Both the position numbers and the translations under genes were made by a program. This document shows, piece after piece, positions 1-40,542 of a stretch of 40,542 nt of DNA. The notes under the pieces are model-generated. The model ran no database searches and was not told the DNA's origin. It was given only the letters and a program-made list of their open reading frames with translations. The stretch is from positions 1 to 40,542 of the IMG/VR virus record IMGVR_UViG_3300020469_000097. One strand, given 5' to 3'. Origin of the DNA: a virus. The number at the start of each line of letters is the position of its first letter. Position 1 is the stretch's first letter.

Positions 1-2
1 AT

Positions 3-149
3 AAAGGTGACGTTCCTGTAAGTTTCAATACAATTCAGCAGGGAAATGATACTACTAATATCGCAATTGATGATAGTAATACGTTAGCAATGTTTGGTGG
101 AGGTTCCTCAATAAATATGATTGAGCTAAACGGGTATATGTCGGTATAA
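3..149 (+). CDS. C-terminal fragment of an upstream phage gene (5' end outside window)
   Basis: An open frame runs from the window edge to a TAA at 147-149 and gives 48 residues ending in a Gly-rich stretch and IELNGYMSV. The TAA overlaps the ATG of the next gene (TAATG), as at most junctions in this block, so it is read as the tail of the preceding structural gene of the baseplate operon. The fragment is too short to identify; I do not recognise it as the end of T4 gp48 or gp54. Confidence 0.7.
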   Translation, partial: KGDVPVSFNTIQQGNDTTNIAIDDSNTLAMFGGGSSINMIELNGYMSV

Positions 150-1435
150 TGGCACAAGAAACATCTGCTGGTACATGGACTAGAAGTCACAAATTGATAA
201 AGTTTGATGTGGCTGGAGATATTAAGGTACCTGAGAAATCTAGTGTATCCCAATCTCTTATGGGACAGATGATGTTCTGTAAGTATTATGAGGGTTTTGC
301 TAATACTCTAATAGTAAAGATAACCTGTGTTGATACTAATGGACTTTTGGATAAGTTGCCTATAAGAACTGGAATGTCAGTTGAATTATCATTTTCACAC
401 GCAAGTTTGGATAAAGAGGAAGTTTATGAATTTAGTCAGGCAAACAATACTAATCTTATTATAGTCAATATTGATAATGGAACTCACTCAGACAAGAGAC
501 AAATGTACACTCTGACGTGCATTACTCCAACAACTCTTAATAATCATACGACAAGGGCATATAAAAGGTATGGTAGTAATATAGGTACAACAGTGGGGTT
601 ATTATTGAGTGAAGTGATGGGAGTTCCAGAGGATAGAATGCAGAAAGTAGAAAATACAGCAAATAAGTATGAGTTTTGTGCAAATTTCACAAGACCTATA
701 AACCTTATCAATAGACTAGCAACAAAATCAGTATCAAAAGGAGGTAAACCAGATTCGGCTGAAAGAGGTCTATGTGGATTTATGTTCTTCGAGACTCAAA
801 AAACTGGATATAACTTTAGGTCTGTAAAAGATATGATGGAGAAAGAATCTCCCTTCCCACCATACGTAAAAGTTGGTGCGAAAGATGCATTAGATAGTAA
901 TCCATTTACACTTTCTGCAACACCAAAATTCAACGAAAGTCAAGATCTCATCAAAAAACTCAGGACGGGTCAATTCCAATCTCATAATGTAGTGTATGAT
1001 ATAATGACTCGGAGTTTGACTGACAACATTTATAAATCGGAGACAGATGGTGAGGTTGCCAGTACAGTCGATGAAATTCCATCTCGTCGTATACTCAACG
1101 TACTTGATCGTGGCTCAACTACTGAAAAGGATGGTGAGTTAGCAGAACCAGTGGATAAAGTGGTTTGGAGACAATCACATGCTGCTGCACAGTATCAATT
1201 ACTGTACTCTCAAATCCTTAATGTCACGATTCCCATGAACTTAAATCTTGAAGTTGGTATGACATTAAACTTCAAATTTCCCGACCTAAATACTGGCGAG
1301 GGCACCACACCTGGAGTCACACCTAGTTCTGGTAAATATCTTATCGCAAGATTATCACATGAGTTTGGTAATCCTTCAGGAGACTTTACAGGACTTACAC
1401 TTGTTAGAGAACACTATCAACCTTACGAGGAATAA
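149..1435 (+). CDS. Baseplate hub protein, gp27-like
   Basis: A 428-aa protein, close to the 391 aa of T4 gp27. It has no signal peptide or membrane segment. The middle (about residues 170-230) reads as the hub segment FTRPINLINRLATKSV followed by GFMFFETQ and a Tyr/Phe strand. The C-terminal 30 residues (YLIARLSHEFGN, then FTGLTLVREHY) match the closing strands of gp27/phage tail protein D, where the pattern is a beta strand, HELS/HEF, and a second strand. In T4, gp27 trimers join the tail tube to the gp5 spike. Here the gene is separated from the gp5-like gene only by a small CP12-like gene, which supports the role. The start overlaps the previous stop (TAATG). Sequence similarity to T4 is weak, so the name rests on the end motif, the size and the neighbour. 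Confidence 0.72.
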   Translation: MAQETSAGTWTRSHKLIKFDVAGDIKVPEKSSVSQSLMGQMMFCKYYEGFANTLIVKITCVDTNGLLDKLPIRTGMSVELSFSHASLDKEEVYEFSQANNTNLIIVNIDNGTHSDKRQMYTLTCITPTTLNNHTTRAYKRYGSNIGTTVGLLLSEVMGVPEDRMQKVENTANKYEFCANFTRPINLINRLATKSVSKGGKPDSAERGLCGFMFFETQKTGYNFRSVKDMMEKESPFPPYVKVGAKDALDSNPFTLSATPKFNESQDLIKKLRTGQFQSHNVVYDIMTRSLTDNIYKSETDGEVASTVDEIPSRRILNVLDRGSTTEKDGELAEPVDKVVWRQSHAAAQYQLLYSQILNVTIPMNLNLEVGMTLNFKFPDLNTGEGTTPGVTPSSGKYLIARLSHEFGNPSGDFTGLTLVREHYQPYEE

Positions 1436-1662
1436 TGAAATCAATCGAAGACCACATTGCTAAAGACAAAGAGATTCTTGCTAATCCTAAAACATCTGAA
1501 CCAATGCGTCATCATACCGAAGAGGAGTTGCATGATCTAGAAGAATATGCAGAGCACCACAAGGATGAGATCAAAGCAGGGGATCATCATGACCCTAATG
1601 TCTTAGAAGTATTCTGCGACTTACATCCAGATGAACCAGAATGTTTAGTGTATGACGACTGA
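1435..1662 (+). CDS. cp12: CP12-like protein (Calvin-cycle regulator family)
   Basis: A 75-aa, acidic, His-rich protein. Its last 17 residues, VFCDLHPDEPECLVYDD, match the C-terminal signature of CP12, which is YCD(D/E)NP(x)3ECRVYDD. The two cysteines are separated by eight residues exactly as in CP12, where they form the redox disulfide used to bind GAPDH and then phosphoribulokinase. The N-terminal cysteine pair of many plant and cyanobacterial CP12s is absent, and the usual Arg after the second Cys is Leu. A helical segment EEELHDLEEY stands where CP12 has its AWDxVEEL helix. Phage CP12 is known as an auxiliary metabolic gene that shuts down the Calvin cycle in infected cyanobacteria. Unusually, this copy sits between two baseplate hub genes, overlapping both by one base (TAATG, TGATG), so it would be co-transcribed with virion genes. 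Confidence 0.72.
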   Translation: MKSIEDHIAKDKEILANPKTSEPMRHHTEEELHDLEEYAEHHKDEIKAGDHHDPNVLEVFCDLHPDEPECLVYDD

Positions 1663-3653
1663 TGGTACTTGAACAAGAGTCTATAAAATCGCAGCACCTT
1701 GGACAGGATGGTTTCTACTGGTTCATTGGACAAGTAGTCGTAGACTCTGCATGGAGAGATGAGAAAAATAAAGAAACAAACGAGTACGGATATAGAGCAA
1801 AGGTAAGAATAATAGGGAAGCATCCAGCAACTAATGATATACCGGATGATGAATTACCATGGGCACACTTCTTGTTACCACCCACAATGGGATCTGGAGT
1901 CAATCACTTTGGATTTAGTAATTTCATTCAAGGTGGAGAAACAGTTATTGGATTCTTCCTTGATGGTATAGAGGCACAGCAACCAGTTATATTTGGTTCT
2001 TTAGCACAACATAAGAATCTTGCAGAACGCATTTTATGGGATGATGTAAAAATTGCTGGTACATCAGAATTCCGCCCAATCATCGTTGATCGCTTCGTAT
2101 CAGATGGTTATGGAACAACTACAAAGGTTGGTGGAAGTGATCAGACATTTAATGGTGGTACAATTCATAACAATAATGATCAGATTTTAGATAAGAATGG
2201 TAAGTATGTTGACACCATCGCTAAGATAGAGAACAATAAAGTAGTAAAATTAACCAAAGCAGCAGAGTGTAGTACGCCATCCAAAGCAATGAAAGATATG
2301 GGTGGAGCACTTGGTGATTTGATGGGAGTTTTACAAAAATTAGAAAAGACTAAAGCGGGGTACATAGATCCAGTATTAAATACGGTTGTAAATGTAGATA
2401 AGTTAGTTTCCTTCGCTGCTACTAAAATGGCAGGAAGTCTTGCTAATGTTATAGCAAATACTAGAACTAAGTTATTCAATAACATTGACAAAGCAATAGG
2501 TTCCTCTATGGATTTTCTTGATCCTAACTTCTTAGCAAAGCAAATAGGTATAGAAAAAGCAAAAGACGGTATCTATTGTCTACTACAAAATATAATGAAG
2601 GGATTAAAAAATCTCCTTACTAAAGCAATAAAGGGTTTGATTGGTAAGTTATTGAACTTCCCTTTATGTGCTATTGAATCTTTCCTATCAGGTATCTTAG
2701 GTAAGATAACAAATGATATACAGAAAGCAATCGCTCCATTGATGGCTGGTATCAAAGGTCTTATACCAAATATTGCTCTACCTGATTTTGGAGGTATGTT
2801 GGGTAAAGCATTAGGTGCTATTCAAGGTCTTATGAACCTTCTTGCTTGTGAAGGATCTGAGTGTAAGTTGGACTTAGATGTTGAGTTGAACAAAGGACAG
2901 AAAGAGAAGAAAAATATGGATTTTGCTAAGATGATTGGAATGACAAACCTTATCAAAAAGACAGATGAAGGTATTGATGGTATGATGGGAAATATTTTTC
3001 CTGGTATGACGGGAGATCCAGGACCTATGAGTGAAATGGAGAAGTTAGCAGGTCCTTGTAATCCATATGACCCTGAGACATGTCAACCACCTAGCGTAGA
3101 GTTCTTTGGTGGAGGTGGTATAGGTGCATTTGGTCAGGCAGTTGTTAATGAAATAGGACAAGTTGTAGGTGTAGATATGAGAGATCTAGGATTTGGATAT
3201 AGTGAGGTTCCATACGTATCGTTTGTAGATAATTGTGACAATGGTAGGGGTGCCACTGGTATAGCAGTTATAGAGGACGAAAAAGTTGTAGAGGTCATTA
3301 TGATAGAGACAGGTGATGGTTATCTTGGATCTGGTAGTGGAGGAGAAGAGGTGGTTGGTGTTATTGATGGTGCAGATATCATCAGTACAGGTACAGGATA
3401 TCAAACAGGTGACACAGTATCAACATCAGATGGTTGTGTGATGACACCAGAGATAATTAATGGTAGAATAGTGGGACTAAAGGGATCTTGTCCAATGGGA
3501 GACACTTTATCTCCTCTTTCTGTGAAGACTTCTACTGGTTATGGTGCAGTTCTAAGACCTAGAACTAAATTCTTACCAGTAAAAGAGTACGAAACACCAA
3601 GTTTACCAAGTTCAAGCATCCTTACTGTAGTAGATTGTCCTAGAGGTGCATAA
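1662..3653 (+). CDS. 5: Baseplate hub/spike protein, gp5-like (no lysozyme domain seen)
   Basis: A 663-aa protein. Residues about 15-130 form an OB-fold domain of the gp5/VgrG type: FYWFIGQVVVDSAW, YRAKVRIIG, LPWAHFLLPP, and the closing strand GETVIGFFLDG followed by QQPVIFGSL. Residues about 205-420 are an unusual hydrophobic, Gly/Ala/Leu-rich helical region (several segments such as LLTKAIKGLIGKLL). Residues about 485-640 are beta-rich with Gly-x-Gly-Tyr motifs (GFGYSEVP, GDGYLG, GTGYQTGD). T4 gp5 (575 aa) carries a lysozyme domain after the OB fold; I see no catalytic Glu-Asp-Thr lysozyme motif here. Role by family: central baseplate hub carrying the membrane-piercing needle. The start codon overlaps the CP12-like stop (TGATG). 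The gene continues directly into a separate beta-helix gene that may supply the needle. Confidence 0.8.
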   Translation: MVLEQESIKSQHLGQDGFYWFIGQVVVDSAWRDEKNKETNEYGYRAKVRIIGKHPATNDIPDDELPWAHFLLPPTMGSGVNHFGFSNFIQGGETVIGFFLDGIEAQQPVIFGSLAQHKNLAERILWDDVKIAGTSEFRPIIVDRFVSDGYGTTTKVGGSDQTFNGGTIHNNNDQILDKNGKYVDTIAKIENNKVVKLTKAAECSTPSKAMKDMGGALGDLMGVLQKLEKTKAGYIDPVLNTVVNVDKLVSFAATKMAGSLANVIANTRTKLFNNIDKAIGSSMDFLDPNFLAKQIGIEKAKDGIYCLLQNIMKGLKNLLTKAIKGLIGKLLNFPLCAIESFLSGILGKITNDIQKAIAPLMAGIKGLIPNIALPDFGGMLGKALGAIQGLMNLLACEGSECKLDLDVELNKGQKEKKNMDFAKMIGMTNLIKKTDEGIDGMMGNIFPGMTGDPGPMSEMEKLAGPCNPYDPETCQPPSVEFFGGGGIGAFGQAVVNEIGQVVGVDMRDLGFGYSEVPYVSFVDNCDNGRGATGIAVIEDEKVVEVIMIETGDGYLGSGSGGEEVVGVIDGADIISTGTGYQTGDTVSTSDGCVMTPEIINGRIVGLKGSCPMGDTLSPLSVKTSTGYGAVLRPRTKFLPVKEYETPSLPSSSILTVVDCPRGA

Positions 3654-4198
3654 TGTCAAAGAATAAAATACCACCTATAATTTTAGCTCATCCCCATGAT
3701 GGTTCTCTAAGGATCGGTAGGGAAGATAAAGATGTATTGAGAAAAGCAGATTGTCAACTTAAAGCAGGATCAGATGCAACCTTACGCTTATTCAGAGATG
3801 GTGGTTGGGAACTAAGATCTAAAAGAGGTATTGAGACAGATAATGCTGGTTCCAATATAATACAGTCAGGTTCAGGACCTCTGAATATAAAAGTAGACGG
3901 AGACTTCAATATTGAATGTGGTGGTGAGTTCAATGTAAACGCTAAGAAGATAGTTATGACAGCAAATGACGCTGTAGATGGTAACATAAAACTAACTGCA
4001 AATCAGGATTTCTTTGCAGAAGCGAAGAAGACTGCTAAATTGAATGGTAGCAACGTTCAGGTTATTGCAACACAAAATCTTATATCAAGATCAGATGCTG
4101 CACATGTAATACAAGGAGGGTTTGTTCATGTACATGAATCTAACTCCAAGATCATACCACCATCACTCAAAGAATTCATTAGTAAAATACAAAAATGA
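3653..4198 (+). CDS. Beta-helical spike-like protein (gp5 C-domain/VgrG-tip-like)
   Basis: A 181-aa protein. Residues about 75-160 alternate short hydrophobic and polar residues (NIKVDGDFNIECGGEFNV, KIVMTAND, NIKLTANQDF, KTAKLNGSNVQVIA), the pattern of the triple-stranded beta-helix of T4 gp5C and VgrG needles. The N-terminal 60 residues contain a strand-rich LRIGREDKDV...LRLFRDGGWEL segment. The start overlaps the gp5-like stop (TAATG) and the end overlaps the next gene by 4 bases, so it is translationally coupled to the hub. Inference: this supplies the needle that T4 keeps in the same polypeptide as the OB domain. It could instead be another baseplate appendage; no tip metal-binding HxH motif is obvious, although the C-terminus has HVHES. 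Confidence 0.6.
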   Translation: MSKNKIPPIILAHPHDGSLRIGREDKDVLRKADCQLKAGSDATLRLFRDGGWELRSKRGIETDNAGSNIIQSGSGPLNIKVDGDFNIECGGEFNVNAKKIVMTANDAVDGNIKLTANQDFFAEAKKTAKLNGSNVQVIATQNLISRSDAAHVIQGGFVHVHESNSKIIPPSLKEFISKIQK

Positions 4199-4932
4199 AT
4201 ATACCAGATATTTTCTCAGGTAAAATCGTAATAGGACCTGAACCACATGTTGATCAATCAGTGAAGACTTTAGATGGTGACAAACCATTTGTAGGTACAC
4301 TTGCTGCTTCAGGACCTGCGTTTATAGGTAAGCATGCAGGGGGTTTTGCCAAAGGAGTTCTCAATGTAGGAACGGATTTAGGAGGATTTTCGCCTGGTGT
4401 AAAAGGTAGGGCAGCACATATAGATGGAGATGTAAGAATCAATGGTGAACAAGGACCTGATCATGTTTATATTGACGGTAATGTATTTGTTACAGGGACT
4501 GTTGACTGCTTATCAACAGGAAGATTAGAAGCAAGACATGCTGTTGCTGACAGTCTACCTAAACCGTTTGACATGGTTCATCCTAGCAAAGGTGAGGGTC
4601 ACAGACTCAGATATGCTTGTATTGAAGGTCCTGAGGTTGGTGTATATTTCAGAGGTAGAACACAGGATAATGAGATTGCTCTACCAGATTACTGGAAAGA
4701 TCTCGTGGTAATTGATACTATCACGATTCAAACACAACCAGTTGGATCAGCACAAGATATTATAGTAAAGGAATGGGATGATAGTAAGATAACACTAGAA
4801 GGTGTCACTGATTGTTTCTATCATGTATACGGTGAGAGGAAGGACGTCAATCCACTTGTGGTAGAATATGAGGGAGAAACTTGGGAGGATTATCCAGACC
4901 CTAAGTATGACGATCCTAACTATTCAAGGTAG
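4195..4932 (+). CDS. Virion structural protein, fibre-like with a C-terminal beta module
   Basis: A 245-aa protein. Residues about 40-110 are Gly-rich and repetitive (AASGPAFIGKHAGGF, HIDGDVRINGEQGPDHVYIDGNVFVTGTVDC), as in fibre shafts. Residues about 122-215 contain KPFDMVHPSKGEGHRLRYAC, then EGPEVGVYFRGR, LPDYWKDLV and TIQTQPVGSAQDI, a module that I recall as common at the ends of cyanophage structural and fibre proteins. The next gene (4968) appears to be a stand-alone copy of the last part of this module. The gene begins inside the end of the preceding one (ATGA-type overlap) and closes the hub operon; a late promoter follows its stop. Its exact role is not known. Confidence 0.65.
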   Translation: MNIPDIFSGKIVIGPEPHVDQSVKTLDGDKPFVGTLAASGPAFIGKHAGGFAKGVLNVGTDLGGFSPGVKGRAAHIDGDVRINGEQGPDHVYIDGNVFVTGTVDCLSTGRLEARHAVADSLPKPFDMVHPSKGEGHRLRYACIEGPEVGVYFRGRTQDNEIALPDYWKDLVVIDTITIQTQPVGSAQDIIVKEWDDSKITLEGVTDCFYHVYGERKDVNPLVVEYEGETWEDYPDPKYDDPNYSR

Positions 4933-4936
4933 GATA

Positions 4937-4944
4937 TATAAATA
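4937..4944 (+). promoter_or_regulatory. T4-type late promoter
   Basis: TATAAATA, the exact T4 late consensus, lies 23 bases before the ATG at 4968, directly after the stop of the preceding gene. The same motif at a similar distance occurs before other late genes in this window. Confidence 0.75.
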
Positions 4945-4967
4945 CTGTAGTAATAATTTCTAGCAAA

Positions 4968-5258
4968 ATGGCAGCAGAAGAGTATTCACCAAGTAAGGCA
5001 AAAATTAGATGTAAAGGTAAGATTCCACCCGATGGACTTATAAACCTTCCTGATGCTTGGGCTAACAAAGTAAAACCAGATTCAATAGTTGTGCAAGTAA
5101 CACCTTATGGTGTTTGGCAAGAACTATACATTGAGGCAATTCTCTATGATGGTAGACAGGTTCAAATTAAAAATAACCTAGGTGCGAGCATCAATGGTCA
5201 GTACAACGCTATGGGAAACGTTAAAGACGGTGAGACTATAGAAGGCGGAAACGAATAA
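4968..5258 (+). CDS. Small structural-type protein, LPDxW module
   Basis: A 96-aa protein. Residues about 22-60 (INLPDAWANKVKPDSIVVQV, TPYGVWQELYIEAI) align with the C-terminal module of the preceding 245-aa protein (IALPDYWKDLVVIDTITIQT, QPVGSAQDIIVKEW). It therefore looks like a separately encoded copy of that beta domain. It has its own late promoter, which suggests a virion part or assembly factor. No further function can be read. Confidence 0.65.
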   Translation: MAAEEYSPSKAKIRCKGKIPPDGLINLPDAWANKVKPDSIVVQVTPYGVWQELYIEAILYDGRQVQIKNNLGASINGQYNAMGNVKDGETIEGGNE

Positions 5259-5287
5259 TTGACATAAGTTGTCTTCTGCGTTATATT
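5259..5287 (+). promoter_or_regulatory. Strong sigma70-type promoter
   Basis: A perfect -35 box TTGACA (5259-5264) is followed after exactly 17 bases by TATATT (5282-5287). A small dyad GACA-N5-TGTC (5261-5273) overlaps the -35 box and could be an operator. It lies just after the stop of the 96-aa gene and would start transcription close to 5294, inside the hairpin described next. A host-type promoter among late genes is unexpected. Confidence 0.65.
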
Positions 5288-5288
5288 A

Positions 5289-5308
5289 GGGAGAACTACA
5301 AATCTCCC
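5289..5308 (+). promoter_or_regulatory. Hairpin abutting a start codon
   Basis: GGGAGA (5289-5294), an 8-base loop, then TCTCCC (5303-5308), immediately followed by the ATG at 5309. The left arm is the only Shine-Dalgarno-like sequence near this start, so the hairpin would hide it. If transcription starts near 5288-5290, the hairpin forms the 5' end of the mRNA. Confidence 0.5.
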
Positions 5309-5497
5309 ATGAACATTGAAGAATACGTCAGTAAAATCGAAGTAAACATCACTAAGGCATCTTTTAAGATCCATGGATGTGATGGTCAGGTGCAAACAAT
5401 TGACTGTGATGATGCTGATCAATTTTGTTCAGTTCATACGATGTCAAAGAAAGCAGCTGCAATTGATGATGAGATAGAATTGTTATACATATCGTAA
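5309..5497 (+). CDS. Small hypothetical protein
   Basis: A 62-aa acidic protein with three cysteines (GCDGQ, DCDDAD, FCSVHT) and no membrane segment. The start is fixed by the hairpin and promoter directly upstream. It is followed after 12 bases by a membrane-protein gene, and the three small genes 5309-5964 probably form one transcript. I do not recognise a family. Confidence 0.65.
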   Translation: MNIEEYVSKIEVNITKASFKIHGCDGQVQTIDCDDADQFCSVHTMSKKAAAIDDEIELLYIS

Positions 5498-5509
5498 ATC
5501 AATGTAGAC

Positions 5510-5848
5510 ATGATACAAAAATTAGTTAGTCAAATTCCAACATCAGATCTAGTAAAACTAGATATAAACCAATACTACACAAAGAAAGAGGTCAACAAAC
5601 TGATTTCTGATGCAGTAGAGGAAGCGAGGAGGATTGATGAGGAGTCAATGCGTAAGCATAATAGGGATGCCACTGTCATTAGTATGATACTTGGTTTCAC
5701 TACACTCGCACTTTTTGTTGACGGTCTACTAAGAGTGTTGGGTATTATACCACCATTCATGAACATCGATGTTGACATACTAGAGAAGATAGTGCAAAAA
5801 GTAGAGTCTGATATTTCACCTATTTTACAACGACTTCCCATAAGGTAA
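5510..5848 (+). CDS. Small membrane protein with N-terminal coiled region
   Basis: A 112-aa protein. Residues about 20-52 are charged and helical (KKEVNKLISDAVEEARRIDE), residues about 55-80 form one hydrophobic membrane segment (ATVISMILGFTTLALFV followed by LLRVLGIIPPF), and the tail is amphipathic. Such one-pass proteins next to baseplate genes are common in cyanophages, but the role is unknown. A holin-type role is possible but has no direct support. It overlaps the next small gene by one base (TAATG). Confidence 0.65.
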   Translation: MIQKLVSQIPTSDLVKLDINQYYTKKEVNKLISDAVEEARRIDEESMRKHNRDATVISMILGFTTLALFVDGLLRVLGIIPPFMNIDVDILEKIVQKVESDISPILQRLPIR

Positions 5849-5964
5849 TGGACAAAAACAAAAAGATCTATGATCAACGTCTTTTGGAAGAGGAAACTGA
5901 AGATGTAGAGGATGAGGACTATATTGTACTGATACACACAAAGTTCAACGACGATGGCTGCTAA
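5848..5964 (+). CDS. Very small acidic protein
   Basis: A 38-aa frame starting on the stop of the membrane-protein gene (TAATG) and ending at TAA 5962-5964. The product is Lys-rich at the start and strongly acidic in the middle (EEETEDVEDEDY). The overlap geometry, identical to that of neighbouring real genes, is the main support. Function unknown. Confidence 0.5.
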   Translation: MDKNKKIYDQRLLEEETEDVEDEDYIVLIHTKFNDDGC

Positions 5965-5967
5965 ATA
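5960..5967 (+). promoter_or_regulatory. Late promoter, CTAAATA form
   Basis: GCTAAATA overlaps the stop of the small acidic gene and lies 33 bases before the ATG at 6001. It differs from the T4 late consensus at the first two bases; the same variant precedes the fibre gene at 20391. Confidence 0.55.
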
Positions 5968-6000
5968 GGTTGAAGGAATTGGTGTCAGGATTTATAGGTA

Positions 6001-9000
6001 ATGCCGTTAAGTAGACTTGAAAATTTTCTAAAAAATATACAGGGTAATGTTCTATACGTTAATCCTGAAGAATTAGATGCGACTGATGATATAAGCAACA
6101 CAGGTAATTCTAGAACTAGACCCTTTAAAACTATCCAGAGGGCATTACTTGAGTCTGCTAGATTTTCATATCAGTTAGGTAAAGATAACGATAAGTTTGA
6201 TAAGACTACTATTGTAGTAGCACCAGGTATTCATTATATTGATAATAGACCAGGTTATCAGATCAACACTGCTGGAGCAGTTACTGATGTCAATGGTTCT
6301 GGTCAAGCAATAAATGAGTTCTCTATAGGTACAGAGTTTGATGTACAGAGCGATCAAAACGTTCTATTTCAATTCAACTCTGCACATGGTGGTGTCATCA
6401 TGCCACGTGGTACATCCATCGTTGGTATGGATCTCAGAAAAACTAAGGTAAGACCTAAGTTTGTACCAGACCCAGCTAATACTAACATAGCAAACAGTGC
6501 GATCTTCAGAGTTACTGGTGGTTGTTACTTCAGAGAAGTCACAATATTTGATGGAGATCCAGCAGATAGAATATTCAAAGATTATACAACATCAGTATAT
6601 CAACCAAACTATTCACATCATAAACTAACTGCATTTGAGTTTGCTGATGGTAAGAATGAGATAACTGGTAAGGGTCTAACTGACCTAGACATGTACTATG
6701 CTAAGTTGACACTGGCATTTGGTAACAGTTCTGGTCGTGCTATCCCATCATATCCTAGCAACACAGACTTTGAGAAGGTAACAGACGAATCAAGAATTGT
6801 TGGAGAATTATCTCAGGTAGGTGCAATCGAGATTGAGGACATATATTCAGGTGTAAACCCATCATCATCCACTGCTACTACAGTTGTATCAGTTGTAACT
6901 TCTGAACCACATGATTATAACGTAGGTACTCCAGTTATAATAAGAGGCGTAGCCGGTTCAGGTAATGTCAACGGTTTAGAGTATGATGGTGTTCATATTG
7001 TTACTCAGATACTGAGTGATACGTTGTTTACTTATAGTGTAACAACTGCACCAGCATCTACAGCAACACCAAACCTATCAGGGTTAGCTCCAACAGTTGC
7101 AATCGAGAGTGATTCAGTAGGTTCATCATCTCCATATATCTTCAACTGTTCTGTAAGATCAGTGTTTGGTATGAATGGACTTCATGCTGACGGTGCAAAA
7201 GCATCTGGATTCAAGTCAATGGTTGCTGCCCAGTTCACTGGTGTGTCACTAAACAAGGATGATAATGCATTTGTAAAGTATGACTCAGTATCTGGAACGT
7301 ATAAAGACCAAACAACATTAGGAAGCTCAACCACACTTCACACTGACTCGTTTGCAATACACAAACCAACTCATGAGAGTTTTCATATCAAGGCATCTAA
7401 TGATGCTGTATTGCAGTTAGTATCTACATTTGCTGTAGGTTGTGGTAAACACTTTATCTGTGAGTCAGGTGGTGACGCATCAATTACCAACTCAAACTCT
7501 AACTTCGGTGAGAAGGCACTAGGTGCTGATGGATTCAAGTTTGATGCGTTCAATAAAGACGATAAGGGATATGTTGTTAGTATACTACCAGCACAAAAGA
7601 ACTATGCTAACGTAGTAAACTTCAACTGGTTGAAGATAGATGTAGAAGACACAGTCGGAGCAGCAAGTAATAAGTTATACATCAGAGGATATAAGAACAA
7701 GGATACAGTTCCTTCAGATAAAACCTCAATATTTACTGTTGGTAACAAGATTGGTGAGACACTAAACCTTACAATCGCTGGTATTACATCAACAGCAAAT
7801 GTATTGATGACAGTTCCTAGTGGAGTAGGACCTTCTGGTCAAAAAGTTCACATGGTAGGTAGAGCTGCTGGAATCAATAGTATAACAAGTGACGTTATAA
7901 CACTACAAGCAGATCATAACCTATTCCAAGGTGAGTCAATCAAGTTCTTCAGTGATACTGGATCGTTACCTGATGGTGTAGAACATAAGAAGATATATTA
8001 TGCTATAACAGCATCACTTGCTGCTAATCAAATCAAAATAGCAACAACTAAGAATAATGCACTAGCAAATAATAACATTGCTGGCGTCAACAACCTTGGT
8101 GGTGAACTAACGGTCATCTCTGATGTGGTAAGTAAAGTGCCAGGTGATCCTGGTCACCCAATACAATGGGATGAGATTGGTTGGCACGTCAATGTGGACT
8201 CAGGTAATGAGTTACATACGTTTATAGTACAGAACCAGACTGGTATTACACCTGAAACAACTAATGTATTTGTCAAGAGACAGGTTGATAATAGAAGAGA
8301 CTTAGAGAAGATATATCGAGCAACTTACATTATTCCTGAAGGAGCATCAAACGCTGCACCACCACAGAATGGTTATGTAATACAAGATAGTGGTGCTGTC
8401 ATAGATGATGATAAGTTCCAGAATGATAATGTAGACCTTGCTAGTGATACAGATCTTAGAACAGATACTAATATCATTCATGCTTCATGGTCAAGTAACG
8501 TTGGTATAATCACATCTAAGTTCCCACATAGATTGAAGAGAGGTCAGACTGTACAAGTCAATAGACTAAGATCATCGAATAATAGTGGTGGTCTAGCAGA
8601 TCAAGGATATAACGGTGTATTTGAAGTATTAGAAATCAATGATAAGAAAACATTTAGTATTGGTATAAGCACTAATCCTGGCGGTATTTCAACCATTACC
8701 ACTGGCATACCATACACATTACATAATAATAATATTGTTGGATCTGGTCGTACGTTCTCTCCTTATTTTATAAGAAAAGATTATGGTAATGCATATCAAA
8801 TATTCAATCACGAGGTCATTCAGGAACATAGAGCAGGTAGTCAGGATGGTATCTATAATCTAACTCTGCTATCTTACCATAATATTCCCGAAGTAGCACC
8901 GTTTGACATTGGGATAAACAGATTCCCGCAGAATATCAACGACCTAAGACCAAAATCAAATGTAGATAATCCAGTTGACGATCCAGAACCAACCAAGTCA

Positions 9001-11544
9001 TATGCACTCAGAGGTACAATAGGTCAGGTAGAGGGTAGTGACCCTGCTCATAGTATTACAAAAGAAACCAGTCTTAATATAATAGAGGACACTGGTGTTG
9101 GTATTGGATTGACTGCTGCCAGTGTTTCAGGAACAGATGTCAGTATCTTTACAGAGGTTGACCATGGATTCAACGGTATATTGAATCTTGGTAACATAAC
9201 TGGTGGTACACAGTATGGTACAAACTCTGGTTCAGCTGAGTTCTACTTCAGTGTAGATCTTGTTGGTGGTACAGGTAAAGGTGCAACTGCTGACGTAACT
9301 GTCGCTGCTGCTGCAACTATCACAGCAGTTGATCTAGTTGATTATGGTACAGGTTATACCATAGGCGATGTTCTTACTGTAAAGGGCGTACCATTCATTA
9401 CACCAGGTGCTGACTGTCAGGTAACTGTCACCGGAATCGACAACAATGTAGGTGATATTATTCAGGTTGTTGGTGTTGGAAGTGATCAGTACAATGGTCT
9501 TAGTAGGATAACCAACATCACAGATCCAAATAAGGTGATGTTTGAGAGTAGTAATATCTCAGTTGGATCTACAGGTGGATACATGTACCACGTTGGTGTT
9601 GCAACTGCCATCAATAATATTGTACATGATACTATAAGTGGTATTGCTACGGTTACATTACATAGAGACATAGGACTAAGGCGTGGTGACGAGATTGTAA
9701 TTTCAGGTAACACAGGCGATAGGACAGTATACAACGGAACATTCTCAGTTCAGGACAGGATTGGTTATGGATCATCAGTATCAGTCAAGATGGATGCTGG
9801 TACAACTCCTGCATTCCAAGTAGGACCTATAGCACATGGATCAGGAATTGGTTTACGAGGAAAGAATAGAGGTATATCAATATATGGTGGTACTACAACT
9901 AACCTAACATCAGGTCTTACTACCACAACTAATACATTATCAGTACAGAACCACGACAAGCTCAGAAGAGGCGACTACTTACAGATAGAGAATGAGATTG
10001 TTCGTATTACAAGTAATGCTACAACTTCTATAGCAAGGGGTGCACTAGGAACTAATGCTACATCACACCCTGCTTATGCTGCTGCGGTGAAGATCAAAGT
10101 ATTACCGATGGAAGCAAGACGTCATAGTACGATCAGAGCATCAGGTCATACGTTTGAATATGTTGGTTTCGGTCCAGGTAATTACTCAACGTCCCTACCA
10201 CAAACTCAAACCAGAGTTTTAGATGACAATGAGCAACTACTAGCACAAGCAACTACCTCTAGAGGTGGTACGATTGTGTACTCAGGTATGAACGACAAGG
10301 GTGAGTTCTTTGTTGGTAGGAAAAAGATAGATGCTATTACTGGTGAAGAGAAGTCAACTATCAGTGAGTTTGACTCCACTACAACCACTGCACTACCTAG
10401 CACACTGACACTAGATGAACTTACAGTCAACTCTAACTTCTATAGTTTAGGAAATACTGAGGTAGTTGACATTGAACTCAAAGGTAATAGGTCAGGTAAT
10501 GTAGGTAATAGTGTAATCATCGGGGTGAATGGATCTAACCAGACTGCTCCTACATCATCTACAGATGAAGTTATAATCAACACAACGTACGATAAGGGTG
10601 GTTATCTTGGTTGGGTAAGAACATCAGATTCTAGTCAACCTTGGAAGAAGTTCAGCCCAATATCATACGATCACACTGACTCTTATTCATTTGATAGAGT
10701 TGCAGTTGGCATAGCTGAGAATACAAGTGGTAGAGTATTTGATGTAACAGGTGATGCAAGCATAGGTGGTAACATAATTGCCTCTGGTATTGGTACATTC
10801 CAAACTGGATTGGTTGCAGGAAGTGCACAAGTATCAGACTTGACTTCAGGTAGAGTGGTGTTCTCAGGACTCAATGGAGAACTACAAGATAGTTCATCTA
10901 TGATATTTTCAGGTGCTACACTCACAGTCAATACCTTAGTAGTTCAGCAGAGTGCTACAGTCACACAAACATTACAGGCAGAACAGATTACATCTACGGA
11001 TGATATCAACGCTGCCGATGACATCACAGCAGGTGGAACAGTTACCGCTTCTGACTTTGTTGGAAATGGTACTATACCTATCGGTGGTATCATAATGTGG
11101 TCTGGAACTGATGCTGGAGTTCCGGCAAACTGGGCTTTATGTGATGGTACAGGTGGTACACCTAATTTGATTGATAAGTTTATTGTTGGTAGAGGTAGTG
11201 CATATGCTGCTGACAGCACAGGTGGTAGTGCAAACGCAGTGACTGTATCTCACACTCACTCAACTACAGAGTCTGGACACGAGCATAATTATGCATTTGC
11301 TTCAAAAGATGGAAGCACCATTGGCAATAATTATTCTGGTAGTGGTATTAGTAATGTCACAGATAGAGGTAACATTTCTGAACTAGAACAGTCTGGAGGA
11401 CCTGATGGTGACAGACTAGCAGCATACACTGCTGATACAGAATCAGTATCAACTGGACTATCCATTGATGCACAGGGTGTTAGTGGTACCAATGCTAACT
11501 TACCACCATATTATGCTATCGCTTACATCATGCGTATTAGCTGA
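6001..11544 (+). CDS. Giant tail-fibre protein with tail-collar C-terminus
   Basis: An 1847-aa protein. The N-terminus (PLSRLENFLKNIQGN, then SRTRPFKTIQRALLESARFS and TTIVVAPGIHYIDN) matches the opening of cyanophage fibres with a pectin-lyase-like beta-helix over roughly the first 550 residues. A Gly-x-Gly-Tyr module (DYGTGYTIGDVLTV) lies near residue 1115. The last 155 residues form a phage tail-collar domain: IPIGGIIMWSG, PANWALCDG, LIDKFIVGRG, a VSHTHS motif with GHEH (HxH metal sites as in T4 gp12) and the closing PPYYAIAYIMRIS. The protein should form a trimeric fibre that binds the host surface. It is the longest gene here and has its own late promoter. Similar domain content fits a short-fibre/gp12-type or a long accessory fibre; the distinction cannot be made from sequence. 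Confidence 0.88.
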   Translation: MPLSRLENFLKNIQGNVLYVNPEELDATDDISNTGNSRTRPFKTIQRALLESARFSYQLGKDNDKFDKTTIVVAPGIHYIDNRPGYQINTAGAVTDVNGSGQAINEFSIGTEFDVQSDQNVLFQFNSAHGGVIMPRGTSIVGMDLRKTKVRPKFVPDPANTNIANSAIFRVTGGCYFREVTIFDGDPADRIFKDYTTSVYQPNYSHHKLTAFEFADGKNEITGKGLTDLDMYYAKLTLAFGNSSGRAIPSYPSNTDFEKVTDESRIVGELSQVGAIEIEDIYSGVNPSSSTATTVVSVVTSEPHDYNVGTPVIIRGVAGSGNVNGLEYDGVHIVTQILSDTLFTYSVTTAPASTATPNLSGLAPTVAIESDSVGSSSPYIFNCSVRSVFGMNGLHADGAKASGFKSMVAAQFTGVSLNKDDNAFVKYDSVSGTYKDQTTLGSSTTLHTDSFAIHKPTHESFHIKASNDAVLQLVSTFAVGCGKHFICESGGDASITNSNSNFGEKALGADGFKFDAFNKDDKGYVVSILPAQKNYANVVNFNWLKIDVEDTVGAASNKLYIRGYKNKDTVPSDKTSIFTVGNKIGETLNLTIAGITSTANVLMTVPSGVGPSGQKVHMVGRAAGINSITSDVITLQADHNLFQGESIKFFSDTGSLPDGVEHKKIYYAITASLAANQIKIATTKNNALANNNIAGVNNLGGELTVISDVVSKVPGDPGHPIQWDEIGWHVNVDSGNELHTFIVQNQTGITPETTNVFVKRQVDNRRDLEKIYRATYIIPEGASNAAPPQNGYVIQDSGAVIDDDKFQNDNVDLASDTDLRTDTNIIHASWSSNVGIITSKFPHRLKRGQTVQVNRLRSSNNSGGLADQGYNGVFEVLEINDKKTFSIGISTNPGGISTITTGIPYTLHNNNIVGSGRTFSPYFIRKDYGNAYQIFNHEVIQEHRAGSQDGIYNLTLLSYHNIPEVAPFDIGINRFPQNINDLRPKSNVDNPVDDPEPTKSYALRGTIGQVEGSDPAHSITKETSLNIIEDTGVGIGLTAASVSGTDVSIFTEVDHGFNGILNLGNITGGTQYGTNSGSAEFYFSVDLVGGTGKGATADVTVAAAATITAVDLVDYGTGYTIGDVLTVKGVPFITPGADCQVTVTGIDNNVGDIIQVVGVGSDQYNGLSRITNITDPNKVMFESSNISVGSTGGYMYHVGVATAINNIVHDTISGIATVTLHRDIGLRRGDEIVISGNTGDRTVYNGTFSVQDRIGYGSSVSVKMDAGTTPAFQVGPIAHGSGIGLRGKNRGISIYGGTTTNLTSGLTTTTNTLSVQNHDKLRRGDYLQIENEIVRITSNATTSIARGALGTNATSHPAYAAAVKIKVLPMEARRHSTIRASGHTFEYVGFGPGNYSTSLPQTQTRVLDDNEQLLAQATTSRGGTIVYSGMNDKGEFFVGRKKIDAITGEEKSTISEFDSTTTTALPSTLTLDELTVNSNFYSLGNTEVVDIELKGNRSGNVGNSVIIGVNGSNQTAPTSSTDEVIINTTYDKGGYLGWVRTSDSSQPWKKFSPISYDHTDSYSFDRVAVGIAENTSGRVFDVTGDASIGGNIIASGIGTFQTGLVAGSAQVSDLTSGRVVFSGLNGELQDSSSMIFSGATLTVNTLVVQQSATVTQTLQAEQITSTDDINAADDITAGGTVTASDFVGNGTIPIGGIIMWSGTDAGVPANWALCDGTGGTPNLIDKFIVGRGSAYAADSTGGSANAVTVSHTHSTTESGHEHNYAFASKDGSTIGNNYSGSGISNVTDRGNISELEQSGGPDGDRLAAYTADTESVSTGLSIDAQGVSGTNANLPPYYAIAYIMRIS

Positions 11545-11550
11545 TAAATA
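11543..11550 (+). promoter_or_regulatory. T4-type late promoter inside a stop codon
   Basis: GATAAATA begins on the second base of the TGA of the giant fibre gene and lies 25 bases before the ATG at 11576. A good ribosome site AAGGAG (11559-11564) follows. Confidence 0.75.
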
Positions 11551-11575
11551 AACATATCAAGGAGTTCTTTGTTAA

Positions 11576-14227
11576 ATGGCGACTGTCAATAAGAAATTTG
11601 CGGTAGAAAAAGGTCTAGAGGTCGGAGATGACGCTCTAGTAGTTGATGCTGACAATAATAAGACTGGTATTGGTAAAACTGATCCAAAATACGGTCTAGA
11701 CGTAGCAACGACTGCCAATTTCGATGGCGTTCTAACAGCAAATCAGGTTGGGATAGGTAGTACCCAGCCAAGTAAAGATGTAGATTTCAATAAAGATGTT
11801 ATTATAAGAAAGAAATTATATGATGGCAATGAGGGTGCTGGTGCAAATAATAACGTTCTTATATCAGTTGGAACTGGTGTTTCATGGTCTGCTGGTGCTG
11901 ACATACAGACAGACGCATCGGGATTACAAACACAGGTTCAGTATAAAAAATCCGACGGAAAATTTGGCGGTGCAGGGAATTTAGTATATGATGATACAAA
12001 TAATAGAGTAGGTATTGGTAGTACTCAACCAGAGTATCTTTTAGACGTCAAGGGAGAGGTAATAATTGATGGAGTTCTTCGTGACTCTAATAATACTGTT
12101 GGTGCTGGTGGATCAGTGCTCGCAGCAGATAATAGTGGTAACACACAATGGGTTGGAGCTGGTGCTTCCACACTGAACATATACTATGTTGCAGAAGATG
12201 GAGACGACACTTCCGATGGTAAGACACTTTCAACAGCAAAGAGATCAGTTAAGGGTGCATGTGGAGTAGCAAAAGCAGGTGATACTATCAGAGTAGCAGG
12301 TGGTATATATCCAGAGAATAACCCAATCTTCGTACCAAGAAACGTATCAATAGATGGAGATGATCTAAGAAATACTCAGATCATGCCTTCAAACGTAGGA
12401 CAGGATCTATTTGAAGTACATAATGGTGCTTTATTGCAGAATATGTCATTTGTTGGTGCAGCAAATACAGCAGCGATGGTAACATTCCCACCACAGGGTG
12501 TTGTCAACAATCATAGATGGAACAAGGATACAGGAACTCACACATATAATGGCGGAACAGTAGCCGATGCATTCACAGTGACGGGTGCGGGGACAAAAAC
12601 AGTAACAAATGCGACTTATAATCCTTTGACTGGAGTTTTGGTACTAACAAGTGCAGGGCATGGACTTGATACTAGCAATACTATCACCATTGGAGTAGAC
12701 AAACTGTCATTCACATGTGATGCTGACAATCATGCTACCAGCCACACATATCCAAGATCTGGAGATCCAGCACATAATACAGCACTTAATATAACAGCGT
12801 TCACAAGTGATACTATAACTGTCAATGTGGGTATAGTAAAGGGTGTAGATAGTATAAAAGTAGGACCTAACTGGCATGCTGGTAATGCATTGACACCTAC
12901 AGCGATATTATACGATCCAACATCAGGTGTTACCACTGTGACGTCCGCAGGACATGGTCTAAACAATTCAAACAGTGTGGGCATAGTTACAAATACACTG
13001 AATTTCCAATGTGAGCAAGATAATTTTTCTACCAACCACCCATATCCTAGAGCATCAGACCCAATAGCTGGTATATTCACTGCTGTTACAGCACATACAA
13101 CTGACACCATCACATTCAATGTTGGTGATGCTGGAAGTCATGCAAGAATAGCTGGTATTATCACTCAGTCTCCATATGTTAGAAACTGTACAAACTTTGT
13201 ACCTGATAGCATCGGCATGAGGATAAATGGAGACCATACCAATGGCACTAAGTCAATGGTTGTTGATTCATATACACAGTACAACCAAGGTGGTATCGGT
13301 GTTACTATATCTAATGATGGTTATGCACAGTTAGTTTCAATATTCACCGTGTGTGATGAGTATGCAATTAGTTGTACATCAGGTGGACAGTGTGATCTCA
13401 ACAACTCCAACGCATCATTTGGTACATTCGGATTAGTTGCATCAGGAATAGGTACAGTCACTCAGACAGGTATTCTTACAGCAACAGCACAAGAAGAAGA
13501 TAACACAGTCACAGTATCTGGTATAACTGATAGACCATATTCAGGACAAGTATTTTATATTGGTGAGCAATTCAATGAAGTTATCAGACTCAACGTAACA
13601 AACGCAGGATCTGGTTATACTTCTGCAAACCCACCTGTTGTCACAATAGGTGCACCTTCCGGACCTAATGGGTCTAATGCGGAGGGTACAGCAGTCGTGA
13701 GTGGTTTTGGTAGTATAACTGCTGTAAACATGTTCGCTACTGGATCACAGTATAGATCCATTCCAACAGTTTCAATCGCTGCTGGATCAGGAGTTACTGC
13801 AACTGCTACTGCTGTAATTGAACCTAGTTATTTTACTATAAATAGTGCGACACCCGTAACTTCTGGTGTTTCTACTATAACTATTGATCAAACACTTCCT
13901 GCTAACGTGGGCGTTGGGTCAACAGTTCCATTCGCAAGACAATCTCTTATTCTTGCGTCATCATATACGTTTGAGTTTGTTGGTTCTGGACATACAATTC
14001 CAGCTGCATTACCTAGAAATGGTGGTGTTACCATTCCTGAAAATGAGACAGTATCTGAGTTTGGTGGTAGGGTAGTTTATACATCTACTGATGAGAGAGG
14101 AAACCTTAAGGTTGGTGATGGTTTCACTATCAATCAACAAACAGGAACTATATCTGGAGATGCTTTCAATAAGAGTATCCAAGCAACGCTTACCCCATTA
14201 ATCATCGCTTTAGGAGGACAAATCTAA
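11576..14227 (+). CDS. Tail-fibre protein with pectin-lyase-like domain
   Basis: An 883-aa protein. The first 180 residues carry fibre repeats of the form VGIGSTQPxxxLDVxGxVxIDG (NNRVGIGSTQPEYLLDV). A right-handed beta-helix region starts near residue 203 (YYVAEDGDDTSDGKTLSTAK, then GDTIRVAGGIYPENNPI and VSIDGDDLRNTQI), the usual DUF1565-like opening. Two similar blocks follow (GVLVLTSAGHGLDTSNTITI and GVTTVTSAGHGLNNSNSVGI). A Gly-x-Gly-Tyr module (NAGSGYTSANPPVVTIG) lies near residue 678. The C-terminal part ends in GGRVVYTSTDERGNLKVGDG, as often seen before the tips of cyanophage fibres. Its role is host adsorption. It has a late promoter and strong ribosome site of its own, and the next gene begins two bases after its stop. 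Confidence 0.85.
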   Translation: MATVNKKFAVEKGLEVGDDALVVDADNNKTGIGKTDPKYGLDVATTANFDGVLTANQVGIGSTQPSKDVDFNKDVIIRKKLYDGNEGAGANNNVLISVGTGVSWSAGADIQTDASGLQTQVQYKKSDGKFGGAGNLVYDDTNNRVGIGSTQPEYLLDVKGEVIIDGVLRDSNNTVGAGGSVLAADNSGNTQWVGAGASTLNIYYVAEDGDDTSDGKTLSTAKRSVKGACGVAKAGDTIRVAGGIYPENNPIFVPRNVSIDGDDLRNTQIMPSNVGQDLFEVHNGALLQNMSFVGAANTAAMVTFPPQGVVNNHRWNKDTGTHTYNGGTVADAFTVTGAGTKTVTNATYNPLTGVLVLTSAGHGLDTSNTITIGVDKLSFTCDADNHATSHTYPRSGDPAHNTALNITAFTSDTITVNVGIVKGVDSIKVGPNWHAGNALTPTAILYDPTSGVTTVTSAGHGLNNSNSVGIVTNTLNFQCEQDNFSTNHPYPRASDPIAGIFTAVTAHTTDTITFNVGDAGSHARIAGIITQSPYVRNCTNFVPDSIGMRINGDHTNGTKSMVVDSYTQYNQGGIGVTISNDGYAQLVSIFTVCDEYAISCTSGGQCDLNNSNASFGTFGLVASGIGTVTQTGILTATAQEEDNTVTVSGITDRPYSGQVFYIGEQFNEVIRLNVTNAGSGYTSANPPVVTIGAPSGPNGSNAEGTAVVSGFGSITAVNMFATGSQYRSIPTVSIAAGSGVTATATAVIEPSYFTINSATPVTSGVSTITIDQTLPANVGVGSTVPFARQSLILASSYTFEFVGSGHTIPAALPRNGGVTIPENETVSEFGGRVVYTSTDERGNLKVGDGFTINQQTGTISGDAFNKSIQATLTPLIIALGGQI

Positions 14228-14228
14228 G

Positions 14229-14567
14229 ATGGCTGCGATTCCATTAAATAAATTCAAGACTATTACACATACAGTGACAGACGCAGCAGTGGGTATTTAC
14301 ACTTGCCCTCCTGGCGTAGCGTCACTTGTAATATTCGGCAACGTATCAAACGTTGGACAAGGTTCATCTATAACATCATTTACTGTTAAACACAGTAGAT
14401 CATCAATAGATACAGAAATTGTCAAAAACGCTAGAATCCCACATCAAGATGCTATGTCATTCATTGATGGACGTCTCGTTATGGAGACAGGCGATATCCT
14501 CAAAATTGAGGGGGATAACAATAACACTATGAAGTGTATTATTAGTATACTAGAGAACGCAAAGTAA
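14229..14567 (+). CDS. Small conserved virion-type protein
   Basis: A 112-aa beta-rich protein (TVTDAAVGIYTCPPGVASLV, ITSFTVKHSR, GRLVMETGDILKIEGD). The pattern resembles small capsid or fibre decoration proteins found between fibre genes in cyanophages. It starts one base after the stop of the 883-aa fibre and ends one base before the next fibre gene, so the three are one transcript. The detailed role is unknown. Confidence 0.7.
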   Translation: MAAIPLNKFKTITHTVTDAAVGIYTCPPGVASLVIFGNVSNVGQGSSITSFTVKHSRSSIDTEIVKNARIPHQDAMSFIDGRLVMETGDILKIEGDNNNTMKCIISILENAK

Positions 14568-14568
14568 G

Positions 14569-16452
14569 ATGAGATTATTATCTGGGCGAGTTGGTGTAAC
14601 ATCATACGCTGGACTATCCACACACAGAAAACAGACACCAGGTCTTCCTGCTTTCCTTGGATTGGAAGAGGCAGAACCTAATCTTGGATTGCCGGATAAT
14701 AACAACCAAGTGCTTTATGGTACTGTAGAGGGGGAAAGATTTTGGGGTGCACCGTCTGGAGCTCCTTCAGGTAGTGTTGATGGTATAGAAGTACAGAAAG
14801 ATGAGATAACTCCAACTGGTTTTGCTGGTTCTATCACAAAACTAAACTTCAGGGGTAATGGTGTTACTGTCACTCAGATGAAGTTAGACTTGGGTGGTGG
14901 TATAGAGGTTGGTATTGCTACCATGCAAATCAACAAGTCCACTAATGATGTGATGGACGCTGATGGATTTACAAGAGCGACAGGTATAACAACATTTAAA
15001 GTAGGTGCTGGTCTATCATTCTTCCCAGAACCAGGTCAGACAGGTATTGTTAGTATATTTTCTGCTGCTGATGCCAGAACTAACATACAGAATGAAGATG
15101 GTACGTTCGGATTTGGTAATGTTGGTACGATAAGAGTTGGTGCTGGTTTGACTGTAAACCAAGTATCAGTGGGTATCGCCAGCATTCAGGTGAACGGACA
15201 GTTTGAGCATGTGAATGCGAGTGGTATTATAACATCAAGTCTTGGGTTCAAGGGAGATTTAGCCGGTGCAGGAGTAACAGCTACTGCTGGATTCACTGGC
15301 GATCTAACTGGAGACGTAATTGGAGATGTGACAGGAGATGTCACAGGCAATCTTACTGGAGACGTAACAGGTAGATTGACTGGAAACTTCAATTCTGCTG
15401 GTATATCTACCGCAAATCAATTCTTTAGTGATACAATACAAGCAACGGGTATTGTAACTACTTCTAAAGGATTCGTAGCACCCGTTGGTAGTTTCGGATT
15501 CTTAGGGTCACTCAACTCCGTTGGAGTATCTACTGTAGCATTTTTCAATGGAACAAATATTAATGTATCTGGTATTGCCACTGCTATTGGTGGTTTTGTG
15601 GCAGGAGTTGGTGGAGTCGGAGGATCTGGATTCACCGGAAGACTAACTGGGCACGTTACTGGTGACATAAACTCATCAGGTGTATCCACAGTAACTCAAC
15701 TGTTTACTACCACAATCAATTCTAGTGGTATTATAACAGCATCACAATTCTTTGGAAATGGTGCAAACCTCACGGGTATTGATGCAACTGCGATCCAAAC
15801 TGGTAACACAGTTGTACAGACAAACGCATCTAATATAGTAAATCAAATAAGTGGTGTACCAAGACTTACGATAGAGACTGCTGGTACGATAACTGCCGGA
15901 ATCGCAACTGCTACCACATTCTCTGGTTCAGGAGCATCTCTTACAGATTTACCTGGCGGACAGATTACAGGAGCAATAGCAGCAGTTGATGGATCAGCAC
16001 TTACTAATGTGATTGCTGATAAGATCGAATTGACTGCAACTAACACCACTGCTGCTGAACATTACATCACATTTGTAGATACTCTAACTGGTAATGAGGA
16101 CTTGAGAACTGACACAGATCTCAAGTGGAACCCAGGCACAAATGTTCTTACTGCTGCCACATTCTCAGGTAATTCTACAGGTCTTACTGGTAATCCTGCT
16201 ATAAGTGTGGGTGATGTTACGTTGAATGGTAATATGTTACCAGACGCAGACGCTACCAGAAACTTAGGTGCAGCAGGTACAAGATGGCAAAACGTATTTA
16301 CTGCTGACATGCACTTCAGTAATGTGGGTGCAGGGGGTAACGAAGTTGATGGAACTGAAGGTAGTTGGACATTGCAGGAAGGTAAAGACGATATATACAT
16401 GATAAACAAACTTTCGGGTAAAAAATATAAAATCAATCTAACCGAAGTATAA
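14569..16452 (+). CDS. Tail-fibre protein, Gly-Asp repeats, shared C-terminal module
   Basis: A 627-aa protein. Residues about 235-280 contain strict GDxTGDVxG repeats (FTGDLTGDVIGDVTGDV and so on), a shaft-type beta structure. Segments of the form SSGIITASQFFGNGANLTGI recur through the middle, typical of marine phage fibres. The last 75 residues (from GNMLPDADATRNLG through GTRWQNVF, DGTEGSWTLQEG to LSGKKYKINLTEV) closely match the last 75 residues of the 970-aa fibre at 17437. This C-terminal module is probably a tip or trimerisation unit. The N-terminus (LSGRVGVTSYAGLSTHRK, then LGLEEAEPNLGLPDNNNQVL) may be the attachment end. Confidence 0.82.
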   Translation: MRLLSGRVGVTSYAGLSTHRKQTPGLPAFLGLEEAEPNLGLPDNNNQVLYGTVEGERFWGAPSGAPSGSVDGIEVQKDEITPTGFAGSITKLNFRGNGVTVTQMKLDLGGGIEVGIATMQINKSTNDVMDADGFTRATGITTFKVGAGLSFFPEPGQTGIVSIFSAADARTNIQNEDGTFGFGNVGTIRVGAGLTVNQVSVGIASIQVNGQFEHVNASGIITSSLGFKGDLAGAGVTATAGFTGDLTGDVIGDVTGDVTGNLTGDVTGRLTGNFNSAGISTANQFFSDTIQATGIVTTSKGFVAPVGSFGFLGSLNSVGVSTVAFFNGTNINVSGIATAIGGFVAGVGGVGGSGFTGRLTGHVTGDINSSGVSTVTQLFTTTINSSGIITASQFFGNGANLTGIDATAIQTGNTVVQTNASNIVNQISGVPRLTIETAGTITAGIATATTFSGSGASLTDLPGGQITGAIAAVDGSALTNVIADKIELTATNTTAAEHYITFVDTLTGNEDLRTDTDLKWNPGTNVLTAATFSGNSTGLTGNPAISVGDVTLNGNMLPDADATRNLGAAGTRWQNVFTADMHFSNVGAGGNEVDGTEGSWTLQEGKDDIYMINKLSGKKYKINLTEV

Positions 16453-16487
16453 AAGAAGGACACCGCACAACTCCTAATAGTAGTGCT

Positions 16488-16505
16488 GATCTAGTAAAAT
16501 AGATC
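16488..16505 (+). other. Short hairpin after a fibre gene
   Basis: GATCTA (16488-16493), loop GTAAAA, TAGATC (16500-16505), followed by TTTATAT. It lies 35 bases after the stop of the 627-aa fibre. It could be a weak terminator, but the stem is only 6 bp and AT-rich. Confidence 0.35.
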
Positions 16506-16511
16506 TTTATA

Positions 16512-16519
16512 TATAAATT
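16512..16519 (+). promoter_or_regulatory. Probable late promoter (one mismatch)
   Basis: TATAAATT, one base from the T4 late consensus, 17 bases before the ATG of the oxygenase gene at 16537. No Shine-Dalgarno sequence is evident in this short leader. Confidence 0.5.
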
Positions 16520-16536
16520 AGAAAATCTTTTATACT

Positions 16537-17403
16537 ATGGTTGACGTAAAAGTCTACGATGGTCTAATCAGCGAAGAAATGCAGAGTTCAATGTATGATT
16601 GGGCTCAAAGCGTAAGCTGGTATTGTAAATGGATAGGTATGACCCATTTACTAGACAAAAAAAAGCAACTGCATAGAACAGGAGTACCCAGAAAAGTTTC
16701 TATTCAGGAATATATTCCTGATATATCGGGTAGAAGTAGTAGTAAACATGTGTTAGGTGCTGAAACCTCAATAGAGGATATGATAGCACTATTCAGGTTC
16801 TCAATGTACAGGCACCCAATTGGGTGGAATAATGATAGCACACAAAGACATTGTAAGGAAGCATGGGATATATTTACGTCTATAAACAATCAATTATTTG
16901 ATGGTAAAGCAACACTGGATGCTGGACTGAAGGAAGCGATAACTGGTTTATCAGGACCCAGTGGTTATTTTATGAACGGTAATTCATATTACGATAAGTA
17001 TCATGTGAACAAGTCTGAGGCTGCTGGAGGATTCACCTGTTACCTGAATGGTCGTTCTACTGACCCTATGAAGAATGATAAGATAGGTCAGAGAAGTGGT
17101 CAAATGCACAAAGACACTGATCCAAGAGCAAAAGATGATGACCCATACTATACAATATTATTTGTATTGAATAAAGTATGGCATCCTGATTGGGGAGGAG
17201 AGATAACATATTATAATGAAGAGGATACAGGTGCTACACACTGGAAGCGTGGATATAATCTAGGATGGCCGGAAAAAGTGGTTGGTAATAAACCAGGTCG
17301 TATAATAGTATACAAACATAATACAACTCATATATCAGCACCACCAAGAATCACTGCTCCTGAAATCACGCAAAGACTAGCATTTAGAATCAAGGTAGTA
17401 TAA
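16537..17403 (+). CDS. 2OG-Fe(II) oxygenase, prolyl 4-hydroxylase-like
   Basis: A 288-aa protein with the double-stranded beta-helix core of the 2OG-Fe(II) family in its C-terminal half. The iron ligands are H191 and D193 (QMHKD) and H265 (TTHISAPP). The 2-oxoglutarate arginine is probably R280 in ITQRLAFRIKV, with R271 as the alternative. Between them lie YYTILFVLNKVW and WGGEITYYNEE, as in P4H-type enzymes. The N-terminal half (VKVYDGLISEEMQSSMYDWA) resembles the helical lead-in of these enzymes. Cyanophages carry many such enzymes of unknown substrate. This one sits between two fibre genes under late-type control, so hydroxylation of a fibre or of a host surface component is a reasonable but unproven idea. 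Confidence 0.8.
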   Translation: MVDVKVYDGLISEEMQSSMYDWAQSVSWYCKWIGMTHLLDKKKQLHRTGVPRKVSIQEYIPDISGRSSSKHVLGAETSIEDMIALFRFSMYRHPIGWNNDSTQRHCKEAWDIFTSINNQLFDGKATLDAGLKEAITGLSGPSGYFMNGNSYYDKYHVNKSEAAGGFTCYLNGRSTDPMKNDKIGQRSGQMHKDTDPRAKDDDPYYTILFVLNKVWHPDWGGEITYYNEEDTGATHWKRGYNLGWPEKVVGNKPGRIIVYKHNTTHISAPPRITAPEITQRLAFRIKVV

Positions 17404-17406
17404 ATA
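17399..17406 (+). promoter_or_regulatory. T4-type late promoter inside a stop codon, followed by a hairpin
   Basis: TATAAATA (17399-17406) contains the TAA stop of the oxygenase gene and lies 30 bases before the ATG at 17437. A perfect hairpin AAGTAT-AGAA-ATACTT (17406-17421) begins on its last base, so it would include the expected transcription start. Confidence 0.75.
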
Positions 17407-17436
17407 AGTATAGAAATACTTACGGTATAATAACTT

Positions 17437-20349
17437 ATGTCTAGGGCAAGAGAACTAGCCAAGGTTGGTGGAAAGAATCAACAAGTTGTGGCGGGTCTTT
17501 CCTCACACGTTGGTGTATCAACTTTTGCTTCTGATGTTTATATGTACAGTAACCTAGAAGTTACTGGTACTACTACCTTCAATGGAGGCACACTAACTTT
17601 AGGGGATGCAAACACTGATAATATTGTCTTTGGTGGTGAAGTCGATTCACATATTATTCCTGATGATGATGGCACATATAATTTAGGTTCAGCTACTAAA
17701 GAGTGGAACAACATTTTCATTGACGGTACTGCAAACATCGATGCACTACTGGCTGATACAGCAAAAATCGGAGACCTTACCGATAATAGGGTCGTAATCG
17801 CTGGAACTTCTGGGGAACTAGAGGACAGTGGAAATCTAACATTTGATGGGTCAATCCTTACAACTACTAACGTAGTGGTAACAGGAGACACAGATTTAGG
17901 AAATGCAACAAGTGATACTATAACAGCAACAGGTCGTTTTGATAGTGATATCGTACCAAGCACAGACAACGCTCGTGACTTAGGTGCTTCAGGTTTAGAA
18001 TTCAAAGACTTATACCTTGATGGTACAGCAAACATTGACTCATTAGTCGCTGATACTGCTGATATCAATGGAGGAACTGTTGACGGTGCAGCAATCAATA
18101 GCACAACAATTGGTGCTTCTTCTCCAAGCACAGGTGCTTTTACTACTCTATCAGCAAATGGCAACGTTGATTTAGGAGATGCAACCAGTGATACTATAAC
18201 AGCAACAGGTCGTTTTGATAGTGACTTGACTCCTAGCACAGATGGAGCAAGAGACTTAGGTGCTTCAGGTTTAGAATGGCAAGATTTATTCATAGATGGC
18301 ACTGCAAAGATTGACACACTAACTGTTGACGAGAATGCAACAGTAGCTGGCACTCTAGATGTCAATAGTTCTCTACTAACAGTTGGTGTAGGTCTTACTG
18401 ATGTTATAGTTCGTGGTGGTATGCGTGTTACTGGCATCATGTCAGTTGGTAATGGAACAGTAACAATTGATGAGACAACTGTAAAGACAGGAACATCTAA
18501 CTTACACAACGTAGGTATTGAGATAGCAGGAATCAACGTTCTTGGTGCAGACACACCAATCGGGGAAAACGCTACCATTTTCAACAATGGTAATGCTACC
18601 TTCGCAGGAGAAGTAACCGCAGCGACTCTTGATATATCTGGTAATATAGACATTGATGGCACTACAAACTTAGATGCTGTTGATATAGATGGTGCTGTTG
18701 ACATGGCATCTAATCTAACTCTAGCAGGTAATGCTGACTTCAACGGAAACTTAGATGTAGATGGTACTTCAAACTTAGATGCTGTTGACATAGACGGTGC
18801 TGTTGACATGGCATCTTCCCTAACTCTAGCAGGGAACGCTGATTTCAACGGAGACCTAGATGTAGATGGTACAACAAACTTAGATGTCGTTGACATTGAT
18901 GGTGCTGTTGACATGGCATCTAATCTAACTCTAGCAGGTGACGCTGACTTCAACGGAAGTTTAGATGTAGATGGCACAACAAACTTAGATGCGACCAACG
19001 TGGTTGGAGCTCTATCAGTCACAGGTTCTGCTACAGTTGACAATGTTCAAATAAATGGAAATGAAGTTGATACTTCATCAGGCAACCTAACTCTAGACTC
19101 AGCATCTGGTAACACAGTAATTGATGACAACTTGACAGTTTCAGGTAACTTGACAGTCAATGGTACACAAACAGTCATTAATTCTACTACAGTTTCGATT
19201 GACGACAAGAACTTCCAAGTTGCTACAGGAGCTGCTGATGATGCAGCTGCGAATGGAGCAGGATTCACAGTTGACTCTGGAGACGGAGATAAAACATGGA
19301 ACTTTGAAGCAACAGGCGATAACTGGGGTTCTTCAGAGAACATCAACTTAGCATCGGGTAAGGTACTAAAGGTCAACAATTCAGAGGTACTAAGTGCTTC
19401 TGCATTGAGTTCAAACATCACAGTTCCTGGTTCTACAATCAATATTGACGGTACCACAGACATTGGTGCTGCTATCGTTGATGCTGATGAGATTCTAATT
19501 GATGATGGTGGTGGAGGAACAAATAGACGTTCCGATATGAGTAGAGTAAAGACATACATATACGGAGCAACTTCTGGAGACGCTACCGCATCTTCAGCTG
19601 GAGCAATTACTCTTGCTGCTTCAGGTGTATCTGCGAATACTTACGGTTCAGCAACTGCGATTCCAATTATAACAGTTGACGCCAAAGGTCGTATAACTAC
19701 TGCTTCAACAACAGCAGTGGACAGCACATTGATTGCTACCCTGAACACATCGGTTGCTACAACTGATACAGGCAGTAATGGTACTATAACAGGTACATGT
19801 GATGGTACAACAGTCTACGTTGCTACTACAGGACAAGTAGATATCACCGGAAACTTAGACGTTTCTTCAGGTGTCGATGTCAGTGGTAACATAACTGTCA
19901 CTGGTACAGTGGACGGTAGAGACGTAGCATCAGATGGATCAAAATTAGACGGAATTGAGAGTGGGTCTACCGCAGATCAGACAGCATCAGAAATCTTGAC
20001 ACTTATCAAGACTGTTGATGGATCTGGATCTGGTTTAGACGCTGATACTCTTGATGGTATTAGTTCTGCTTCTTTCTTAAGATCAGATACTTCCGATACA
20101 TTCAGTGGTACGTTGACAGTTTCAGGTAATATATTACCAAACGCTAACGGTACTCGTGATTTGGGAGCAAGTGGAACTCGTTGGGCAAACGTCTACAGTT
20201 CTGACTTAGACTTATCCAACGAAGCCAAGGGTGGAAACACCGTTGATGGCTCTTGGGGTTCTTACCTCATTGAAGAGGGAGAATCAAACCTTTATCTTAC
20301 CAACAGAAGAAGTGGTAAGAAATACAAGTTCATGCTAGAAGAAGTCTAG
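17437..20349 (+). CDS. Long tail-fibre protein with tandem repeats
   Basis: A 970-aa protein, low in Cys and rich in Asp, Gly, Thr and Ala. Three blocks of the type SDIVPSTDNARDLGASG plus LYLDGTANIDSL occur in the first 300 residues. A 35-aa tandem repeat (MASNLTLAGNADFNG, LDVDGTTNLDAVDIDG) follows at about residues 405-520. Near residue 735 is YGSATAIPIITVDAKGRITT, a common fibre motif. The last 75 residues (from GNILPNANGTRDLG to SGKKYKFMLEEV) are shared with the 627-aa fibre. The protein should be an elongated trimeric fibre for host recognition; repeat-number change would alter its length. It has its own late promoter, whose motif overlaps the oxygenase stop. A long open frame on the opposite strand is a side effect of the repeats. 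Confidence 0.85.
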   Translation: MSRARELAKVGGKNQQVVAGLSSHVGVSTFASDVYMYSNLEVTGTTTFNGGTLTLGDANTDNIVFGGEVDSHIIPDDDGTYNLGSATKEWNNIFIDGTANIDALLADTAKIGDLTDNRVVIAGTSGELEDSGNLTFDGSILTTTNVVVTGDTDLGNATSDTITATGRFDSDIVPSTDNARDLGASGLEFKDLYLDGTANIDSLVADTADINGGTVDGAAINSTTIGASSPSTGAFTTLSANGNVDLGDATSDTITATGRFDSDLTPSTDGARDLGASGLEWQDLFIDGTAKIDTLTVDENATVAGTLDVNSSLLTVGVGLTDVIVRGGMRVTGIMSVGNGTVTIDETTVKTGTSNLHNVGIEIAGINVLGADTPIGENATIFNNGNATFAGEVTAATLDISGNIDIDGTTNLDAVDIDGAVDMASNLTLAGNADFNGNLDVDGTSNLDAVDIDGAVDMASSLTLAGNADFNGDLDVDGTTNLDVVDIDGAVDMASNLTLAGDADFNGSLDVDGTTNLDATNVVGALSVTGSATVDNVQINGNEVDTSSGNLTLDSASGNTVIDDNLTVSGNLTVNGTQTVINSTTVSIDDKNFQVATGAADDAAANGAGFTVDSGDGDKTWNFEATGDNWGSSENINLASGKVLKVNNSEVLSASALSSNITVPGSTINIDGTTDIGAAIVDADEILIDDGGGGTNRRSDMSRVKTYIYGATSGDATASSAGAITLAASGVSANTYGSATAIPIITVDAKGRITTASTTAVDSTLIATLNTSVATTDTGSNGTITGTCDGTTVYVATTGQVDITGNLDVSSGVDVSGNITVTGTVDGRDVASDGSKLDGIESGSTADQTASEILTLIKTVDGSGSGLDADTLDGISSASFLRSDTSDTFSGTLTVSGNILPNANGTRDLGASGTRWANVYSSDLDLSNEAKGGNTVDGSWGSYLIEEGESNLYLTNRRSGKKYKFMLEEV
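17911..18225 (+). repeat. Direct repeats in the fibre gene, 276 bp apart
   Basis: A block of nearly 40 identical bases starting AGTGATACTATAACAGCAAC occurs at 17911-17949 and 18187-18225. It marks the start of two homologous 92-aa protein segments, each ending in TANIDSL or TAKIDTL. Confidence 0.75.
18640..18993 (+). repeat. Tandem 105-bp repeats in the fibre gene
   Basis: ATGGCATCT occurs at 18703, 18808 and 18913, exactly 105 bp apart. The units encode 35-aa copies (MASNLTLAGNADFNG plus LDVDGTTNLDAVDIDGAVD), with partial units at each side. The copies differ mainly at third codon positions, so the duplications are not very recent or have been selected at the protein level. Confidence 0.8.
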
Positions 20350-20358
20350 TATTTACCA

Positions 20359-20366
20359 CCTAAATA
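20359..20366 (+). promoter_or_regulatory. Late promoter, CTAAATA form
   Basis: CCTAAATA lies 24 bases before the ATG at 20391, followed by a strong ribosome site AAGGAGA (20374-20380). It is the same variant as at 5960. Confidence 0.55.
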
Positions 20367-20390
20367 GTAACACAAGGAGATTAGAAATCA

Positions 20391-21203
20391 ATGGCTCTAT
20401 ACGGTACAGGGTCAAACGTAAACCAAACTACCGACGTCAGTGCCGGTAACTACGGTTCAGCATCAGCAGTTCCGATAATTACGGTTGACTCAGACAAAAG
20501 AATAAGTGCAATAAACACAGCATCTATAGTTTTAGATGCGACAGTCAACGCTAACGCTAGTGTTGGTGATGTTGGTACTTACGCATTCTTACAACAATCA
20601 GGTACAGAAAACTCAGCAACTAACCCCGGCTCAACAGTAGCAGGGTCATCACTACGTTATAGTGATGCAACAGGAAGAAAATCAAACTCAGCACCTTCGG
20701 GTAACTGGCGTTGCATGGGTTATGATTCAGGTGCTGCACTCGTGAACTCAGGTTCAGGTACTGGTTCTGGTTCAGGTTCTGGTAACGTATCTGCTAACGC
20801 TGACGGAAACTTATCACTACAAGGTGGTAACGTAGAAGGTAATACTTCACTTGCTTCGGGTAATATCCATGGTAACTTACAAGGTAACTTGCAAGGTGGT
20901 AATGTACAGGGAAACACAAACACAAACGTTGCAGGAAACATTCAAGGTGGTAAAGGTGGTTCATATAACGTGAACAGAGGAGTTCCAACTGACCATTTAG
21001 CAGTTGGTGGTTCTGTAAACGTTGGTGGAGAAAACGTAGGTGTTGGTGGTAACGTAGCAACTGACCATTTAGCAGTTGCTGGTAATATACCAACGGATAA
21101 CTTGACAATCAACGGTACAGCTTCTGTAAACGTCACAGTGAACTCAGTCACAGTCAACACGACTGTTGCTTACAGTTCTACTTTATGGTTACGTTACTCA
21201 TAA
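20391..21203 (+). CDS. Gly/Asn-rich adhesin-like fibre-tip protein
   Basis: A 270-aa protein. Residues 22-39 (YGSASAVPIITVDSDKRI) repeat the motif seen near residue 735 of the preceding fibre. From about residue 120 the sequence becomes a Gly/Ser/Asn-rich repeat: GSGTGSGSGSGN, then (x)GGNVEGN, GNIHGNLQGNLQGGNVQGN, followed by two PTDHLAVGG-type units and a Val/Thr-rich C-terminus. Gly-rich runs of this kind are typical of distal adhesins (compare the polyglycine loops of T-even gp38), so a fibre tip or receptor-binding role is likely; homology to gp38 is not claimed. It has a late promoter and good ribosome site. Confidence 0.7.
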   Translation: MALYGTGSNVNQTTDVSAGNYGSASAVPIITVDSDKRISAINTASIVLDATVNANASVGDVGTYAFLQQSGTENSATNPGSTVAGSSLRYSDATGRKSNSAPSGNWRCMGYDSGAALVNSGSGTGSGSGSGNVSANADGNLSLQGGNVEGNTSLASGNIHGNLQGNLQGGNVQGNTNTNVAGNIQGGKGGSYNVNRGVPTDHLAVGGSVNVGGENVGVGGNVATDHLAVAGNIPTDNLTINGTASVNVTVNSVTVNTTVAYSSTLWLRYS

Positions 21204-21206
21204 ATA
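21199..21206 (+). promoter_or_regulatory. T4-type late promoter inside a stop codon
   Basis: CATAAATA contains the TAA of the adhesin-like gene (21201-21203) and lies 20 bases before the ATG at 21227. A ribosome site GGAGG (21211-21215) follows. Confidence 0.7.
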
Positions 21207-21226
21207 ATACGGAGGCATAAAAACAA

Positions 21227-21631
21227 ATGGCAACTAACTACGAAATAGCAGCAGCAAGAAACCCTAAGTGGTCAAATCCTGAGAAGAACATGATTGACTT
21301 AGAAGTTGATTTTGCTCCTCTTGATGAAGATTGGGTTCCTTATACTTGTTCTCCAACTGACGTTGTAGATCATTCAAGAACATTATATACAAACGCTCTA
21401 GCAGGGCAATATGGTACTATATCAGACTATGAACACCATGTATTATGGACACCATACTACGAAGATAGTATTGAAGTTTCGACTGAAGGTTTAGTGCAGT
21501 TACTACTTGAGAAAGGAGTATTATCTGATGATGAAGTTGATAGTATATTGATAGAGAAAACAGACCATGTAGGATATTATCGTACCACAACTGACGGTAC
21601 AGACAAGCAATGGGGTGGTGGAATGGCGTAA
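21227..21631 (+). CDS. Hypothetical late protein downstream of fibre genes
   Basis: A 134-aa acidic protein without membrane segments. It opens with ATNYEIAAARNPKWSN and includes NMIDLEVDFAPLDEDWVPYT, a pattern reminiscent of small fibre-assembly (tfa-like) proteins: a substrate-like sentence ending in DEDWVPYT. It has its own late promoter and ribosome site, and it is the last gene of the fibre block. A chaperone or tip cofactor role is plausible from position only. Confidence 0.65.
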   Translation: MATNYEIAAARNPKWSNPEKNMIDLEVDFAPLDEDWVPYTCSPTDVVDHSRTLYTNALAGQYGTISDYEHHVLWTPYYEDSIEVSTEGLVQLLLEKGVLSDDEVDSILIEKTDHVGYYRTTTDGTDKQWGGGMA

Positions 21632-21652
21632 CGTTGCGTCTTCTTTTTTATT

Positions 21653-22633
21653 ATGGCACAACAATCTGATAAATGGCATCATACGATGGCGAGGTATTTG
21701 GGTCAAAACCCTGATACCTCGTTTTTATTTGGTATAATACCTGGCGTATGTCGTGAAGCGATAGGACGTACAGACTTTCTCTATACCAACCAGCAAGCAT
21801 TTAGTAGTGATAAAGTATATACATGGTCGAGACATCATCATAATAAGATAAACAGTAATAGATTTACCAAAGTACAGAGTTATTATGGTACTGCACCATT
21901 TTTGTGGGAGTTAGGTAGAAATGCGATTCACCAGCAGGACAGCCCAGCAGGATCGTTATTTTTTCTTCCAAGAGACGATCAAGTTACTATAAGAGACGAG
22001 TCTTATAAAGAAGTAGAACAACTATTACATGACGCACCTAAACCTGTAACCGTCCTGCTGCCATGGCGTAAGTGTGATATATGGAAACAATGGGAGTTTA
22101 TTACCATACCAGAGGATTATAATGTAATACAAATGAGTAATCCTATAACACGACAAGATATACTCACCAAGTTATTTCTTCAGCACCAGCATATTTACAT
22201 CCCATGGCCAGGCACTGACATATATTATGCAGAGTTTTTACATAAAGACGTGATAATATACGATAAGTTAGAACAATATAGAACTAAGACAAGGGATGAG
22301 ATGGATCGGGAAATGGAGGTGGTATTGAATCATCTCAAATGGGGATATGATTATCTTACCAAGAAGCAAAAAGATTTCTTTGAATGGACTACCTGCTGGG
22401 CTGACATTGACTCAGGCGACAGATCACACATGGTCACAACATTTCTAGGTCTTGATGTAATAAAGAGTCCTATGGTACTGTTCAATGACTTACAAGAGCA
22501 TGGTTTGTTAGAACCGGATCGAGTTTTTCACCAGCAGGAAACTTGGGAACAAGCGTACGAGTGGATATTATCACATAAACCATCAGGTTATAGTACAACA
22601 AGTAAAGGTAATGCTATGTTTGAGTTACTCTAA
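21653..22633 (+). CDS. Unknown protein, possibly GT-B/glycerophosphotransferase-like
   Basis: A 326-aa cytosolic protein rich in His, Trp and Tyr. The segment around residues 100-215 alternates Rossmann-like strands and helices: AGSLFFLPRDDQ, PVTVLLPWRKCDIWKQW, YNVIQMSNPITRQDILTKLF, HIYIPWPGTDIYYAEFLHK, DVIIYDKL. This resembles the C-terminal nucleotide-sugar side of GT-B or CDP-glycerol glycerophosphotransferase-type enzymes (compare the pattern GThxxYAxxLGKPV), but the match is weak. Its neighbours on the other strand are sugar genes, which fits a glycan role. The stop overlaps the end of the convergent SIS-HAD gene by 4 bases. Confidence 0.6.
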   Translation: MAQQSDKWHHTMARYLGQNPDTSFLFGIIPGVCREAIGRTDFLYTNQQAFSSDKVYTWSRHHHNKINSNRFTKVQSYYGTAPFLWELGRNAIHQQDSPAGSLFFLPRDDQVTIRDESYKEVEQLLHDAPKPVTVLLPWRKCDIWKQWEFITIPEDYNVIQMSNPITRQDILTKLFLQHQHIYIPWPGTDIYYAEFLHKDVIIYDKLEQYRTKTRDEMDREMEVVLNHLKWGYDYLTKKQKDFFEWTTCWADIDSGDRSHMVTTFLGLDVIKSPMVLFNDLQEHGLLEPDRVFHQQETWEQAYEWILSHKPSGYSTTSKGNAMFELL

Positions 22634-23496
22634 TCTAAAAAATTATCACCTGCACCACGGTCATCAATATATTTGTTCGCTCTAGGTTTACCAAAGAACA
22701 ACTTATGGTATTTTACACCCCACTTCTTAAGTTGTGCTTCTGTTCTTGACCTGCAATGATAATCTGCTTCTGCTTGCTGAGCTATAATGTCCTGCGGATA
22801 CCTTGAGGTACTATGAATGAATCCTCTTGCTGTCATAAGATATATTGTATAACCTTTATCATACCATTCATTGACTTTTGATATTCTATCCATACGAGGA
22901 ACAGCAGTCCATGGACTACCATCATGCTGCTCAGTCAGTGTACCATCAATATCAATACAGTAAATGTCATCTCTATTCTCAGTTATATCATTATAAGTAG
23001 TGCCATCACGTGACTCAACATTATGAGGCAACAAAGGTAGTTCCCATCCGCCCGCAGCTATCATCATGTATATTGTCGACAAAGCATTTATTTCAAACTC
23101 ATGGTAATATAATGAGTTTATTACTATAGTATCTAATGTTGGGTGTTGTTCAGGTGCAATAAGCAGGACTGGAATTCCGATCCGTTCTAATGCTAATACC
23201 ATGGGACTGTTGACACGACAACTAATACCTATAATAAGATCAGCATTAGTACTAGCATAATCTAACCAATTCTTCTTCCAATCTCCATCCCCGCCAAGTG
23301 CAGTTTGATTCACACTATCAGGAGCAAAACAAAATTTGTGGGTGTGACGATAGATGTCACTTGCCATATGTTGAGCAATCGCAAGATTACCGCCATTACC
23401 TATCAAGGCAATACGATTTGATTTTTTTAGATACTCTGCTCCTAGTTGGATTCCTTTTGCATTTGTAGCAACCATTCTACCTCTTGTATGTGCCAT
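22630..23496 (-). CDS. SIS-domain/HAD phosphatase fusion (GmhA-like plus capsule phosphatase-like)
   Basis: A 288-aa fusion. Residues about 25-150 form an SIS sugar isomerase domain: IALIGNGGNLAIAQHMASDI matches the GNGGSAxxAxH loop of GmhA, and ADLIIGISCRVNSPMVLAL matches the second phosphate loop. Residues about 178-288 form a HAD-type phosphatase: YCIDIDGTL (D182, D184), YLMTARG, a lysine in FFGKP (K270) and YIDDRG (D278, D279), all the core motifs. Together they could isomerise and dephosphorylate a phosphosugar for LPS or capsule precursor synthesis. The SIS loop has Asn where Ser is usual. The start at 23496 gives a 55-base overlap with the upstream gene; a second Met (residue 8, 23475) would reduce it to 34. 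It is the last gene of the minus-strand operon. Confidence 0.8.
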   Translation of the reverse strand: MAHTRGRMVATNAKGIQLGAEYLKKSNRIALIGNGGNLAIAQHMASDIYRHTHKFCFAPDSVNQTALGGDGDWKKNWLDYASTNADLIIGISCRVNSPMVLALERIGIPVLLIAPEQHPTLDTIVINSLYYHEFEINALSTIYMMIAAGGWELPLLPHNVESRDGTTYNDITENRDDIYCIDIDGTLTEQHDGSPWTAVPRMDRISKVNEWYDKGYTIYLMTARGFIHSTSRYPQDIIAQQAEADYHCRSRTEAQLKKWGVKYHKLFFGKPRANKYIDDRGAGDNFLD

Positions 23497-24167
23497 GTAC
23501 GATCAACTGCCCTTATCTTACCACATTTTAGGTCAAAAGGCACTACATCATATTTACCACAGAAACCTATGGTATCCAATCCTTTCCAATACTTCACAAA
23601 TGTCATGTCGAGATCAGGAAATGATCTAATTGCATCTATACTATAAAGATACAATCCTAATTGAGTGACTACGTTGTCACATATCACATCACATTTTCTC
23701 TGCATGTGTGTGACTCTATTATTATTTACTATCATTTTTACAACATCTTCATCATCTATCTCTCCATCTTCCAACATTCGTGATGACTGTAGCACATCAA
23801 TATTATTAGTGATACCATATTCTATCATTTCGTCTAACCATACAGGTTTCGTCAATGGTTCGTCTCCTTGAATATTGAAAACATAATCAGCGTGTAAATT
23901 TTGTGCTACCTCTGCAACTCTATGCGTACATGTATAATGTTTACCAGTAATCACACCTGTATATCCTGATTTATCTACAAGATCACAGATAATATCGTCT
24001 TCAGTTGCAATTAGAATTTCGTCTATAAATTTTGATTGCTTTACTATATCTGCTACCATCAATACCATTTCTCTACCATTGATCTTGGCAAGTGGTTTGC
24101 CAGGAAATCTACCAGAGGACATTCGTGCAGGGATAACTGCTGTGATTCGTTTTTGATTGAAACTCAT
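23442..24167 (-). CDS. kdsB: CMP-KDO synthetase-like cytidylyltransferase
   Basis: A 241-aa protein, typical length for KdsB (about 245). The CTP-binding signature IPARMSSGRFPGKPL lies at residues 12-26, followed by VFNIQGDEPLTKP near residue 96 and a C-terminal VDRTWHIQEVEWL. The family makes CMP-KDO or related CMP-acylneulosonates from CTP, the activated sugar for LPS or capsule. The Met at 24167 overlaps the previous stop by 4 bases (ATGA). The sugar made in the infected cell is not known; a related 8- or 9-carbon sugar is possible. Confidence 0.85.
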   Translation of the reverse strand: MSFNQKRITAVIPARMSSGRFPGKPLAKINGREMVLMVADIVKQSKFIDEILIATEDDIICDLVDKSGYTGVITGKHYTCTHRVAEVAQNLHADYVFNIQGDEPLTKPVWLDEMIEYGITNNIDVLQSSRMLEDGEIDDEDVVKMIVNNNRVTHMQRKCDVICDNVVTQLGLYLYSIDAIRSFPDLDMTFVKYWKGLDTIGFCGKYDVVPFDLKCGKIRAVDRTWHIQEVEWLLQMQKESN

Positions 24168-25132
24168 GGTTTTATTTTAGCATCAAGACGGACATCTTTC
24201 AACTGTCTCACAGATATATATTCTTCGGCAATACGTCTCATTTGTGACCATTTATCATAAACTTTTTCATTCGTCAAATCCCAGTCAGGGTGTGTGTGTT
24301 CTTGTGGCAATGCTACCTCACAACCAAAGATATCATAGTCAGGTTTGTCGAGATTGAAATACTCATATGGTATTTTGAGTTCTCTCAATCTGTACTCTAA
24401 ATTTCTACCTTCATTTACTATGTCATCAAGATGTAACCACACCAAGTCTCTATGTTTTACATAAGCATCAAACAAATCTTTGAATACTTTCGGTCTACCT
24501 GTCATCTTGAATGCTCTCTTTCCCGCTAATTTTTTATCAAATGCTGCTAATTTACTAATCATACTATCAAGAACATCTTCTTTATAAGGTACGAAATTAT
24601 TACTTTCACCTACCCATTTTAGTGCATCACCATGAGGAGCAACTCTCTTACCATTGACGCACTCACGTTGAGTTGGAATACCAAGAAATGGAAGAGGTGT
24701 CATTCCCATTTTTACATCATCAAAATCGTTTATAATATGAACCCAATCATTATCGTCAAACATTCTTTTATTGAATGAGGGTAGGAATTTGAAATGCTTA
24801 TCGTCTTTATGTTGTGCGTATGGCATTACATCTACTGGTTTTATCAAATCTCTTTGTTTAGGTGGTCTATCATCAATATAATTGTAGCACTCTCCATATT
24901 CATAAACAGTTCTGTTCATTGGTTTCGTGCTTTTTTGTTTCTTTCTCGTTTGTATATTTCCCTCTTCATCTTTATAATATAATGTTTCATACTCTATATC
25001 TCCCTCATATCGTAAAACATTACATGAGTGACCAGACTCATTGAAATGTATTGATGACATACATGATGCTCTATGTATCATATTCATGTGGAACTTGCCA
25101 GAGTTGAATGCACCCCAATAGATATTTCTCAT
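24164..25132 (-). CDS. Hypothetical protein of the sugar operon
   Basis: A 322-aa soluble protein that I do not recognise. Visible features: RNIYWGAFNSGKFHMNM at the start, an HIINDFDDVKMGMTPL segment near residue 135, a basic stretch KKLAGKRAFKMTGRPKVF near residue 205, and an acidic C-terminal third with YEYFNLDKPDYDIFGCEV. It lies between an SGNH hydrolase and a CMP-KDO synthetase-like gene and overlaps both by 4 bases, so a job in making or transferring a sugar is likely. A sulfotransferase-type or glycosyltransferase-type fold would be consistent with the length but is not shown. Confidence 0.75.
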   Translation of the reverse strand: MRNIYWGAFNSGKFHMNMIHRASCMSSIHFNESGHSCNVLRYEGDIEYETLYYKDEEGNIQTRKKQKSTKPMNRTVYEYGECYNYIDDRPPKQRDLIKPVDVMPYAQHKDDKHFKFLPSFNKRMFDDNDWVHIINDFDDVKMGMTPLPFLGIPTQRECVNGKRVAPHGDALKWVGESNNFVPYKEDVLDSMISKLAAFDKKLAGKRAFKMTGRPKVFKDLFDAYVKHRDLVWLHLDDIVNEGRNLEYRLRELKIPYEYFNLDKPDYDIFGCEVALPQEHTHPDWDLTNEKVYDKWSQMRRIAEEYISVRQLKDVRLDAKIKP

Positions 25133-25698
25133 TTGTAGATATATTCCTTCAACTTATTTGCAATGACTTGATGACCTTTTGTTGTAGGGTGTTCGCCATA
25201 AGTCCACATATCAGGATTATCGATTTCCCAGAAATCGTCTCCCATAAGCATATCTTTGTTCTTACATAGTTTACGATATTGTGAGTAAGTATTATTTGCT
25301 CGTCCAATTTTCCAGAACAAATAAGGTATCTTTCGTGATTCAAGATAGTTTTCCATAGCGTAAACATTTTTCCACAAGTTTCTAATACCTAATTCATTTG
25401 TATATATTTTATCGTAATAAAATTTCGTGATCTTGTCAAGTGCTTTGCCGGGTCTTATACTTATCCACTTTCCTGATCTCCACATACTAAATCGTGTATT
25501 CATCGTAAACTGTATAACAACAAAATCACATTCGTTATTCTCTAACCAGTTTATTGCTCTATCTACTATCAGGTCATTACATTGACCCCCTCGTCCTATA
25601 TTTGTAACATCATCAGATAGAAATGAAGAGTATCTATCGTCTATATTTTCTAGGTCAGCACCATAAGTAAAACTGCACCCATTACAAAAGATTTTCAT
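25129..25698 (-). CDS. SGNH/GDSL-family hydrolase-like protein
   Basis: A 189-aa protein with the four SGNH blocks. Block I is NGCSFTYG with nucleophile S9, block II is NIGRGGQCND with a Gly near residue 36, block III is VVIQFTMNTR with N67, and block V is EHPTTKGHQVIA with H170. The acidic residue usually two positions before the His is replaced by Gly-Glu (GEHP), so the triad is probably Ser-Glu/Asp-His in a relaxed form. Typical family activity is removal or transfer of acyl groups from sugars. First gene of the four-gene minus-strand operon. It starts 33 bases from the divergent VOC-family gene, so the promoters must overlap in that gap. Confidence 0.75.
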   Translation of the reverse strand: MKIFCNGCSFTYGADLENIDDRYSSFLSDDVTNIGRGGQCNDLIVDRAINWLENNECDFVVIQFTMNTRFSMWRSGKWISIRPGKALDKITKFYYDKIYTNELGIRNLWKNVYAMENYLESRKIPYLFWKIGRANNTYSQYRKLCKNKDMLMGDDFWEIDNPDMWTYGEHPTTKGHQVIANKLKEYIYK

Positions 25699-25730
25699 AG
25701 TGTGTAAATACTAATACTATCTATACTTCG

Positions 25731-25748
25731 TGTGAATATTCTATCACA
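25731..25748. promoter_or_regulatory. Dyad between divergent genes
   Basis: TGTGA (25731-25735), 8 bases, TCACA (25744-25748), between the minus-strand sugar operon and the plus-strand VOC gene, covering the GTG proposed as the VOC start. On the minus strand it overlaps a possible -35 TTGTGA placed 18 bases before TATAGA. The half-sites equal the ends of the nine-copy 24-bp dyad further on, but the spacing is 8, not 14. Confidence 0.4.
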
Positions 25749-26241
25749 AAAGAATACTAAAACACTATGGCACATGGCATTTACCATTCCCGATATTGAT
25801 GAGGGCATTCGTTGGTATTGTGATGTGTTGGGTTGTTTATTTTGCCAACGCTTCACTATATCAACAGAGGATAATGGTAGGTCTAGCGGTTTCATAATGT
25901 CAATGGCAGGGCATCACATATCTGTCTTAGAGGGTGCAACATCAGTTCCACAACCTAACTCAAGATTACCAAGACACAACGGTCTAGTATTCTTAGATAG
26001 ACAGGAATATTTTGATCTTATCAATCATTGTAAGGCACACTCAGAGATCAATGTAATTGATTCTAAGTACAATTTCCTCATACCTAAAAAGATTAGACCA
26101 GAAGAAGCACACTTGCATGGTCAGAATGTAAGATGTCACAGAACCACGATAAAAGACCCCTTTGACAATTGGATAGAGTTCAAGTATTATTCATATGAGA
26201 ATGAGATACATTCACAAAATTTAGATCAAATAAAGAAATGA
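25732..26241 (+). CDS. VOC-superfamily (glyoxalase/dioxygenase-like) protein
   Basis: A 169-aa protein with one VOC repeat pair. It begins near WHMAFTIPDIDEGIRWYCDVLG and ends with TTIKDPFDNWIEFKYY, the classical start and finish of the fold. The four metal-ligand positions of the family can be read as H14, E67, H82 and E149. Substrate not known; members include glyoxalase I, fosfomycin resistance proteins and dioxygenases. The listed start is a GTG at 25732 because it keeps the ligand H14; the first ATG (25774) lies just after it. The leader is very short and a dyad covers the GTG, so the start is uncertain. The end overlaps the next gene (ATGA). Confidence 0.75.
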   Translation: MNILSQKNTKTLWHMAFTIPDIDEGIRWYCDVLGCLFCQRFTISTEDNGRSSGFIMSMAGHHISVLEGATSVPQPNSRLPRHNGLVFLDRQEYFDLINHCKAHSEINVIDSKYNFLIPKKIRPEEAHLHGQNVRCHRTTIKDPFDNWIEFKYYSYENEIHSQNLDQIKK

Positions 26242-26594
26242 GTCAAACTAATTTCCGTCAATGGAATCAACAACCAACTGAAATGTTTGACAAGAAATGG
26301 CAAACAGGAATGTGTGTTGAGTTCGGTCAAGAGCATAAACCTGAATATGGAATAATACGTCTCAACATGGGTTGTAGTATGAGTATATTAGTAGCATGTG
26401 GTTCTGGTGGAGAAGAAAGACCTAAACGTGATGTGCATGTAATCATAACACCTGTTATAAGATTGGTAGAATGTGATGTTAGTAAACTACCAGACAGTAT
26501 CAGGTATTGTAAACATGACCAACGTATTGTAGATAATGAAGAACTAGCAATATCACACACAATAGAAAAAAGAGAAGAGGTCATATCATACTAA
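26238..26594 (+). CDS. Hypothetical protein coupled to the VOC gene
   Basis: A 118-aa soluble protein, start overlapping the VOC stop by 4 bases. It includes GIIRLNMGCSMSILVACGSG, a basic EERPKRDVHVIITP segment and a charged helical tail. No family recognised. The first copy of the 24-bp dyad begins one base after its stop. Confidence 0.7.
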   Translation: MSQTNFRQWNQQPTEMFDKKWQTGMCVEFGQEHKPEYGIIRLNMGCSMSILVACGSGGEERPKRDVHVIITPVIRLVECDVSKLPDSIRYCKHDQRIVDNEELAISHTIEKREEVISY

Positions 26595-26618
26595 TGTGCC
26601 AATAATAATATTGTCACA
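26595..26618. promoter_or_regulatory. 24-bp dyad, copy 1 (before the HEXXH/VWA gene)
   Basis: Arms TGTGCCAAT and ATTGTCACA, 6 bases apart, starting on the base after the upstream TAA. Right end 58 bases before the ATG at 26677. A likely extended -10, TGC-TATACT, has its hexamer at 26647-26652, 28 bases after the dyad. Two further perfect dyads lie in between: ATGGTA-GAT-TACCAT (26622-26636) and TGCTAT-ACTA-ATAGCA (26644-26659), the last covering the -10. Confidence 0.7.
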
Positions 26619-26676
26619 CATATGGTAGATTACCATTTGTATTTGCTATACTAATAGCATAACGAATCAAATACAA

Positions 26677-28917
26677 ATGACTGTCAACATCGAAATCAAA
26701 GGCAATCTTGCTAAACTACTCGCAACAGAGAATTTGTTGATCGAGCATAAGAAGGTAGATACAGCATCATTTGATGTTGAGCGTAGAGTTCTTACACTAC
26801 CACAATGGAAAATCGATAGTGACTATGTATATGACATGCTCGTAGCACACGAGGTTGGTCATGCACTTCATACACCTAACCGTAACTTTACTATAGAGGA
26901 AAAATATAAAGGTTTACCATTTGATTATGTCAATGTGGTAGAGGATGCAAGAATAGAGAAACTAATGAAACAGAGATTTGCAGGTCTCAATAAAGATTTC
27001 TACAAAGGATACGAGGAATTACATGCTATTGACTTCTTTCAAATAGAAAATCAAGAAATCAATGATTTGAAACTTATTGACAGAGTCAATCTATATTTCA
27101 AAGTTGGTGCATATCTTTGTATTGATTTTACTGACGAGGAGAATCAACTTATTACAGAGATCTCTCAAGCAGAAACATTCGATGAGGTTCTTGATCTATC
27201 TCTCAAAATGTACAAGATGGGTAAAGAACAAAAAGAAACTATCGAACAATTATTATCATCAAAGTTGGGTCAAGAGGGTATGAATGGAATACCAATGAAT
27301 ATGGACTCTGATTCTAATAATGACTCTGATGAGACTCAAGATGATGAAAATGGTCAGGTACAAACACCCTCTAACGATGCTGAAAATGGCGAGGAATCAA
27401 CTGTATCAAACAAGTCTCAAGGAGAGACACCAGTAGAGGACGAGGACTTAGATGAGGAAACACATGGTCTTCAAAAGAAAGCAGGGAATCATAACGACTT
27501 AGACGTATCATCTACCCAGAAATCATTTGATGGTAATGTTCAATCACTCAACAACCAAGATGCAAGAGAAACTAATTATGTCACTATACCAGAATTGAAT
27601 CTTGATACAGTAGAGGTCACATTTGATGTTATCAAAAATGCACTTCACAAACATTTCATTGATAAAGATGAAGAGCAAGATACAAATAGTGAGAAATACT
27701 TCACAGAGCAAGTTGACATACAACTCACAAGATATAATGAGCATAAGAACAAGTCACGCAAAGATGTCAACAACCTAGTCAAAGAGTTTGAAATGAAGAA
27801 ATCAGCAGACTCATATTCTAGACAGGCAACAGCAAGAACAGGTATGCTTGACATGAACAAGTTACACACATACAAGTATAACGAGGACATATTCAAGAAA
27901 GTAACAACAATTCCAGAGGGCAAGAATCATGGTCTTATGTTCTTACTTGACTGGTCTGGTTCTATGCACTATCAGTTGAATGATACAGTAAAACAACTAT
28001 TCAATCTAGTATGGTTCTGTCGTAAGGTCAGCATACCATTTGAAGTATATGCCTTTACAAATGATTCACACAGACTGAACCCACATACTAGGATAGATGA
28101 GCGTGGTTATGAAACTTATGAAACACATCAAATAGAGAAAATGGGAGACTTATTTGTAGAGGGTTCATTCCGTATGGTAAACATACTATCATCTACTCAA
28201 AGAGGTAGAGACTTAGATGATATGATGAAGTTGCTATGGTTACAGACTCATGCTATCTCAGGTCATTATTACAGACCACTATCAAACTTCAATCTAAGTG
28301 GTACACCATTGAATGAAGCAATTATAGCAAGTGGTCAGATTATCAAACGACTCATCAAGAGAGAATCACTACAAAAATGTCATTGCGTAATTCTAACTGA
28401 TGGCGAGGGGTTTCACTCTAATCACTTGACATATGGTTCTAACTGGGATGGAGAGAAAAGAGTAGTTGATACGTCCAGAACAGTTGCAAGATCAGTATGT
28501 CCACAAGAGACCATAATAAGGCAAGGCACTAAGACTTTCACAGGTGGTCAGAATGAGTCAGAGTTTACATGTGCCTTAGTCAAAGCAATCAAAGCAGATT
28601 TACCTAACGTATCATTCTTAGGTATTAGAATCTTAGAAAGAGATTACTTTAGTTTCTACATGAGATATGCAAGAAAAGCATTTGATACTTTCGAGGAAAT
28701 GAAGAAACAAAACAAAAAGAATGGACTAATTGATTTTACTACAGATACTTTCGATCATTGGTTCTGTTTATCATCTAATAAGTTACAGGCAAGTGATGAG
28801 TTAGAGGTCAAAGAGGGTGCTGTAAAGCGTGACATATCAACCGCTTTCAAGAGAATGAACAGAGGTAAAAAGACCAACAGAGTTATGGTTAGACAGTTCA
28901 TAGATCAAATTGCATAG
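26677..28917 (+). CDS. HEXXH metallopeptidase-like/VWA-domain protein (CobT-like partner)
   Basis: A 746-aa soluble protein. Residues 56-63 read VAHEVGHALH: a zinc-metallopeptidase HEXXH (H58, E59, H62). NVVEDARIEKLM follows about 25 residues later, and E89 could be the third ligand. Residues about 215-300 are a low-complexity acidic linker (SDSNNDSDETQDDENG). Residues about 415-600 form a VWA domain with an intact MIDAS: D425-W-S427-G-S429 (FLLDWSGSM), GTPLNEAI, and D575 in VILTDGEG. This matches the architecture of CobT-type or MoxR-associated VWA proteins, which act with an AAA+ partner; that partner is the next gene. The HEXXH makes it different from plain cobaltochelatase CobT and suggests a protease, or a metal-handling remodelling factor. 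The gene starts a short operon driven by the dyad-containing promoter. Confidence 0.8.
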   Translation: MTVNIEIKGNLAKLLATENLLIEHKKVDTASFDVERRVLTLPQWKIDSDYVYDMLVAHEVGHALHTPNRNFTIEEKYKGLPFDYVNVVEDARIEKLMKQRFAGLNKDFYKGYEELHAIDFFQIENQEINDLKLIDRVNLYFKVGAYLCIDFTDEENQLITEISQAETFDEVLDLSLKMYKMGKEQKETIEQLLSSKLGQEGMNGIPMNMDSDSNNDSDETQDDENGQVQTPSNDAENGEESTVSNKSQGETPVEDEDLDEETHGLQKKAGNHNDLDVSSTQKSFDGNVQSLNNQDARETNYVTIPELNLDTVEVTFDVIKNALHKHFIDKDEEQDTNSEKYFTEQVDIQLTRYNEHKNKSRKDVNNLVKEFEMKKSADSYSRQATARTGMLDMNKLHTYKYNEDIFKKVTTIPEGKNHGLMFLLDWSGSMHYQLNDTVKQLFNLVWFCRKVSIPFEVYAFTNDSHRLNPHTRIDERGYETYETHQIEKMGDLFVEGSFRMVNILSSTQRGRDLDDMMKLLWLQTHAISGHYYRPLSNFNLSGTPLNEAIIASGQIIKRLIKRESLQKCHCVILTDGEGFHSNHLTYGSNWDGEKRVVDTSRTVARSVCPQETIIRQGTKTFTGGQNESEFTCALVKAIKADLPNVSFLGIRILERDYFSFYMRYARKAFDTFEEMKKQNKKNGLIDFTTDTFDHWFCLSSNKLQASDELEVKEGAVKRDISTAFKRMNRGKKTNRVMVRQFIDQIA

Positions 28918-28941
28918 TGTGACAGTTGAAATTAGTGGCAC
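28918..28941. promoter_or_regulatory. 24-bp dyad, copy 2 (before the cobS-type gene)
   Basis: Left arm TGTGACAGT is perfect; the right arm GTGGCACA is degenerate (AYTGTCMCA expected). It starts on the base after the TAG of the VWA gene. Right end 58 bases before the ATG at 29000, with -10 TATAAT 29 bases after it. Confidence 0.55.
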
Positions 28942-28947
28942 AACATA

Positions 28948-28976
28948 TTGTTATGTCACTTTCCTTATAGTATAAT
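28948..28976 (+). promoter_or_regulatory. Sigma70-type promoter of the AAA+ gene
   Basis: TTGTTA (28948-28953), exactly 17 bases, TATAAT (28971-28976). Unlike the other dyad promoters, this leader carries a clear ribosome site AGGAG (28991-28995), 4 bases before the ATG. The -35 box lies 6 bases after the right end of the dyad. Confidence 0.65.
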
Positions 28977-28999
28977 AGAATCATAAACAAAGGAGATTT

Positions 29000-30148
29000 A
29001 TGCCTACCACTTACGACAGTAACTTTCACATTGACAACATTGTGGAACAATATGGTAAGAAACTTGACTCTGATATGGTAAAGGCATATTGTGATGCTAA
29101 CCCTATCGGTTATCAAACTATTACTAAATTCTTGAACAAGTACAAGACAAAACGTGGTCATTGGAATATTACCACGTCTCAAGCAAAGGCAAAACTTGAG
29201 CAAACATTCAATGAACCAACATTTGTACAAGAACCAGTCTCAGTACCTACAAATGTAGGACTAGGCAAAACTACTATTGATATAGAAAACCTAGTACCTC
29301 AGAAAGACCCAACTTTTGTTAGGTTCGGTCAGTTTCCTGATCTCAAGAAAGTGATCTCATCTAAACTATTCTATCCTGTATTCATTACAGGTATGTCTGG
29401 TAACGGTAAAACATTCGGTGTTGAGCAAGCATGTGCTGATACTGGTAGAGAACTAATCAGAGTCAATATCACAGTTGAGACTGATGAGGACGATTTGATC
29501 GGTGGTTTCAGACTTGTGAATGGTCAAACAGTATGGCATAACGGTGCTGTTATCGAAGCACTAGAGCGTGGTGCTATCTTATTACTTGATGAGATTGACT
29601 TAGCATCTAACAAGATCATGTGCCTACAGTCCATACTAGAGGGTAAGGGAGTATTTCTCAAAAAGATTGGAGAGTATGTTCAACCTAAAGATGGTTTCAA
29701 TGTCATTGCTACTGCTAACACAAAGGGTAAGGGTAGTGATGATGGTAGGTTCATAGGAACTAACGTACTCAATGAAGCATTTCTTGAGAGATTCCCAATT
29801 ACATTTGAGCAAGAGTATCCTACAGTTCAGACTGAAATCAAGATACTCAAGGCACTATCAGAGTCACTCAAGATTCCAATGATAGGAGAGCATGAGACAT
29901 TCATCAAACATCTATGTGACTGGTCAGACATAGTTCGCAGAACATTCAAAGAGGGTGGAGTTGATGAGATTATCTCAACTAGACGTCTCACACACATTAT
30001 CAGAGCGTACTCTATTTTTGGTAACAAAGAGAAATCAGTCAACATATGTCTCAATAGATTTGATGATGAAACTAAGGAGTCATTCTGGAGTCTATATACT
30101 AAACTAGATGATACTGTACAAACTGATACAGATAATACAAATGAATGA
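29000..30148 (+). CDS. cobS: MoxR/CobS-type AAA+ ATPase
   Basis: A 382-aa protein. Residues about 1-75 are a small helical N-domain. The AAA+ core carries Walker A GMSGNGKT (131-138), Walker B ILLLDEID (193-200), sensor I VIATANT, and LNEAFLERFPI with the likely arginine finger. This is the gene widely annotated in cyanophages as cobS (cobaltochelatase subunit). The neighbouring VWA protein makes the pair a textbook AAA+/VWA module, in which the ATPase remodels substrates presented through the VWA protein. A cobalamin role is the traditional reading; no CobN-type subunit is present here, so protein remodelling is equally possible. A small gene overlaps its end by 8 bases. Confidence 0.85.
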   Translation: MPTTYDSNFHIDNIVEQYGKKLDSDMVKAYCDANPIGYQTITKFLNKYKTKRGHWNITTSQAKAKLEQTFNEPTFVQEPVSVPTNVGLGKTTIDIENLVPQKDPTFVRFGQFPDLKKVISSKLFYPVFITGMSGNGKTFGVEQACADTGRELIRVNITVETDEDDLIGGFRLVNGQTVWHNGAVIEALERGAILLLDEIDLASNKIMCLQSILEGKGVFLKKIGEYVQPKDGFNVIATANTKGKGSDDGRFIGTNVLNEAFLERFPITFEQEYPTVQTEIKILKALSESLKIPMIGEHETFIKHLCDWSDIVRRTFKEGGVDEIISTRRLTHIIRAYSIFGNKEKSVNICLNRFDDETKESFWSLYTKLDDTVQTDTDNTNE

Positions 30149-30257
30149 TGAAGACATAGTGTTTATCCCTGATGAGTCACTTGACATACAGTTCACACCT
30201 GATGTCAAGTATACCTCAGAGGAAATCCAAGAGTTTATGGAATTGTTGGAAGATTGA
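30141..30257 (+). CDS. Very small acidic protein
   Basis: A 38-aa frame starting at the ATG 30141, eight bases before the end of the AAA+ gene, and ending at TGA 30255-30257. The product (NDEDIVFIPDESLDIQF, then EEIQEFMELLED) is strongly acidic. Support comes from the tight coupling; function unknown. Confidence 0.45.
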   Translation: MNDEDIVFIPDESLDIQFTPDVKYTSEEIQEFMELLED

Positions 30258-30259
30258 AT

Positions 30260-30309
30260 TGTTACCATTTCGTAACATTACTTGATTACTGAAACAGATC
30301 AAGTATAAT
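30260..30309 (+). promoter_or_regulatory. Promoter region with two dyads
   Basis: Dyad TGTTAC-N6-GTAACA (30260-30277), then -35 TTGATT (30282-30287), 16 bases, -10 TATAAT (30304-30309). A second dyad, CTTGAT and ATCAAG (30281-30303), spans the -35/-10 spacer like an operator. A second TATAAT at 30339-30344 lies 25 bases before the ATG at 30370, the spacing typical of the small genes further on. Confidence 0.5.
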
Positions 30310-30369
30310 GGACACATAGGCAGACATGTCGTAAGTCCTATAATCACAATACGCATAATACAAATCATT

Positions 30370-30588
30370 ATGAAAATCACAGGGTCAAGTGCAATCGCTG
30401 AAGTAAACTTCAAAGATGATTCTAATGTAGGTATCATTTTCACTTCTCAAAACAAAGAGTACATGTTCAAGGCAACTGACATAGACTTAGTTACAAGAGA
30501 AGTTACAACAGCAAACTCTGACAAGAATCAATCTGTAGGTAGATTGATAAATGGTTACAAGAGATCTGGACAACTATCAGAAGTATAG
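30370..30588 (+). CDS. KTSC-domain-like small protein
   Basis: A 72-aa protein. ITGSSAIAEVNFKDDSNVGI, then IFTSQNKEYMFKATDI fits the KTSC fold (SSxIxxVxY, a strand, xFxNGxxYxYxxV), and the C-terminal GRLINGYKRSGQL corresponds to its closing IRxxY region. The molecular role of KTSC proteins is unclear (they are linked to RNA or translation factors). It is a monocistronic unit between a promoter and a strong terminator, which suggests high, independent expression. Confidence 0.7.
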   Translation: MKITGSSAIAEVNFKDDSNVGIIFTSQNKEYMFKATDIDLVTREVTTANSDKNQSVGRLINGYKRSGQLSEV

Positions 30589-30627
30589 TTCCAGTAGGTA
30601 CAACTGAATAATACTATACACCTTATT

Positions 30628-30658
30628 ACCCCTGACTTCAGTTAGGGGTTTCTCTTTT
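30628..30658 (+). terminator. Intrinsic terminator
   Basis: Stem ACCCCTGAC (30628-30636), loop TTCA, GTTAGGGGT (30641-30649; one G-T pair), followed by TTCTCTTTT. It is the strongest terminator in the window and separates the KTSC-like gene from the nuclease/methyltransferase operon. Confidence 0.88.
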
Positions 30659-30661
30659 CAT

Positions 30662-30742
30662 ATGCCATTTATCATCATAGGTTCAACCCTATTCTTTACA
30701 TACACATACTACCTACTCAGGAAGTATAACCCACATCAATAA
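30662..30742 (+). CDS. 26-aa hydrophobic peptide
   Basis: ATG at 30662, four bases after the terminator T-run, to TAA 30740-30742. The product PFIIIGSTLFFTYTYYLLRK would span a membrane once with a positive cytosolic end. There is no visible ribosome site and the case is weak. Confidence 0.3.
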   Translation: MPFIIIGSTLFFTYTYYLLRKYNPHQ

Positions 30743-30749
30743 CTTTATA

Positions 30750-30908
30750 ATGAACAACATACCATTCTACGAATTTCCAGACTTTCCAATTCTTTATATT
30801 GGTTTCTTTGGTATATTATTCACACTTGTGCTATTATACTTTGTAAACAGAGCATACTTTGAGAGTCCTCTAAACATGGATATATTTCAAGATAAAGAGG
30901 AAAAATGA
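30750..30908 (+). CDS. 52-aa single-pass membrane protein
   Basis: ATG at 30750, TGA at 30906-30908 overlapping the nuclease start (ATGA). The product has an aromatic N-terminus (NNIPFYEFPDFPILY), a membrane segment IGFFGILFTLVLLYFV and an acidic tail ending DKEEK. The ATGA coupling to the nuclease gene supports it as a real gene of that operon. It could tether the operon's product to the membrane; no family recognised. Confidence 0.6.
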   Translation: MNNIPFYEFPDFPILYIGFFGILFTLVLLYFVNRAYFESPLNMDIFQDKEEK

Positions 30909-31441
30909 CTCATATTATAAAGGAAGCATGGATAGGGAACTACATCACATATGATGATGTTATTCACAATAGAGATATTGACCCCTATGCTGACTCTTCA
31001 TTCAAACCTATCAAAGACCTATCATCAAAGCGTAAGGGTAGATTCTTTGAAGTACTCACAGAGGAATATTGTGAGAATTTAGGATTGACAGTATCTAAAC
31101 CACAGAACACCGATCATGATACTATTATCAATGGTAAGAAAGTTGAGATCAAGGGTTCTTTTAGATGGGTAGTTGATGGTCAACTCAAAAACTACCGTTG
31201 GCAACAGATTAGACCATCACAAGACTACGAGGTTATGATCTTCTTAGCACTAGACCCTGATAATATTAGATTCTATGGTGCTAATAAGAAAGAGGTTGCT
31301 GATTTTGTGACAATACAGGACGAAAATGGCAACTTTCCATATAATCAACATGGTGGGATGACAGTCAACTCAGGTTGTTTTAGAATTGACGGATATCCTA
31401 AAGACTTTCCATTTATGAGATCAATTACGGAGTTTTTATGA
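30905..31441 (+). CDS. PD-(D/E)XK nuclease-like protein (restriction endonuclease candidate)
   Basis: A 178-aa protein. A helix with GRFFEVLTEEYCENLG is followed by TDHDTIINGKKVEIKGSF, the PD-(D/E)XK core: D72, then E81-I82-K83 in a beta hairpin, with E49 of FFEV as a possible extra acidic ligand. After it come WQQIRPSQDYEVMIFLAL and NIRFYGANKKEV, the usual next strand and helix of type II restriction enzymes. Length is in the range of small type II enzymes. It overlaps a methyltransferase gene by 4 bases, and a second methyltransferase follows, so the natural reading is a restriction-modification cassette. Alternatively it could degrade host DNA during infection. Confidence 0.7.
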   Translation: MTHIIKEAWIGNYITYDDVIHNRDIDPYADSSFKPIKDLSSKRKGRFFEVLTEEYCENLGLTVSKPQNTDHDTIINGKKVEIKGSFRWVVDGQLKNYRWQQIRPSQDYEVMIFLALDPDNIRFYGANKKEVADFVTIQDENGNFPYNQHGGMTVNSGCFRIDGYPKDFPFMRSITEFL

Positions 31442-32205
31442 ATAGAAACACCATTGCCAATACAGACTGTTTACAATTCCTGAGAACACTACCTGACAAG
31501 TCAGTTGATCTCGTACTAACTGACCCCCCATACTTCATAGGTTTTGATGGTGGTAAGGGTTGGGATTCAACATGGAATAGTAATGAGGAGTATATCTTAT
31601 GGTGTATGGAGTGGACTAGAGAATGTATTAGAGTTCTGAAAGATGAGAGAATGTTGGTAGTCTGGGGAACTCTCAAAACTGAAGCATTTCTACTTTATAA
31701 GATAGAACTCAATAAAACTCAAGGCATCACATCACAAAACGAGATAATCTGGTCTTATAATTGGGGTGGTAGATCTCCCAATAACTTTGCTCGTAAGCAT
31801 GAGTACGCATGGTGCTATTCAAAAGGAGATCAGTTTCTATTCAATGCTGATGATGTCAGAGTTGAGAGAAAGGTCACTAAGAACATGAGAACAGGTCAGG
31901 ACTATACTAAGGGAACTATACCCACATGTATATGGGAGAAGAACAACCACACCACATCTAAGGACTATTGTGGTTGGCATGCTACAACTAAGAACCTAGA
32001 AATCTTAGAGCGTATCATAAGAGCATACACCAACGAAAATGATGTTGTTCTTGACTGTTTCATGGGTAGTGGTTCAACTGCAATAGCATCTAAGTTATGC
32101 AATAGAGATTACATAGGGTGTGAAAGGGATAAAGAATATCATAATAAACTTATTGATAGAGTCAATAGTTATGATAGAATAAACACACTATCATCAATAT
32201 TATGA
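31438..32205 (+). CDS. DNA adenine-N6-type methyltransferase (DPPY)
   Basis: A 255-aa protein. Catalytic motif IV is TDPPYFIG at residues 28-35 and SAM-binding motif I is DCFMGSGST at residues 206-214. Motif IV before motif I gives the beta-class order. Motif X residues around YIGCERDKEY follow. DPPY is typical of adenine-N6 enzymes. It starts on the stop of the nuclease gene (ATGA) and overlaps the next methyltransferase by 4 bases. Specificity cannot be read. Confidence 0.85.
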   Translation: MNRNTIANTDCLQFLRTLPDKSVDLVLTDPPYFIGFDGGKGWDSTWNSNEEYILWCMEWTRECIRVLKDERMLVVWGTLKTEAFLLYKIELNKTQGITSQNEIIWSYNWGGRSPNNFARKHEYAWCYSKGDQFLFNADDVRVERKVTKNMRTGQDYTKGTIPTCIWEKNNHTTSKDYCGWHATTKNLEILERIIRAYTNENDVVLDCFMGSGSTAIASKLCNRDYIGCERDKEYHNKLIDRVNSYDRINTLSSIL

Positions 32206-33155
32206 AAGACATAGTACTTTATGGAGACTGTAGAGAAACCATAAAAAAGATTTCTTCACCCATTCAAATGTGTGTTACTTCTCCCCCTTACTATGGACTA
32301 AGGGATTATGGTGGAGAAGAGTCACAAATAGGACAAGAACAGAGTCCAGAAGAGTATATTGATCAGTTAGTAAAAGTATTCAGAGAAGTCAAAGATAAAC
32401 TAAATGATGATGGCACTCTATGGGTAAACATAGGAGACTCTTACTATAACTATAGACCTAGTAAAGGTAAATCATATGTAAAACAAACTCTTAGTAAGAC
32501 TAAGCAAGATTTACCAGACTATAGTAGCAAGAGAAATAATAAACTATCAAATCTCAAAGAGAAAGACTTGATAGGCATACCATTTATGCTTGCCTTTGCA
32601 CTAAGGAATGATGGGTGGTATCTTAGACAGGATATTATATGGCATAAACCTAATCCAATGCCAGAGTCAGTAAAGGATAGATGTACTAAATCACATGAGT
32701 ATATCTTTTTATTATCAAAGAACAAAAAGTATTACTACGACAATGAAGCAATCAAAGAACCCGCAAAAGACTGGGGAACAAGAGACCGCACTAAAGGTAA
32801 GTACCATAATACTGGTAGTGGGTTATCTCCTCATAGTGGTTTATCCAAGTCTTATGACAGGAAAAATAAGCGTGATGTTTGGTCAGTAACAAATAAACCA
32901 TACAAACATGCTCACTTCGCTACATTCCCCCCTGACCTGATTGAACCCTGTATCCTAGCAGGAAGTAAAGAGGGAGACATAGTATTAGACCCATTCATGG
33001 GTAGTGGTACGACTGCTATGGTTGCTAAACAACATAACAGACATTATATCGGTTGTGAGTTACATGATAACTATAAAGACCTGATTGAACAACGTGTGCC
33101 AGTTGAAATATCGTCACAAGACATAGATAATCCCCTTACACAAATGCTATACTAG
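32202..33155 (+). CDS. DNA cytosine-N4-type methyltransferase (SPPY)
   Basis: A 317-aa protein. Motif IV is TSPPYYGLRDYG at residues 26-37, the TSPPY form usual in cytosine-N4 enzymes, and motif I is LDPFMGSGTT at residues 262-271 with YIGCELH after it (beta class). A recognition-type insert occupies residues about 85-230. It overlaps the preceding methyltransferase by 4 bases, so nuclease, adenine and cytosine enzymes are translated together. A structured hairpin follows the stop. Confidence 0.85.
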   Translation: MKDIVLYGDCRETIKKISSPIQMCVTSPPYYGLRDYGGEESQIGQEQSPEEYIDQLVKVFREVKDKLNDDGTLWVNIGDSYYNYRPSKGKSYVKQTLSKTKQDLPDYSSKRNNKLSNLKEKDLIGIPFMLAFALRNDGWYLRQDIIWHKPNPMPESVKDRCTKSHEYIFLLSKNKKYYYDNEAIKEPAKDWGTRDRTKGKYHNTGSGLSPHSGLSKSYDRKNKRDVWSVTNKPYKHAHFATFPPDLIEPCILAGSKEGDIVLDPFMGSGTTAMVAKQHNRHYIGCELHDNYKDLIEQRVPVEISSQDIDNPLTQMLY

Positions 33156-33163
33156 AACCATAG

Positions 33164-33206
33164 CAAAGATGCAAACACTCACAAGTGCTTTGGGATACCA
33201 TCTTTG
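33164..33206 (+). terminator. Two-level hairpin after the methyltransferase operon
   Basis: Outer stem CAAAGATG (33164-33171) with CATCTTTG (33199-33206), inner stem CAAACACT with AGTG-C-TTTG around a CACA loop. It is followed by TTATTCTATT rather than a T-run, so it may end or stabilise the upstream mRNA. The next gene begins 21 bases later. Confidence 0.5.
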
Positions 33207-33227
33207 TTATTCTATTACATCATTATC

Positions 33228-33395
33228 ATGGAAACTCAAGAACCAGAATACATCACTCTTACGAATGGTCATCATATTGTTGAGACCACAAGAGAAGATC
33301 TGATAGAAGTTGAAAAACTATGTGCAGAGTATCAAATCACTCTAGACTATTATTTGTTTGAGTTTATGATATTCGAGGATGAACCACAACTATGA
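33228..33395 (+). CDS. Small hypothetical protein
   Basis: A 55-aa acidic protein from the ATG at 33228 (METQEPEYITLTNG onward), chosen over an in-frame upstream ATG (33204) that lies inside the hairpin. No Shine-Dalgarno site: the leader ends CATTATCATG, like other small genes here. First of a string of tightly coupled genes; family unknown. Confidence 0.65.
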   Translation: METQEPEYITLTNGHHIVETTREDLIEVEKLCAEYQITLDYYLFEFMIFEDEPQL

Positions 33396-33544
33396 AAACA
33401 TCAGAATTTCTTGATGAGGTTTATTTCCTCGCATGGGGAAGCAATGACCCATACACCTATGATATGTCATTTGAGAAAACCCTTGAGAGACTCAAAGATG
33501 AAATGGGTTTTGAATACGATAACCAAGAGGAGAATGACTCATGA
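33392..33544 (+). CDS. Small hypothetical protein
   Basis: A 50-aa frame, ATG overlapping the previous stop (ATGA) and TGA overlapping the next start. The product is acidic with aromatic residues (VYFLAWGSNDPYTYDMSFEK). The 4-base overlaps on both sides are the evidence; function unknown. Confidence 0.6.
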   Translation: MKTSEFLDEVYFLAWGSNDPYTYDMSFEKTLERLKDEMGFEYDNQEENDS

Positions 33545-33678
33545 AAACTTACACAGTTTCAGCACTATTAGAGGGATACAGGATAGAAGAGCAAGTAACT
33601 GCGGTTTCTATTCATCATGCTATCAAACTAATAGAAAACAAATACAACAATGCTCGTAACGTCTATGTACTCAACTGA
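33541..33678 (+). CDS. Small hypothetical protein, beta-alpha type
   Basis: A 45-aa frame: MKTYTVSALLEGYRIEEQVT then AVSIHHAIKLIENKY. The pattern (strand, strand, then helix starting at a hydrophobic-Ala step) resembles the gene at 34223 (MKQYTITGTKTFTYYKTVHA, DDITEAHLLAHE), so the two may be distant copies. Start overlaps the previous stop. Confidence 0.6.
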   Translation: MKTYTVSALLEGYRIEEQVTAVSIHHAIKLIENKYNNARNVYVLN

Positions 33679-33874
33679 ATATAAAGAAATCAACCTCTTT
33701 GAAGAAATACCAGAGGATGAACATAGTCACATATCTAACAAGATATGGGAAGCATTTGATAGAGCAGGGATAAAGTTATCTCAAGATGCAGAACTATCAA
33801 TCAAAGTTTATGAACCTATTACAGAAGAGGAAGTGTCACACACTCACACTCGTAGAGATTTAGACCTCTTATAA
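33665..33874 (+). CDS. Small acidic hypothetical protein
   Basis: A 69-aa protein from the ATG at 33665 (MYSTEYKEINLFEEIPEDEH onward); an in-frame ATG at 33650 gives five more residues and a larger overlap. It contains NKIWEAFDRAGIKLSQDAEL. Function unknown. Confidence 0.6.
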   Translation: MYSTEYKEINLFEEIPEDEHSHISNKIWEAFDRAGIKLSQDAELSIKVYEPITEEEVSHTHTRRDLDLL

Positions 33875-33875
33875 T
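33870..33875 (+). promoter_or_regulatory. Possible -10 box before the HNH gene
   Basis: TATAAT at 33870-33875 overlaps the preceding stop and is 21 bases before the ATG at 33897, the spacing seen for the dyad promoters. No 24-bp dyad precedes it. Confidence 0.4.
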
Positions 33876-33896
33876 GTAATCAATCACACTATTATT

Positions 33897-34223
33897 ATGC
33901 CATACAAATGTCCAATCAAACAAAAAGCAGCACAACATAGATCTTATCTTAGAAATATTGAAATCACTAAGAAAAGAGCATTGGAGCATAAGCACAGAGA
34001 TCAAGAGTGGTTCAAAGCACTCAAGAAAAAAATGTGTGCTAATGGTTGTACTGACTGCGGTTTCAAAGGAATACCACAACAGTTTGACTTCCATCATATC
34101 GACCCTAACACTAAAATACTATGTGTAGCAGATATGTTAGGGACTTATGGACGTAAGAAAGTTTTAGCAGAGATCAATAAATGTGAAATACTATGTAAAC
34201 CTTGCCACAAAAAGCACCACTAA
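33897..34223 (+). CDS. HNH endonuclease
   Basis: A 108-aa protein. Basic N-terminus (KCPIKQKAAQHRSYLRNIEI), then a zinc-linked HNH fold: C51-T-D-C54, DFHHIDPNTK (H66, H67), N94, and a second knuckle C100-K-P-C103 followed by H104-K-K-H-H. Free-standing HNH genes of this size are common in T-even-type phages as homing or DNA-nicking enzymes. It has no membrane or extra DNA-binding domain. Next gene overlaps its stop by one base (TAATG). Confidence 0.8.
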   Translation: MPYKCPIKQKAAQHRSYLRNIEITKKRALEHKHRDQEWFKALKKKMCANGCTDCGFKGIPQQFDFHHIDPNTKILCVADMLGTYGRKKVLAEINKCEILCKPCHKKHH

Positions 34224-34435
34224 TGAAACAGTACACTATCACAGGCACAAAGACCTTTACTTATTATAAAACAGTACATGCTGATGACATTACTGAAGCA
34301 CATCTACTAGCACATGAAGATGTTGAAGATGAAGAGGATGACTGGACATGTCATTTTGATGATGACTATGATGAACCAACAAAAGATAATGGTCTCATGG
34401 TAGTCACACACATTGAAGATGAGGGGGAAATCTGA
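34223..34435 (+). CDS. Small very acidic hypothetical protein
   Basis: A 70-aa protein from the ATG that overlaps the HNH stop (MKQYTITGTKTFTYYK). The C-terminal half is a run of Asp/Glu (EDVEDEEDDWTCHFDDDYDE). The N-terminal half resembles the 45-aa product at 33541. The acidic tail could mimic nucleic acid, but this is speculation. Confidence 0.65.
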   Translation: MKQYTITGTKTFTYYKTVHADDITEAHLLAHEDVEDEEDDWTCHFDDDYDEPTKDNGLMVVTHIEDEGEI

Positions 34436-34920
34436 TGCCATATTCAGTATATTGGGGTGTTCATAATCTCAAACATAGTAAGACTTACTATTCCAGTAGC
34501 AACTATGATGATGAGAAATATATGCACCATTGTATTTTCTTAGTAACTATAGGAGATCATGTTGAATATGTTGAGACATGTGGTTTTGAACCTAAAGCAT
34601 CACTCTATACTAAGATAAGCAAGTATCTCAAGTTGAGGGGTGTGGAACATGAAATTGAACTCGTTGGTTATCGTAACCCTGATGAGGTCAAAGCATGGAG
34701 AAAGGACACATGTTTCAAAAATGGATTTCTTAGTCACAAATGTCAATGGGAAGAAAATGGTATGCAAACACCGTCCTATAAGACATTACTAAAAGAGGGT
34801 AGTTATTTCAAGTATGATGACCCTAACGGTGTATGGTGGGTAACAGGAACTACAAGTAGTGGAAGAGAATCAAATCCATTATGTACACCTATTGAACTAC
34901 TAAAAAGAGGGGAAATCTGA
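34435..34920 (+). CDS. Hypothetical protein
   Basis: A 161-aa soluble protein with no recognised motif, coupled at both ends by TGATG overlaps. It contains YSVYWGVHNLKHSKTYYSSS at the start and FKYDDPNGVWWVTG near the end. Unknown function. Confidence 0.7.
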   Translation: MPYSVYWGVHNLKHSKTYYSSSNYDDEKYMHHCIFLVTIGDHVEYVETCGFEPKASLYTKISKYLKLRGVEHEIELVGYRNPDEVKAWRKDTCFKNGFLSHKCQWEENGMQTPSYKTLLKEGSYFKYDDPNGVWWVTGTTSSGRESNPLCTPIELLKRGEI

Positions 34921-35231
34921 TGCCAACTGAATCACAAGTTTACGCATGGACAACTCAATTAGTAACAGCACTAACTGAAAACTATGGACTTCAAGGTTAT
35001 ACTGGTAAAGCACCAACTTTTAGTATTACAGTAGGTAAGAAATACTATAAGGTAATAGGCGATCAGGGTGGAGTCAACGCATTTGTTGAGAAGAAAACAG
35101 GTCACGTCTATAAACCTGCATCGTGGGCAAGACCAGCACAACATGTAAGATATGACTTATCTGACACAATGTCAAGGGAGTCATGTTATCATAGAGCAAA
35201 CTTTACAGGTGGATACCTTTACATAAGATGA
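34920..35231 (+). CDS. Conserved-type phage protein, KPASWxxPAxxVRYDL motif
   Basis: A 103-aa protein. It contains TFSITVGKKYYKVIGD, GVNAFVEKKTGHVYKPASW, then ARPAQHVRYDL, a beta-hairpin pattern (G-x-V-xK-xASW-xxPAKxxR) that recurs in small proteins of many tailed phages, where its role is unknown. Starts on the previous stop (TGATG) and overlaps the next gene by 4 bases. Confidence 0.65.
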   Translation: MPTESQVYAWTTQLVTALTENYGLQGYTGKAPTFSITVGKKYYKVIGDQGGVNAFVEKKTGHVYKPASWARPAQHVRYDLSDTMSRESCYHRANFTGGYLYIR

Positions 35232-35431
35232 AAACTATCACTTACACAAATGATGAACTACACGCTTTTAGTGAGCATGTAACATGGTGCATCTATGAAC
35301 AAGATCAACCAGTAAATGATGACTTAGAAAGTTTCATTCACAAAACATTATATAATAATCAAGCAAAAACTGTTGCTAACGATTATAATGAATGTGTTGA
35401 CACATTATTGGACAGTATGAACAATGCTTGA
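35228..35431 (+). CDS. Small hypothetical protein
   Basis: A 67-aa acidic helical protein (MKTITYTNDELHAFSEHVTW), starting by ATGA overlap with the previous gene and overlapping the next by 8 bases. No family recognised. Confidence 0.6.
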   Translation: MKTITYTNDELHAFSEHVTWCIYEQDQPVNDDLESFIHKTLYNNQAKTVANDYNECVDTLLDSMNNA

Positions 35432-35597
35432 CATTTCACATTTCACAAAAGATCAATTACTTGCTTTGATGAATACTATAGATTTTGCTATGGATAATGA
35501 TGCAAGTTATGAGGAGTATACCATTATAAAAAGTGGCACAACTGATCTACAAAGTATAAGAGATATCCTGTACAATAAAATCATACAACAGGGATAA
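35424..35597 (+). CDS. Small hypothetical protein
   Basis: A 57-aa frame from ATG 35424 to TAA 35595-35597 (MLDISHFTKDQLLALMNTID at the start). Mostly helical; supported by overlap with the upstream gene and a four-base gap to the next. Function unknown. Confidence 0.55.
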   Translation: MLDISHFTKDQLLALMNTIDFAMDNDASYEEYTIIKSGTTDLQSIRDILYNKIIQQG

Positions 35598-35601
35598 ATT
35601 T

Positions 35602-35805
35602 ATGTCATCTTTCAACTCATCATTTTCTAACTCATCAAAACAGGTTGGTTCATTTACTGACGTTATAGGTCGAGAATATACTATACTTCGTGAGCGTGTC
35701 AATGGTTACGTCCAATTCAACGTCAATGGTATGATATTTGACTCATTCCAAGAGGTTCGTGAATACAGAGAAGAACTACAGTCAAAGGGAGTTCGTGTAT
35801 CGTGA
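35602..35805 (+). CDS. Small hypothetical protein
   Basis: A 67-aa protein: Ser/Asn-rich start (SSFNSSFSNSSKQVG) and a beta-rich body (YTILRERVNGYVQFNVNGMI). A purine-rich GGGAT stands 5 to 9 bases upstream. Unknown function. Confidence 0.6.
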   Translation: MSSFNSSFSNSSKQVGSFTDVIGREYTILRERVNGYVQFNVNGMIFDSFQEVREYREELQSKGVRVS

Positions 35806-35978
35806 AAGAGAATTTATACTTGAAACTGTTACGCAGACCGCCATTTTTCAAGATAGTAACCATTCGTGAAGAACTATCAAAAGTTAGTGTTCACAACTGG
35901 AATGAGATCAAAGATGATCTTGATAACTATTTTATTTGTAAAGTAGCAAGTGACCAAGAAAACCTTATTACTGAATGA
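35802..35978 (+). CDS. Small basic hypothetical protein (GTG start)
   Basis: A 58-aa frame that begins with GTG in the overlap GTGA at the previous stop and ends at TGA 35976-35978. The N-terminal half is basic (KENLYLKLLRRPPFFKIVTI), unusual in this acidic gene set. The overlap geometry is the only support. Confidence 0.5.
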   Translation: MKENLYLKLLRRPPFFKIVTIREELSKVSVHNWNEIKDDLDNYFICKVASDQENLITE

Positions 35979-35979
35979 T

Positions 35980-36132
35980 ATGAAAACTTCTGAACGAATT
36001 GCTAATGCACTTGAGAGAATTGCTAATTCTCTTGAACACCTTCACATTGAATCTATTGATCATGCTCATATTGATGAGATAGACCATAATCATGTTGAGG
36101 GCGATGTAAACACTCACAATAAAACATGGTAA
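35980..36132 (+). CDS. Small His-rich protein with internal repeats
   Basis: A 50-aa protein from ATG 35980, one base after the upstream stop (an in-frame ATG at 35950 lies inside that gene). A repeated helix ERIANALERIANSLE is followed by alternating His dipeptides (HLHIES, IDHAHIDEIDHNHVEGD). Eight histidines in the last 28 residues could bind a metal. Family unknown. Confidence 0.6.
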   Translation: MKTSERIANALERIANSLEHLHIESIDHAHIDEIDHNHVEGDVNTHNKTW

Positions 36133-36398
36133 CGACTATGAATTTACCCATCAACACATCCAAAACAGATATTACTACTGATATGGTAGAGCAATTTGTT
36201 GAGATACAACTGGATAACGCAGATACTCAGTTCTTATATGAACTAGCAAAAGATCATTTGTTGCAAGCATATGAGAGTCTATCATATGAAGAGGTAAAAG
36301 AAAGAATAATAACATTATACGATAAAGAACTATGGTTAGAGTTGTTAGATAATGCAACTTTTACATATAATAGCAAGAATATACCAGAAAGATATTGA
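36126..36398 (+). CDS. Hypothetical helical protein
   Basis: A 90-aa acidic helical protein (DMVEQFVEIQLDNADTQFLY, LAKDHLLQAYESLS). A second Met at 36138 avoids overlap with the previous gene and may be the true start. It ends just before copy 3 of the 24-bp dyad. Confidence 0.6.
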   Translation: MVTTMNLPINTSKTDITTDMVEQFVEIQLDNADTQFLYELAKDHLLQAYESLSYEEVKERIITLYDKELWLELLDNATFTYNSKNIPERY

Positions 36399-36399
36399 G

Positions 36400-36423
36400 T
36401 GTACCAATAATAATATTGTCACA
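36400..36423. promoter_or_regulatory. 24-bp dyad, copy 3
   Basis: Arms TGTACCAAT and ATTGTCACA, 6 bases apart, one base after a TGA stop. Right end 65 bases before the ATG at 36489. A TTGCAA follows at 36431-36436, and a possible -10 TATCAT (36454-36459) stands 17 bases later. The leader then reads CACAGCAATTTTTCATTATC. Confidence 0.7.
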
Positions 36424-36488
36424 CTATCCATTGCAAGTGTCAATAGTGTTGATTATCATGTGTACATACACAGCAATTTTTCATTATC

Positions 36489-36668
36489 ATGCAAATCACA
36501 TTAGATGAGCGTTATTCACAATACTTAGAGTGGTGCGGTTGCCCTCGTCCTAAGTATACAGCACGTTTTTGTGATGACTTACTAGGGTACTTCGATACTC
36601 AACAGGAAGCAATCACAACATGTTTAGAACATAGAAGAAATTTTCTTTTTGAAATGGGATTACTATGA
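36489..36668 (+). CDS. Small Cys-containing hypothetical protein
   Basis: A 59-aa frame from ATG 36489 to TGA 36666-36668, overlapping the next start (ATGA). It has four cysteines (EWCGCPRP, FCDD, TTCLEH); a metal or disulfide site is possible. No ribosome site; the leader is AT-rich like its neighbours. Confidence 0.6.
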   Translation: MQITLDERYSQYLEWCGCPRPKYTARFCDDLLGYFDTQQEAITTCLEHRRNFLFEMGLL

Positions 36669-36883
36669 ATTATATAATAACTCATGTTGAATATGATTTC
36701 AATGATTCACTAAGTGAGATATATTCTATCTCAAAAGATGAGCAAGATCAGATAGTTGCTGATACGTTAGGATTATGGTCAGCAACTGACGAGGACGATT
36801 TGATAGAGGAAATCACTTGTGCTAGTGGGTGGTGCATCAAATCTATTGACTATGATATACAACTCAAAGGTGTGCCAGTATAG
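36665..36883 (+). CDS. Hypothetical protein
   Basis: A 72-aa acidic protein (NYIITHVEYDFNDSLSEIYS, then EEITCASGWCIKSIDYD). Starts by ATGA overlap. The dyad copy 4 begins inside its last codons and covers the TAG. Family unknown. Confidence 0.65.
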   Translation: MNYIITHVEYDFNDSLSEIYSISKDEQDQIVADTLGLWSATDEDDLIEEITCASGWCIKSIDYDIQLKGVPV

Positions 36884-36894
36884 GAACTGTCCAT
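36871..36894. promoter_or_regulatory. 24-bp dyad, copy 4
   Basis: Arms TGTGCCAGT and ACTGTCCAT, 6 bases apart; the TAG stop of the preceding gene (36881-36883) lies in the centre. Right end 60 bases before the ATG at 36955; possible -10 TATATT at 36926-36931. Confidence 0.65.
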
Positions 36895-36954
36895 TTTTGG
36901 TAGTATTATCATCTCTATCCATTATTATATTACTATAGCAATCAAACATTTCTT

Positions 36955-37260
36955 ATGAACTCAGGAACACCAGTTACACCAGACATCAACAAAGAACTAT
37001 CAGACTTTATTGATTATGTTGACTCATTCTATGGTACTAATGACCCTGTTTATCCTATGAAGTCAGTAGTTGGCAATGTACCACTTGATAAGGATACTAT
37101 ACTTGATGCTACTCATAAGTATCTCTCAATTATCAACAAGAGGAACTCTGAGACCTTTACATGGGGTGGTGGGGATTCACTTGATAGAGAAAGGGTTAGA
37201 GATATCATATTGAGCGATTACGATTTCTTTCTTACACATCTACAACAAAAGGAGTTTTAG
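36955..37260 (+). CDS. Hypothetical protein
   Basis: A 101-aa acidic helical protein (ELSDFIDYVDSFYGTND, then DRERVRDIILSDYDFFLTHL). First gene of a three-gene unit (next start 2 bases after its stop). No family recognised. Confidence 0.65.
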   Translation: MNSGTPVTPDINKELSDFIDYVDSFYGTNDPVYPMKSVVGNVPLDKDTILDATHKYLSIINKRNSETFTWGGGDSLDRERVRDIILSDYDFFLTHLQQKEF

Positions 37261-37262
37261 AC

Positions 37263-37481
37263 ATGAACCTTTCAGAAACACAAAAAATTATGATGTTCGA
37301 TAAGTACATCATGCGAGGTGGAACCGATACTCTAAATGATATTCAAGAGTTGTGTCTAACTGTTATGAATATGTTAGAAATGGACATACCAACAGATAGT
37401 GACAAGTTCAATGATATCATAACTGATGTATTGAAAAAAGAGATCAGTCAAATGACATTCATGAAAAGCAAGGGGTTGTAA
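37263..37481 (+). CDS. Hypothetical helical protein
   Basis: A 72-aa helical protein (NLSETQKIMMFDKYIMRGG, then LCLTVMNMLEMD). The start follows the previous stop by two bases and the stop overlaps the next start (TAATG). Function unknown. Confidence 0.65.
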   Translation: MNLSETQKIMMFDKYIMRGGTDTLNDIQELCLTVMNMLEMDIPTDSDKFNDIITDVLKKEISQMTFMKSKGL

Positions 37482-37846
37482 TGAGAACATATATCTTTGA
37501 AAACTACCTAAATGACAAACATGGCAAGTTTATGCCACTTCAAACAATAATATCTGAAGAGTTCGGTAGGCACTTCTTTATTGATATTGGATTCAATTTT
37601 ATCTCAGCACCGTCCTATAGTCAAGAGCATATGGACTTCCTAAAGGATGATAAGATAGGATATGATGAGAGTCAACTAGACTACGTTAGCAACTGGACTG
37701 AACTAGAGGGAGTGGACATGGTCAAGTTATTTGACATCTATCGTGACCTTACATGGCAAGAAAACAACGATAGCAATGAGAAATCTAGTGAACAGTTCGC
37801 TAGTTATATTGATGACGTTGAGAATGGTAGAATAGAATACCTATAG
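37481..37846 (+). CDS. Hypothetical protein
   Basis: A 121-aa acidic protein (YIFENYLNDKHGKFMPLQTI, FGRHFFIDIGFNFISAPSYS). Last gene of a three-gene unit; its TAG lies inside copy 5 of the dyad. No family recognised. Confidence 0.65.
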   Translation: MRTYIFENYLNDKHGKFMPLQTIISEEFGRHFFIDIGFNFISAPSYSQEHMDFLKDDKIGYDESQLDYVSNWTELEGVDMVKLFDIYRDLTWQENNDSNEKSSEQFASYIDDVENGRIEYL

Positions 37847-37867
37847 GACAATAATAATATTGTCACA
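37844..37867. promoter_or_regulatory. 24-bp dyad, copy 5
   Basis: Arms TAGGACAAT and ATTGTCACA; inner part GACAATA-ATAA-TATTGTC is a perfect 7-bp stem. It overlaps the upstream TAG. Right end 57 bases before the ATG at 37925, with TATAAT at 37897-37902. TTGTCA inside the right arm is also 17 bases from TATAGT (37883-37888), an alternative promoter. Confidence 0.7.
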
Positions 37868-37924
37868 TGATGTCACTACTATTATAGTATAGGCATTATA
37901 ATACTAAAAGATACAACATTTATT

Positions 37925-38131
37925 ATGACTCAATTTTTATACACATGTGAGACACCTAACGATTTCGTAGGTGGGGATGTACATTCAAATGACCTTGAGA
38001 CAATAGAAAACTATTGTTTAGACATGGGCGAAGAGCATGGTTACAGTATTGTTAGAAACAATGTAACAGGCGAAATCGTATATGAGCATGGCGATGAACT
38101 CATGCAACTTATAGAGGACGGTGTTGTATGA
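37925..38131 (+). CDS. Hypothetical protein
   Basis: A 68-aa acidic protein (TQFLYTCETPNDFVGGDVHS, then GYSIVRNNVTGEIVYEHGDE). The Ile-Val-x-Asn/Thr-Gly-Glu-Ile-Val pattern suggests a small beta fold. Its TGA lies inside copy 6 of the dyad. Unknown function. Confidence 0.6.
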   Translation: MTQFLYTCETPNDFVGGDVHSNDLETIENYCLDMGEEHGYSIVRNNVTGEIVYEHGDELMQLIEDGVV

Positions 38132-38150
38132 CAATAAAATGACTGTCACA
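38127..38150. promoter_or_regulatory. 24-bp dyad, copy 6
   Basis: Arms TATGACAAT and GACTGTCACA with the usual 14-base core between TATGA and TCACA. It overlaps the TGA of the preceding gene. Right end 60 bases before the ATG at 38211; TATTAT (38181-38186) is the likely -10, preceded by a TCGTCTATT like the repeats near 40300. Confidence 0.6.
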
Positions 38151-38210
38151 TTCTTCTATTGACATTCGTGAATCATCGTCTATTATTAGTACATAACAAA
38201 CATTATTTCA

Positions 38211-38393
38211 ATGAGCAATCTAAACAATGAAATCCTACTCGAAACCATCTATGATGAGACATGGGAGGACTATCGTGTAAAAAACAACCTAACTGAAGAC
38301 CAGTTACTCACAATAGAGCAAAATTCTGATACTGGTACAATACCAGAGATCGAAGAAGAAACAAACAAAAGATTTGAGGGTATGATACAATGA
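38211..38393 (+). CDS. Hypothetical acidic protein
   Basis: A 60-aa very acidic protein (NNEILLETIYDETWEDYRVK, then TIPEIEEETNKRFEG). First of three overlapping small genes (ATGA at its stop). Unknown. Confidence 0.6.
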   Translation: MSNLNNEILLETIYDETWEDYRVKNNLTEDQLLTIEQNSDTGTIPEIEEETNKRFEGMIQ

Positions 38394-38515
38394 GTTATGT
38401 ACCTACACCAGAGCAGACAGCATTTTATGATGCAATGGCACTCTATTTTGCTGACACTATCACATTTGAACAATTCACAACTATTATTGAGGAAATCCCT
38501 AATGAGAACAACTAA
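38390..38515 (+). CDS. Small hypothetical protein
   Basis: A 41-aa frame from the ATG in the ATGA overlap to TAA 38513-38515 (YVPTPEQTAFYDAMALYFAD, then TFEQFTTIIEEIP). The coupling supports it. Unknown. Confidence 0.55.
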   Translation: MSYVPTPEQTAFYDAMALYFADTITFEQFTTIIEEIPNENN

Positions 38516-38645
38516 TTGGAATCGTCACATTTTATCAAGAAAAGATAGAGTATATCTTCGTCATGAAACAAGTTATCGTGACTTCGTTTACATTTACTTT
38601 ACTATGATAGAGGAAGATTTTCGTCTATTGAACAAACCAATGTGA
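38502..38645 (+). CDS. Small basic hypothetical protein
   Basis: A 47-aa frame from ATG 38502, overlapping the previous gene by 14 bases, to TGA 38643-38645. It is basic and aromatic (TNWNRHILSRKDRVYLRHET). A much longer in-frame extension upstream is out of phase with the other two genes and was not chosen. Unknown. Confidence 0.5.
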   Translation: MRTTNWNRHILSRKDRVYLRHETSYRDFVYIYFTMIEEDFRLLNKPM

Positions 38646-38664
38646 CAGTAATAATATTGTCCAC
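38641..38664. promoter_or_regulatory. 24-bp dyad, copy 7
   Basis: Arms TGTGACAGT and ATTGTCCAC, overlapping the TGA of the preceding gene. Right end 62 bases before the ATG at 38727; possible -10 TATAGT (38697-38702). Confidence 0.65.
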
Positions 38665-38726
38665 TCATGCACCATAAGAGTGAACTATTCTATTATTATA
38701 GTATCATAAGCAATCAATCTATTATT

Positions 38727-38921
38727 ATGCAATTTTCAACTGGAGACTATGTGAAGACAACCGAAGAGTTCAACAACTCTCAATGTGTTACATGTACTGG
38801 TAGAGTTATAGGAGTAGGGGATAACTATGCTATCGTAAGAAATTATGATAGTACTTGTGAAGAGTTAGACTTTATGAGTCTAGATAATTCTGATTTGCAA
38901 CTTATTAGAGATCTTTGCTGA
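38727..38921 (+). CDS. Small beta-barrel-like hypothetical protein
   Basis: A 64-aa protein from ATG 38727 (MQFSTGDYVKTTEEFNNSQC). GDYVKT, TGRVIGVGDNYAIVRNYD gives an SH3/KOW-like pattern of short strands around a Gly turn. Chosen over an in-frame ATG at 38667, which lies upstream of the -10. Function unknown. Confidence 0.6.
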   Translation: MQFSTGDYVKTTEEFNNSQCVTCTGRVIGVGDNYAIVRNYDSTCEELDFMSLDNSDLQLIRDLC

Positions 38922-39003
38922 TCTCTTATTTACCCTAATTAGAGGGGCGAAAGCGTGTATAATATGATACATTACTTCGTCTATGCGTGTATATGTACAT
39001 GTA
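38922..39003 (+). other. Non-coding stretch with short hairpins and a TATAAT
   Basis: It holds a weak stem CCCT (38933-38936) with AGGG (38943-38946), then GC-GAAA-GC (38947-38954), then TATAAT (about 38959-38964) and TTCGTCTAT (38976-38984). No gene is seen. It may combine an upstream terminator with a further promoter. Confidence 0.35.
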
Positions 39004-39027
39004 TGTGACAGTTATATTACTGTCCAC
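39004..39027. promoter_or_regulatory. 24-bp dyad, copy 8
   Basis: Arms TGTGACAGT and ACTGTCCAC, 6 bases apart (TATATT). Right end 57 bases before the ATG at 39085. TTGCAA follows at 39030-39035; a second dyad ATGGTT...AACCAT (39037-39056) ends at the likely -10 TATATT (39057-39062). The leader reads ACATCAGCAATTTTTATT. Confidence 0.7.
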
Positions 39028-39084
39028 TATTGCAACATGGTTCTGATAATAACCATTATATTATATACATCAGCAATTTTTATT

Positions 39085-39297
39085 ATGAACATCACTAAAT
39101 CTCAAGTCTTATGGCAAGTTAGATATAATCTAAAGGTCGATAGAATGAAGAGAAAAAACATAGGTGCTAAACCTATGAGCAAATTAGATAAGGTTTTCTA
39201 TTGGTCATCATATACTGAATCATTATACAGAGACAATATTATAACACAGTCTCAAATCGATAGATGGTCTAATCCTTATGAGTATCGTAACTATTAG
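39085..39297 (+). CDS. Small basic hypothetical protein
   Basis: A 70-aa basic protein from ATG 39085 (NITKSQVLWQVRYNLKVDRM, then KNIGAKPMSKLDKVFYWSSY). Chosen over the in-frame ATG at 38983, which lies upstream of the promoter and dyad. Net positive charge and Trp/Tyr content could suit nucleic-acid binding; this is a guess. Confidence 0.65.
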   Translation: MNITKSQVLWQVRYNLKVDRMKRKNIGAKPMSKLDKVFYWSSYTESLYRDNIITQSQIDRWSNPYEYRNY

Positions 39298-39312
39298 GAA
39301 ATTACTGCATAG

Positions 39313-39336
39313 TGTGACAGTCAGCAAACTGTCCAC
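39313..39336. promoter_or_regulatory. 24-bp dyad, copy 9
   Basis: Arms TGTGACAGT and ACTGTCCAC, the same arms as copy 8 with a different 6-base centre (CAGCAA). Right end 65 bases before the ATG at 39402. TTGCAA (39340-39345) and TATATT (39366-39371) follow, and the leader contains ATACATCAGCAATTTTA, as in copy 8. Confidence 0.7.
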
Positions 39337-39401
39337 ACTTGCAACATATACCTACAAACTACGATTATATTGTATACATCAGCAATTTTACTTCAATCAC
39401 A

Positions 39402-39860
39402 ATGGAATTTGATCTCAACCAACTAACCAACAAGTCTTATCTTTGGTCTACATTCTCAAAACCGTCTCAAGATACGTCTATACTAATGAGGAATAATTGT
39501 ACTCAAAAAACTGGTAACACAGAAACTAGAGTCAGGCAGGATGGTAGTAGAATAGTAGATGTATTTCTACATGGCAATCTAATCTGTTCTTATGACCCTA
39601 CTAACTGGGAAAATGAAAAGGTCAAACTATTCTCAGGGAACCACTATACTAAGACTACAAAAGAACGTCTCAATGCTATCCTACACTTGCATACTAACGG
39701 TCAGGTTAGAATCAAGCAAGTTAGAGGTAAATGGATAGTATCAGATAACCGCACTAATGTAGAGATCAATTTCTACGATGGTATGGTAGTATTTCAGAGT
39801 CATAGAATGATACTTGATGTTGTATCAAATGATACACAGTTAGAGTGGACAGTCGCATAA
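39402..39860 (+). CDS. Hypothetical beta-rich protein
   Basis: A 152-aa protein from ATG 39402 (MEFDLNQLTNKSYLWSTFSK), chosen over an upstream in-frame ATG at 39339 inside the promoter. It contains RVRQDGSRIVDVFLHGNLIC and LHLHTNGQVRIKQVRGKWIV, beta hairpins of a type often seen in small phage proteins. Family not recognised. Its last codons carry the -35 of the next gene. Confidence 0.65.
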   Translation: MEFDLNQLTNKSYLWSTFSKPSQDTSILMRNNCTQKTGNTETRVRQDGSRIVDVFLHGNLICSYDPTNWENEKVKLFSGNHYTKTTKERLNAILHLHTNGQVRIKQVRGKWIVSDNRTNVEINFYDGMVVFQSHRMILDVVSNDTQLEWTVA

Positions 39861-39874
39861 TAATCCTTTATAAT
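39846..39874 (+). promoter_or_regulatory. Sigma70-type promoter
   Basis: TGGACA (39846-39851), 17 bases, TATAAT (39869-39874), 28 bases before the ATG at 39903. The -35 lies inside the preceding gene, in GTGGACAGT (39845-39853), which is a single arm of the 24-bp dyad without its partner. Confidence 0.6.
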
Positions 39875-39902
39875 AAGAACATAAGCAAACAATTTTATTT
39901 TC

Positions 39903-40259
39903 ATGACTACTTCAACAGCAACTTCACTAAGAACAATTCTACTTGATGCTATCAATTCAGATTTAGAATCTAGCACTTATGAGAATCCTATCCTTGATAA
40001 TAGCACTTATACTACATGGTCAGATATGGACAAATTTCAATGGGCATTTGATCGCTACATGATAGAGGTAGGAGGTTATGAGAGTTTAGAGTATTGGTTC
40101 TCAGGTTTAGCACTTTCAGCAATTCCATTCTCATATTATGATATTGAGCAGGTAGGAGGAAATTCTGAGACGTGGTTCAAAGATTTAGCAACTGAACTTA
40201 TGACAATTACAGGTTACAGCGATACAGTAAGATCATATACACGTAAGATACGTGTATAA
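39903..40259 (+). CDS. Hypothetical protein
   Basis: A 118-aa protein, Thr/Ser-rich at the start, with Trp-rich helices (TTWSDMDKFQWAFDRYMIEV, YESLEYWFSGLALSAIPFSY). I recall similar proteins as conserved unknowns in T4-like cyanophages. The leader (AAGCAAACAATTTTATTTTC) lacks a ribosome site. Last gene before the non-coding stretch. Confidence 0.65.
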   Translation: MTTSTATSLRTILLDAINSDLESSTYENPILDNSTYTTWSDMDKFQWAFDRYMIEVGGYESLEYWFSGLALSAIPFSYYDIEQVGGNSETWFKDLATELMTITGYSDTVRSYTRKIRV

Positions 40260-40294
40260 GTATCATATTATACCAGGCGCATAGGATAGACTTC

Positions 40295-40406
40295 TTCGTC
40301 TATTCTATTCGTTTATTATACTATTTTCTTCGTCTATTAGTCTATTCTTCTTATTATGTTCGTTTATTCGTCTAAACTCTTGATAATACTAGCATCTTCG
40401 TTTATT
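40295..40406 (+). repeat. Six copies of a 10-bp motif TTCGTYTATT
   Basis: Copies start at 40295, 40308, 40329, 40359, 40367 (TTCGTCTAAA, one end changed) and 40397, all in the same orientation with spacings of 13, 21, 30, 8 and 30. The motif core also occurs near two upstream promoters (38174-38182 region and 38976). Confidence 0.65.
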
Positions 40407-40428
40407 GGAGTTGTTGGTTTATCTAGTG

Positions 40429-40465
40429 TATATTATACTATAGGATACTATCCTACAATAATATA
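40429..40465. promoter_or_regulatory. Long imperfect dyad before a late promoter
   Basis: Centre TAGGATA-C-TATCCTA (40441-40455) is a perfect 15-base palindrome. Outside it TATATTAT (40429-40436) pairs with ATAATATA (40458-40465). It could be a bidirectional terminator, a cruciform or an operator; there is no T-run on the plus strand. Confidence 0.55.
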
Positions 40466-40481
40466 GCATGATATAAAAAGG

Positions 40482-40489
40482 TATAAATA
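40482..40489 (+). promoter_or_regulatory. T4-type late promoter
   Basis: TATAAATA, exact late consensus, 31 bases before the ATG at 40521. It marks the return to late transcription. Confidence 0.75.
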
Positions 40490-40520
40490 AATCTTTCTTT
40501 ATTCTCTATAGATTTATTAT

Positions 40521-40542
40521 ATGTCCGCAGTAACTGTTGTCT
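40521..40542 (+). CDS. N-terminal fragment of the next late gene
   Basis: ATG at 40521 after a late promoter; only MSAVTVV is visible before the window ends. Identity cannot be judged. Confidence 0.5.

Follow-up and report, generated by a model that had tools for sequence, protein, structure and literature searches.

The repeated palindrome characterized here is the front end of a promoter type that occurs in every T4-like cyanophage whose whole genome was scanned with the full model, and it matches the site through which cyanobacterial hosts control their own small RNA Yfr2, which is reported to be bound by the GntR-type regulator PMM1637/PlmA. These viruses thus appear to put dozens of takeover genes under a host switch. 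The most likely explanation, to which we assign a probability of about 0.74 in the absence of binding or expression data for the phage sites, is a host-PlmA-dependent promoter class centred at about -53.5, with a good -10 but no -35 box, that is used in place of MotA/AsiA. That PlmA is the protein that binds phage DNA, that it activates, and that the genes are early or middle are inferences.

The window, a whole IMG/VR record of 40,542 bases, is a fragment of a T4-like cyanomyovirus that carries peptidase (phrog_459) and cobS (phrog_249) genes, among others, and whose nearest matches are Prochlorococcus and Synechococcus myoviruses. The earlier note had described nine copies of a 24-bp dyad with arms TGTGACART and AYTGTCMCA, and all nine were confirmed at their positions. 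However, the phage-wide consensus is TGTGMCAST-N6-ASTGKCACA, and the number of copies is at least ten and probably twelve, as one clear (33095) and two weaker (33817 and 35517) dyads were added by a matrix made from other phages. Each is followed by a -10 box after 28-31 bp and by a start codon after about 50-65 bp. The features are as follows.

26595..26618 (+), dyad upstream of the HEXXH/VWA peptidase gene, found at the same position in 9 genomes
26647..26652 (+), -10 box TATACT, 28 bp after dyad 26595
26677..28917 (+), peptidase gene, phrog_459
28918..28942 (+), 25-bp dyad with one extra core base, upstream of cobS; -10 TATAAT at 28971-28976
29000..30148 (+), cobS-type ATPase gene, phrog_249
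33095..33118 (+), additional dyad; -10 TATACT at 33148-33153; small ORF 33169-33303
33817..33840 (+), weaker dyad; -10 TATAAT at 33870-33875; HNH endonuclease gene 33897-34223
35517..35540 (+), weaker dyad; -10 TACAAT at 35571-35576; ORF 35602-35805
36400..36423 (+), dyad; -10 TATCAT at 36454-36459; ORF 36489-36668
36871..36894 (+), dyad; -10 TATTAT at 36923-36928; gene 36955-37260 (phrog_7799)
37844..37867 (+), dyad; -10 TATAAT at 37897-37902; gene 37925-38131 (phrog_25733)
38127..38150 (+), dyad; -10 TATTAT at 38181-38186; gene 38211-38393 (phrog_14136), also dyad-led in P-HM2 and P-SSM7
38641..38664 (+), dyad; -10 TATTAT at 38694-38699; ORF 38727-38921
39004..39027 (+), dyad; -10 TATTAT at 39059-39064; gene 39085-39297, also dyad-led in Syn9
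39313..39336 (+), dyad; -10 TATATT at 39366-39371; gene 39402-39860 (phrog_554, Pfam Kyano_Gp96), also dyad-led in P-SSM7, S-PM2, and Syn9

Leave-one-out matrix scanning ranked eight of the nine originally noted dyads at or near the top of the window. The ninth, at 28918, is a 25-bp version (TGTGACAGT-N7-AGTGGCACA) that a gapless matrix misses but that scored 30.4 with the phage-wide matrix once one spacer base was dropped. With this matrix, the additional site at 33095 (TGTGCCAGTTGAAATATCGTCACA) scored 24.3, whereas those at 33817 and 35517 scored 14.3 and 13.5, respectively. Under a matrix built from the nine sites alone, 100 Markov (dinucleotide-model) resamplings of the window reached a mean best score of 13.7 (largest, 22.2), against 23.5-33.7 for eight of the nine sites. 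A joint model that requires the dyad plus a -10 at 27-32 bp found 11 + strand promoters in the window, against a mean of 0.3 (maximum, 3) for column-permuted matrices, and no site with a -10 lies in the late region left of 26 kb. Consistently with the note, the distances from the dyad end to the start codon are 58, 57 (25-bp version), 65, 60, 57, 60, 62, 57, and 65 bases, and seven copies abut or overlap the preceding stop codon.

To assess how widespread the element is, we scanned seventeen cyanophage records. Counts at two mismatches or fewer were, for example, 26 in ACG-2014f, 16 in S-CRM01, 11 in P-SSM2, 9 in P-HM2, and 9 in S-SKS1, against about 0.03-0.1 for 30 scrambled-arm palindromes. 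The joint dyad plus -10 model detected the promoter in P-SSM2, P-HM2, S-PM2, ACG-2014f, S-CRM01, P-SSM7, S-SKS1, Syn9, Syn33, Bellamy, and P-TIM68 (about 5-29 copies each; permuted controls, mean 0-0.8), including genomes with few strict dyads (Bellamy, Syn33, Syn9, and P-TIM68). In contrast, T4, KVP40, S-TIM5, P-SSP7, Syn5, Ma-LMM01, and Nostoc phage A1 have no site at two mismatches. The first genes behind the promoters recur between phages: the peptidase in nine genomes, cobS in six, a DNA helicase in six, a 300-aa unknown (phrog_455) in six, and several small unknown families. In ACG-2014f, some 25 promoters partition a block of about 80 mostly unknown genes between a tail fibre gene and the helicase, whereas one P-HM2 target is a high-light-inducible protein. 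Duplication does occur, since two ACG-2014f copies (51271 and 51847) share identical flanks. However, the arms are kept while cores, spacers, and downstream genes differ across distant phages, and the same element stands in host sRNA promoters, which makes copies of a mobile or duplicated cassette without regulatory meaning a very improbable explanation.

Alignment of 59 sites revealed a strong TATAAT at a fixed spacing of 29/30 bp, no -35 consensus, and a conserved A about 12 bp after the first base of the -10, which is the likely transcription start and places the dyad centre at -53.5. Across 13 phage records plus the window, the median distance from dyad to start codon is 60 bp (IQR, 57-64), and 25 of 26 sites in ACG-2014f stand 57-67 bp before a deposited start codon. 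These data support the interpretation in the earlier note of a regulon run by a dimeric DNA-binding protein that binds near -54. The palindromic nature of the sites and their frequent overlap with the preceding stop codon could alternatively suggest terminator, processing, or stability hairpins acting as RNA at the 3′ ends of the preceding genes, and an intrinsic-terminator-like hairpin, separate from the dyad, does sit where a -35 would be in about one in nine promoters (22 of 191 spacers; none in shuffled spacers). However, arm positions do not covary: 57 of 123 pairs at columns 5/20 are Watson-Crick, against 57.7 expected by independence, and those at columns 8/17 are fewer than expected (36 against 50.3). 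The site is therefore read as DNA by two monomers and not as RNA, and, given also the fixed distance to the next -10, the hairpin alternative is very unlikely.

Searching 84,980 bacterial and archaeal genomes for the strict dyad returned 44 places, none of them in a record titled as marine Prochlorococcus or Synechococcus. Some hits were acidobacterial, and other cyanobacterial hits inside a coding sequence (Fischerella, Westiellopsis, Nostocales, and Cyanocohniella) may be plasmid-type iterons or chance. Remarkably, in five cyanobacteria the dyad lies about 40 bp upstream of an RNA that Rfam calls Cyano-1 (RF01701), with the phage spacing. We identify Cyano-1 with the Yfr2 family from its sequence, its copy number, and its spread, as 181 of 386 cyanobacterial genomes match, including small Prochlorococcus-sized ones. 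A matrix built only from phage sites was then run on 66 Yfr2 upstream regions, five of which had been found through the dyad itself and must be discounted. Forty of the 66 scored 6 or more (0.38 expected), and 37 of these hits end 41-45 bp before the RNA start. In 12 high-light Prochlorococcus-like genomes, the left arm is perfect and the right arm decayed (TGTGACAGTTAAGATAGAGGTCTA), and this Yfr2-type element occurs once per genome, upstream of Yfr2. No phage-borne Yfr2 copies were found behind the dyads in 22 records.

The GntR regulator PMM1637, common to all cyanobacteria, is reported to bind yfr2 promoters that contain the motif CGRE1, found nowhere else in MED4, and to mediate Yfr2 induction in high light and late nitrogen starvation (PMC6778093). 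This protein is PlmA, which is universal in and restricted to cyanobacteria, redox-responsive, and a partner of PII-PipX (PMC6243067, PMC7344720). The dyad is most likely the element published as CGRE1 (Lambrecht et al. 2018), an identity inferred from position and uniqueness only, and each copy is probably an operator for PlmA. A PlmA dimer would bind the dyad and recruit unmodified host sigma-70 RNA polymerase, so that expression of the peptidase, cobS, helicase, and many small genes outside the structural cluster would follow PlmA activity, which in the host is tied to redox, high light, and nitrogen state. Some features fit less well. The half-site centres are 15 bp apart, probably wider than in classical GntR operators, several marine Synechococcus yfr2 promoters show the half-sites in everted order, and another host factor could bind the same element. 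Repression rather than activation, with phage genes starting only when the host regulator is removed, is doubtful but conceivable, since many GntR proteins are likely repressors and several promoters have an extended -10 sequence (TGCTATACT), which can work without a -35. However, an operator centred upstream of the core promoter, together with a -35 region devoid of information, is the layout of an activator-dependent promoter, and PMM1637 is reported to mediate Yfr2 induction.

The note had proposed a phage regulon, but the sharing of the element with host promoters and with a separate phage lineage points to a host regulator rather than a phage one. A relative of Microcystis siphophage Mic1 (record G007, 85% identical to Mic1 over part of its length) shares only a PhoH-like protein, a methyltransferase, an RNR, and one short ORF with the T4-like set at E<1e-4. 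Nevertheless, it has about 36 dyads in one count and about 40 in another, many in arrays spaced 56-63 bp upstream of promoters, although the offsets in this record (30, 33, and 39-41) are not cleanly phased and do not sustain an argument from helical phase. Unrelated phages sharing one operator is what a host regulator predicts. Further, no GntR domain occurs in 27 phage records. A phage-encoded regulator not yet recognized, which copied or competes with the host one, is therefore unlikely, even though T4 itself appears to carry its own middle activator (MotA) and T4-GC147 "DNA binding protein" genes lie beside peptidase and cobS in several genomes. Marine host chromosomes have 0-1 sites per 1.6-2.9 Mb, against several to 26 per 0.2 Mb in phages, so infection would bring a large excess of operators. 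It is tempting, though still tentative, to envisage that T4-like cyanophages, and separately Mic1-like siphophages, replaced the phage-encoded MotA/AsiA step by a host activator, that the phage programme is coupled to the redox, light, and nitrogen signals that PlmA reads, and that phage DNA may titrate PlmA away from Yfr2.

The control of early and middle transcription in cyanomyoviruses, which lack MotA, AsiA, and the Alt/Mod proteins, has been called unclear (PMC2984593). Our findings provide a specific promoter class with a named candidate host activator, whose own regulon was described as yet to be defined (PMC6243067), and predict transcription start positions in many sequenced phages, a marker for takeover genes of unknown function, and a link from host light and nitrogen state to infection. 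A text search for TGTGACA in connection with cyanophages found nothing, although earlier notice of CGRE1 or of this motif in phages cannot be excluded. The closest known system is the yfr2 promoter, which has the same half-site and 24-bp dyad at the same distance to the -10 and RNA start, but precedes a host sRNA gene with one to a few sites per genome, whereas phage copies are many, closer to a perfect dyad, and drive protein genes. PhoB-controlled cyanophage genes (pstS of P-SSM2 and the S-PM2 DNA polymerase) likewise carry the operator of a host regulator (PMC10976474), but with another regulator and site and for a limited set of genes responding to phosphate stress. T4 middle promoters also combine an activator site in place of a -35 with a sigma-70 -10. 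However, the MotA box probably lies at -30 and its activator is phage encoded, whereas the aligned cyanophage sites carry no information in the -35/-30 region, cyanomyoviruses lack motA and asiA (PMC2984593), and no phage activator was found. The putative middle promoter reported for P-SSM4 and Syn9 is another cyanomyovirus promoter class, but it was reported absent from P-SSM2 and S-PM2 (cited in PMC2984593), where this dyad is abundant. The element does not conform to a standard sigma-70 early promoter either, although occasional members, such as 38127 and some S-CRM01 and G007 sites, have a TTGACA-like -35. Finally, NtcA-type promoters predicted in cyanophages also place a host regulator site in phage promoters (PMC3037559), but their consensus is GTA-N8-TAC, whereas 93 distinct phage sites give TGTGMCAST-N6-ASTGKCACA.

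In a minority of promoters, a rho-independent-terminator-like hairpin fills the space between dyad and -10, so that one short intergenic stretch would end one transcript and start the next. Within the window, two adjacent ORFs at 31438-33155, of 255 and 317 aa, both match the same region of DNA methyltransferase family phrog_67 and are apparently duplicated or split.

Inspection of Synechococcus-like and low-light Prochlorococcus-like Yfr2 loci (L430, L434, L436, L437, and L440) revealed the same half-site in everted order (AACTGGCAC-A-GTGACAGTT), overlapping the -35 region of the yfr2 promoters; the regulator may thus accept two arrangements. In filamentous cyanobacteria, Yfr2/Cyano-1 genes also occur in tandem, two or three in a row, with most copies having their own dyad. 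Mojavia pulchra has two perfect dyads 2 kb apart, each ahead of a similar large predicted protein of about 475-500 aa. In four Nostocales loci (L220, L227, L238, and L239), the dyad lies instead inside a conserved 270-aa gene, possibly replication-related, next to repeated GGGAA/TTTCCC stretches. This arrangement possibly represents a plasmid element, which is of interest because PlmA was named for plasmid maintenance.

Finally, the Mic1-like phage record G007 carries, at 80115-86418 (locus L274; G007 78001-96796), arrays of two to six dyads spaced 56-63 bp (5 to 6 helical turns) in front of promoters, unlike the single dyads of T4-like phages.
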